In this document: positions 1-64,000 of the stretch, piece by piece
Position numbering within the stretch: the stretch's first letter is position 1
Layout: every line of letters starts with the position of its first letter
From: Bryum argenteum
Taxonomy: Eukaryota; Streptophyta; Bryopsida; Bryales; Bryaceae
Direction of reading: 5' to 3'
NCBI GenBank assembly: GCA_037043015.1
Contig: CM073324.1
Coordinates: forward strand, 16,706,597 to 16,770,596
DNA: 64,000 bases
Notes under the pieces: model-generated
What the model was told of the DNA's origin: nothing
What the model saw: only the letters and a program-made list of their open reading frames with translations
Databases searched by the model: none
Translations under genes and position numbers: made by a program

Positions 1-3000
1 GCAGAAAAGGATCTGAGGATGATTTTGCAAGGCTGAGAACAGAGTTGGTTTCCACTTTGGCGTGCGCTTCCCTTCAAGAAGTCAAAAGCAGCTTCTTCCA
101 GCTTGTAGAAGCTTTCTCGAAGCTTCGTGGTCAGAATATACCACTCTTGATCACACTCTGTGGCCTGGACAGTAGATTTCTGACAGAAGTGGATCTCGAA
201 GTCAAGAAGTCGAAGGATAGAGAAGTGCTCGTTGCGGACGTTTTGACTGCATTCTCATCCAACTCATCATCGTCCCTCAAACGTCAAGCTCTCTCCATTT
301 ACAATTTTCTGAAAGCCCTGCCATTTTCCCTTCTCTTTCCAGCGGTCATTCATGGGAAGACCTGGACCTTTGAGCTTCTGTTGGCAGCTCTTAATAAGTC
401 CCACTCGACCATACTTGCCCGTGATCAGCTGGCTATTATGCGAATGATCCTCGGCTCTATTCAGCATCTTGCGTCCGCACCGCTGGAGATTTCGGATAAG
501 AAACATCGTCTTGACATTTGTTTCGAATATCTGAAAAGACTTGTTATCCCACAGAGCTTCACCAATGACACCACTTCGAAGGAGCTATTACTGTGCATGG
601 ACATGGTTACGAAGTCATTAGCGCACTCTGTAATTGCAGGGTTTTGCCAGGAGGCGAAATGTTCTCGACTTCTTGATGAGTACATTATTGATTATCTGAA
701 GTTTCTCTTAGAGACATGCTCAGCGCTCGATTTACAGGGGAAGGCCGGATCTGTTGCAGAGCTCTTAGGGAGTCTTCGAGAGACTACTTTTCAAGCTTGT
801 AAGCCCTTCGTTCAACAGGCTATGAAGCTGTTCTTGCTGAAATTGGAGGGAAGGCTGCGTGATGACGATGATTTTCAAGTCGTTCACTCTTTCATCCTAA
901 AATTAGCAGGCTATGCTGACCCTCAGCACTATCTCTCTTTTCTCTCTGATTTGATCTCACGCAAAAATGAACCTACACTCTTTCTCGAGTTCGCTCAGAT
1001 CTTTTACGAGACATGGAAGGAAGGTGTTTGCAACTCTAGGGGCAGTGGGCCACTCCTGCAGAAAGCCTTGGTGGATGTGTTTGAGAATGTGGTAAACGAG
1101 GTCTTGAAGGCTGGTACAGAGAATGGAGATCGTTGCCTTCTAGCAGCTCTAGTAACCTCGACCTCAGCTTCAGAGATCGGCTATTCTTCATCATCAAGCT
1201 TGTTTTCACTTCTCGTGAGCATTACTCCCATCGAAGTAACGAAGTACTGTATTCAGCATCCAACTCTTGTCCGTAGCAAGATTGCGAGGATTTTGGTGCA
1301 GGGAAGTTCAATTCATAGAGCTGACTTTGGGAGATTGTTATACAAGGGAACTGGAGGAGACACGCTCGAGGAAGGTGATATCCCATTGCAGCTGGCTAGT
1401 AATTTTTTGAAGGAGACGGAACTGCAGACAGATAACCTCTGTCTTTCTGACGATGACTTGTTGCTTTTACTACCTGCTGCCAAAGTGTTCTTGAGCAAGG
1501 ATCACTCAAAGGGGGGGGCCTATGTTGGGTCGACGTACTTGAGACTATTGACCACTGGTTTTAAGAAATGGGACGAGTTTGTTCGAAAGCTTGAGCTGAG
1601 ATTGGACTTAGCAAAATTGCCGAACGGGACTCTTAGAGTGGCTGAGTTAACTGGATCATATTTCAGCGATCTATTGGCATTGATGAAGAGGTGCCTTGCT
1701 ATATGCCCTTTAAGCAGCAAGAAACTCGTCTCCTTAGAGCGCAAGCTTCTGCCTTTTACCGATCTGCAAGTGGACTCTCTTCTGGGTACAGAAGCAGACC
1801 TGAATGCGCTTTTCTTTCAAGTTTATGGGAAGGTCTCTGTACTGAGAATGATCCTATCAGCCATCGAAACGCAGGCACCAGAAGAGCTCAACTCTGCAGC
1901 TAAACAGCAGAAGCGATGGAGCTCGATGGCGGGATTCGCTACTGGTCTCGCCTCCACTTTGACGTTTCTATTTAAACTTACTGCGCGGATGAAGAAGAAA
2001 CCGACATCTTCATGCAGTCCCGGCGCATTCAAAGTAATAGAGGCTCTGGAGGAGTACTTGCTACTCCAACTGCTTGAAGTAGTTGAGTCAATCGATACTA
2101 CTGGAGCTGAAGAGGAAATTGCGTCTTTATTTGAGAGCTGCGCAAAAACGTTCCTCCGACATAAGTTCGGAAAGGTGGAAGGGATGAAAGTCCTCAGAGC
2201 GTTTGCTATGCGTCTCGCAAATCAAAGTGACGATTTTAAAACCAAGAGGAAAGAGGTCGCATCGTCTGTGCTAGAGTTACTTTTGTCACATTCGCAATTT
2301 TTGCCCTACATTGTTTCCTGCAGTGCAGCTGCAAGACCTCTGCCTATGAATCTTGGGCGTCAAGCTGGGAAGGGCACAGTCCTAAGTTCTCTTCCTTCTA
2401 TCCTTTCACTGATACCGTCTCCCGGAGTTGCCGGTGGTGAACAAGACTCTGGAATGGAGGTTACAAGGGTTTCAGAATCAGAAAATTCTAGAATGGGTGA
2501 TGGAGTCGATGAAGTTCAAGAGGCGAGCCAGCTTGCACTGCTTGAGCTACTAAGGTCCTTATTCCGTCTAAAGATGCACCCAGATGTTGGGACTCCATCC
2601 ACAGAAGATAGAGCAACAATCGGAGAACTGCTCTCTCTGCTTCTTGCAGCTTATGGTGCGACTACTAACAGAATCGACACTGAGATTTATGCACTTATGT
2701 GCGAGCTAGAAGCTTACGGTGGTACAGGTATGGTATTCCTCTAGAATAATGGAGACTCTAATCTCCTTATCCTACCTTACTTCATTCAATTTTACTTGGT
2801 TCTGTTCCTGTTGGTTCCAAGGTTTCTATTGCTGGTCTACGCTTGCTAACCCTAGACTTCCAAGATTTTGATACTTCCCGTAGCTGTCAGTTTATGCTTT
2901 CGAGTGAATGAAGTCTCGTCAAGTTAGTGACGCTTGTATCTGATTTTGGATGCAGAATTTCCTGGACTTGCGAGCATGGATTACTTATGGGGAGAGGCTG

Positions 3001-6000
3001 CTTTGAAACGAAGGAAAGCCAAATCTGAAGAGAAGTCACAAACCATCGAGGAAGATATGGAAACTGATGAAAACATGTTAGAGGCTCGAAAGAGAACTTT
3101 CAAGGAAGATTTAGCGATAGATCCAAGAAGATGTGGATTATCAGTTTTGTGCTTTCCAAGGATAGCGCAACATGCAATATCTCCAGGACTTCCAGATATC
3201 AGGAGAAAAGCCAAGGTCAGACTTCTGCACCTTTTCAGCTAGTCCGTTTATTAGCTAACAAGTTCTACCGGTTGTTGCATTGTAATACTTATTTGCAGAT
3301 CTGCTTCCTGCATTTCGATTCTCGAAGGCCACATGATTCTAAATCTTAAAATTGCCTGACTTTGTTAACACAGGTTTTTCGAGGTGAGACTGATGAGGCC
3401 CAGGAGCAGCAATTGAGAGTAGCTGCTTATGATCCTCGATACATTTTACAGTTTGCTCTACATGGACTTTCTGAAGGGTGTATCGATACAGAGGAATTCG
3501 TGTGTCTTGGTTTTCTTGCTGTGGCTATGACATCTTTGAGCTCTTCTGAAGAAGGCATGAGAAAGTTGGGGTACAAGATACTTGCTAAATATTTTTCCAG
3601 TTTGGAGGTATGCCATCCGAACTTTGTACAACTCTTTTTTTGCACTTATTTCCATATGAACATGAGCTATTTTCCGCTTTTTATATTCGCTTCGTTACTA
3701 ATGCTGTTCGCAGTTCTTCTACGAAGTGCTTTGATTTATAACTTAGGACAACTTCTGAGTGCAGGAGGGTTCTAATTTTAAAGGACGTCCTCAAATTCAA
3801 ATGCTTTTGAATTATGTGAAGAATGCAGTTACTGAGGAATGGCAACAATTGCCCTATGTCCTGATGCTCTTTGCTGCGGAGTCTTCATGCATTCTCATGC
3901 ATCCAGAAAATCCTCATTATATGACCATTACACGTTATCTTCTGAAGGGTCCAGCTCTCGATCTAGCGGTTAGCACCCTGTTAACTTTCTTCAATTTTTC
4001 AAGTCTTCGAACTATTCAATGCATCAAGATCAATTCCCTTTAACTCTTCTTTCTTTGGTGTTCAGTATGTTCCGTTATTTCATTCGATGTTCGGAAGCGG
4101 ATCTCCACGTTATCGAAGTGAGCGATTGTGGATGCTGCGCATTCTTGCATGCGGTTTGACATCATCCCGAGATTCACGAGTCTTCGAAAAACAATTTGTG
4201 TTGGAGCTTCTAATGAGTTTTTATAACTCCCCACTGGCTGATACCTTCACAAGAAAATGGGTTTTACAGGTACTCTCAAGTTTAATACTGTATCTAGACA
4301 CTATATCTAGTTCATTTTGATACCTTCATTGTACCTTACAGAGAGGTTGATTTTTATCGATGCAGGTTCTTCTAAGAGCATCAAGAATACGAGGATGCGT
4401 GCAAGCCCTTACAGAGCGTTCAGGTTTTCTGCCATGGCTGGCTTCAGCTGCTGTAAATTACCTGGATTTGAGTACATCCGAGCAGGATTTGAAAGAAGCA
4501 GATGACCTGCCAATCATGGTTTTACAGGTTCGATATCGTGCATGTCCTGTTGATTTTGGGTTGCTTAAATTTGATTGTTGGCTATGAATGACATTGTTTG
4601 TTTCTTGCAAAGTCACATGCTTGGTGGATGAAATGCAGATCATGGAAAGAGTGCTTAGTTGGAAATTCATGGACCAACGTGCTATTGGAGAGGGCATGGC
4701 GGAGCTCACAACAGCTGCTCTCACATTACGTTACTTTTTGACGCATTGTGCAACAACTCCGAAGCAGTGGGCGATATTCAGGAGACCAACTATTCGTATC
4801 ATGACGTATGTCCTTCGCATCTCTCAGCGGAGGAAGAAGTATGAGACGCAGTTTCGCCTGTCCTTGTATGATATAGTGGAAGCAATCCGGTGGGTGGAAT
4901 CAGAAGGGCCAGACTACGGGTACGGTGTCCAGACATCTGCAGAAACACGGCTACTTGCCTTGCGAATGATTCTACAAAGCTCCCCTCCTGCCATCTTAAC
5001 GCCTGAGGTGAAGATCAGCTCAACTTAAGAGCTCGATAGCAGTGTCAGACTTTGAGCTCTCAAGCTTTGCAAGCTCTTTGGGCTGTATAGTTCATCTTGT
5101 TCTATTTTCAATATTCTGTTTACTCATCCTGATCTGCTTTTTCTTATACTGTTGACCATATTTTTCTCAATCTGCAGGACAAGGAACTCATGTGTAAGAT
5201 TGCTAGCTGGGCAGTACCTGTTGCAATTCAAGCTGTTCTGAAACAATCCACTGGTGGACACACGGAGTTCAAGATGTCTTCGGAGCCCTTACCGGAAAAG
5301 CTAACGCGCTGGATTACAGCATCCCTTGTGCGTGGTAATTTAGCTGTATACAAGAGCAAGCTGGGGGAAGAGAAGTCTACTGCAAAAGCCTTCATCTCTT
5401 GCTTAAATTCGTCGGACTTCCATCCTACCAATATAGAGCTAGCTAGCCAGTTATTGCGGTTGCAGGTACATGTCGCCGGGGAGGGAAGCAACTCGCTAGT
5501 TTCTGCCTTAGTGATGTTGTGGCCTCTCTACGAGCCTAACGATACAACACCAGGTTTGTGCACTTTCACCATCACTTTTTGAGGGAAAAATCAATTGTGC
5601 TTGTAATTGCTAGATCCAATCTGTATATCAAATCTTCACTTACATTTCGCTGACCAATCTACAGGGGACGTGAATCGAGGAATTGTTACCGCATCGATAG
5701 AATGTATACTTACCCACATACCCAAACTTCAAGAAGCTGATGACTCGTGGCGTTGGTAAGTCAAATTATTTCACCTACTGTACCGGATATGGGAAGCCAT
5801 AAGATGACCATTTCTAAAGCACGTTCGATGTCATGTACTGATAGAGCCCAGTCCGAGGCCTCAATAAACATTGTGACAGGATCATACTTGTCCTTTTATG
5901 TCTGTTATTTATACTTGTGGGAGCAGTGCAATGGTTGCATTTAAATTACTAAAATCATTTATAATCTTGGTCAGGTCTTCCAACAATGCTTGGCGTAAAA

Positions 6001-6212
6001 AGGAGTCCGCAGCCAGTGGAAATCCACGTTTCGAGGCGGAGATGAGTCACGCAGCACTCACTATATTCCAGCAACTTGTGCTGGGACAGAAAGCGTCTGG
6101 GCTTGCCCGACTTGTGTCGCAATGGGGGAAGGGATTAGGTGATTCCACTTCCAGCAATGACCTGCTTCCAGCATTGGAGCGTCATATTCAGAAACTGCGT
6201 ACTTTCCATTAG
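1..6212 (+). CDS. URB1: URB1 / Npa1-like nucleolar pre-ribosome assembly protein, 3' part (5' end outside window)
   Basis: This is the C-terminal part, about 1,619 residues, of a URB1-family protein. URB1/Npa1 acts in the nucleolus in early 60S subunit assembly and 27S pre-rRNA processing. Ten exons keep one frame: about 5-2727, 2956-3215, 3374-3607, 3765-3968, 4066-4269, 4366-4527, 4639-5007, 5178-5553, 5665-5755 and 5975-6212. All introns are GT-AG and 96-228 bp long. Bases 1-4 (GCAG) could be the acceptor of the first exon, and the frame is open to the window edge. The recognisable plant URB1 blocks are MDYLWGEAALKRRK at the start of exon 2, AIDPRRCGLSVLCFP, YDPRYILQFALHGLSEG in exon 3, EEGMRKLGY, and SPLADTFTRKWVLQ in exon 5. 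The first exon is helical-repeat-like and Leu/Ser-rich, with no catalytic motif, as expected for this scaffold family. Plant members are roughly 2,500 residues, so the N-terminal Npa1 domain should lie upstream. The family call comes from recognised motifs; the splice sites are inferred. Confidence 0.88.
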
Positions 6213-7239
6213 TATGCATGTTGGCTCCGATCCGGTGCTGTATGCTCAGATTGAACAGGTGCAGACACGCCTTTCTGCCTCTATACGCATGGGTTAGTGT
6301 AGTTTATGAGGATTGCACATTTTTGCTCTATTGTTAGAAGAAGAGTCTTCATTCAGAACGGAATAGGATCATTATCATGGTACCTCGAACGAGAGTTTTT
6401 TTGGCGAACAAGAGGTTCTTGTACTATACATTCCTTTAGTATGTATTCTTGGAGACTACAGTAAAAAAGTAGTCTTATATATTATGTTTGTAGCTGCTGA
6501 TCTAAGTCCAGTATAAAAGATTCGAGAGGTGTATAATAGGCTAAAACTGCATTTATGAGGAGGCGACCTTTTGGACTAAATCAGTGATTATTATATTCAA
6601 TCTCAATGCTGCATCAAGAAAGTGCTCTGAGTTAGTGCATGATACACGGATGGCAATTCCTGTCGACAGAAGCCCTTGGATGTAGTATACATGCGGATTC
6701 CTGGGTTGTGAAGTGCTGTGCAACATTGACCACGTAAGCGTAGTACGCACAAATTTATAACCGAATGCTTTGCAGATATCATTGGAATGTGGAACCAATA
6801 GTTTTTGGAGTGAATCGAACTTCTGTCTTGGGGCATATACAAGAATCTAAGCAGAACATCTATACAATATATATTTCTAGAGGCATCGCCCCAGTAAGGT
6901 CCAAAACACGCTGAATACGAGCAATCCTGACAGTCACCGATGTTTGCTTTGCATCCTTCCATTCCGTGTAGGTCTCTGCGGTACACGGAAGGCAGTTGTC
7001 AAGTTTGCTATATATACTGGACCAGGACATTCGTGCTACTGAAAATGGCGAAAACAGCGCTACCATTTCGTCAAATCAGTATGGTTAGTAAGATGATCCA
7101 TAAGATGCACCTGCTACAGCACCCGGCAAGATTGGCTGCTTGCTGGAACGTGAGAATGTATGCAGTTAGAGGATGAAAAATATGCAGGAGGACCCATCGA
7201 TATCGTATGCTGGCGTTGGACAGGACCTCTCTAAATATA
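6213..7239. other. URB1 3' flank and intergenic sequence
   Basis: The URB1 3' UTR should occupy the first few hundred bases after the stop at 6210-6212. Beyond it there are only short, unconvincing frames on both strands, with no recognisable domain or repeat. Confidence 0.5.
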
Positions 7240-7241
7240 TA

Positions 7242-7815
7242 CAGTGGTTAGCAGAAGTGTTCGGACAGGACGCTTCCTCTTCCAATATGAGCTAGTTTTC
7301 CCACATAACTCACATTCAAGTTGTAAAAATTTAAACATACAATCACATAGTTACAACAAACATGTAACATAGCATTCATAATAAAAAATGTCAATCAAAA
7401 AATCAATCAAAAATAAAACACATGATGTGGGTGTCCAATTCTTTATGGAAAAAGTGAAGTGGTTATCTATTTACATTGAAAACAAAGCCATGAGCTACAT
7501 AATCAAGCTAAAAACTAGAATGTAGAATCATAATGATTACATAAAAACTTGAATGTACAATCATAATGACTACCATCATGTATAGCCACCTTTTGCTTGA
7601 TAAACATCTGCAGCTCTCTCAGGCATAGACATGATCAATTTCCTCACGGTATCGACCTCAATGCTATACCAAATTTCCTGCAATTTCTCCTACAAATCCT
7701 TCTTGTTAGTGGGTTTCTTCTCCGACATTCTCATACGACGATCTACTTCATTCCAAATGTGTTCTATAGGATTCAAGTCAAGAGATTGAGGCGGATACCA
7801 AATTAACTGCACCGA
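7242..7815 (-). mobile_element. Tc1/mariner-type DNA transposon, 5'-truncated remnant
   Basis: The minus strand holds the end of a Tc1-like element. One terminus is at 7242, where CAGTGGTTAGCAGAAGTG follows a TA dinucleotide, as in TA-targeting Tc1 ends. The transposase C-terminus lies inside at 7576-7812. No matching inverted terminus was found on the other side. The element stops abruptly at about 7815 against a minisatellite, so its 5' half is lost. Confidence 0.72.
7576..7812 (-). pseudogene. Tc1-like transposase C-terminal fragment
   Basis: Read on the minus strand, about 78 codons give a typical Tc1 transposase C-terminus. PPQSLDLNPIEHIWNEVDRR includes the glutamate of PIE, the last acid of the DDE catalytic triad. 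A tail with KLIMSMPERAADV and KGGYT precedes a stop at 7576-7578. An in-frame stop at 7690-7692 breaks the fragment. The first two catalytic aspartates are missing with the truncated N-terminal part. The sequence resembles the Tc1 (DD34E) group more than the usual plant mariner-like transposases, which lack the NPIE.W signature. Confidence 0.78.
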
Positions 7816-8010
7816 TAGTCCTTGCTTGGGTCAGTCTTGGGTGCTTGGTCCTTGCTTGGGTCAGTCTTGGGTGCTTGGTCCTTGCTTGGGTCAGTCTTGG
7901 GTGCTTGGTACTTGCTTGGGTCAATTCGGGTGTTTGGTCCTTACTTGAGTTAGTCTCTACGTAGGTATGGTGTTTTTGGGTCGATCGGTGTGCTTGGTCC
8001 TTGTTTAGGT
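7816..8010 (+). repeat. 30-bp minisatellite
   Basis: About four good copies of a 30-bp unit containing CCTTGCTTGGGTCAGTC and GGGTGCTTGGT run to about 7941. Degenerate copies follow to about 8010. It abuts the broken end of the Tc1 remnant. Confidence 0.85.
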
Positions 8011-9095
8011 AAGTCCATGTGCCATGTGTTTGTACGTAGTTTGCTCTTCGAGGATAAGTGCTTTCAACATTTTTATCAATGTCTTCACTATTTGATCAAT
8101 ACATTTCGTCATATCTGCAGTTGCGGATTCTTGCAAAGTTATAGGATTGCGTGTCAAGAGGAGATTATGTGGAGGCACTCAACAAGATGCTTGGAAACTG
8201 GTAGAATGGCTATAAGTGTGTTTGAATAGGTCGTTCTATGTATTATCGGTAGTGTTTGATTGTGGTTTCCATTGTTCTTGTTTTTTTACATTCAGCAAAT
8301 GGAATCTTGATTTGCTCTATATTACTCTCAGGTGTTTTCTAAAGAGCCTCTTAAAAGATAACGAATGGTAGATATTATCATTTGTTTCATCAGTCAACAA
8401 ACTTAGCTGTATTTTTTGACAATTTGAAGCGTGAATTTCTGCTTACATTTTCGGAATTCAGTTGCAGGATGCATGCAGGTCAACCTTCACCATTAGACAT
8501 ATGTGAAGGAAGCTCTATGAAGAAAATGCGTGCATATGCCGGTCCTCTCACCATACGGCAGTTACTTGCCTCACCTTCTACTTTCAACGACATTTTTCTT
8601 CTGTATCTGTAGAGGTTCATCAATTTGTGATGGAGAAATGTACTTTTGTCTTGGAAGGTGTCAATACACTTGCGAGACAAAGCGGAGACGGCTGCATTAC
8701 TGAAAACCTGACACCTAAGTTTTCAACCTCCTTCATCACACTTCATTTAGTGGAGACATGATATGACCATATTACCGCATAGCCATGATGTCGTGTCCAT
8801 TAACTACCATTGCATGGACAGGGGATGGAGGGACTGATTTCAGTGCATCGTAAATAAGCATCCAAATACAGTAATTATTTTCTTTCCATTTGATTCAAGA
8901 ACTACAGTATCGATTTGTATATAACAATGCTCCAATATGAAGAGAAGCCTTCTACTTGATTATTGTCTAAAAATGGTCACTTTTGAATTTCGAAAGGTTG
9001 CCACCCTTAATATGAGATTCTCTCTTTTGAAAAAAACTTTATGCAATGAATTGTTGAATGTTTGTGTATCTCCTGATGTGTGGTGAAAAGTTTGA

Positions 9096-9097
<2 letters not shown>
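8011..9097. other. Intergenic, no gene recognised
   Basis: AT-rich sequence with only short frames on both strands. No domain, inverted repeat or tandem array was seen. Confidence 0.5.

Positions 9098-9137
<40 letters not shown>
9098..9137 (+). repeat. Poly(T) run of about 40
   Basis: Uninterrupted T homopolymer. It could be the tail of a decayed minus-strand retrotransposon, but no body or target duplication was recognised next to it. Confidence 0.8.
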
Positions 9138-9139
<2 letters not shown>

Positions 9140-11945
9140 TATATTTTTTTCAAATTTTTTGGTAAAATAAGAACCACATTTAATTTACAAAATCTTGTTT
9201 GGAATCATACATTATTCACAACAAGCCTTGAAACACAATCATGGCAAGCTTTACTTGGTGTTGTAAAACTTACTATTATGAGAAAATAATGATATTCCAA
9301 TGAGGTTATGTGTAGCCTCTTTTCATTTTATCATATATTATAAGGTTTTAACCAATCTATTTAAATTTCAAAAACTACAAATAGTAAGTGTGATTTCTTT
9401 TCAATTTTTGAAGGTTTAATCTCTTTATTTTATTACAAATTAGATCATTATCATTTCTAGGAATCTAACCGTACTGATCTATTCTAAGTATTGAGGTCCT
9501 CATATTGTCTTTGGGAAAAAATTTCACAAGAGTTAGAGGATGCACAATTTATAACACATATAAGTTTCTTCCTAAACCCCTAAGGCTTTTAGGGGTGAAA
9601 GCTCCCTACCTCTTTGTAGAGGTTATATTTTTATAAGACCTTCGAGCTTAACTAGTTAATCATAGAGGTTGACGTAAGGTATACATTGGTAGTATCTATA
9701 TATGTATACCAGAATTGGGTCCGTGGTTTGGCGATCCTTCCTACCCACTAATGTACGAACCTACCAGTATACAAACATACCAACCTTTGAACTTATCAAC
9801 CTACCTAACTTCTTTTTGTGTTTTTTGGATTATTTACATATAAAAAGGAAATTTTAAATATTTAAAAAAAAAAAAACAAAAAAAAAAAAAAAAACAAAAA
9901 AAACAAAAAATACGGGCATATATAGAAATAATAGGAAATGGTAAACACGGGATACTTTTTCAAAAGTACCACGCTAGCTCCTCGTACCGACCGTTTCGTA
10001 CTATCACACATGAATATTGACCGTCACGTCCGTTGGAACGACGGGTACCACGCTAGTTTTCTATATTTTTATCATCGTTGTTCGAATGTTAGTGATTTTG
10101 CAAAGGGATAGTGTTGAAACTACAATGCATGGTAGGGTGTTGGGCTACGGAAAACAAAATCTTGAAGTTGAATGGACACAATTTAGTAACAAAAATTTGA
10201 TGGAGTAAGGGCTATGTTGATGTTGAACCTCCAAATGCCCAAGGGTCTTTTCACTCTAAAGTCATCATTGTATCTTGAGTATCAACAATGAAACTTAGAT
10301 CTTATGAGATTGAAACTTTTTCTTAGTTCTAGGGTTCTTTCATACATTCCGATAAGACCATTTATGCTCTGAAATTCCACATACTTAAAGAAATTTTCAC
10401 TCTCAATATTTGAAAACCTTATTATGTTATGCTGAAATTTGCCCAAATCTACATGTATGCTTATATGTCTCACAATCTGTCTAGAATCAACTGAATGAAG
10501 CTCTAAAAACTTCAAAAATTCACCAAAGGTTGGGATTTAATCTCTTTTCAAGTTTTGTTTTGTACACATTGACAATGTTGTAGGGTGTGATTCTTTGTTC
10601 AGATTTTCAATCCTATGTTTCTTCATATGCTTTTTTATTGTCAAATACCTCCTTTGTACTTGAATTTCAACATACCTCCATTTGGGAAACCATGCATTTC
10701 ATTAGGTTTCATAAGTCATATAAGGGTAAGACTTGCATGAACACATTCCTAACCTATCTGAAAAGAAGAGCCTCAAATCAAATTTACTTCCGAAATTGGT
10801 TAACAGGAGTAATTTTCACTGACCAGCATTTCAACAGTGTCATTGGCAGAGTCTTCCAGGCCTTCACACAAGCTTACGATGTGCTTGAGACATATCTTAT
10901 TGAGACCACTAGTCTTGCTGATCAAATTAGCTGCCGCTTTATCCAGCCATAGCTTGCAATATGTACCCAGGGCTTGTAGTGAGAGACCTCCCGTTCGACA
11001 ACAACTTCCTTCCTCATTTGGAGCTTAAAGACCTGGCGTGTCTGCAAGGAGGTTAGCACATCGGTGGTCACAAGACTGAGTCTGTCTAAGTTTACCGAAG
11101 TATTTAAGCCGAGTTCAGAGAGATCAATATAGCCTGGTACGTGGCTATAACTCAAATGAATGAACAACTGGTCATGAAAAAGTATACAGTTGATATTACA
11201 TTCAGAAACTGCAAGTTCAACAAACTTGATCCTGCACCCTTTAGCAAGTGAATCGGGTAGACAGTAAACAACACCATGCCGATCCATCCCTACGCCCTTA
11301 CTGTAAGGGCCAGCCCATCTAAAAAAGATGCTAAATTGCTTTAGAACATGGGAAGCAAGTCACCACTTAGTAAACAAGCCATAACCAGAGAAACCACCAG
11401 TATTGAGCAATAGCTTGAAAGTGAATGCAACACTACGAAGGTAAATTTCTTCACGTGGAAGATGATGGTGAACAAGAATCAAACCAAAAAATTTACAAAG
11501 GCGCAGTTCCCAGCTCTTACATGTTCCAGCATTGGTAATGGATACCAACTGCCTACATCGTGCTCCCCTAGCCACCTCGTGATAAATAATGTACTATAAT
11601 TATCATCAAAGCAGCTATCCTGCGTGATGAAATCAAGAGAATGGCCGACACTCCTAAATGCGTCATACTCTGCAAATCAGCTAACAAAGATACTATTTAA
11701 CTCTGCTGCGGTCTAACAGAATCTTCCAGAGGTTCTGAATGCAATTCTACTGGAGACAGATATCCTGATGTTTGGTATATTACAGCGATGATCATGATTC
11801 CAGGCAGCTCACCGAAGTTCAACAGAATTATGATTGAACTCGAAGGACGAGGTAGGCAATGGACCATAATTTACCATTCTGAAGAAGTCGAACCTGTTGC
11901 GGAAAGTGATCAATCGTCGAGCAGGAGATCAAATGGCAAGGCTAT
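9138..11945. other. Intergenic, low-complexity and unassigned
   Basis: AT-rich sequence with an A-rich stretch near 9860-9910. The largest frames are a 121-codon plus-strand frame at 10587-10952 and a 121-codon minus-strand frame at 10922-11287. Neither shows a recognisable domain. The part just below 11946 probably includes the CHMP1 3' UTR, because that gene is on the minus strand. Confidence 0.45.
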
Positions 11946-12578
11946 CTAACCCCTGCTCTTGAGCTCTGCCAATCTTCGGCTCAAATCATCTTCAGCGTTG
12001 ACAGTCGCAGTCTCCTTGACAGGCACGGCCGTGGCACCAGCTTGAGGGAGGTTCACGGAGACCTCAAGACCATAGTCGTCCGCGACTTGGTGCAAAAGCG
12101 AGTTCACCTCATCCTCGGGAGTCGACAGACTCGTGCTACCAGCCATGGCTGTCTCGATGAAGTCCGACTGAACCTCCATGTTCACAAACGTCTTCTCGAA
12201 CTGGTCCATGGTTTGCGAGATTTTCTCCATGTTACCGACAGCCAGGGCGCTGTCCAGCGACTTGACGATTCCAGCCATAGACTTCGAGATCGTCTGCATC
12301 TTGCTCTGCGTGCCGAGACGAGCCACGACGGCATCGAGACGAGAGGAGAGTCGGAGGTAATTCAGCTGCTCGTTGTGCTTCCGAATGGCGTTTTGCGCGT
12401 AGATTCGGGCTCCGTCCATGTTGCCCTTCTCGATCGCTTTCTTCACTTTCAGCTTCTCGCTCTTCTCCTCCTTCTCGCATTTCTTAGCCGATCGCACTAA
12501 CGTCTTGGAGGTGAACTTGAGCTGGAAGATTTGGTCCAGCAGCTTGTCTTGCCCCCTTCCGCCCCACATGGCTGGCAC
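11946..12578 (-). CDS. CHMP1: CHMP1 (Vps46/Did2-like) ESCRT-III-associated protein
   Basis: A complete 210-residue plant CHMP1. It is an ESCRT-III-related protein that binds VPS4 and LIP5 and acts in multivesicular-body sorting and other membrane scission on endosomes. The basic N-terminal helices contain [19 protein letters not shown] and [20 protein letters not shown]. The middle helices carry [15 protein letters not shown] and [19 protein letters not shown]. The acidic C-terminus ends in [14 protein letters not shown], the MIT-interacting motif that contacts VPS4/LIP5. The length is close to the roughly 203 residues usual in plants. The few extra residues are at the N-terminus, where [14 protein letters not shown] replaces the shorter usual start; the second ATG, three codons in, is an alternative start. 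The frame is unbroken and without introns. The call is firm. Confidence 0.96.
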
Positions 12579-13499
12579 CTAACCCTAGTACCCCCTTTTC
12601 CAATACAATCCCGCCCTGCAGTGAGTTTGAACCACGGCAAATCGCTAGAATAAGCGAATTTGAATGCAAAGATCTCGTGATCGAGCAGTCAATCGTTAGG
12701 GTTGCAACTTTGGAAAGGGGGATGGATCAAAGTCTGCAAGGAAGACGAAGGAGATGATCCAGGTGTTCGAACTCATCCGACATGGCAATTGTGACTTATC
12801 GGAAAGCGACCGTTGAAAGCAACGTATTTCTTTTACTTACGAAAGGTGGAGTTTCCATTTCTTTTACTTACGAATTGGATTTCTTTTACGACCAGTCCCA
12901 TAAAACCGCGCATGGTCGCACCCATGTGAGTGGGTTTAGTTTTGGGGTTTTGGGTTTGGGGGCACATGATAATTTGGGATTTTTATTCCAAATCATGATA
13001 TACAAAATGGTTTACCCTCTTTGGAAGTTCATTTTTCTTACCTAGATGGAATGAGACCCTAGCCTAGAATTGTAGTTTTATTTACTTATATTCATTTTAC
13101 TATGATGTTGTATAATTTGTTCTCTAAAACCACTACTGACATTGGATGTGGAATTGTGTTCATTTTTCCTTCATTATATTTGAAATGTTGATTATTATCA
13201 TTCCGGTCTTCTTTGTGTCACATTTGATATTTTCACATATGAGATGTATTTCACAAATTAGGACTAGGGTGGGATACGTAATGTAGCATGAATCGAAGGT
13301 GGAAGTCATTATGTATCTTATGCTACCAATATGTTCCACTTTCAAAATCCATATTAATACAAGATATATCTAGAATTTAAAATTCCAAATGATCCAAATT
13401 CTTGCACATTTCTCACAAATGATTTCCTTGGTTGCTCTTTGATGAGCTTGCCCATTGGAACTAGATATTTAGTCACCTTCATCCGGAAAATACCCTTTC

Positions 13500-13503
<4 letters not shown>
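12579..13503. other. CHMP1 upstream region and intergenic sequence
   Basis: This should hold the CHMP1 promoter and 5' leader on the minus strand. No TATA box or other site could be fixed with confidence. No further gene was seen. Confidence 0.4.

Positions 13504-13579
<76 letters not shown>
13504..13579. repeat. (TA)n microsatellite, about 38 units
   Basis: A perfect TA dinucleotide run with no recognisable element on either side. Confidence 0.95.
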
Positions 13580-13581
<2 letters not shown>

Positions 13582-13589
13582 ACTCTAAT

Positions 13590-14130
13590 AAATGGTGAAA
13601 TTTTTGGAAAAGTAGGCAAATGATTGTTCAAATCTAGACCCCGGGCAATCAAGTCCTGACCTTATTTTCAAAACACCTTTGATTTCGTCAAGATTTTTAC
13701 CACGAAAAATAGAGTTTAATTGGAATTCATTTCAAAAAATAAATTCATATAATAACTGTGAATGAAGTAGTAAGGTGTAACTCCCTAAAAACCATGTATC
13801 TCTCAATTTCTAGAGAATCATAAATGCAAATGCAATACCATAGTTATTTGGATTAAAAATCTTCCAACAAGAAAGTTACTGAGGTTTAACTTCAGATTAT
13901 TGTCATATAGACAAATTTCATGAGAATCTAGTGTTGATATCACATAATTGACTTGCCTTGGTAAAAGGATATTTAACAATAAAACTCGGGAACAACAATT
14001 GCTTTTACTAAAATTTGTATTATCAATCGATACTTTATTGTATGGGTTTGCACTTTTTACGGCACAAATAAGACTTGATTTGGAACCAACCTAAGTGATT
14101 TTGTCAAAATCAGACTCTCGTTAAATAAGT
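13590..14130 (+). repeat. Degenerate third copy of the CCCCTAAACGTCC element family
   Basis: Blocks such as AGAGTTTAATTGGAATTCAT, ATCAAAAATCTTCCAAC-like and CCTAAGTGATTTTGTCAAAA align in order with the internal sequence of the elements at 20506-22490 and 33278-34234. The termini are not preserved, so exact ends cannot be given. Confidence 0.65.
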
Positions 14131-14759
14131 TCATATATACCATGTGTATAGTATGTGAATAACATATATGTACTTCTATAATAACTTATATATCATAGTG
14201 AAAGTAATTTATTTTTTATAAAAACTTCGAAAAGCTTATATATGATTCAAAAAGATACTAATATTATAGAATATTTAGAAGAAATATATATTTAAAAAAT
14301 TTGGGAAGAAATAGCGTTATAAGTTTTTCAAATTTGTTTATCATAGATAGAATTACTCTAGTATACCTACCTTTCTTGAAAAGAATTCAACATTCTGAAT
14401 ATATCTCTTATTTTTGGAATAAGTGTTGGTCTAATTAGATATAGAAATAATTTTTCAAAATATATAATTAAGCTCCATGTTATTTATGTATAGGTTTTTA
14501 CTACAACCATTTGTCATTATTGATCTCATAATGCATATTATAATTCCTGATTAACTGTAAAATTTACATTACAAGATTGCTTTCATAGTCATGGTAATAA
14601 ATGAAAATCAACGGAAGAAAAATATTCAAATAATGAATGTAGGATCAATATTTGAATGATGAACTTTTGTACAAATATTCAAATAATGAATGACAAATGT
14701 AAGCAACCTATGTTTTTATTGCATACTAAGAATAAGAAACTAATACTAGCTAGATAGTA
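14131..14759. other. AT-rich intergenic sequence
   Basis: Very AT-rich, with no gene or structured repeat recognised. Confidence 0.5.
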
Positions 14760-16370
14760 GTGGAATAGGCCTCCCTTAGTTGTATGTGCACAAGACTAAG
14801 ACTAAGGCTTAGAAACGAGACAAGGTGAACCAAAGTGGAATTGGCCTCCTATTAAGACTCCGCACGTGATTAAAGTTATAACAGGGCTTGAAGGCAATCG
14901 AAGGTGAACCAATGCAGAATCAACCTCTATTAGTTGTATGTGAATAGAGTAAGAATAAGGCTTAAAAGTGGCATAGTGTGAACCAAAGCGGAATTGGTCT
15001 CCAATAGTCTCATTCACTTGGAGTTATGGTAGGGTTTGGCGGCAATATAAGTCGGACAGGAGCTGAATTTGCCATTTTGGTTGTGTGTGGAGAAGGTAAG
15101 ACGGCCGGCAGCTGCATGTGTGCGAACGATAGTTGAATCGGTCTCTTCTAAACTCCAATCTTCCTTTGCATGTCCATGTGTGCAGACGATAGCCGAATCG
15201 GCCTCCTCTAAACCCCAATCTTCCTTTGCGTGTGCGTGCTGCAATCTAAGATGGACCAAAACTAATTTTGCTCTTTTTGTTGTATGTGCGCAGGGTAAGA
15301 CTAAGATCTTCTACGATCTGCAAGTGTGTAGAGGTCTGTTGGGTAAGACTAAGGCCTTCCATCATCTCCATGTGTGTGGAGGTGTGCAAAGGTAGCGTTG
15401 CGGTAGTGTGCGGGGTGGTGTGCGAAGGTCAGCGTTTCGTGGTGTGCGAAGGTCAGCGTTGCGGTGGTGTGCGAAGGTTAGTATTGCGGTGGTGTGCGAA
15501 GGTTAGTATTGCGGTGGTGTGCGGTGGTGTGCAGTGGTTTGCAAAGGTGTGCGGATGGAAGGCGAATCGGCCTCCTATTAACTCCAATCGGCCTTTGCAT
15601 GTTCGCGTGCAAAGATCAGGGTTTGAAGTCACTCGATTGCCACATCTTCAAGCCAACGATTTAGAGTTGAGTATTCCAATTCTTTTTCTCTGTTTGACAC
15701 TTCGAAGTTTAGGGTAGCCAAATCCGACCTTTTAAGTTGTATCTGCACACGGTAAGGCCTCCCATCAACTGCAATCGGCCTTCTATCAAGTTCATGTCTG
15801 TGAACAAAAGCCTCTCCGCGGTGTTTGGCCTTCCCATGTATACATGCAGATTAGGTTTGATTGCGATCGGCCGCGTTTGGCCTTTGCATGTGTGCGTTTG
15901 GCCTTTGCATGTGTGTGTTTGGCCTCCGCATGAGTGCACGTAGTTGGCGTGCGCATGTGCGCATTTAGCCTGCACATGTGTGCACACACAGATTAGGCGC
16001 AAGAAGATTAGGCTTGTTTGCAATCCCCCTTTCACCCGCGTTCGATTGTGCATGTGTGCACACAGACGCGTTTGATTGCGCATGTGTGCACACAGACGCG
16101 TTTGATTGCGCATGTGTGCACACAGATGCGTTTGGCATGCGCATGTATGCACACAGATTAGGCTTGACCGCAATCAGCCTCTTATCAACTGCGTTTGGTA
16201 TACGCATGTGAGCACACAGATTAGGCTTGATCGCAAGCGGCCTCCTATCAACCGCGTTTGGCCTCGCATGCGTGCAAGCACATTAGGCTTGACCGCAATC
16301 GGCCTCCACTTAATTGGCACGCATCTTAGGGTTTCATGCGGTTCGATAGTCACATCTTCAAGCCAATGAT
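14760..16370 (+). repeat. Minisatellite cluster upstream of gene A
   Basis: A mosaic of related short repeats. At 14760-15060 a block with AACCAAAGTGGAATTGGCCT recurs. At 15110-15245 a roughly 65-bp unit with CCAATCTTCCTTTGC is present twice. At 15385-15550 there are several copies of GCGGTGGTGTGCGAAGGT. At 15870-16290 there are units with GCGTTTGATTGCGCATG and GTGTGCACACAGA, three to four in tandem. A block containing CACATCTTCAAGCCAA occurs at about 15635 and 16347, and a relative lies at about 41857 upstream of gene B. Open frames across this region come from the repeats and are not genes. Confidence 0.82.
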
Positions 16371-16411
16371 TTAGTATTGAGTACTCTGTCTTTTTCTATA
16401 CTTCAAAATTT

Positions 16412-16462
16412 CTAAGTTCTTTGCAATCATTCTTTGCAATCATTCTTTGCAATCATTCTTAG
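16412..16462 (+). repeat. 13-bp tandem repeat
   Basis: The unit TTTGCAATCATTC is repeated about three times in tandem, just downstream of the minisatellite cluster. Confidence 0.85.
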
Positions 16463-16705
16463 TCTACTTCATTTAGTATCATGTGATTGTCATAAGTGCA
16501 TGATATTTGTTTGACGTAATATTGTGAGAGTTTAAAATAAGTTTATAATCTACATACATTTTAGAGTTTAGTAGGAGAACAAGGTGACAAACATTCAAAC
16601 CACCACGTGTATAATTAGGGTAGGAGTGGACAAAATTGCAGATCTAGAGGAGGAAGACAAGATTGCAACACTTGTGGACAAGCACTAGTAAGAGACTTGG
16701 GTGGG

Positions 16706-17910
16706 ATGGCGGCATGCTCCGGGGTATGGATTTCTAACCTTTCCAATTTTTATGCTTTGTTGAGAGAATGACGTATTAATGATAACAAGTCTCAACACAA
16801 TTGATGATTTTCAAAATCTTCCCTTTTCTTTTACTCAATTACAAAAGACATATGATCAAGGTTAGGTAAATGGACATTTTATTTACATAGCCTAACTTTA
16901 CGATTTACTAATGAATTTTGTTCAACTAACTATATTCATTACATAACTTAAAACTTTTTATAATACAAGTTGAAAACTTCCCACTGAGAAACATCTATAC
17001 CTTGTTGCTTCTCCTAATTCTAATCGAAATACAAACTCAAGACTAGGTAGTATACTCCACAATACACATACATAGTTGTTTACACAAGGTGTAATTACTA
17101 TGAGGTCTCATCTAAAATACTACCATAAACTATTTCAATTGCATAATAATATTGTATTTTACGAAAATGTTCTGATTCTACTATTGTTTGTTTTCTTATT
17201 AGATTACTTATATGTTATAAATATAATGAACATCAAGTTCCCAAAATACCCATAATAAGTGTTCTTAGTACCTTACTCTCTAAATGTTCCAAGTCTAGAA
17301 ATCAAAAACATTATTCAATAAGCTTCTGCAGTTAACTTGCTATCAAACACTAAACTTGTAATGTTTCTTTCAATGTCAAACAAGCTAATAGAAGCATTGC
17401 TGATAGTTTGTATTGTCCGTTTGTGCGATTGAAAAACAGGAAGTCAACCTGAGGAGGGAGGTGCAAGGGAAGAAGCCCTCGAGCAAGAGCCGACGGTGCA
17501 AAGCTCGGAAACCTCTTCTCAAGCACAACCAAATTAGTGTTGATGATCCTGTTCTGACGGACTTTGAGCACGATCGCGAGGTCGCTGATTTTGCGAATGT
17601 GATCGAAAGCTCCGAAAAGGAGAAGGCATGTTCGTCGATTGATGCAGCAAAGATCATTAGTGATGAAGAGGTTGTCGGAAGCACCGATGGAGCGAAGCTT
17701 GACATTCATGGTATTGAGGAGGCGTTCCAGAAACAATTGGGTATCTTTACAAATGCAGTGGAAGGTGATAAGTTTGCTGAGACCCAATTTACTAGACGAT
17801 GGGGAGCCGTGCTAAGTGAGGAGAGTGATGAGGAATTCGTGGAAGTCGAGAAGGAGGAGGAGGAACACGATGATGACTGGATTGTGGTAGTTGATGGGGA
17901 TCGTGCGTGA
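16706..17910 (+). CDS. Gene A: unrecognised plant protein with acidic tail (paralogue of gene B)
   Basis: A two-exon model of 162 residues: exon 1 at 16706-16723 (MAACSG, then GTATGG) and exon 2 at 17440-17910 after a CAG. The model is supported by gene B, where a 6-codon exon, donor and acceptor sit in the same places. The protein starts with a basic stretch (KPSSKSRRCKARKPLLKH), has a helical block (IEEAFQKQLGIFTNAV), then a signature shared with gene B (TQFTRRWGAVLSEESDEEF). It ends in a Glu/Asp-rich tail finishing DDDWIVVVDGDRA. No signal peptide, membrane segment or known domain was seen. The basic start and acidic end could suit a nuclear or chromatin role, but that is only a guess. The family is not recognised. 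Confidence 0.6.
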
Positions 17911-20501
17911 TTTCAACTGCTTCAAATTGATACACTTTTGGGATTGTTAGAGCAACTGTTGCTTGAGTTTTTTAATGAATCAAATTGCTTTTGGAGTGTT
18001 TGAGTTCTGCTAGAGCGGAGGGAGAGGGAGGACAGTCATGCCAGAGTGGCACTACCTCTCTAACCGGACAAGCAACCAAGTCATGGGTAATTTATATTTT
18101 TGGTGTTTGAGAAGTTGAGTCACTAATATTTTATTGTAGACGAGATTTCTTTTATATGTGATAGGAGGTTGATTTAGCTTAAACCCCAGGCAAGATCAAA
18201 ATGAAATTCAATGCCAAGGCTACACTCGCCACCTTTGTCCGGCTCAACCTCCAATTCAATCTGTCACTTGTTAACTATTCATGGCAATTCACGAATGTTG
18301 GGCCACACCAAAATATTATAATACTCTTAACAATGATTCAACTTCTATTGTATTGTTAGTGAATAACCATATATTTTGACTAAATAAGTTCAACTTGATA
18401 TAAACAAAATGAATCGAGATTGAAATCAAGACTAAGCAAGAAAAATACTTGATTGGTACAATCAATCTCTGTAACCAGCAGTAACTAACTCGCATGTGGT
18501 CGGAAGCTACAACTTCGACCTCAACTTCTAGCCATACCAATTTTGCAATGTCCCCAAGTTAATGGCTTGATCGATGACGAATACGTTGGCCGATCGGCGT
18601 GGCGCTTGACAAGTGTTATTGGCCTCCTTGACTTATGTATATTTTTAGCTAGAAATCATCAAAATAGTGGTATTTTTGTAATAGTTTAAAGACGTTCTAA
18701 AACATGTCATTGTAGTTCACGAATATTTATACCTCTAAAATGGCACATTATTTTGATATTGTACACGTCCTCCATAAGATTAATTGATTTTTGTAATTCA
18801 TCAAAAACTCCATGATAATTCACATTTGTATGGTTTTTAATCTTTGAATGCGGTCAAAGGCCAATACATTTGAAGTGGAGAAATATCTCGATGAAAGGCA
18901 AATTTTTCTCAATGATCGTTCAAAAACATGGCGTTAAGAAAGATTTGGCCTTTGATGTCCATAGTTAACAAAAATCAATCGCACCCCAAAACATGCTATT
19001 TTAAAGGAAAAATGCTATTTTAACAGAATTGAGGTTCTAGACCTATGACCCAAAATGCTCTTCTTCTTTTAAAGAGGTTCACTGTTACCAACTAAAGAAT
19101 CGCAGTAAAAATACAACCCTATTATGATATTGATTTTTACAAAAATTCTAGTAAATGGAGTTGTTTCGCGTACCATGTTGGAGTAGCCGGGATATGATTC
19201 TCACTTCCATAAAAATGGAACACTGCTATTTTTAGTCGGCATTCTTAAATGTGCTATTTTAAAAGTATATCTATATATGCCTCTAAAATGACACATTTTA
19301 TAATATCAAGCACATACTTCATAATATCAACTCATTTCTAGAATATCACCAAAATTCCTTGATATCACATATTTTAATGGTTTTTGACCGTTGAAAAGCA
19401 ATCAAAGAGCAATGTTTTTAAACTCCGATTCAATAACATTTTTGTTCTTGAACGTTTGGTGAATAATATTTTGTGGAAGGACAAATTTTCTCAATTGCCG
19501 TTCAATGTTTTAAAATGTAGTTCAAAGATGTTACCCTTTAAGATCGAAAAGACAAAAACCTAGGTTATTTGTTCATTTTTTGCACCCTAAAATGCGCCAT
19601 TTTGGCAGAGTTAATGGAGGTTTATGCTATAATATTAGATGAATATGCCATAGGTGAAAATCATGCACCTTGATTTTTATGCATGATTTATATATAGTAT
19701 ACTTTATATATTATATCTGATTGCAGTAAATATGAATACTTGCAATCAATTTTGTAAGTTGCACCCACATTTTGTTAAACAAGTAGACAAATAAATGACG
19801 ACAAAGAATAATGTCGGAATGAGGAACATGAAACAGGGAACGAGGGAACATGAGAATGAAAGAACACCGAACGGGAACATAGGACAAAAAGAAATAAAAA
19901 AATGAAGGATGAGAAATTGGGAACAAAGGGACTAGAGACAAGGAACAAGGGGATTTTTAGGAATTGGGAACATGAGACGATGAATGAAGGGACATGGATT
20001 GGAAGATAGGGCTAGAAACATGGTCAAGGGTCGAGAGACGGAGCCCTCACACGAGGATGGGAGACAAGAAATAAGAGAGTCTATCATCCGAAATAAGGAA
20101 TAATTTTCTAGAAGTAAAGGTTATTGGATATTATATATGATCAATATTACACAGCTGTGATATTAGAGAGAAATAAGAGCGTAGATATGTATGTAGACAC
20201 CGTGGGACGACATGTATCTTACTAGTGTTTCATATATTGAAAGAGGTCTATCTCCACAATGGTCGGGGGCACAACCAAAGGGGCCAAGGATAATAGGGTA
20301 AATGGGTATCAAGATAAAGAGAGGAATGAGTGACATTTCACGAATGGCAATTTTTGAAATTGTTTTATTTTTTGAAATGACTCTTCATATTTTTATTTCC
20401 AGTCAAATTGGTATGTTCCTTCACTTTCAAAAAAATAAAAACATAAAATATAGTTTCAACCGCTACTTGACTAACTTGAGAAACGGTGTGAACTACCAAT
20501 T
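17911..20501. other. Intergenic with degenerate duplications
   Basis: The first 200 bases share patches with the flank of gene B, such as CACTACCTCTCTAA-like sequence. Sequence at about 18710-19000 reappears degenerately at about 19270-19560 (CCTCTAAAATGGCACATT versus CCTCTAAAATGACACATT). At 19800-20080 the plus strand is purine-rich with GGAACA and GGGAAC repeats. No gene was seen. Confidence 0.5.
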
Positions 20502-21111
20502 TTAACCCCTAAACGTCCTTGGGGTATTTTTAGCCAAAAACTCATTTTCAAAAAAAGTGATATAGATGAAAATAAAGATAAGCTATTCAGATCTCAACCA
20601 TACAAACTTGAAATAGACTTGTAGTAGATCATGTGGACCAAAACTTGACTCATGGGACCTCATAGATTGCGAGATCACAACATATTAGTGCGCAAAACAG
20701 GCTACAAAATACCATCATTTCCACTTTGAAGTGAAAATACTACCAACATGAAAATTGCAATAAAAAAATCAGCAACTAGAAAGTTGTTCATCTTCATCTC
20801 AAAGATACTCTTGTACCAAATAAATTATTAAAAAAAAAAAATCTTGGCTCAAATAGTAGCCTTGTAGTCGTGAAAACTGCCAAAAATTTTACAAAGGAAA
20901 AATAGTCCAAAACTAGACCCCTCACACTCAAATACATGCCTTTTCTTCAATATATCCTTAATTCGGTCAAGGTTTCTACCACTAAAAATAGACTATAATT
21001 GGAATCCATCCCGAAAAATAAAGTCAAAATCTAACGGTGGATGAAGGAGATCTAGCTCTTCAAAAATTATCCATTCTTTCACTTTTTTCATCATAGAAAC
21101 ATCATTGGGGC

Positions 21112-21733
21112 AATGGTAAGCTTGGGGTATCACTTTTTGGACACACTAATTAGGTTATTTTTATTGAAAGCCTCCAAAGTTTGTCTAATTTAGTCATTTT
21201 AATCAAGTAAAAAGACCCTAAAATAGAAAATAAAATATCATGCACCTCACTGAAATCAAAGTATGTATGCCTATAGATTTTCTTTTAGATTTTTTATTTT
21301 TTTTGGATCCATTCATAGATGAGGGAAAAATTGTTGAATTTGGGGATTTGCAGGCATTATAGTGCACAATGAATTAATTTTTTTTTTATTAAATAAATTA
21401 TTTTGTATTCTATACAAGAAGATGTAGGTCATATTCAAAAATCATATTAAAATAAAAATGGTTGATATTCCATTTGCTTGATTCTATGGATTTTAGGTTA
21501 TTGGGACATGACTTACTTTTTCAACTAAAAAATCAAATAAAATTACTTCAATTTTTTTATTTTTAATTTTTAATTTTTTTTCTTGATACATTATAAGTAT
21601 AGACAACTAAAACCACATCTAATGAAGTCTTATTGTATTACAGTTTAAAAATGGATATGTTTGTCACACCAGCATAGAGTGCAATTGTTCATGGGACAAC
21701 CTTTTTGGGTACCCCAACCAGACCATCACCCAT
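21112..21733. mobile_element. MITE-like insertion nested in the TIR element
   Basis: This segment is absent from the sister copy at 33866, where the sequence runs straight through CATCATTGCAAATCC. Its ends form an imperfect inverted repeat: GCAATGG...TTGGGGTATC at the left, and the reverse complement of GGTACCCC...CCATTGC at the right. It has no coding capacity. Confidence 0.6.
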
Positions 21734-21971
21734 TGCAAAGCCATTACCAAGGTTATCTAGATCAAAAAACTTCCAACTTCAAAGTTGTTGGGATGCATCT
21801 AAATATCAAACCTATGAAAAAAAATCCTTGAAAAACTATTTTAGATTTCACATAATTGGCTTGCAATGGTAAAACATGCCAAATGTTTGAAAACCCAAAA
21901 ACAAAAGCTGCCTTCACTAAAACCCATGCCATTTATTCATATTTTATTTTATGATTCTGCAATTTCTACCA

Positions 21972-22342
21972 GATAGATAGATAGATAGATAGAAACTCCA
22001 GTCCCTTTCTAAGGGGCCGGCGTGAATGAAGTGTCCGTTCGTAGTGCTAATATCCCGATGGCCACCGGACAAGGGGAAATTGGAACAATACTACTTCCCC
22101 CTCTCGAGGGTGGACACTATAACTACGCTAGTTTCTAGCCTAATTACTAGTGCCTTGAAGATACTTGACATAGTATCCCCCCAAAGGGCTTTGAGGTACC
22201 CATACAACAAGGTCCAAAGACCCCCCCACAATAGTTGGGTGGACTATAGTGGTCAGCACCACGCCGGCATGGGGAATAGAATCCACGACCTCCTCATTGG
22301 GGGCCTAAGCCCTAACCACCAAGCCAAGGCTTGTGGTGCCTT
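21972..22342 (-). mobile_element. tRNA-derived SINE with (CTAT)n tail
   Basis: On the minus strand the element begins near 22342 and carries a Pol III box A-like TGGCTTGGTGG and a box B-like GGATTCTATTCC, as in tRNA-derived SINEs. It ends in a tetranucleotide tail (GATA repeats on the plus strand). It is bracketed by 12-bp target duplications, CAATTTCTACCA at 21960-21971 and CAATTTTTACCA at 22343-22354, with one mismatch. The sister TIR element at 33278 lacks it, giving an empty-site comparison. Confidence 0.85.
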
Positions 22343-22494
22343 CAATTTTTACCACATAAAGTAGACTTGATTTGTGACCTAACCCAAGTGATTTCGTCAA
22401 AAACGGAGTTTGGATGAAGAAGTTATGGCTCTTCAAAGTTTCTGTCCTTCATCCAAAATGTCGTTTTTCGACACTATGGACGTTTAGGGGTTAA

Positions 22495-24207
22495 CTCACA
22501 GAAGGAATGCTAGTGTAAGGTTACCATATCAATTTTCATCTCGGCCAAGTTGGCGGTTACAATGATAGAATATTTCTGGCTTGGATTGCATATCTCTAAC
22601 AATAATGTACCTTGTTAAAGCATGAATAGTTATGCAACCAAGAGAGTAGGCAATCGTTGACACTTTCTCAAACATTCACAAATGTGCCCTTGTTTATTAT
22701 TGCCATTATAAACAAAGCTTTTATTATTTTTGAATGTTTGTTTAACTTAGTAAATTGATTTTAGGTTGCCCAACATCCCACTATTGAGTGTCGTTTCTAG
22801 ATGTGCTTTGTTTATAATAGGATCATTAATTGATCCTTATAACTCGACGGAGAGTCCTAAATTCAAAATATTATTACACCAATTTATCATATGAAGTGTA
22901 AAAGATTCTTGCAATTTTGAATACATTTCAATGAGGTGAATAAAGAATGTTGCATTGGTATCATGAATTTCACTATGCCCTAAAACTGCATGCCATTGGT
23001 ATCAATTAATTGATGGGGTCTGATCAGGAGGCCGGTGTGGCCTCAAACCGGCATGCCGGTGCAGAAGGGGTCGGGAAGGAAAAGGGGGCAGCCTCAATAA
23101 TTTTTTTATTTTTTTCTATTTTTAAAAAAAAAAATAAAAAAAATTGAGGTAATCGTAATTGCAAATTAACTTGTATTATGTGAGGTAAAGAAAAATTTTT
23201 AAGAAAGGAAAAAAATTAAAAAATTAAAAAAAATAAAAAATAAAAATAAATGACTCTGGGGCAATCGGCGGTAGCTCCAGCCGGGCAGGAAGGGGGCATG
23301 CTGGATGCAAGCCACCCCCTCCCCCAGCAGCCCCAACAGCTCCAATAGGGGGAAAAGCGCACCTTCCAACTCCGGCCCCAACCACGGACTAGTGTTTGGA
23401 GCTTATTGGGGCCCTATGGGCCTTCGGTGTGGCCCTCATATTAAAAAACCAACGAGAGTGTTTTCTCTCCGAATGGCGAAATTTTCATCGTCAATGCATG
23501 GTGATCAGTAGAAGTATACGGCGTGGCTGAGCCATTTTTTCTCCTCCAGTTCTATTGCTTATAGGTGTCTTCAGTAGGTAGTCTTGCAGTCCTCTAATTA
23601 TTTCATAAACAATAGTATCATGCAAGTATCTGCTAATGGTTTTGAGTCACTCGAAAGAGCTCATGCATCTAAGGGTCAATAAGAGCTATGGTGTGGGTCT
23701 TGATTATGACAATTCACTCACGCAAAACATGTGAGAAGATTCTCAGGCTCCAATTCAAAACATTTGGCGACGGTTTCCAATCTTCGCAACATGCCATACC
23801 AACATAGTTTGATTCCTACATAAGAAGTCACTTTCTATAATCTTGCAAAATAGAGTGTGGAGGTGTACTCCATAAATTCTTTGAAGGCATGAGCAAACTC
23901 CTCTTAGTGTGAAGAAGACCTAAGTTGCGAAGGATTGTTCAATCTAAACATTCAGTGAGTGGTCCAGAGCTAATCCCATAATGGAGCTTTAGTAATCTTC
24001 ATACATAGGTACACAAAAGCTTCTCCGTACGATAGTACCATGTACTAATTGTAAACAATATAGAATGTCACCTCAGAGCACCATTTCAAAAACACCTATA
24101 TATCCAATTTCAAAAATTTATAACTTACTATAAAATAGTCCGAAATCGATGATTGCACTTATTCTATATTTCTACTAATCTTCCCCATGCACAAAAATTA
24201 CTTGCAC
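22495..24207. other. Intergenic, low complexity
   Basis: It contains A/T homopolymer-rich stretches at about 23098-23150 and 23195-23250 next to a GC-rich patch at 22995-23095. No gene, tandem array or confident mobile element was recognised. Confidence 0.45.
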
Positions 24208-24209
24208 TA

Positions 24210-24426
24210 CACTAAATTTGATAATTAGTGTTAGATACACTAATTTACATAAACATGTTATAAGTTTTTACTGTTGTTCAATACTTTTACCCACTATATT
24301 GGCCAAGATGGGGGTCCTTATATAGTATCAGAATCAATGCTCATGGTAAATTTTTTTAAACAAAAGTAAAAACTTATAGCATTTTCAAATCTTATAACAA
24401 TCTAACACTAATTATCAAATTTAGTG
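24210..24426. mobile_element. TA-flanked MITE, copy 1
   Basis: A 217-bp element beginning CACTAAATTTGATAATTAG and ending with the inverted form CTAATTATCAAATTTAGTG, flanked by TA on each side. The inverted repeats extend to about 27 bp. A near-identical copy is at 34662-34877. The TA duplication fits a Stowaway-like element of the Tc1/mariner group. Confidence 0.85.
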
Positions 24427-24427
24427 T

Positions 24428-25027
24428 AGTAACATCTATGTAGATTTCTTGTACTGAAATGGGCCATTATTGAGCACCTCACTATACTTTGGATATTGAT
24501 ATTGACAGAACCTCATAGAGTGCCTAATGTGTCCTTCACATCCCACTGAATCGGTCAACGTAGACATGACCTTTCATCCATAAGTAACACAACTTCATCC
24601 AAATCGGTGGCGCCAAAAAGTCTATGTGTCAACAAGCTATCCTGTCCATGTGGCAATGCCATATGACACGTAGGTGTCACTCACTGCCAGTGTGAAAAGG
24701 GATATACGCTTCGAGCTTCGCCTCTCTCAAACTTTCTTGCCATCGCCCCCGTTTCCGCCATTTTCATTCATACTTCGCACCAAATTTGTCGGCGGGACGG
24801 CGTTCATCGGTCTCTCCTTCTTTAAAATTCACCGCCTCGTTTCGCCGCATTTTGTTAAATTTTCTGAAACTCATGAGATCGAGTGAACTTCATTGCAAAT
24901 AGCGATTCTTGGAGCTCAGAAACAGAAAATCGAAACATGCGATCGGTGCATGAATGAGTGTGTTCTTACTGTTAAATTTAGCTTCTGATTACAGCTCTAC
25001 CGGAAAAGAAAAAAGAGAAGCAAAGCA
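24428..25027. other. Upstream region of the GBPL gene
   Basis: Contains the presumed promoter and start of the leader of the gene at 25334. Transcription probably starts somewhere in 24700-25020, but no TATA box was pinned down. Confidence 0.4.
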
Positions 25028-25235
25028 GTGAGTATCAGTCCTGGTCCTTCAATTTGATCTGTCAGAGGGAAAGGTTTCAGGTCGGTAGTATTGTGTTTAC
25101 TTGGACAAGGGTTTAGGGTTTTTTTTTGATTTTGTGAAGATACTTTGCTTTATTTGAACGAATGGAGGTTTTTGAGGTTTTGAGGTTTACACTGTTGTGG
25201 TCGGTTGTTTACCGTAATATAGTTTTCTGCTGCAG
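25028..25235 (+). other. Putative 5' UTR intron of the GBPL gene
   Basis: A good donor (AAAGCA then GTGAGT) and a good acceptor (TGCTGCAG at 25228-25235) bracket 208 bp just upstream of the start codon. The short leader exon that follows contains a tandem duplication of GAGAGCTACTGGTG. This is inferred from splice consensus only. Confidence 0.5.
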
Positions 25236-25333
25236 GTTCTTGAAGTGTGAGAGAGCTACTGGTGCTTGAAGTGTGAAATTGATTAGGGGAGAGAGCTACT
25301 GGTGATTTTTTTACATAATAAAGGTGATTCAAG

Positions 25334-28300
25334 ATGTTCTCCCGATTTGGTTTCGGGACTCCGCAGAAAGTGGAGAAGCCTGAGGACTCACCAGAACCGG
25401 AGTCACCGGAACCGGAGTTTGAGAGTCCAGTTGTGATTCAAACCAAGCGGCCTGAATATGCATTCAGTACCACGAATGCAGCAGGGGGTCGAGCTCGTCC
25501 TTTACGACTGGTGTATTGTGACGAGCGAGGGAAGTTTAAGATGGATCCCGAAGCGGTTGCAGCTTTGCACATGGTGAAAGGTCCTCTTGGCGTTGTGGCT
25601 GTTTGTGGACGCGCGCGGCAGGGAAAGAGTTTCATCTTGAATCAGGTACGTGAATTGCAGATAAGAGAGCTTGCTTGCAGAATTCATTCTGACTTGTGTA
25701 CAGTGTGTATCTTATGATATGATATGATCGCGGGGGTCTTAAATTTTGTTAGGGTAAACCATCGCATGCATAATATGAGAATGTATGTCTCATGAACTTT
25801 TTCCTTTTTCTTGGTGTAACAAATCTTAAGAAGGGTTCAAGAAGTGAATGGCCTTCAAGAAGAGTTTTAGAATGATTTCTGACCACCACAGAAGCTTGTA
25901 CTATTCTGAGTGGAAATTTATGAAGAAGCATTGGTCCGCAACGTCGTCGTCGTTTCTGGTGAATAACATAGCCATTACCTAGGAAGGAGATGACCATTTT
26001 GGGGGTTTAGTGGCACTTTGAGGCCTTTGTGCGTTTTGCTTAAAATGTTTACAATGGCTAAGTAGTTTCGGATTATAATTTAGTTCACTTTCTATAGGCC
26101 CAACTGTAATTCTTAGTGCAGAAGCTCTACTGAGTGTTTACGGGTCAGATCGCAACCTGTTGCACAAATGGGCGGTTTGCCTTGTTTCTGGCATTTCAGG
26201 AAAACATTCTGCAGCCTTTGCTGCAATTGTGAACCATTTCTATCAGAACTTTGAAATTCTAAGCGGTGAAGAATATTTGGGTGACTGATGAATCATGCCG
26301 GGAGAAATGATTCTTCATTCAGGGTCTCGTTTTAGTTATGAACAGTGCATTTGTTGATCATAGTCTAGTAAATGAAGTCATCACGTTACCCATTCGCTCC
26401 GACTTAGGTCGGTGCTTCAGGTTTTGAGTCCGAAGTGTTACAAGTCCTCTTTCTTCTTTAAAAAAAAATCTCAGTTGCAATTTCTGAGTCTGACAGGTTT
26501 CCATATTTTACCTTGATTGTGTCTCTTGGGTTTTGAGTGATATCTTAGGATTGCTACCGTTTATGGAGGAATCGTCCTTTGACATGCTGATATTGTTCTG
26601 GAAACAGCTTCTCGGACGGAGCAGTGGTTTTACGGTTGCACCTACACATCGACCCTGCACAAAAGGTTTGTGGATGTGGAGTTCTCCGCTGAAGAGGACA
26701 GCCCCTGATGGCAGTGAATATAGCTTGTTACTTCTGGACAGTGAAGGAATTGATGCATATGATCAAACTGTAAGTTGCTTTTCACTTGTTCCTCATCTTG
26801 ATGGCAATGTGTGCTTGATTTGACTGGATTTGAGGTGTAGTTCTCTTGCTGTTGAGATTTTGATCTTTACGTTTTGATTCGAATAGTTCTCTACACTACA
26901 TACTGATTGTTTGGACTTTGGGCAGGGTACATACAGCACGCAGATCTTCTCATTGGCAGTCCTACTGTCAAGTATGTTTGTCTACAATCAGGTCAGCCCT
27001 TGTCTTTAGGATGATGTGTGATGCTATTCCAACTAAGTCCCTGATTATTTATGCTTGTGCAAGTAGCTTATAAAAATTGGAGTATTGCAAAGTCTTGATT
27101 GAAGGTTGCGGAGGGAGGATTTGACAGTCATTGTTTTATTGACAAGTCTAAAAACCTGAATGCCTTTTGGCTCGAGCAGATGGGTGGCATTGACGAGGCA
27201 GCGTTGGACAAATTATCTCTCGTGACAGAGATGACGAAACACATCCAAGTCCGTGCATCTTCCTCGACCAAAGTAGCTTCAGCTTCTGAGATTGGACAAT
27301 ATTCGCCACTCTTTCTATGGCTGCTGCGGGTACTTTCTTACACTTCTGCTTTCGTCAGTGTCTGACGTTCATTTGTGAATATTTTCTCGCGTGCTAGTAG
27401 CACCGTATGCTAGTCATCAAAAAGTTGCAGTAGACCGTCTCAATAAAACCATTTGCACTACCTTGAGTATTAAAAAGTAGAGATTTCGGACTATTCTTCG
27501 GACCTAGTTCTTAAAGCTATCTCCATGCAGGATTTCTACTTGGACTTGACTGAAGATGGTCGCCGGATCACTCCAAGAGACTATTTAGAGTCAGCTTTGC
27601 AGCCCATTCCTGGCACAGGAAAGGCCATTGCAGCAAAGAATGAGGTTGGTCTATAGTCGTTTTCCTTAGCAGCACTGCTCATTATGGATGTGGAGGAAGT
27701 ATTGTGAGTTGTATGTGTTTAAACTAAGACTTTTGCCTTCTGATTTCCCCAGATTCGAAACTCAATCCGGGCTTTGTTTCCTGAGCGTGATTGTTTCACG
27801 CTTGTTCGACCCCTTAACGAGGAGAAAGAGCTGCAGAAGCTTGACCAAATAAACGTTAGTCTGCCTATACCTTCTTACTGTCTTCAACAATGTTTGATGT
27901 GATGTAATTCGATGCTTCTTTAGAGTGTCTTTTGATTCTCTGCTATCATTATGTTCGGAACCATATGGAATAATGACACGTCTATATCTATTGGTATTGC
28001 TGGTTTACAGATGGACAAGATGCGACCAGAGTTCAGAGCGGGTATTGATGCTTTAACGAAATACATCTTCGACAGAACGCAACCGAAACGGCTCGGCTCT
28101 CTTGTGATGACTGGCTCCATGTTTGCTGGGTTAACGCAATCCTTTTTAGACGCCATCAATGCTGGTGCTGTTCCCACTATAGCAACTTCTTGGCAGGTTT
28201 GTACTACAGAGCTGAGAAGTTACCGTGTGTTTAATCGATCTCCTTACGAGTCAATTGACGTCGGTTAAGCTTACTTCTCATTGTCACTGCCGTTCCCAGT

Positions 28301-31300
28301 ATTTTTCTTGTTATTTCTTCGGAGTATTCACTGTGAAATGTCTGAGCAGAATGTGGAAGAAAATGAGTGCCGACGCGCTCATGCTCTTGCAGTTGAAAAG
28401 TACAACCAAGTCTTCAAGAAGGATGATATTCTTGATGAGGTGAGACTTCAGTACCTCAATCAAAAGAGATGGCGCTTATCCTACATTCTCACGATATTTG
28501 TTGGTATAATCAAGCTACGTGGATCAGGGGATTTAGAACTTGAGAAGAATGGTTTTGGTGTAAGCAGTGGGGATTGTAAATGCTGACCAACCTGTGGATG
28601 GTCCCCTTACCTGAGTGCAGGCTGCTTTGCAAGAAGCTCACGAGGAAGCTGCTCAAGCTGCTTACTCTGTGTATAATACGGAGGCTGTTGGAACCGGTCC
28701 TGTTCGCCGAAACTACGAAAAGCAACTGCATGCTACCATTAAGCGGCAATTTGAGGTATGTAACGGTTTTTGGTGCTTGTGTATCGGTGTCTTAACTGTG
28801 ATGTTAAGAATTCCTATTTCTCATGGTTACGTAAGTTGAATCGACATTTCTAGTGAAACTTTTCTTGATTCTGCGGCACATGGTGCAGGAGTTTAAGCGG
28901 AAATCGTCCATGGAAGCAGAATTACGAACTCTAAGAGCTCTTGGGCCAATGGAAGAGAAACTAAGAGCTGCTTGCAATGCCCCTGATGCAACCTTCAGTT
29001 CCGCTATCAAGGTGTGTTACTTATTCTGTTTCTTCGGGTTGTCATATCTCTACGCTTTCGTGTTCTTAATCCTTTCCATCAACGTATCATCATTTTTCAA
29101 ACGCTTCTGCAGGTGCTGGACGGTATGGTGGCTGAGTATGATGCCCAAGTATCTGGTCCTTTCAAGTATCAGAAGCTTGTCCAATTCCTGCAGAAAAGGT
29201 ATGCTGTATTGCAACGGAATACTTGTACACATAACGGAGACGTACTTCATAGTGACTTTGATTGGCATCAGTTTTTGTCCAATACTTCTTACACCTCTTG
29301 ACCATCTCCTCTTCGGTAGATCTAATAAGTAGTTTCTTCCTACTTTCTGCTTTTATGTTCATGGGGTTTCTTATCTTGATGTGTTCTCATTTGCAACTTC
29401 TGGTTCACGAGTGTTATGCTTGTGATGAGGTTTTCGGAGGAGTTACTAGGTTGAGTATGTTCAGTTAGAGCTCAAATGCATGACTTTCAATACTTACGAC
29501 GAGGGCATGTTAGTCCGGATGACGTCAGAACGATGGTCTTTGCGTCGGTATGTGACAATATTTGTTGAACTGCAGTTTGGCTGGCCCATTGCACGATCTC
29601 GTGAAAAAATCAAATGATAAAGCAGAAGCAGAGCATTCCAGCCTTGTTTTGAAAGGGCGTTCTATGGGAGAACGTTTGGCATTCTCAGCGAAGCAGACTG
29701 AGGCAGCCCAGCGCGATGCTCAAGACTGGAAGAAGCGGTATGAAAATATCATGACTGACTACAACAGAGCCTCCGAGAATGCAGCTGGTCAATATGCTAA
29801 TGTACAGAAGAAAGTGTCTTCATTGGAAGAGAAGAACGCTACTCTGTCGACCCAAGTTGAGAGTGCCAAGAAGGAAGCTTTTGACTGGAAGAGCAAGTAC
29901 GAACAGTACCTGGCTTCCCAGCGAGCGGAGCGCGAGAGAGCGAACTCTGAGGTTGCGTCTCTTCAGGTAAAATGATTTTCCTATTATTATTGTTGCCATG
30001 ATTGTTGTTTATCACTGTATACTTTGTATTGACTGGTCGTTTTCATCATCTTTGTTTGCAGAATCGGTCGAGTACTGCGGAGGCAAGGTTGGCAGCAGTG
30101 CGAGAGCAATCTGAGTCAGCTCAAGCAGAGGCAGCGGAATGGCGAAGGAAATATGAGTCGGTGAATACTGAAACCAAGGTTGCTCTTAGCAAAGCAAGTA
30201 AGGAAAAGGAGAAAACATTGTCCCAAGCTCGGGCACGCGAGGATATTATTCGTGCCGAGCATGCTCAGTTACTTACTGATAAGGTCCAATTCTAACTTTA
30301 TCGATCCTCTTTGTCGTTAGAAGTTTGAATTGCAAGTTCTGTATACACTGTATAGACGTTTTGTATACTAATCTTTTTTTCTACCAAGTATACTTTTCCT
30401 GGAATTATAACCTTGTGACCCTCTTATCCATATTTGTCGAAATCAAAATATTGTGTGTTAAGTGTTTTTCCTATTATTCTACTGAAATTATCTTCTTGGT
30501 ACAGGAGAAAGAAGTGAATGTTTTGCAAGCGAAGCTTGAGCAATTAGAGCGTCGCGATGTTGTCCTGAATACTCGCCTTCATGTAACGTACCTCTACCTT
30601 CAGTTTGTATCGTTCAAGAATGGAAGCTCTTTTCTTTAGCGGCGGTAGGTGATGCACGTTGTTTCTAATCTTTACTAACTAGGTTGCTTATGTTGCAGGA
30701 GCTTGAATCTAAAGCAACAGGCCAATCAGAGGAGGCGGGGAGCCTAAGATCCGAACTGATGATTGTGCGAGACGAATTAGAATTCACAAAGTCACAGTCT
30801 ATTACGTTAAGGAAAAACGTAGAGAAGGCCGAAGAAGACAAGTCACAGGCAGAGCAACGCATGAACGAATACCTCAGGAGAATGCAAGAATCAGAAGAGA
30901 AGAGGAAAATAGCAGAACGGGACGCAAAGCGTGCAGTAGAAGCTGCTGAAAAGTCTCGTGCTGAATCTATAGCTGTGGAGAGAGAAAAGTTGGAGGCCCA
31001 GAAATTGGCCGCAGAGAGAACGTCAACAGCTGAACACACTCAACGCCGTTGTGACAAGTTGGAAAAAGAACGAAACGAGCTAATCCAGGCATGCACATCA
31101 TCTGAGCTTTTTACTCGTTAAGTTATTGTCACCTTAAAAAGGTGCAAAGTAGCAATCGAGCTCTTTGCGAGTCAATTAGGCATATATACCAGTGGTCTCT
31201 TTCTGATATTCTTGCACTGGGGCATTGCAGAGTCTGAGCCAGACGAGGGAGATGCAGCAAGAGGCATACGCAAGAGTGAAGAAGTTAGAGTCCCAACAGG

Positions 31301-32033
31301 AAGAAAGGGAGAACGAAATGGCAGGATTGCTAGGTTCTTCCAAGGATCAGCGAGCCAAGACAGTGGAGACGTTTGAGAAGCTGTTGTCCAGTGAAAGAGC
31401 TGCAAAAGCTGAAGCAAGCCAAAGAGCCGAGGCTTTATCGTTGCAAATCCAAAACATGCAGGCACAGATAGATAGCCTCCAGGGACAGCTAACGTCAGTA
31501 CGCAACCACGAAACAGCTTTGGAGACCCGAGTCCGAGGGCTTACCGACACACCACCTGGCAAGTCACCAATGGGCCCCTCTCGTACTAAAAGACCTTTTT
31601 ACGATGAAGGTCTGACTTAACTATATAACCATTAAATTATACGTGCTTGAAGGGAGTGGGCATTTAAGGGATAATCTAGCTTTGAAAATTTCTGTTATAT
31701 CTTTCCTGACTTATGATGTTGTGGTATCGTGATAAACCAGGATACGAGCCTGCTGCACAGGACATGGATATCGACACAGGTGCATATAAAAGGAACAGGC
31801 TTGATCAGTTCGATGGTAGTAACTTTTATGAAGGTGAGGAAGGAGGCAGCGCAGCTACCTCAAGTGAAGTACCGGACACCACGAATTACAAGAAGCTGAC
31901 TATGGCCAAGTTGAAGCAAAGGTTGACTGAAGCAGGATTCGGGGAAGATGTGTTGGCCGCACGGAATGCGAACAAGAAAGAGCTTGTTGAAATGTACGAG
32001 AGGTTAATGCTAAACAAACCTCCTGCTCATTAG
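25334..32033 (+). CDS. GBPL3: Guanylate-binding protein-like large GTPase (GBPL3 type)
   Basis: A complete 17-exon gene encoding 1,092 residues. Exons: 25334-25645, 26608-26769, 26926-26991, 27180-27329, 27531-27644, 27753-27854, 28011-28196, 28350-28439, 28621-28755, 28889-29011, 29113-29198, 29576-29966, 30062-30283, 30505-30582, 30699-31088, 31231-31609 and 31741-32033. After an acidic, proline-rich start, the GBP G domain shows the P-loop GRARQGKS (92-99), the switch threonine T122, the DSEG motif (148-151) and the RD motif (230-231), created across an exon junction. A helical GBP domain follows, then a coiled coil of several hundred residues rich in E, K, A and R. The C-terminus has an NKR-type basic patch and a SAP-like end (YKKLTMAKLKQRLTEAG...KKELVEMYERL). 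Arabidopsis GBPL3 works in the nucleus, in defence condensates and at the nuclear lamina; the length and layout here match that type. Intron 15 has a GC donor. Confidence 0.93.
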
Positions 32034-33277
32034 CAAGTTGAACTGCACCTTCCGGAATCCAGCTTCTAGGATCCTGGACACTTTCAGTTCCTTCCCTGTA
32101 CATTTTCGTTGTTGAAAGCATGCATTTCTTGTAGAATAGATGCTGTAGGACATCACTTTCCTTTTTCAGGCTTCGCGTTTCAAATGGCCCACTAGAATGG
32201 GAGTACTTTGTAAAGACACCAGCGGACCCAATACCAGAGTTGTAATTGAGGAATCATTGAAGAATTTAGTTCATTGACCTGCCCAGATGTTTTGCTTGAT
32301 TTTCCTACGCTTGCTGCTATGATAATATAGACTTAAAAACGTTGACCTCTGGATTTGGTTCAAATCTTTTGCTAAGCTTCAAAGCAATGGTGTTTTTTCT
32401 GTTGGGCGATTACGTTTCATTTATTATGTAGAACTTTCCACATGCGAGAACCGTTCCAGAGTTTTGTTTCTTAATGTTCACGTACATGAACATGCTTGCT
32501 TGTTGATGATTATGCACTGTGTAGTATGGATGATTGTACCGTGACGCTTTCTTCGCCATAGCAACCAGTGGAAAAGAATGAGTACAATATGAGTAGGAGG
32601 TGCCAATGACAGACATGCATACCGTTTTTACGTACAAGATTGCTTTTAGGTGGTTACTTCCATCATACCCTTGAAATTTTGACATATTGTCTTATGCAGG
32701 TACTTCGAAACCTACGAAGGTACAGTTTTAGTGCCTATACTGAATATCCTCAAATTGTGAAGTAAACGATACTATTGATAATGATTATCATTTACTCAAC
32801 CCTACTTTATAACCTCTGCAACCTTTATCTACTGTAAAGTGTAAACCTAGTCACAGTTCATTTTCAAGGGAAAAACACCTGTTTGACTATTGATCAGTGT
32901 TATCCTACAAATATGCTTGCAGCTGTATTAGATTACGATAAAGGAATGATGCATAAAGTGTACCATTTGAGATACTTGTTTGATTCTTTTGTACAAACAA
33001 GTGGGGTAGTGGTATAGTAGTAGTATCTAGCTTTGGGTTAGCATATAATCATGCATTATGGTTTGTTGGGTAGTGCCGGTGTGCATGGGAAAGGCATCCA
33101 TAGAACGAGTCTTCACACCATGCACTCAATAGGGGCCCTCCTAATTTGCAAGCACTTTTGAGATGCTTTGACATTTTTTTTTTAACAATTATAATGATGA
33201 CTTTTACTTGCAACACTCTTTGTATGAATTTCCATTTGTCCCGTGGAGATATTGAAGTCGAGGATTCACAAACATAA
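32034..33277. other. GBPL 3' UTR and intergenic sequence
   Basis: The first few hundred bases after the stop are the likely 3' UTR. The rest is AT-rich and holds no recognised gene. Confidence 0.45.
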
Positions 33278-34234
33278 CCCCTATACTTCCTTGGGAGTAT
33301 TTTTAGCCTAGAATAAATTGACATAGGTGAAAACAAAGACAAACTATTCAGATCTCAACCTTACAAACTTGTAACAAACTTGTTCAAGATCATGTGGACC
33401 ATATTTTGACTCATGGGAATTTATAAATTGCAAGATCGTAACGTTTGAATGAGCAAAATAGAATACAAAGAATAATCCTTTTCACTTTGAAGTGAAAATT
33501 CTACCAACATAAAATCTGCAATAAAAAAGTCACCAACTAGAAAGCTGTTCATCTCCATTTGAGAGACTCTATTCTACCAAAAACATATTCATTGAAAAAA
33601 TGTCTCCGCTCAAATAGTAGCTTTGCAACGGTGAAATCTGCCAAACATTCTACAAAGAAAAAATAGTCCAAAACTAGACTTGTTGCACTCAAATCCATGC
33701 CTTATCTTTAATACATGTTTGATTGGGTCAAGTTTTCTACCACTAAAACTAGAGTATAATTGGAATTTATTCCAAAAAATAAAGTTAAAATCTGACTGTG
33801 AATAAAAGAGGTATAGCTTTTTAGAAATCATCCATTTTATGACTTTTTTCATCGTAGAAACATCATTGCAAATCCAATACCAAAGTTATCTGGATCAAAA
33901 ATCTTCCAACTACAAAGTTGTTGGGGATGCATCCAAAGATCACTCTTATGAATTCATGAAAAACTATTTTTAATCTCACATAATTGGCTTGCAATGGTAC
34001 AACATGCCAAATGTTTGAAAACCCAAGAACAAAAACTCCTTTTACTGAAATGCATGCCACTTATTTATAATTTATTTGATAAATCTCCAATCTTTACTAC
34101 ACAAACTAGACTTGATTTATGACACAACCCAAGTGATTTTGTCCAAAATGGAGTTTGGATGAAGAAGTTATGGCTCTACAAAGTTTCTGTCCTTCATCCA
34201 AAATGTTGTTTTCTAACACTTGGGACGTTTAGGG
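33278..34234. mobile_element. TIR element with CCCCTAAACGTCC ends, copy 2
   Basis: A 957-bp relative of the element at 20506. The left end is CCCCTATACTTCC and the right end GGACGTTTAGGG. The flanks ATAA and TTGA look like decayed TTAA. It lacks the nested MITE and the SINE and so shows the pre-insertion state. No protein is encoded. Confidence 0.72.
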
Positions 34235-34661
34235 TTGAGATCGTCACGTCCCATACCTTGAGATGTACTTATTTACAATATGTTATGGAATATGAAAGTT
34301 GAAGGTCAGTGAAATTGGCTACAATTGGAACTCATGTTGGAATTTTTAATAATAAACATGGTCAGACAAGTTACACTTTCTATAGATCATGCTATAGTAT
34401 TTAGATTTGCATTAATTTAGTAAATTCTGATTACCTATTGTGAAAAAAAATGTCTCAATAAGTATTGTAAAAATTGGACAATGAAAGCACAATTTAAAAA
34501 AAATAAAAAAAAATCCCTATAATAGTTTATTGTGTACAAAGTAAATGATGGACTATCTTAAGGGCATCTACCCTTACAATGAGAACCCAAAACAACCAAA
34601 AAATATTATAAAAAAATCAATAAATTGCTAAACTAGTAATGATGTCATATTTTCACAACTA

Positions 34662-34877
34662 CACTAAATTTGATAATTAGTGTTAGATACACTAATTTAC
34701 ATAAACATGTTATAAGTTTTGACTGTTGTTGTTCAATAATTTTACCCACTATATCAATTGGCCAAGATGGGGGTCCTTATATAGTATCAGAATCAATGCT
34801 CTTGGTAAATTTTTTTAAACGAAAGTAAAAAACTTATAAATCTTATAATAATCTAACACTAATTATCAAATTTAGTG
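34662..34877. mobile_element. TA-flanked MITE, copy 2
   Basis: A 216-bp near-identical copy of the element at 24210-24426, with the same CACTAAATTTG inverted ends and TA flanks. The high identity suggests recent movement of this family. Confidence 0.85.
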
Positions 34878-34879
34878 TA

Positions 34880-37418
34880 CTTCTTCACATGGGTGTCATC
34901 AAATTCTAAAGAGAAGATGCTTATGCTTTAGAATCACGTGCCAAAAGGAGTAAATTGTACAACATTTTGTTTTTAGCCAAAGTGTAAGGGTAATGATCGC
35001 TATGAAAGATGATGATTGCTCGGTTGCAAGTGAGACAAATGGTTGATTCCAAAGGAATTGTATTTTTCCAACAATTTGGAAAGGGTCGGATGCCCCCACA
35101 AGCTCATTCATTCAAGGGGGTGTGACCAAATTAACGAACTCCACCAATCAAGGTGGCCATGGTTGTGTTTTTAACTTACACTTTGGATTTTATTGTGTTA
35201 TGGGGTTTTGGGTTATTCCCAGATCTATGCCTCAGGATCTTTGCCCTCTTTCCCTGGCTTGCCTTGCCTGGTCTTCCGGCCCCCCCATCATTTGTCAAAT
35301 TAAAAAGTATCAGAGTATAGTTCCCTGCCATCACAAAAGGATTTGAGAAAATTAGGGTGTCCCTTGTGGGCACTCTGCAACGGCAAGAACAGGGTTGTTT
35401 TATCAGGACAAAATTCCTCTTCACAATTTAGATGAGATTTACATCTAAGATCTTGTCAATGTATCAAATGTACATCTTTATGTAAGTTGTGTTTGACAAA
35501 TGAATAGGGATATTGTGTGATAAGACAACAATGGGTAGGAAGTGGGAAGGTGGAACGCTCACAGTGGTTCTTGCTTTGCTCCCTCTATAGCTTACGCTCA
35601 CGCTACTTGAGGCCTGGTCTTGGCAAAGAGCCTCCTGTTTGACGGGGAGCAATTTTGTTCACGTTAACACATGAGGAGAAATTCAAGAGAATCAAGGGAT
35701 CTTTTGAGAGATGAAAAGGGAGGAAGGCGAATCACATATAGCCATGTAACTTAGCGACTCATCACAAACCATGTTGCCATAGGTGTATGAGGTTGTTTCT
35801 TCTCTAGGCAATAGAGGTGGCCCGACAAGCCTTCTTGCTCTTTGCGTTTGCAAGGCATAGGAGAGCGCAAAACAATAAGGGATGCCCTTAGCCAATTTGT
35901 ACTTGACTATAATCTTCACATGGTGTGTGATGAATGACCACATGAGTGATGAGTGAATACTTGAATGATGATTACTTTACACAAGTGAAAACTAAGCCAA
36001 TTTTCACCAGGAGTTGTATCAAGAATGCCACATTGTTTGGTGAAACTCTTAGTGAAAATAAACATACTTTTGATTAGTGAAAATAAACATACTTTTGATT
36101 AGTGAAAGTAGTTGCTTACTTATTTTTATACATAATATAACAAATAGTTGGAGCATGTTAGGGTTGGCATACATCAACTCAAAATTGAATGCTAACATCC
36201 TTGGGAAATTAAAATTAAGATGAAGGAAGAAGATCATGTTTGGTAACTTCACAACCTAATATTTACACTTCAACTACTTATTTGGCATCAAACTATCAAC
36301 TCAATTGACATTGTTGATAGTTGGTTCATGAGTCACATACATGACAATTTGGTTGGTGCAAGTTGATGTGACACCATAGTTAACTTTGTGCCTGTTTGTA
36401 TAAAACCACAACTTGTGCGTGTACTTGATTGCACCTTGTTGTTTGAGACACGTTAGTTGATATACTAATATATTCATACAATGTTAAGCTCTTGCAATTG
36501 AGTTGAGTAATATAACAATCATAAGCAAGAGTTTGGATGTCATTACTAATCATTTCATAAAATAACATGCCTTACACAACTTGTTCACTATGGCTAAAAA
36601 GATTCACAATCATTCAACAATGAATAAGGGTAAACACTTTCACTCATACTAAACAAGTCGTATAGGACATACTCTTCAACAAGTAATCACTACACATCCT
36701 CATTCACTCTTAAATAATGAATACAAGCTCAAAGTGATGAAATTCTCTCTGTAGAAACAAATCTTAGACCACTTCAGACTAAAAACCATGTAAAATATTA
36801 CTGCCATGATTCAATGAACATCACCTAGCAATACTGCAAATTCCCAAATCCGCAAATCCTGTATACATCATTCCATATATTTATCTCTTGGACCTTCAAA
36901 CGTAACACAGGGCTACAGTACAATACGTAATATTATGGTAACTTGCCAGATGCTTCAGTACAAAGAGTCTAATCCTGGGCAAAGCCGAAAGGTAAGAAAA
37001 TGACATTGGTAGACTTAAGAGACAGCTGAATTCGTGGGGAGGGGTGACAATGATGTCGTTGATGAGCCATTTGTAAAGTAAAATGATCCACGACTGACTG
37101 ACTACTGAGCCAACAACACGACGACCTGATCGATCGATAGACCGGGGTGACCAGAAAACCAAAAATGCTGTGCCGATGGAATGGCGGAACGGTGCTGAAT
37201 CTCACACCGCAAATGCCAGGGAACGGGATGCCGATGCACCAGATCCTGTTGACCATTTGTGAAAAAAACAAATATTGGCGAAATTCTCTTGTTGACCGCT
37301 TCCCTGCTCTAGCTGACTCCTGCCACGATCTCTGCGCCTCGCACATCTTTCCCCCACGGCACTAACGAACAATCCCCTATTCCCAATCGATAGAGCATTG
37401 TTTCTTGGGTACTTACTA
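34880..37418. other. Intergenic, possible LTR-retrotransposon debris
   Basis: At about 35308 the string TATCAGAG resembles a methionine-tRNA primer-binding site. No LTR pair or retroviral-type frame supports it. A 27-bp unit containing GTGAAAATAAACATACTTTT is duplicated in tandem at about 36051-36107. No gene was recognised. Confidence 0.35.
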
Positions 37419-37420
37419 GT

Positions 37421-37430
37421 TATATATATA
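37421..37430 (+). promoter_or_regulatory. TATA-like box upstream of the P450 gene
   Basis: TATATATATA lies about 245 bp before the P450 start codon, at a position reasonable for a promoter if the leader is about 200 bp. A possible leader intron (GTAAGC near 37499 to TTGCAG near 37650) lies between. Inferred only. Confidence 0.4.
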
Positions 37431-37674
37431 CAACTCTTCATCAAGCTTCTGCAGTTGCTTGTCGATCAATCATGGCGCTTCCACTCTGATCCATGCCTGT
37501 AAGCCTCATTGCTACTACTCCTCCGTCGTTGGAACCATGAAGGTTTCGAAATATGACAATTGAGAAAAGTTTAGTCTGATTGATGAGGATATGAAGGTTT
37601 TGAAGTATGGCAGTTTGGTCTGATGAGTGGGGTGGGTGTTTTGTTGCAGAGGCGTGTTCTGATTGTTGCGAGCT

Positions 37675-39472
37675 ATGGAGTTTGTGAAGAGTATGATGAC
37701 GAAGGTTCACTCCATGGAGTCGGTGGAGTTTTATGTGTTCGTGGCGGCATGTGTAATCGTGCCGCTAATTCTCGTGAAGCTGTTGATGGGCGGGCCGAAG
37801 TACAAGCTACCGCCTTCACCACCAGCGTATCCACTGATCGGGCACTTGCACTTGCTCGGGAAGCTGCCGCACCAGAGCATGGCGTTTCTGGCGAAGAAGT
37901 ACGGGGAGATTTACTCGCTCCGCTTGGGCTCCGTGCCGGCGATTGTGGTCACCACGCCAGACATGGCCCGGGAGTTTCTGCAATCGCAAGACAAGGTCTG
38001 GGCATCTCGCACTGTGCGGATTGCATCCGCGTTTTACTTCTCGTATAACTACTCCGGCATTGCGTTCGCTCCGTATACTCCCGTCTGGCGCAACCTGCGT
38101 AAGATCTGCATGCTCGAGCTTTTCACGCAACGGCGCATGGAAGCGTCCCAGGGCGTCCGAGACGAGGAAATGCGCTACATGATCAGGTACTACTCCAAGC
38201 ATGCACCACTTTGCATTCTCAACCCCTTTCCATCAGTTTGCTTTCTCACATTCGATGATATTTCTGAGGCTGAGGTGCATGTGGTTTGCCCAGGAATGTT
38301 CTGAACGATGCTCAGCAGGGGCAAATCGTGGACTTCAAGTTGAAGCTGAACGCGTTGACAGCGAACGTGGTAGCTCGAATAGTACTCAACAAGCGGTTCA
38401 CGGGGTGCGTGGACTCGACCGCCCAGGAAGAAGCGGAGGCACACGAGTTTAAGGAGATTATCGAGGAGCTTTTCATCTTACAAGGGACGTTCATGATCGG
38501 CGACTACATCCCGTGGCTGCGTCCCTTGGACCTCGGCGGCACTGAGAAGCGGATGAAGGCACTCCGAGTCAGAATCGACGGCTTCCTCGACAAGATCATC
38601 AACGAGCACGAAACGAAACGTCGCAAGGGACCGATCAAGGAAGAAGACAAAGACATGATCGACGTGCTCCTGAACGAGCTTTACGAACAAGACCCCAAAG
38701 AAACCCAAAAACTCGACATGAACAACATCAAAAGCACCATCTTGGTAACCATCTTCCCATCCACTAACTCATGTGCCCCCGAATATAACAATCGCTTATT
38801 GCTAACATTCGGTTCATTCGATCAACTTGCTTGTGCCAGAACATGTTTGCTGGAGGAACGGATACCTCGACAGTGACGATGGAATGGGCGATGAGCGAGC
38901 TCCTTCGCAACCCACCGATCATGAAGAAACTGAAACAAGAGCTCGACACCGTAATCGGTCGTGACAGACTGGTCAAAGAAACCGACGTGCCGAATCTTCC
39001 CTACCTGCAAGCGGTGATCAAGGAGACGTTCCGGCTACACCCAGTGGGACCATTACTGGTACCCCACGAGTCGACACACGATTGTGAGGTAGCAGGCTAC
39101 CAGATCCCCGCGGGCACTCGCTTGTACGTGAACACATGGGCGATCGGGCGCAACCCCAAAGCGTGGGATCGCCCACTGGAGTTCGACCCGGAGCGCTTCA
39201 CGTCCGGTCCGGATCTCAACATCGACATCAAGGGACAGGACTTCCGTCTGCTCCCGTTCGGATCCGGGCGCCGTGGGTGTCCTGGGATCCCTCTGGGACT
39301 GCTCATTGTGCAGTGGACCATGGCGACGCTGGTGCACGCGTTCGACTGGATCTTGCCGGAGGGGATGGAGCCCAAGGATATCGACATGACTGAGTCTTTT
39401 GGCTTGACTGTGCCAAGAGCTCAAGGGCTGTATTGCTTCGCGAAGCCTCGTCAAGCTGCTCACTTGTACTGA
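37675..39472 (+). CDS. A-type (CYP71-clan) cytochrome P450 monooxygenase
   Basis: Three exons (37675-38186, 38294-38744 and 38840-39472) give 531 residues, a normal length. The N-terminus is an ER signal anchor (hydrophobic at about 19-37), followed by the proline hinge KLPPSPPAYPLIG (44-56). The I-helix oxygen-binding motif AGGTDTS is at 325-331, KETFR with the E-R pair at 382-386, PERF at 438-441, and the haem loop PFGSGRRGCPG with Cys468. The second intron is phase 0, just before the I-helix, at the conserved position of plant A-type P450s; the first intron is an extra. It should oxidise small specialised metabolites or phenylpropanoids at the ER with P450 reductase. The CYP family and substrate cannot be assigned from the sequence alone. 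All catalytic motifs are intact. The start was chosen at MEFVKS because it gives the usual anchor length. Confidence 0.92.
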
Positions 39473-39669
39473 TACTCTGCTAGAGAATGCTCAGGCACAA
39501 ATGGGTGACATTGTAGAATTTCCAGGGTCTCAAATTGTACAAATTGTGATGCATTAGAATGACTTCCATGACGCATGAAGTGATGTAGAGGACATTTGTG
39601 GGGTAGTTCTGAAATTAAGGATGACCGGCGAATGGGCATATGTTTGTTTCCAAGGTGGATGAAAGATTT

Positions 39670-40012
39670 AATTCAAGTTTGTTTATAACTTCAATCCAAT
39701 CACTATCCAATCCAGTCAGTCATTTTTTGTTATCATGTCGTTGTGTTTGTTGCTAGTCATGAATACACGATGTAAATTATGCAGCTCAAGAATGATGTGA
39801 TTTGTAGGACTTGTTTTTGACTTGAGTCCCACTATGCGGTTTGTATTGTCAGAGAGTACTTGCCTTATTTTATACGACAAAGTTAGTCTAAGTTTAACAT
39901 GCACTAGGATAAATTTTCTTAGTTTGTTTATATGGTGATGTGCATTGCAATGACTTCAAACTACATGTATAAAAGGGGATAGTTAGAGATAAATTGGTAG
40001 TTGCATTGTTGC
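39670..40012 (+). repeat. Dispersed repeat, copy 1
   Basis: About 340 bp, beginning AATTCAAGTTTGTTTATAAC and ending AATTGGTAGTTGCATTGTTGC, recur with roughly 80% similarity at 58687-59039 in the same orientation. No terminal repeats or coding potential were recognised, so it may be a fragment of a larger element. Confidence 0.75.
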
Positions 40013-40602
40013 AAGCGGAGAGCTTTGGAACAACATCACTTCTAAAGGTTGAGCTTGCCTTCTTTTTCTGAGCCTTATCGACTGAATGAGTTCCTCGCGA
40101 GGCAGTCGATCCTCTTTTAGGTGGATTGCATTGTTTTTGGCAGTTCTATTTGTGGAGCGTTTCTTATTGTGGAGGTAGCTGTTATAAGCTTGTGAACTTT
40201 CCTTTTGGTAGCCCTAAGGTCGAGTACTGCTTTTCGCATGATAGGGTTGGATTTTGTCCTCCAAGAAATATATGTGTGGGAATTCTGTTGTGGTTATCTT
40301 GACCAGAAGCGGTGTGTTTGTAGGAGATTATGTAGCAATGAGGGATACTTTTTTGTGTAGTTATTGATGGTTACTTGGTTAGGGCTAGGTCTGAAGGGAT
40401 TCTTTCTGTTCATCCACGGCAGGTCCTTAGATTGATATAGTTATAGATGTTGTGCTTTGCTTGTGTGAAGGTGAAGCAATATTTATGCTCTCACCCGTGA
40501 TGGAGCTTATCATATGAAGTTCTTTGTATTCTGAAGGTCTTTTTTGTGAACGGTACCACAATCTTTTTTGTGACGTAGTTTTAAGAGAACTATCACTAAC
40601 TG
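40013..40602. other. Intergenic
   Basis: No gene, tandem array or inverted repeat was recognised here. Confidence 0.45.
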
Positions 40603-40880
40603 CAATCCTCAAAAATCAGCATGTATGAAGATTTGCCACAATCTCTAAAGTTCAGCATGTATGAAGATTTTCCAGAGTCCTCAAAAATTAGCACATATGA
40701 AGATTTGCCCAATCCTCAAAAAATAAATTCAACATGTATGAAGATTTCGAAAATCCTAATTTGTCACAATCTTCAAAAACTAAACTCACCATGTATAAAG
40801 ATTTCTAAAATCCTACTTTGCTACAATCCTCAAAAGCTCTGTACTTATATAAAGATTTCTGAAATCCTCCAAACAAAGCA
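40603..40880 (+). repeat. About 36-bp tandem repeat, eight degenerate units
   Basis: Units contain ATGTATGAAGATTTG followed by CAATCCTCAAAA. Because the unit is close to a multiple of three, a repetitive open frame (MYEDLP repeats) runs through it. That frame is best read as a by-product of the array. Confidence 0.75.
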
Positions 40881-41079
40881 TGGTAATTCATTTTCCCCTT
40901 ACTTACCGGCTAATGTCTTACTATGCTCCCACCTCATGTCCAAAATGACACAATGGCCGTAATGACCTGACGTGAATGACAGTGGATATTGTTTGTCATT
41001 TGAGACACTTGTTCCAAAGTCCTTAACAAATTTGTGTCATTTATGTCGTCATTTTTTTGCAAATTCCTACTAGTGTCAG

Positions 41080-41745
41080 CACGCGAGCACGCTAGGGTTT
41101 TAGCGCGGCGACCGTGTCTAGGCCTTGTTCGGGCCTTGTTTGGGACTCATACGCGCACCTTATTTTGGCCTCACGCGCGTGCACTTTGTTTTGGCCTCAC
41201 GCGCGCGCACTTTGTGTCGGCCTCACGCGCGTGCACTTTGTTTTGGCCTCACGCGCGCGCACTTTGTTTCGGCCTCACGTGCGCGCACTTTGTTTCGGCC
41301 ACACACACGCGCACTTTGTTTTGGCCATGCGCGCGCACCTTGTTTCGGGCCTCGTGCGAGCATCTTGTTTCGGCCTTGCGCGCACCTTGTTTCGGCCTCG
41401 CGCGCACCTTGTTTCGGCCTCGCGCGCGCCTTGCTTCGGCCTCGCGTGCGCCTTATTTCGGCCTCGCGCGCGCCTTGCTTCGGCCTCGCGTGCGCCTTGT
41501 TTCGGCCTCGCGCGCGCCTTGCTTCGGCCTCGCGTGCGCCTTGTTTCGGCCTCATGCGCGCGCCTTGCTTCAGCCTCACACGCGCGTGCCTTGTTTTGGC
41601 CTGACGCGCGCGCCTTGTTTCGGCCTCACGCGCGCACCTTGTTTCGGCCTCGTGCGCCACCTTGTTTCGGCCTCGTGCGCCACCTTGTTTCGGTGTCATA
41701 TGCACACCTTGTTTCGGCCTTGTTTCTTGTTTCGGCCTCAGCACG
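41080..41745 (+). repeat. CpG-rich minisatellite upstream of gene B
   Basis: Dozens of short units combine CTTGTTTCGGCCTC with runs of CGCGCGC. The array is strikingly rich in CpG against its AT-rich surroundings. Several frames are open through it on both strands (up to 311 codons), all repetitive, so they are not called as genes. A related array starts at about 63826. Confidence 0.9.
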
Positions 41746-42168
41746 CAAACGGGATAGGATTTGTGAGAATCGGCTCAAACTCGCCCTTGTTTCAGCCTCG
41801 CGCGCCATACGCGCACAACCGCATGCACGCTCTGATAAGACTTTGCAGCCGGTCTTTTATCACATTCTCAAGTCAAGGATTTAGTGGTGAGTGTTGTTTC
41901 TTTTTCCAACCATTTCTAGTAGAGTGTGTACTTCATGTAATAGTGTGTGCCATTGTTGTAAGTGTATGATACTAGCTAGTTTGGTATAGTATTGTGAGAG
42001 TTTGTGGTAAGAGTGTGATATATATACATTTTAGAGTTTAGTAGGAGAATAAGGTGATCATATCAAAATCGCCACATGTACATTTAGAAATGGAGTGGGC
42101 AAAGTTGCAGATTTGGGGAACACAATTGCAAAGGGGGTGGACAAGATTTAATAAGAGTTTTGGGTGCA

Positions 42169-45100
42169 ATGTCAACATCCTCTAAGGTACATATTTCTAA
42201 CTTTTCCAAATTTTATACATTAAAAAAAGAATATAGAACAAATTTATGGTGACAAGATCTTTGTGATCATCTCAAAAGAACAAAATCCGCGATTTTCATT
42301 TTCTTGTACTCAACTACAAACTACAAATGACATATTAGAAAGGGTAGGTAAGATGGATATTTCATTCACATAAGGCTTAACTTTATGGTTAATAAATCAA
42401 TTTCCTCATATCAACTATAACAATCACATAAGCTAAAACTAGTTGTAATGCAAAATATAACTTACTATCAACACTAAATTTAAGATAGAAACACCTTGTT
42501 GCCTCTCCTACTACTAATATATAAACAAAGTTGAGAAACTAAATAGCATATTCCAGAGTACTCCTTTACACTTGTATACACAACTAATTCTAGGTGTGCT
42601 TATCATAAGGTTTCTTGAAAAATGCCACCTCAAAGTAATTCAACTATATAATGTATACATAATGTATCATGGCATGGGTTGAGCTGCCAGGAGCGATGGC
42701 GGAGTAAGCGTTAGCGGCGAGGGGAGGGAGAACGTTGACAGACGAAGCGAGGCGTGGTGAAGCTGGGGCGCCGTGGTCTTGCACGCTCAAGCGTTGCGAG
42801 CTCCACATTGCGAATCGTGGAAGCTGAACTTGGAGGTGTCCTGCTGAGATCCGGATTTGGTGGATCTGGCTCATCGATATCTGCAGTTGGACGTGACTGC
42901 GAAGAAGCTGAAGCGAGCTACGCTACTCACGGCAGGGATCACAATCAGGATCTCAGTCCAGAGTCAGTCCAGTTCATGCCAAGCACGGATTCCGCACAGT
43001 TCGGACCTGTCTGACGATTCTCCCTCGCCATCCGCATCTTCAAACGAACACGATTCTGCAAGAGGAGCTTGTGGCGAACCCGCCACAGGGCCATCACGTG
43101 TCACACCAGCACTACTTGCGAACTGCTGTCCCAAAGCCTGCAAACTGCTCCAAGTCGTATCGAAGCCCACACCTCCAATCTTCAGCCCGTAGCAGCTCCA
43201 ACAAGCCTTCTCCAATCCCTGGTAAGGCCACTCACGGTACATTACTAACCCTAACTCCCACTTGCTTAGTACTTTACTTGCGAATTTCGTTTTGTTATTA
43301 CCAACTTGTAAGCTGTGCCCTAACCCCACGTAACGCCTGGGAGACATATGCTCCCAGGAGGGGCAAGGTAAACACTGGCAGAAATCCACGTCAACATCAT
43401 AAACAAACCCTAAGCACACAGAATAGCAAATCCATCTACTCTACTGTTCTATACTACCAATGCTACCAATACTCAAAATCAAGACTAGCATTTCTAACAA
43501 CTCACCATAAACCTTACCTTCGCTTACCTTGTGAGATACACAGGCACTCTAAGATGTCCAGCTCGCCTCCTAGGATGACCACTTCCACAGACACCGAAAT
43601 GGAAGAAGCTACGCTGAGTCATAAACGCAACACGCCAGAACAAGATGCAGCCAAGAAGAAGAAACTGAAGAACACCTATTCAGGAATTTCACTGTACAAG
43701 GATCCATCAATGATGGAACTTTGGCTTGGATTCCCAACAATGGAAATTCTTGCGTACGAAGCAAGTATACCACCGATCATCATCACCAAAACTGTGAAGG
43801 AGTTGACCAGTATTGGGTACATCGCAAGTGAAGCAAAAGAGCTCCTGATGGCACGGATGTCTTTCCCTCGAGTTGCTCAGAAACTCTGGCCGACCACCAG
43901 ACCAGATCATATTGACGGACAACACGTCAATATCACGCAATTACCTTTTGATATAGAGGTACACCCGGACACTCATCTGTCTTTAGATTACAACATCTTA
44001 CTTCACTTTGAAAAGCCTGAAAATCCATTTAGTCAAGACATTATCATGAACAAGGTTTTGCTGCGTTTGAAGCACATGAATATTGAACTAGGAGACCAGA
44101 TTGGTGAACCTGTAGCGGTACTATGTCACGGACCAAAATCAGCCAAGGTTTGGTCTGGGATGATAAAGCTACATTTGAAGAGTCCAGAACTCGATGGGAT
44201 CGCCTTGCTGGAAGGGAACAGGATCTTCGCCATCACTCTTGACAGTGACATACTCACTATCGCCAAGGTAGCAAAATCATTTGACCCCCTAGCCCCAAGC
44301 ACCTTACTCTCTATGAAGATCGCTAGCGAGACCATCAGAGATCTAAGCGCACATCAACTCTTGAAGGCAATCGTGGAAGACAGCTTCAAACGAGGACTAG
44401 AATATGAAGTTACACAGGCTCAGAAAAAAGTAGGAGAAGCTTACGGGTGGATAGTTACCACGTCACCAGAGCAACTCAGTAAGCTGAACAATGGTCGAAT
44501 TGGAATTCTCGGTGAGTTGCTACGTCCTACATCTACCAATAGAGACCATTTGTCTAGAGAAGCTGTAGTGAAACGAAACTGTGTAGTGTTGATAGCCAAA
44601 GGCCTAAACTTGAACAAAACTACTGATGTCGCGCACCTCTCCTTGAGGAGTGCCCGCAACACCAAGGGCCCAAGGGGGACACCGGAGTGACGCCCGGGCC
44701 TTGGGGTGCCAAGGTGAAGGGAACCTAAGTGGGCCTAGTGTGGGAGAGGACCCCGGGCGTTGGAGACGCCTCTCACCCATGGAGACTAGGAGCCACGACG
44801 GAATGGACATGAGATTATGGAAGCTCATGTTGCCACGATTCCGGGATGCTAAGGAGCACCTCATTTGGAGGTGTGAGCTAAAAGTTATGGGAGTTGGAAG
44901 ATTGTGGGACTAAAGGGAGTGCTGTCCAGGGACAGTGCTGGACTGGGAAGCTGGCCCGGGACTTCCGAATCTTCAGAGGGGCATAACTCCCTCAATACTT
45001 GTCGGAATGAGGCAAGTAAGGTGTCTATCGGCATCTACTTGACGAGTAGATGTCGATAGAGTGGTCGCTCGTCGCGTTTGGATGCGGGACGAGGTAGATA

Positions 45101-48100
45101 CGAGCCCTGGAAGGTTCGGGAAGTCTCCCGGGGCCTTCCAGCGGCTAAGGCATTGGGAGATTGGGTGGTCTTCCAAAACTAAGAGGTGTGAGGGTCCAGC
45201 CCTTCACCTAGGACCAGGGGGCTGCCGAATCCCACAGAGTATACTATGGGGAGGGCTGGTCTCCTCCCCACTCCCATGGTGCCTTGGTGGTGACCAAGGT
45301 GGGAGTCCCGAGTGGTGTGGCTAGTGTTGGGGCCTCACCATGGGGACTCCCAAGCCAAGGTGAGTCCCAATGGGTGGAGCTAGTGTTGGGGCTCCACCAT
45401 GGGGACTCAAAGTGCAAAATGAGGCACGGTGGGTGGAGCTAGTGTTGGGGCTTCACCACGGTGGCTCATAAGGACAAGGTGAGTCCCGGTGGGGGAGCTA
45501 GTGTTGGGGCTTCACCACGGGGACTCATATAGGCAAAATGAGGACCATGAGTGCTACCGATGTGGGGTGGTGTCTCACCGCCGGCGTTGTGATTACTTGG
45601 TGGCCTTGGGGTCACCATGGTGGTCATGGGCGGTGGTGAGGAGACACCACCAAGTGCGGTTAGGCCGCGTGGTATGGGAGTGCCACCAAGTTGGGCCTTG
45701 GACATAAGTGGAAGTCCGCACCTAACCATTGGCTACCTACGAAGGGGTTGAGTCCCGGTTGCATGAGTAGGAGGGATTGATAACCAAGCGGTGAGCTTGG
45801 TGGTTGGTATGGAGAGCTAACTTTGTGCATGTGGGGGATGTGCAGAGTTAGCGCTCGTGACACTTGCTAGAGTTGGGAAAAAGTTGGTGTAAGCTAAGGT
45901 GAGCTAGCAAGGGTTGCGACAACTGACCACATCACGGAAGCATTGAAAAAACACCTGGGAGAGCGCAATGTGGCATCTGTCTTCTACCCCAGCTCCAAAT
46001 CAGCACTCCACAACGGCGTCGTCAATGTAGAGTGTCTCAACGCTGCTGTGTACAAACAACACATTCGGAAGTCAGCGAAGATCTGTGGGAAGTGGATTGA
46101 ATTTCAACCTCACCCAAACAGCCTCGACGGGAGCGCCAAACCAGATGACGAAACGCTGAAGAAGCTTGGCTTCCTGGACGTTAACAACGCTCTGGCAAAT
46201 ACGGTAACTGCTCTACAGAACGCCACGGGGCCCAGTAAGCCATCGCTCACCAAATCTGATATTACCTCTCTAGTAGAAGAAGTTGTGTCAAAAGAGAACA
46301 ACAAACTGCGACACGAATTCAAGGAAGATCTAACCAACATCAAGAACGAGATATGCTCCGAAGCATAATTGTATGCAGATAAGATCGATCAGGAGCTAAG
46401 AGGCGCACTTGCGAATTTGGAGAGCGTGATGATGCAGAGCGTACAGGTCGTCCGCAACCTCTCTCGCCCGCAACTGCCAGCATCAAAATTGGACAACATC
46501 GCCTCAACCACGAACATCGTAGTGGCCAACCCCGTCCCTACTCCAACGCCAAACAGGTCAAGATAAAAAACCCCAGCGGAGGAGGAAGGAGCCAAGCGAG
46601 GGCGAGCAATGCAACTCGATATGCGGAGACCCTCAGTAAGCTGATATACGGTTACACTCGCGAAGCATGCAGAAGGAACGCTGGAACATGCAGGAACACT
46701 ACCGCCATGAAAGAGCGACTCTCAGACAAGACGGTTCCACAGAGGTACTCGCCAGTCAAAGTTCTGAGTAGAGTCAACGTCGCTTTCAAAAATATCATGC
46801 CGAGTTGCGTGATACGCAGCCATGTGTCGCTTATTATGAGAAAAACAAAAAATATAATAAAGCTCTATTGGTGTGTTAGTTACACTTGTACATCACAAAA
46901 AGCCTTACTCACTAAATCCCTCATACCATGGACCTCACACAGGATTGCATGGAAGAGAGTGCTTACCCGAACTATCCTATCCAAAACCAAATATATCTCT
47001 ATATATACGTACCCAAAATATCAATACCGCCATAAACAAACACATTCCCCACAACGAAATAAACGAGCTTGGTCTCCCAGCCTCGCCTTTACCAGAATAA
47101 ATATACTTAACAATTCAGAATTAAATATATATAACATCATAGGATTTAAAAGGTATGAGAAAGGAAGTAGAGCGGGGGGGGGACCGTCGCCCGCCGCAGG
47201 CTCCAAAAATAGAATTACTAAAAATAGAAATTACCGACAAAGTAAATCTAGAAATTACCGACACACTAAATCTAGAAAATACCGACATAATAAATCTAGA
47301 AAATACCGACATAATAAATCTAGAAAATACCGACATAATAAATCTAGAAAATACCGACATAGTAAAACAAGAAAATACCGACATAGTAAAACAAGAAAAT
47401 ACCGACATAGTAAAACAAAAAAATACCGACATAGTAAATCTAGACAATACCGACATAAAAGAAGAAAATAGAAGACAAAAAGTAAAAGTAATAGGAAGGA
47501 AAGAAAAAACAAAGAAAGTGAATAGAAATTATAGTAATAATGAATATCCCTTTACCTACAAAACAAAATATATAACACAATCGACCCTCAATATTACTAT
47601 AAAAAAATACTTTACATATAAAAATAAACGTAAAAATCCAAAATTTTACTACCTTTTATATGATAACAAAACAATCCTATTAGCAAACAAAGATATAGAA
47701 TCAAATCGGGACCCTATGCAAAATATACTTGGCACTCATTCAACCATGCATAAACATAGATATAAAACATTTTCGGAATATAAACCAAAAACAAACATAC
47801 TAGAAATAGAAATATTCAAGATAGTAACAAAAGACTCCAATTATTTGGAATCAAATACCAACCTATTTTTAGAAAACCTATTCTTTAAAGTTAAATATTT
47901 TCCGACCAAAACAAAGCTTCTTAAAATATCTATTGTTAACACTGTCTCAACATATGTGTCCACAAAAACTCTCAACACATACTATTATAAATACAATGAT
48001 ACGCACTTTTTATTAAAATGTGGAGATATTGAAACCAACCCTGGTCCTATGCCAAACGTGCTAGAAACTCACCCACCGGCTCACAAACGAAGATACAAAA

Positions 48101-51100
48101 CATACTTTATTACATGTACAATCAAACTCCAACTCGAATACCAAAACCTTGCAACAAGTTTCTCTCCCATTCTAAAACAAGATCACCAAAACCATCAAAT
48201 CACTATTAGAGACTTATTATATAATAAAGTGTCCATTCGTCGTATCAACCCACATATATACTATATCATTATAATAGGTACAATCAATAAAACTAAACCT
48301 CAAATCTTAGAGAATGATAAAATCACAAAAAAAATAATAAGAAGAAGAACTATTCAACACTTAAACACTTCCAAACACCAAAAGATAGATAGATACGAAT
48401 GCGGTTCCTCTTTCAAGACCGCCATGAATAAAATTTCTATCTTTCTTCACAATGAGCTAGTGCTCATAAAACACCAAAACATTGTACCAAAACCAATATA
48501 TAAAAAGCCTTTCACGTCGGCCCTTAAAGAGGACCGGAGTTCACATCTATCTATCTATATACAAACACCTCCAACAACAAAGAATTACACACCCAACAAG
48601 CAAACATGTCAAAAAATAACAACCATTATAATAGCAAAAATCAATAAAACTAAACATCAAATCTTAGAAAATGATAAAATTGTGAAAAAAAATAATAAAA
48701 ATAATAACTATTCAACACCTAAACACTTCTAAGCACCAAAAAATAGATAGATATGAATGCGGATCTTCTTTCAAGACCGCCATGAATAAAGTGTCCATTC
48801 GTCGTATCAACCCACACTCCACCAACTACCCTAAAACACAAAAAGTTACATTAACAAACCACACACAATGCACGCCAAACATTACAAACGGAGCTCGGCC
48901 TCCCGGCCTCGCCGATAGAAAACAACCCCAAAATATAGTATACTCTAAACAAAACAACTCAAAAAGAAAACAAAGCACCCCAGCAAGAGACAAACACTTA
49001 ATCAAAATCTACATAACACAGAAAAAACAACCCTACCAACCTTTCGGTCTCGCAAAAACTAAAAATAGGTTCACCCAAACTGTAAATGACAGCTGGATTC
49101 TTTATATATATACACAACCAAGACACATGTCAAAAATGCCCAAAACATACAACAACATCCCAAGCACCAGAAAAAACAAAATACACGAAACCCAAAGGGC
49201 TCGGCCTCCCGGCCTCGCCAATACACAAATACATAAAGAATTAACCAAAAATTATGACAACTTTACAAATACCACAAAACCCAACCAAACACGCACGTGC
49301 ATAAACTATAAACCCAACACTCTCTTCACACATAAAATATGGCAAACACAAAAAGATAACACATACACCTCCACATACCTAAAAACTCACACACAAAAAA
49401 CAAAATATACAAAGGCTATATCATACCAAATCACCTATTTCTACTCCTATGTGGAGATATCGAGTCCAACCCAGGACCAATGCCCAATGTCCTACATTTA
49501 CATCCTGCACTACATAGGAGACATAGTCGGACCTATTTTATACCTAGCACAATAATACTCTACCCCGAATACAAACACCTAGCCACAACATTTTCACCTA
49601 CCATACAAATCACCCACCCTCAACACCAAAACAGTTGCAACCTACACCCACATCTCACAAGTTACATCCACAATCATCCACATTTCCCTCCCCCAAATAT
49701 GCTATACGCTCTCATAACCACCATAGGACCACAAATAAACCTTTGTGAACAAACAATAACAACAAACCCAAATCCATATTGGACAACAACATTACTAAAC
49801 AAACTATCACGCCTCCCCAATGATCCTGCGAGACACCTAACCACTCCGCACCCCTACACAAAATTCCAACAAGCTAACCAACACCTTATCACACCAACAG
49901 AATGCATCCACAAAGAACTTTATAAACACATCTTGGACCCAAACAGCAATACCTCCATCCAAACACTTAAAACAACGTTCCCATACTTACCTGAAACACT
50001 ATTAATTGAAGCTATGAGATGTAAAGAACACCTTCCAGAATACTCACACCCGCCCCCATTGCCACCAGTCCATCCAATCATCCCTCAACCCCAACATACT
50101 ACCCAATCAAACACAACAATATCCACATGGAATGCAAGTTCCCTAAACACGGCTCTCCCTAACCTCTACAAAATCGCACTAAATCTCCCCGCAATCATTA
50201 CGGTACAAGAAACAAAACTCACCGCCAACAAATCCACAAAATACATTCAACGCATGTTACCACACTATAAACTAATTTTCAATAACACACATGCACTTAC
50301 CCGATGCATCCAACAACGAATACCGTACACCCCCGCAAGAGGTGGCCTCCTCACTCTCATACACCAAAAATACGCTTTCCCAGGAAACATTACAAAAATC
50401 CCTACCCCGGCCAACATCTCACCATACCTACAAATTATTCATATAGCAAACAAACCCCTCACCCCATGGCTACTCATCCATTTATACATGCCTTCCCATC
50501 CAACAGACATAAGTCTAATCCCCCTAATTCAACAAACAATCACCACCCAAATACAAACATACCCCAACCATACCCATATTCTATGTGGAGACTTTAATAG
50601 AGACATTGCCTTAAACGGTAGACAGAACGCGCACAACACCACACAGCCACAAGACGAAGACCACCAATGGCGTACATTCACGGACAACCTTAATCTCACA
50701 TATATTCCCACAAACAGCCCATTCTCCAAACAAGGAGGGCATAACTATACCGAAACCAGTCTTATCGATGGCTATTACACCACCGCCACGAACAACCACA
50801 TATTCACATCTACAACCAACCACACTCTAGAACTAAACTCCGACCACTCCCCCGTATCCCTCCATATTCCCCAACAAATACTTATAGCAAGGCCTCCACA
50901 AAAAACAACCCCAAAACCCCCACGTATTCTGAACCCCATCCCCCAAACCAATCTAAACACATTTACCACCACATATTTTGAACACAACGCAATCTCCATC
51001 AACGAACTCACAACAACCCTACAAAACGAACAACTCACCTCCACAGAATGGGCCACCGCCTGCACACAATTAGACCATCTCATTCACAACATTACGGAAA

Positions 51101-54100
51101 CACTGCTAACCACATGCTCTGCACCCCCCATCCCCGCCCTCACCACACAAACCAACCTACAAGGCGGTTTTCTCCCAAGAAAATCACAAAAAGATTGGAA
51201 AAAACACCTTTCCACATACCACCTAACCCGAAAAACAATATACATTGCTAACAACAATGACAACTGGAGAACACACCCAATATTACAAGCCATACAACAA
51301 CACACATATACGAATATCCCTCCGCCCCCTGAAAGTGATGACAATAAACACGAATGGCTTAACACATTAGCAGATATAGCTAAAACTGCAAACAAAAAAG
51401 CACGGGCCATTACCACAAAACACACACGCCAATCTATCATAAAAGCCATCACCAAATACGAGATACTCTATAACACCAAACTAAGAAAATAAACAACCGA
51501 GTTTTTAAAAATCTAGACACACCGCCACTTGACTGCATTACCACACGCAACAACGAAATCCTCACTAGCCCAGAAGATATCGCTCAAGAAATCTTTATAC
51601 AGCAATCAATCACTAACCGCCCAACCATCCCAACATGCTACTATCAACCAGACCACCTGATACCCTGCACATGTGCAGTCCGCCAATACCCATGGCATGA
51701 ATTAGACGGATTTACACTTGAAAAAAGAGGCACCCCAGAGATCCCCCTTCACACATACTTTACTCGCGAAACCTTCGACATTTGTCTAAAAAATCTCTCA
51801 CAAAACAAAGCCCCTGGCCCTGATAAAATCCCCAACACCATCCTCAAAAATATGCCAGATTCCTTCCAAACGCTATTATACCTCTTCTTTTACCACTGCT
51901 ATAAGCAAAATCAAATACCTGCATCATGGAAAACAAGTCTCACTATCCTGCTATACAAGAAAGGCAACCCCTCACTTCTACCTAACCACAAACCAATCGC
52001 GCTGGCCAACACAATATATAAATTATTCACCAGCACCCTTACATATATTCTCTCCGCCTATGGAGAACAACATCAAATCCTTCATGATAGTCAAGAAGGC
52101 TTCCGCGCAGAGAGAAGCACCTCACGGCAAATCCAACTCATCACAGCTGCATTGGAAGACGCTAGAATCACAAACCAAGACATCTATATCATGTACATAG
52201 ATTTCAAAAATGCCTTTGGGTCCCTCGACCATGCTAGACTACTAGCAATAATAAAAGACCTAGGCTATCCAAATGATGCTGTTACACTAATCGGTAATAT
52301 TTACTCTCACTCCACAACCATATATACAGGAGAATATTTTGGCCAAACAAAACCAATACCGATTCAAAGAGGCACCATACAAGGAGACACATTAAGCCCA
52401 TACCTCTTTATCATATTTTTAGAACCCCTCCTCAGATGGCTACAAAGAGGTAACCACGGATACAAATTCAACACATCAAGCACAACTATCAACTCCATTG
52501 CGTATCTTGACTGGGTCTCTTCACTTCTACCCTTCCAACACTACAAACACAAATGAACAAAATCAAAAATACGGTGAATGGACGGAGGACTTGAAGTCGG
52601 CACACACAAATGTGCGGTGACAGGATGCCCAAACAAATCCAAACTCTCACCCACAAACCTTCAAAACCTCGCCGCAAGCACAAAACATCAACTACAAAAA
52701 TGAACCATTACCCACGCTACACCAAAACGAAGCCTACCCCTATCTTGGCATTCAAATAGTACCAACACTCAAATGGAAACTACAAACACATCTCACCACT
52801 AAAAAACTCACTGAACAATGCCAAAAACTCTCCAATTGCCCACTACAAATCAAGCAAAAATTAACATGGTAGATACAATTATATACAGCGGGCATCGCGT
52901 ATAGCTTCTACGCAATACCCTACTCATTACCAATGATTAAAAAACTTGACAAGAAAATCACTAGCATCCAAAAAACTATATGTGGCCTACCCAAGTGTAC
53001 AGCAAACATTATAGCACAATTACCACACATAGACTTTGGTCTTGAAGCCTTCTCCCTCAAAAATGCTTAACTCAGATGCATTGGGGACCAACTAATAAAT
53101 GCACTCAATGACAAAGGCAAACTAGGTCTAATTTACCAGGGTCTTATCCAACACATCCTTGCAAAATTTGGCGGATCCAAAGAAATTCCCCGAATAAAGT
53201 ACAATGACTGCACCCACTCCCCAATCACAAGAACACTCTTTATACTTAAAGAAGCAGGTGGAATCCACCTACAAAGTACAATGGACAACTTTCAACTTGA
53301 TGCCACTGAATTAGAAACACAATGGATGTCCCAAGCATCAATCCTTTTGCCCCACCTTGATCCCAAACTATCCATCAAACTCCTACACAAACTATTGAAG
53401 CACAAAATATACAAAATAAAACACCTCACACTACCAAACGGAACCACCCTCATGTCGCCTATAGATTTCAGAAAATATTATAGGAACCCTACAAAATTAG
53501 AAAGAAGCGCCCTAAATCTCGCCCAACAACTCTTCTGTCAAAGCAGCTGCACTTCTGTTTGTCCGCACCCATGCAACACGCACCCTCCAACCCATCTTCT
53601 CATCAACGAATATATTTCACAAAACCACGAAATACTCCCCCCCATCTCTCCACCTCCAACACACCCAACCCCCACACCAATGACACCAACAAGACCCCCA
53701 CCCAAAGAAATCATCAATGACCCGATTACGTTCCCCATACACCACATCTCTGCCCATAAACTAACCACCAAAAAAGATAAATACAACATAACACACTCCT
53801 CTAATATATACATTTGTCATTGGGAAATACATAACAACAGTACATACCACACGTGGTTATCTCCTAGAATACTATTCCCCAGGAACCTTCCAACAGTCAT
53901 AAAACATAATCTTAACTTATTGTTTGACTATTACACACAAAAACAGCACACATTGTATAAACACATCATTAATACATGCTTCACACCACCTCAATTAAAA
54001 GACAATCGTTTCATCCCACCACCTACACACATACCCTCCTAAATATCCACCTCCAAGACTGCAATCCAGACAAGGATATCCTCACAAACTCTCACACCAT

Positions 54101-56719
54101 AAAAGTCTTGAATGAAACAACACAACTATTTGACAATACCAGACATTTCCTCATCACCATCCCCACCTCCAGACTTACATGGCTATGGATGCAATACCAG
54201 GCATGCCTTAACAAAAACCACGGACTTACCCCTCCTACCCAATCATTCGAAACTGAAATCATTTTACTATACAAGCGGTACAATCACACTCTCTCCAAGC
54301 GTAATCCCAAAACAACAAACCATCACATGCTCCCCACTGCTCTAATTGACACACTTATCGAAACATTCCAAATTACACACACATACTTCTCCTCCCCAGT
54401 TACATGCCCATTACAAATCACAAAATACTACTCCATATTCCCCCGTGACAGAATAGTTGGCTCAAATGGTCTAGCTTTCCAATACAAATGGCAAGGTATT
54501 GGCTACGCCCATCCACACAACGAAGAAACCGCTCAACAAACTATACACTGGGCTAGATTAGCCGCACAGCAAAATCCAAACGCCACAACCATTGTTGTCA
54601 TGCCTGACAAACAATGGTTCCACAATCCAACCCCATACTCCACTGAGTTCCCAGATACACACGTTTTACTACACTTTGCAGCCGACACAATAAAATACGA
54701 AGAACCCACTATACCCGATAATCACACTAAACTCCGCACCGAACCTAACACGCTCTTAATCCTTTGTATCCACCACAAACGTCATACCATCACCACTATA
54801 GAAGACATACATAACCTCACAACCACACTTAATGTTCTCTCAATTACACAATACCAGATCCAAGAAATCCCCTCTACTCCTGAAAACACTACAGTCAACA
54901 AAAACAAAAATTGGTCTAAATCATTATATCCTCCAATCTATATACCTACTATGTCAAACACACCGCCAATACCACAATACAACTCACTTCACCCCATCAA
55001 ATTCCCGCCACAATATAGTTATTACACAGACGGCTCGTTTATACCCCCCCAAGAAACAGAATCTGGCCATTGGAGACCTGAAACTGCTGGTTATGGTATC
55101 TACAACCCGACCAAAATAGAGATACAAATCTCCAAAAGACTACCAGGCCTCCAAACAATCTTCAGAGCAGAGTTAATCGCCATATACAAAACACTAAAAA
55201 TTATCACAACAAAATATAACAACGAGCCGACATATATCTTTACCGACTGCATAAACTGCCTATACGTACTACAAACACAGTTAACACGCCCCACATTACA
55301 AAATAACCATCCAGACCAAAAAACTCTCATTGCGATCACCAACCTGCTAAAACTACGCACACAACCCACCACATTCCACAAAGTACAAGCCCACGTCAAC
55401 ATCGCCGGAAACGAAAAAGCAGACAAACTTGCGAAAACAGGAAATGAGAAAACCTACAAATTTGCCCGAAAACCACATAAATTCGCACATACCACCCCGT
55501 TCTACTTTCAAAAAGATATATGGCCTGGACCGCACCACAGGCCTGATAAAGGCCCAGTGAGATGTCTTGCCACATACCTCTCCAAATATGACCGCGACAA
55601 TAATCTCACCCTCCTCGCACAGAACTTCCCTAATATAAACAAATGGACCTCAAACCAAGACATTCATGCCGAATCCTCAAATGCCTTCTGGAATAACCCA
55701 AATATCACAGATTCCCAAATAACTAGTATATTAAAATTTCGCACAGGCCAATACATGGGACATGCACGTAAACAACTATTCTTTGGACACATTAGGTTCC
55801 CATCAAACACATGTCCTATCTGCAACTCCACAGATGCAGACACATGGTTACATGTACTACTCAAATGCCCCCAACCAAACATACACGCACTTAGAATTAC
55901 CAGACATAATCAAGCAACTAAATCCATCAAACAACTCATCCTCTCTAATACCAAATCAAGATGCTACACACTTATAAATGCAGGAAAACACCTAAATGAA
56001 CCCCCCGATAACACAGTGCCAAGCTGGCTCCTCCCTTGCACCTGCAACACACGCCGATGCCACTGCAACGCAAGACTTAAACCAGACTTACTCTGCGTAA
56101 TAGGCCTACCACATCAAGACACACCTCCACAACACCCCAATGACAACGTTATCATCCAATACATTGAATTCACATACTGTAACGACAGATTCCCACAAGA
56201 AACCATCACAAACAAAACCAACAAATATCAATCTCTACTAGACTCAATAGCCGCTCGCGGCTGGAAAGTTAACCCGCTCATAGTTATAACTGCAGGCGCT
56301 AGAGGCACCACTCACATACCGTCCATGAGTGCCCTGGAAACTACATTTAAACTCACCAAACAACCAATATATACCACATTCAAATCAATTAACACCATAG
56401 CCATACAATACGCCGCTCTAATCCTCCTACACAAGAGAAAACTAGAAAACCACCAACCCCTCCCTTCCAACTCAACCTGAGAAAGAAAGGAATCACATCT
56501 AAAACACCAATGTTTCCACCAACACAACTCGTACCAAAAACTACCCTATGTAGGTTAACTCTAGCCTAGCCTAGCTTCTGCCTTCAGTGGTGTTTAGTGT
56601 CTATTCCCGAAAGGGGTGAGTAGTTTTGTTCTTTTACCTCTTTGTCCTGTGGCCATCGAGGTAATGGCATTACGAACAGACACTGTATTCACGCCAATCT
56701 TCAATTGAAGATTGGAGTT

Positions 56720-56809
<90 letters not shown>

Positions 56810-57515
56810 GTATTCATAATGTATGAGAAAATCTGAATTCGAGTTTTGTTCACTTCCTTATTGTAAATACTGAAAGTAGGAAGTCGACATGAGGAAGGAG
56901 GGGCAAGAGCGAGGAAAGTCCTCGAACAAGAGCCGACATTGCAAAGCTCGCAAACCTCTTCCCAAGCACAAGCAGATGACCGCTGACGATCGTGTTCTCA
57001 CCGACTGTGACTCTCTGGACGATCGCGAGGTTGTCAATTCGGGCCTGAATGTGAAAAGCTCGGAGAATACTTGTACCTCGATTCCTCCAGCTAACGCAAT
57101 TCCTGCTGCTGATGAAAAGGCGGTACAGGGGGAAGGATCTAGCGCTCGAGCGAAGCTTGACATTCTTGCCATTGAAGAGGCGTTTCGCAACCAGTTGGGC
57201 ATCGTCAAAAATGCAGTATCTGCAGCTAACGTGATTCCTGTTGATGATGAGAAGGCGGTCCAGGGGATGGCATCGAGCGTTGAAGCTAAGCTGGACATTC
57301 CTGCTATTGAAGAGGCATTTCGCAATCAGTTGGGCATCATCAAAAATGCAGTAAAAGGCGATAGCTTTGGAGAAACTCAGTTTACTAGAAGATGGGGAGC
57401 CGTGCTGAGTGAGGAGAGCGAAGATATCGAAGAATTTGTGGAAGTCTCTAAGCCCGAAGATGAGAAGGAAGACGACGATGACTGGTTTGTGGTACCAGTT
57501 GGGAATCGTGGGTGA
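42169..57515 (+). CDS. Gene B: unrecognised plant protein, paralogue of gene A, with a LINE in its intron
   Basis: The two-exon model has exon 1 at 42169-42186 (MSTSSK, then GTACAT) and exon 2 at 56880-57515 after AAGTAG, giving 217 residues. The intron is 14.7 kb because a LINE was inserted. Sequence around exon 1, around the acceptor and downstream aligns with gene A, which supports the model. The protein begins basic (KSSNKSRHCKARKPLPKH). It then has two tandem copies of a block with IEEAFRNQLGI.KNAV; gene A has one. It continues with the shared signature TQFTRRWGAVLSEESED and an acidic tail ending DDDWFVVPVGNRG. No known domain was recognised. Exon 2 is intact, but whether the huge intron is still spliced is unknown. 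Translation from the ATG at 56889 is an alternative. Confidence 0.55.
42645..42667 (+). repeat. Left target-site duplication of the LINE
   Basis: A 23-bp sequence (TATATAATGTATACAT and then AATGTAT) is repeated at 56802-56824 with a single A-to-T difference. It brackets the whole LINE and marks its insertion in the intron of gene B. Confidence 0.88.
43554..46566 (+). pseudogene. LINE ORF1, interrupted by a solo LTR and a stop
   Basis: The likely start is the ATG at 43554 (MSSSPPRMTTSTDTEMEE), followed by a lysine-rich KKKKLKN patch that could bind RNA. The frame is open to 44626, where a solo LTR is inserted, and resumes in register at 45927 (HITEALKKHLGER). It runs to a TAA at 46366-46368. 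Beyond that stop the same frame stays open to 46566 (LYADKIDQELRGAL...). Without the LTR, the first stop would come after 504 codons. The C-terminal part is helical and may form a coiled coil. No zinc knuckle or RRM was recognised, so the ORF1 type is unknown. A longer frame reaches back to 43071, but its first part looks like leader sequence. Confidence 0.72.
44627..45921. mobile_element. Solo LTR inserted in LINE ORF1
   Basis: A 1,295-bp segment begins TGTCGC and ends GCGACA, the TG...CA inverted ends of LTRs, with a perfect 5-bp duplication ACTGA at 44622-44626 and 45922-45926. It is GC-rich, unlike the surrounding LINE. Internally it carries four to five tandem copies of a roughly 60-bp unit (GAGCTAGTGTTGGGGCTTCA) at about 45290-45545. 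Removing it and one ACTGA restores the ORF1 frame. No internal retroviral genes are present, so it is a recombined solo LTR. Its parental superfamily cannot be told. Confidence 0.9.
46567..47154 (+). other. LINE region between ORF1 and the 2A-containing frame
   Basis: The sequence changes here from ORF1-like composition to A-rich, G-poor composition. Frames at 46707-47471 and 47155-48732 overlap. A variant of a GC-rich box (GAGCTTGGTCTCCCAGCCTC) lies at 47065. No domain was recognised. Confidence 0.45.
47220..47460 (+). repeat. 24-bp tandem repeat in the LINE
   Basis: About ten units contain AATACCGACATA plus AATCTAGAA or ACAAGAA variants. The length is a multiple of three, so two plus-strand frames and two minus-strand frames all stay open across it. 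Confidence 0.92.
47692..47715 (+). other. Degenerate 2A-like motif (DIESNRDP)
   Basis: The motif aligns with the two good 2A-like sites but has R and D where the NPGP core has P and G, so skipping activity would be lost. It is followed by the same MxNxLxxH sequence as the other two. Confidence 0.65.
48019..48048 (+). other. Canonical 2A-like ribosome-skipping motif (CGDIETNPGP)
   Basis: It matches the D-x-E-x-N-P-G-P consensus exactly and is preceded by hydrophobic residues (HFLLK), as in active 2A sequences. It is in frame with the sequence starting at 47155. The next residue is Met (ATG at 48049). Confidence 0.85.
48270..48820 (+). repeat. Tandem duplication and SINE-like fragments in the LINE
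   Basis: Segments at about 48270-48450 and 48628-48810 are copies of each other; both carry CAAATCTTAGA and TTTCAAGACCGCCATGAATA. The GATAGATAGAT...AAAGTGTCCATTCG part resembles the SINE tail at 21972. An inverted piece with CTATCTATCTAT lies at about 48545. Confidence 0.7.
48782..49479 (+). pseudogene. LINE frame running up to the ORF2 2A site, frameshifted
   Basis: An open frame from 48782 continues past 49479 but is one register away from the 2A site of ORF2. A stop upstream of about 49360 closes the ORF2 frame on the 5' side. The peptide holds two identical ARPPGLA heptapeptides, encoded by a 20-bp GC-rich box at about 48893 and 49199. A frameshift near 49420-49435 probably separates this sequence from ORF2. 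Confidence 0.5.
49450..49479 (+). other. Canonical 2A-like motif directly before the ORF2 start (CGDIESNPGP)
   Basis: It matches the 2A consensus D-x-E-x-N-P-G-P and is preceded by a leucine-rich stretch (HLFLLL). The first ATG of ORF2 (49480) is the very next codon. ORF2 could thus be released from an upstream fusion by ribosome skipping, or start on its own ATG. The closest relatives known to me are 2A-like sequences at the N-termini of trypanosome and invertebrate LINE proteins. Confidence 0.85.
49480..56480 (+). pseudogene. LINE ORF2: APE endonuclease, RT, RNase H and restriction-like endonuclease, broken
   Basis: Segments: 49480-51492, 51488-52556 (other register), a damaged stretch 52557-53280, 53281-54042, and 53976-56480. 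The APE endonuclease spans residues about 210-455: STWNASS, the glutamate in QETKL, GDFNRD, and SDHSPV near 50840. The RT shows APGPDKIP, IDFKNAF with the first catalytic Asp, and QRGTIQGDTLSPYLF. The YADD box reads AYLDW at 52500-52514 and so is destroyed. Stops lie at 52870-52872 and 53068-53070. RNase H (about 55015-55440) has YYTDGS, FRAEL, FTDC and HVNIAGNEKAD. The C-terminus has C-x2-C-x9-H-x4-C followed by ITRHN, then KPD (Asp at 56085), IEF (Glu at 56166) and NKTNKY, the layout of a restriction-like endonuclease. This copy cannot be functional. Confidence 0.85.
56481..56721 (+). other. LINE 3' UTR
   Basis: This stretch after the ORF2 stop is no longer G-poor. It contains a palindromic CTTCAATTGAAG just before the tail. 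It ends directly in a (TA)n run. Confidence 0.6.
56722..56807. repeat. (TA)n tail of the LINE
   Basis: An uninterrupted TA run of about 43 units ends the LINE and merges into the right target duplication, which itself begins TATATA. It may be the element's own 3' tail, as other LINEs end in short repeats, or a later expansion. Confidence 0.85.
56802..56824 (+). repeat. Right target-site duplication of the LINE
   Basis: It matches 42645-42667 at 22 of 23 positions. Confidence 0.88.
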
Positions 57516-58686
57516 AGTCAACCGCTTCTAAATTTGTGACTTTTAGAGCATCTATTGGAGTAGTCTTGATGGAATGACATCTAGAATGTGTAATTTGTGG
57601 CGTGTGATTAAGGATTTAAGGTGGGACCTTGGAAGTTTGGAACGGAGACAGGAGGCACGACAATCATGCGAGGACCAACACTGTCTCTCTAATATGGATT
57701 AATTGGCAGTGTAGCCATGGGTAGATTACATATTCCGTGATACAGAAATGACTTTTGTGTCACTGCCACATCAATCATTTCTCTTTGGCCAAACTCTATT
57801 TAAACCTGTGCACGACTAGTTTGGATGGCAATTCTCATCACTGGGCTACACTAGAACATCATTGTTTCAACATGTGTTACCTTTTTATTTCACAAAATCA
57901 CATGCGATTGTAGAGAGTCTGACACAGAACAATGTGGGCAAGCAATTTTTTTAACGCATGTTGATGGATTTTAAACTTGAAGTAGAAAGGAATTGTTTCA
58001 AGTGATGAAGTAAAAAGGAAACCATGTGACAAACTTCTAGAAAAACATTGTCTAGTCATAGAGATTAACACGGACTTTTTGAATTCCTATTGTTTTGAAG
58101 ATTTTGCAATAAAAATTTCTGCAGCCAGCAACACCGATCCCATAACATATATGTACTTTCTATCGATGCAAATGTACTCAATTTCAAGTGTACAAAGAGA
58201 ATATCTAATAAGCTTCAAAACATCACACTTTTCAAACAAGGATTACCGCCCTCAATTCAAGTGAAGAATGATGATCATGATTTGTAATCAGGATTATTCG
58301 AATGCGAGCCAATGGAAGTAAATAGCACTCAGACCTTAATAAGATTACGAGAATCAAGTGTTGCATGTGACAACTTTTTTTTAATTGAAAAAAATCCTGT
58401 CGATTGAAGCATCTTACTACATATATACATGATGAGTAAGGAACGTCCATCGCTCTTGCACTCACAAATGGGGCTAAACCAAACTTACACTGGAAGCATA
58501 CAAATCACGCTTTCAGAGTACCATCGAGGGTTTGAAAAGCTCAGAGATTTCTTTGTAAGTCTTGTTTTAGCCCCCAAAATTTCCCATATTGCCTGGGCTA
58601 AAAGTCTAAAATAGGGTCTAAAATAGGGCACATTAGCCCCCAACTTGTCCCCCAACAGGGGCTAAAGTGACAAAACCTTCCAGTGT
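57516..58686. other. Gene B 3' flank and intergenic sequence
   Basis: The first 200 bases share patches with the gene A 3' flank (GGAGACAGGAGGCACGACA-like). The rest has no recognised gene. Near 58625-58675 there are short repeats around GCTAAAATAGGG and GGGGCTAA. Confidence 0.45.
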
Positions 58687-59039
58687 AATTCAAGTTTGTT
58701 CATAACTTCAACCCAAACACTATCCAAATATCCAATCCAGTCATATTTTATTGTTATCATGTCATGGTGTTTGTTGCTAGTACGGACATGATGAATACAT
58801 GATGAAATGAATGCTCGAGAATGATGTGATTTGCAGGGCTTGTTGGTGACTTGAGTCACTCCATGTTGTTTGTGAGACAATACTTGTGCCTTTTGTATAT
58901 AGTTAGTACAAGTTTCACATGCTCTAGACTAAATTTTTTTGGTTTGTTTATATGGTGAGGAATTGTAGTGACTTTAATTTGCATGTAATGATGTATTAAA
59001 GGGGATACTTAGAGATAAATTGGTAGTTGCATTTGTTGC
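58687..59039 (+). repeat. Dispersed repeat, copy 2
   Basis: A second copy of the sequence at 39670-40012, in the same orientation. Confidence 0.75.
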
Positions 59040-59674
59040 CTGCCACTATTTTCTTTTTGATGTGTATGGAAAATTGATTCCAAAATTTGTGAATTCCTAC
59101 AAGCCAAAATCATTTTTACTTGAAAGGTCCTGATGACTAATTGAACTTGTTGGCAGGGCTCTACACCGTACCACCATAGTAGGTTCATTCTCCAACGAAC
59201 GAATTTTTTTTTCTTTTTTTTTGAAAAAGTAAGGTTCCTTTGCCAGGAAAAGATTTTTTTGAAATTCATTTTTTGTTTTTTGAATGGTAGTTGTGATGAG
59301 ATGACAACCTATAGGCTATTGCCCCAAAATCAAACAAATATAATTTCCAACTTTGCGTTCTTCTTTGCTTGTAATTTCTAATTTTCTACATTTTCTAAAA
59401 ATGGAATTATTTATGACCAAACTTGCTATGGTGGTACGGTACTTATTTTTTTCCATAGAGTTTATGAAGACATGTGTAATAAGATGAATCTTTTTCATGC
59501 GGGCCCTGCCAATATACTCAATTTCTAAGTTCAATCCAAGTTAAGGAAGGCCCACTATATATTAATTTTCAATTTGTGTCCGCCATTCATCTTTTGAAAA
59601 TTTTGATTGTTGCCTAGAGTCTCATTACATAGTAGGAGTTTGAGGACTTAATACATTGCAAGATAGGGGCAAGC
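59040..59674. other. Intergenic
   Basis: AT-rich, with no gene or structured repeat recognised. Confidence 0.45.
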
Positions 59675-59677
59675 AGC

Positions 59678-62600
59678 CACTATAAGAAACCTTCGTTTTT
59701 AGTGATGTTGTAAATGATGTTTAAAAAGACAATGTAGACATTAATTCGGATGTCTTATAGACGATAAGACATCCTAGACATGACAGTTGTCTAAGCAGAC
59801 GTCTAAAAAGACAAGAAGATGTCTTAAGATTGAAGATGTCTTAAGGTAATTTTGGAAGGGTAAAAAGTGTGCCACGTGGGTGCCACGTAGATGACGCATC
59901 AGCTTGAAGTGGACGGGCAGTACCACATAGGGACGAAATTCATCATCATGTGGAATTTTACATGGTCCCACGAAATATGACATGGCGGCGCCAGAATCCC
60001 ACGTGGACCCGAGAAAATCCGACGTGGCACCCGGGAAAATCCGACGTGGCACCCGAGAAAAGTTGACGTGGACCTGGGAAAATGACATGGCATGCCACGT
60101 CAGCATATTGCGGAGGTTTTATGCTCCTATCATGATAGTTTTAGACATCAGTTAAGACGACTTGAATGTCTTGCAAGACATCTTAGATGTTGTACAAGAT
60201 GTCTTGCAAGACGTATGCAATGTCTTACAAAATATCTTAAAAGACAATTTTTATGTCTTATAAGATGTTTCCAGTGCGTAGAATGATGTTTACGTTGATG
60301 TCCTTATTAAGTTTGTGATGTTTGCTCGGATGTTTGTAGCGACATTCCCTAGGACATCGATGTGAACGTTTTGTGTTAAACATGATGTTTGCAACAATGT
60401 TACTATTGATGTTTTTTGGGCATATGAAAGGACATCTAGGATGACATTTTTAGATGTGTATATAGTCATCAGATCTGTAATCCACAGACGTCTCACATAA
60501 CATCAATTGTAAACACTGTCACATCAAAAAGTATGAGTCAAACATATATTGCTTAGGTCATTAAAACCTCAAATAACATAAACTAGAGTATTTACTAATA
60601 CGCCTGTCAACAACTACGATATACTACGCACCCACAATTTGAACTCCGTAAGTCCCTCCACTTCCATCGCTTGCTGTCGATACCCGTATGATCATGTGCA
60701 TGTCCCGCCGCTACACATATTCAATAAGCCAATATCAACTGCATTTAAAGAAGGGTTTGTAAAGGTAAAAAAATTCTGATTTAATTCCATTTAATTGCAC
60801 TACCTAGGTTGAGATGGTTTACTTCCTAACCTCAAGATATCGACACAGTTAGACATTCTTGCAAACATCTGCTTAGACATTTCTTCAGACATCCTTCTAG
60901 ACATCATTAAAAACAACGTTATAGACATCTATACATACATCTGTTCCACTCACCTACAAGCACGCATGTCGCTTCGCGGCCTCAGATCGTGCTCGCTGCC
61001 CCGACCGCTTATGTCCCACCTTCCAAAACAGAATTCCATCAACACATTTAGACATCTTCATAGACATGCTCTAAGACATCTTGCAGACATCATCATAGAC
61101 ATCTTCTACAACAAATCAAATACTACAAGTCCTAAAGTTTCTTGTACAAGATGCTTTTGAAATCCAGTACCTCTTGAGTAGCAAATCTTAGCCACATGAA
61201 GAAGGAAACCTACTCTTGAGAGCTATTGGATTTCTACAAATACTATTCTCTTATTGTAGTTAACAATCATTCTGAAATTGAATGGAAATAATTTCGACAT
61301 CCTCTATACTTTAAACACAAACTCTTTGGAAAAACTAAGGCAAAAATGAACTTTGTAATTCCATTTGAAGATCTCATGACCTAACGATGGCGGCGGCAAC
61401 AAACCCTAGCCACATAAAGAAGCAAACCTTAGCCTCTACACTCCAAACACTAACTCTTTGAAAAAATGAAGGCAAAAATGAGCTTCGTGCGGCCTCTAAT
61501 TCTACTTAAAGGTCTCATGACCTAACTATGGCGGCGGCAGCAAACCCTAGCCGCCTCTGTTCATCCATTGGAGTCAATGAAAATCATCCCTGTAGATAGT
61601 TCTGGATGCTATCGTAGATGTCATCTTCGACATCTTCATAGCCATCATGTTAGACATTTTCATGAACGTCATCTTAGACATCCCCGCAGACATTATCATA
61701 AACATCTCATGACATCTTTAGGGTTTCAATCACAACATATTAACTATAAAAGGTTTTTTGTTTTCCCTCACAACAAATCAAATACCAGATGCTTCAAAGT
61801 TCTTTCCACAACAAAGCATGTATTGTAAGTATTAGAGTTTCTTCCACAACAAATCAAATCATCTTTATTGATAGAAAAAGTGTGGAATTACAATGATGAG
61901 ACTATTTATAGTCTTCCATGGTGATAGGCTCTCTTTTAAACTCTCAACTACCTTTTATTTCTACCCTAACTAACTTTCCGACTAACTTTCTTAATACTAA
62001 TTCTATTCTAGAATTGTCTCCTAAACTGTATTAAATAGCTACTTTCATAAATTCATATTTCTTGTAAATTTGCTTTACTTTGTATAATATTGGTTGTTAA
62101 TGATAGAGTAATGTATAGTCTTGCCATTAGACTATAATAATCTAATCTATAAGTAATCAATAATATTTAATTCCTTCTTGAAGTAAGCCAAAAGACACTG
62201 TTTATTGTTTTTATTTTCTTTTTATATTTTCTTTAAGTATTTGAGGATTACCCCAATCAGAAACCCGCGCCAATGGAGGACAAGCAGTAAGAGAAAAAGT
62301 TGATATTATTCTGAAAAGACCCTTAAGTACTGCCGCTTTTTAATAAATGACGTCTAGGAGGATGTCGTGCAAAACATCTTCATAGACATCCAAGTAGATG
62401 TCTACGCGGACATTCATGCCTGACTGTAGTTATGGTAAGTTGGACATCGTGTTAGACATCCGACTAGATGTTGAATTACTTGTCAACTGGTCCGACGTGG
62501 AGTTTTTGTTGCCATGTAGATAAAGCGCTGTAAATAACTTTTTTGGTCTATGTCCACGTGTTTTTTGAGGATTAAATATCCACGAAATCACTTTTAATTA

Positions 62601-63241
62601 TTTTTTCGGCACCATTGTTATCTTATAGATATTATATTTTATATATAATATTTTTTAAATATTTTTAAATCATACAAAATTAAAAAATTATAATATTATA
62701 ATTTATTTGAATATATGATAAAAATTTTAAAAATATATTTTTTATTGAAATATAATTATATATTATGATATTTTTTTTAAAAAAAGACCAATGAAAAAAT
62801 AGTGAGAATAGCCTGAAATTAGTATTTTCAGTATTGCCACATCACATAATGATTTAGGAAGAAAAAAAAAAAAAAAAGAAAAAAAAAGGGTGATGTTTTT
62901 TTTCTACTTTTGAAAACCGGTGCCCATTCACCTACTCTTTTAACATTAGAAATGCTTTTTACCCTGTCCACCAGTAAATTTTGGTCGTTTTTACCTTGCT
63001 GGTCCAAAATCCCTTGCCAACGTGGCAGTTTGATGTCTATCGAGATGTCTTCAAAGACATACATGTCTTCACCAACACCTTCTTGTTTGGTGATGTCTTC
63101 ATACCCCTCCAATCCAAAATATGCCCGTTAGACGTACAGACATCCTCCTGTCTTTGAAGACATCTATTAAGACAGTAAGACATCACAAAATATATTAGAC
63201 ATCACATAAGACATCGCGAAAAACAGGGGTTTCTTATAGTG
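59678..63241. mobile_element. Non-autonomous CACTA (En/Spm-type) DNA transposon
   Basis: A 3,564-bp element. The left end is CACTATAAGAAACC and the right end is its exact inverted form, with weaker matching to about 28 bp. A 3-bp duplication AGC lies at 59675-59677 and 63242-63244. These are the hallmarks of CACTA elements. The subterminal regions (about 59700-60480 and 62340-63230) are packed with AGACATC/GATGTCT motifs in both orientations, the expected kind of transposase-binding array. Near 59875-60100 there are repeats of GACGTGGCACCCG. At 61318-61555 a roughly 120-bp unit (GCAAAAATGA, CTCATGACCTAAC, ATGGCGGCGGCA) is in tandem duplicate. No transposase frame was found, so movement would need a partner element. 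Confidence 0.9.
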
Positions 63242-63244
63242 AGC

Positions 63245-63825
63245 CAAGCATTTAATAAGGGACTTCTCAATTTGGGGCTTCGTGATCCTCAACTATGTTG
63301 ATTTTAGTGAGGAGGTGTCATAGTGCATGCTATTGGTAAGACATTATAATGCAAATCTAGTTAAAACAATGTATCATGTATAAAAATTACTACATGTTAA
63401 CATGTAGAGCTTGTAAGAGACTTTTGTTCTAATATGGAAGACTATAAACTTACCCTAAAATATGAATTGATCACTTTATAAATTCTACAAATTAAAGATA
63501 ACTTCTTGCATTTATTGTTCCAATTTGTATTTTCTCTTATATAAGTGAACATATCTGCATAAAGTTTTATGAAGGTTTATAAAGTTATTGGATATCAATA
63601 TATGCTTTTGTGTTAAATACACACATCACTAAAAATCATCTTACGTGCGGCTCTGCCATTTACTCTAGCGGCTATTCGAGCGGCTCCCCAGTCAACTACT
63701 TCTTTGATTTTCCACCAATGCCCTTTTGTGTGAGCTGCTTTCTATTTCGGTATAGGTTGGCAGCCTATTGTAGTTTCAACGCTAGGGATTTAGAGAATCA
63801 TGTGCGCAAGCTAGAGTTTTAGCGT
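63245..63825. other. Intergenic
   Basis: No gene was recognised. The last part before 63826 begins to resemble the leader of the CpG-rich array at 41080 (GCTAGGGTTTTA-type sequence). Confidence 0.4.
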
Positions 63826-64000
63826 TGCGTGCACACGCTAGGGTTTTACCTTTAGCAAATCGGCGGCCTTGTTTCAACCTTGTTCAACCTGGTTTCGGCG
63901 GCCTTGCCTTGTTTCGGCATCGGCGGCCTTGTTTCAATCTTGTTCGGCCTTGTTTCAACCTTGTTCAACCTTGTTTCAGCGACCTTGCGTTGTTTCGGAA
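63826..64000 (+). repeat. CpG-rich minisatellite, third member, cut by the window end
   Basis: CACGCTAGGGTTTTA followed by repeats of GGCCTTGTTTC and CTTGTTTCGGC matches the start of the array at 41080-41745. By analogy with gene B, another family member may lie about 1 kb beyond the window. Confidence 0.75.

Follow-up and report, generated by a model that had tools for sequence, protein, structure and literature searches.

A conserved 2A-like sequence within ORF2 of a LINE family of the moss Bryum argenteum

Organization of the LINE copy in the window

The stretch of Bryum argenteum DNA analysed here (the window, 64,000 nucleotides, to which all positions refer) contains a decayed LINE on the forward strand, at roughly 43.5-56.8 kb. 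Its ORF1 is found in two parts, one at 43560-44630, with an approximate right edge, and one at 45898-46368, which ends at a premature stop at 46366. Between them lies an insert of about 1.27 kb, whose bounds are set by where the ORF1 reading stops and resumes; the inserted DNA (about 44630-45900) is G-rich and contains 59-nt repeats. An open frame at 47143-48732, termed unit B, consists of a repeat-rich leader with two upstream 2A copies and matches lineage L042 at 47443-48215. The leader end at 49075-49428 is common to copies L002 and L003 and is broken in the window copy by a stop at 49357, while copy L014 has the same arrangement as the window from 48100 on. The next open frame, at 49360-51492, includes the 2A-like sequence, an N-terminal domain (about 49480-50130) modelled as helical with a pLDDT of 80.6, and an AP-type endonuclease (EN, about 50125-50856). 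Reverse transcriptase (RT) follows at 51474-52556, with RVT_1 at about 51978-52511, and a frame at 53973-56480 holds a PCIF1-like domain (about 54219-54614), RNase H (about 55014-55442) and a probable restriction-like endonuclease (RLE, about 55812-56477). All of these lie on the forward strand, as does the folded 3' end of the element at 56590-56722, which has a (TA)n tail behind it, up to 56807. The window copy is inactive, as EN and RT sit in different frames, the C-terminal domains are scattered over further pieces, ORF1 is broken and the stop at 49357 is in frame with the endonuclease.

In Pfam, the AP-type endonuclease was identified as PF14529 (28.2 bits against a cut-off of 27.4), whereas PF03372 stayed below its cut-off; RVT_1 scored 67.9 and RNase H 49.7, and a domain of the PCIF1 type was also detected. 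The best PDB matches of the RT are R2 proteins, with L1 next. Alignment of the C-terminal part revealed a CCHC finger together with R-H-N and K-P-D...I-E-F-T-Y motifs. We take CCHC, R-H-N, K-P-D and I-E-F to be the motif names of restriction-like endonucleases, and on these motifs the domain is probably an RLE, with a weak structure model (mean pLDDT 58.7) and with no relative found by a PDB sequence search. The PCIF1-type domain, of the cap m6Am methyltransferase family, is located between RT and RNase H. Throughout the LINE family it has a conserved HPHN at the position where PCIF1 carries NPPF, so that it may lack the usual mode of catalysis. Among the literature matches listed, nothing to the point was found on PCIF1 domains in LINEs.

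The 3' end of the element folds far better than its shuffles (z -4.2, 0/200). Its terminal repeat is (TA)n in the window and in L049, L050, L052 and L055, and TATC in L051; L054 has none. Across the whole window nothing reached the Rfam gathering score, two matches below threshold close to the 3' end seem to be chance matches, and there is no tRNA gene. The coding strand of the element is poor in G, with a GC skew of about -0.4 to -0.54 over 48001-56000; TAG and TGA stops are therefore rarer, and the comparison of stops between frames given below allows for this. Elsewhere in the window, an array of repeats of about 22-26 nt (TTGTTTCGGCCTCACGCGCG) at 41152-41693 is open in several frames on both strands. 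The window also holds a CHMP1 gene, with 97% identity to an environmental protein, 93% to Physcomitrium patens, the nearest of the named mosses, 87% to Diphasiastrum and 86% to Riccia among the best 120 of 1096 matches, which by itself makes a moss host very probable.

The 2A-like sequence of the window copy

The sequence N-H-L-F-L-L-L-C-G-D-I-E-S-N-P-G-P is encoded at 49429-49479 of the forward strand, with N-H-L-F-L-L-L at 49429-49449 and C-G-D-I-E-S-N-P-G-P at 49450-49479. Its last eight residues, DIESNPGP (49456-49479), agree with the octapeptide (D/G/C/N)(V/I)ExNPGP, and the signal is conserved in the family. Skipping is predicted between 49476 and 49477, which would make the adjoining ATG (49480-49482, in the EN frame) codon 2 of a downstream product beginning P-M-P-N. 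Judged by eye, the L-rich stretch ending in C-G fits the description of StopGo motifs 2 and 6 (PMC12846837, partial text). A second exact core, C-G-D-I-E-T-N-P-G-P, followed by M-P-N-V-L, is found in unit B at 48019-48048, and a third, decayed core, K-D-I-E-S-N-R-D-P, at 47689-47715, both on the forward strand. None of 100 shuffles of the window contained the degenerate DNA motif, of which the real window has two exact copies (48022-48047 and 49453-49478); together with the lack of reversed matches in the genome, this rules out a chance origin.

These observations agree with the preliminary description in that CGDIESNPGP, with HLFLLL before it and an ATG after it, is present and in frame with the EN domain. 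That description had also placed the motif before a joint EN-RT frame, exactly before ORF2, and had regarded the ATG as the first of its frame. EN and the N-terminal domain do follow in frame and directly, but the RT of this copy lies in another frame, and the motif is not at the start codon of ORF2. The ATG at 49480 is the first of its frame in the window copy because of the in-frame stop at 49357; in 33 of 40 loci at least one in-frame ATG is located upstream of the 2A. The tight picture of a motif and then a first ATG is thus in part a product of the decay of the window copy.

Distribution of the motif in the genome and among relatives

A search of the genome (258.8 Mb in 25 contigs) gave 162 exact matches to the motif and none to the reversed pattern. 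ATGCC, the start of the ORF2 N-terminus, directly follows the motif at 155 of the 162 sites, and the ORF2 N-terminus was encountered behind the motif in all 11 regions retrieved around motif sites. There is no sign of the motif in host genes, given the LINE ORF2 start at 155 sites and the remaining seven, which were read in part.

The search with the 2A-EN frame yielded 571 candidate copies, the best-preserved 63 of which were scored, and 59 of these reach the N-terminus. The exact DNA motif is kept in 45 of the 59. The other 14 comprise L011, in which the octapeptide is present and the preceding G is lost, five copies with decayed cores, L029, which lacks an anchor, and seven that were unread. 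At the protein level, the octapeptide is kept in 24 of 30 loci from this search; five have decayed cores (NPRP, NPEP, DVKPNPGL, NPSP and DIKSNPGP) and L029 gave no match. Presence of the motif in family copies had been set beforehand as the test on which the proposal could fail, and the outcome is mostly favourable, with the motif exact in 45 copies and the upstream frame open in most, and unfavourable for the 14 of 59 without the exact motif. Three copies retain a single open frame from EN to the C-terminal domains (2334, 2613 and 2941 codons), and the two longer ones have an exact 2A at the start of ORF2.

Protein relatives numbered 127, of which 120 were listed. NPGP occurs in 45 of the 120 listed relatives, the 75 without it pooling loss and truncation. 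In these 45 metagenomic proteins NPGP is followed by M in 28 cases and by L, R, K, I or T in the other 17. Position 14 (p14) is H in four listed relatives (P0011, P0025, P0068 and P0099) and Q in another four (P0082, P0093, P0116 and P0119). H at p14 is reportedly an active variant in viral StopGo sites, and Q at p14 is absent among the variants described as active in the partial text of the same source (PMC12846837).

Selection on the motif and the open leader

Selection was estimated from 38 codon-aligned loci, leaving out L011, L029 and L036 (too short) and the upstream-only loci. The nine codons of G-DxExNPGP have a pN/pS of 0.09 (pS 0.72, pN 0.07), a value lowered by the retrieval of 10 of these 38 loci by way of the motif itself. 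The ratio is 0.39 in the hydrophobic stretch preceding them and 0.87 in the leader; behind the core it is 0.22 over 20 codons and 0.34 over the remaining N-terminal domain. In 23 close pairs, made up of loci from the protein search with leaders taken from the last in-frame stop, it is 0.17 in the 20-codon 2A region, 0.24 in the main ORF2 and 0.75 in the leader, for which some alignments with microsatellites (L017-L024) were poor. Selection in the 2A core acts on the amino acids and not on the DNA.

The leader upstream of the 2A is near-neutral (0.75-0.87), yet its frame is held open. Across the 29 of 30 loci that gave an anchor, the median distance to the first upstream in-frame stop is 273 codons, as compared with 32 and 39 codons in the other two frames. 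Nine of the 29 have no in-frame stop within 440 codons, while L001, L011, L019, L020, L023 and L028 have one within 90. As the copies are related, neither these counts nor those of selection are independent trials. The frame that is open through the motif in the relatives is the one broken at 49357 in the window copy. A near-neutral open leader followed by a constrained 2A and a constrained enzyme is as expected if ribosomes traverse the leader and the 2A removes it.

Within the leader, a GC-rich 21-nt box (GCTCGGCCTCCCGGCCTCGCC) occurs twice on the forward strand of the window, at 48893-48913 and 49199-49219. It has 71 exact copies in the genome, with none of the reversed control, and lies in the 2A frame in 35 of 41 copies with an anchor. 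Its codons hardly vary, and this suggests a role at the DNA or RNA level rather than a peptide motif, though the box is mostly in the 2A frame. The ORF2 leader of L032 contains, at positions of about 5430-6560, short-unit repeats that extend over more than 1 kb and are open in all three forward frames.

The ORF1-ORF2 junction and tandem 2As

Both the end of ORF1 and the 2A frame are readable in 12 copies. No ORF1-2A-ORF2 polyprotein was found among them, ORF1 ending at its own stop. The earlier suggestion that the 2A separates the replication protein from an upstream product therefore has to be modified: ORF1 is not that product, and the 2A is preceded instead by a long, rapidly changing leader with which ORF2 begins. 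In six of the 12 copies, the start of ORF2 is an ATG that shares bases with the ORF1 stop and is in frame with the 2A, through TAATG (L004), TGATG (L032) or ATGNNTAG (L013, L021/L034, L027 and L033). The leaders of these six copies are 224, 341, 427, 511, 638 and 872 codons long. The overlap is decayed in L016 and L024, and present in L025, which loses the frame downstream. The readable copies nearest to the window copy (L003, L005 and L031) have no stop-start overlap, and the 2A frame of L005 extends back, uninterrupted by stops, over the final 496 nt of ORF1.

Several of the sites are doubled. On the same strand, exact sites less than 2 kb from each other form 14 pairs, ten of them at a spacing that is a multiple of three, and at four loci (L015, L022, L035 and L036) two exact cores share one open frame. 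The segment between the two 2As of L036 is an N-terminal domain with part of an EN from another copy, in frame. The relatives P0011, P0025 and P0068 have two NPGP each, and in the window unit B precedes the leader end that matches L002 and L003 from 49075.

Proposed translation of ORF2 and alternative explanations

Taken together, the sequence evidence makes it probable that this two-ORF LINE carries, in the motif, a true StopGo (2A) signal within its ORF2, in the order ORF1, re-start, leader, skip and enzyme. Ribosomes would finish ORF1 at its own stop and, in many copies, re-start at the ATG overlapping it (UAAUG, UGAUG or AUGNNUAG). They would then translate the leader of 224-872 codons and skip the glycyl-prolyl bond at N-P-G|P, which would release the leader, and continue into a protein that begins P-M-P-N and carries the N-terminal domain, EN, RT, the PCIF1-like domain, RNase H and the putative RLE.

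The explanation that comes nearest to this proposal is programmed frameshifting out of ORF1, by which the leader and ORF2 would be reached and the 2A would separate an ORF1-leader fusion from ORF2. It could account for the 496-nt overlap in L005 and for L003, L005 and L031, which have no ATG at the ORF1 stop. It is nevertheless unlikely, as the stop-start overlap is in frame in six of the 12 readable copies and several have a frame-0 stop shortly before it. Still more doubtful is that the ATG behind the motif is the true start of ORF2 and the motif a conserved peptide or RNA segment of other use. The regularity with which an ATG follows, at 155 of 162 genome sites and in all 38 aligned loci, would suit such a start; the non-methionine residues in 17 of 45 listed relatives and the open upstream frame would not, and the difference between pS and pN in the core places selection on amino acids rather than on DNA. 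The context is also unsuited, with C at -3 and +4 in 40 of 40 loci, though both are forced by proline codons. On the context and the 17 of 45 relatives, this ATG is unlikely as the main start, and as the sole start it is disfavoured by the same relatives, the open upstream frame and the upstream ATGs of 33 of 40 loci.

Two further explanations can be given very little weight. A partially active 2A might serve as a targeting switch, sending skipped and unskipped forms to different places as in sea-urchin NLR proteins, in keeping with the hydrophobic stretch before the core and with the partial skipping and dual targeting reported for such sequences (PMC4981915, partial text). The leaders, long and near-neutral, are unlike a short N-terminal signal, however, and a LINE protein needs the nucleus. 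The least probable is that the motif is a relic without present function. Stops in the window copy and in many others are what a relic would show, but the low ratio persists in the close pairs (0.17), and single frames of 2334-2941 codons survive in three copies, two with the exact 2A in place.

If the motif acts as a StopGo signal, the 2A would shield the replicase from any in-frame sequence upstream, and leaders would be free to drift, to expand by microsatellites, to be swapped and to stack 2A units. More tentatively, with a chance that we put slightly short of even, StopGo may be a shield that makes the front of the replicase evolvable, allowing leader drift, swaps and the uptake of pieces with a 2A and an N-terminal domain, or even EN. 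Since the 2A would always trim the product to P-M-P-N, selection would ask of the leader only that it stay open, and near-neutral drift, microsatellites, lineage swaps and LINE polyproteins with two 2As would follow. The motif, its frame, the selection on it, the stop-start overlap in half of the readable copies and the tandem copies are observed directly; re-initiation, skipping and this shielding role are our inference.

Significance

The data support the presence, in a land-plant LINE, of a 2A-like signal that is canonical, in frame and under selection. 2A-like sequences in trypanosome and animal LINEs were reportedly treated by Heras in 2006 and Odon in 2013. A search of titles and abstracts found no land-plant or Dualen case, although Odon 2013 may hold a plant one; the initial remark that no land-plant case is established agrees with this search and is weakly supported by it. 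No plant LINE with a 2A is named in the available parts of PMC12846837, PMC4981915, PMC11512398, PMC5972666, PMC5009743 and PMC4640811. Natural StopGo has so far been associated with viruses and, in animals and trypanosomes, with some LINEs and genes, and the moss LINE, selected and in many copies, would show its use by a plant lineage and would supply native plant 2A sequences for testing. Its near-neutral leader beside a conserved enzyme offers a clear setting for how a 2A shapes polyprotein evolution. If the evolvable shield is true, this would be a natural land-plant StopGo system combined with stop-start re-initiation.

Comparison with known systems

2A-like sequences are known from LINEs of trypanosomes (L1Tc), sea urchin and other animals (PMC4981915, PMC12846837, PMC5972666 and PMC11512398, partial texts). 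The moss element shares with these a D(V/I)ExNPGP core in frame with LINE proteins. By their descriptions, it differs from them in its host, in its probable second endonuclease, in the stop-start overlap upstream, and in a 2A that stands behind a long near-neutral leader and occurs twice in some copies. The likeness to viral StopGo sequences of the L-rich class extends to D at p12, I or V at p13, G at p11 and an L-rich stretch ending in (A/S/C)G, and to H at p14 in listed relatives of the moss LINE; the moss motif differs in being located in a plant retrotransposon. An L-rich example (motif 6) is active in vitro, and StopGo functions in plants in constructs, while almost none has been found in plant viruses (PMC12846837, partial text).

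Overlap of an ORF stop with a start is a known setting of termination-reinitiation, including that of the silkworm LINE SART1 with UAAUG (PMC5972666, partial text). The moss element resembles SART1 in the overlap of the ORF1 stop with the ORF2 start (TAATG in L004), but its re-started product would begin with a leader that ends in a 2A, and other moss copies use TGATG or ATGNNTAG or have no overlap. Finally, Dualen/RandI LINEs carry both an APE and an RLE (PMC4640811, partial text). The moss element is like them in its APE, RT and RNase H and, if its terminal domain is indeed an RLE, in that domain too; from their description it is set apart by its PCIF1-like domain and its 2A.
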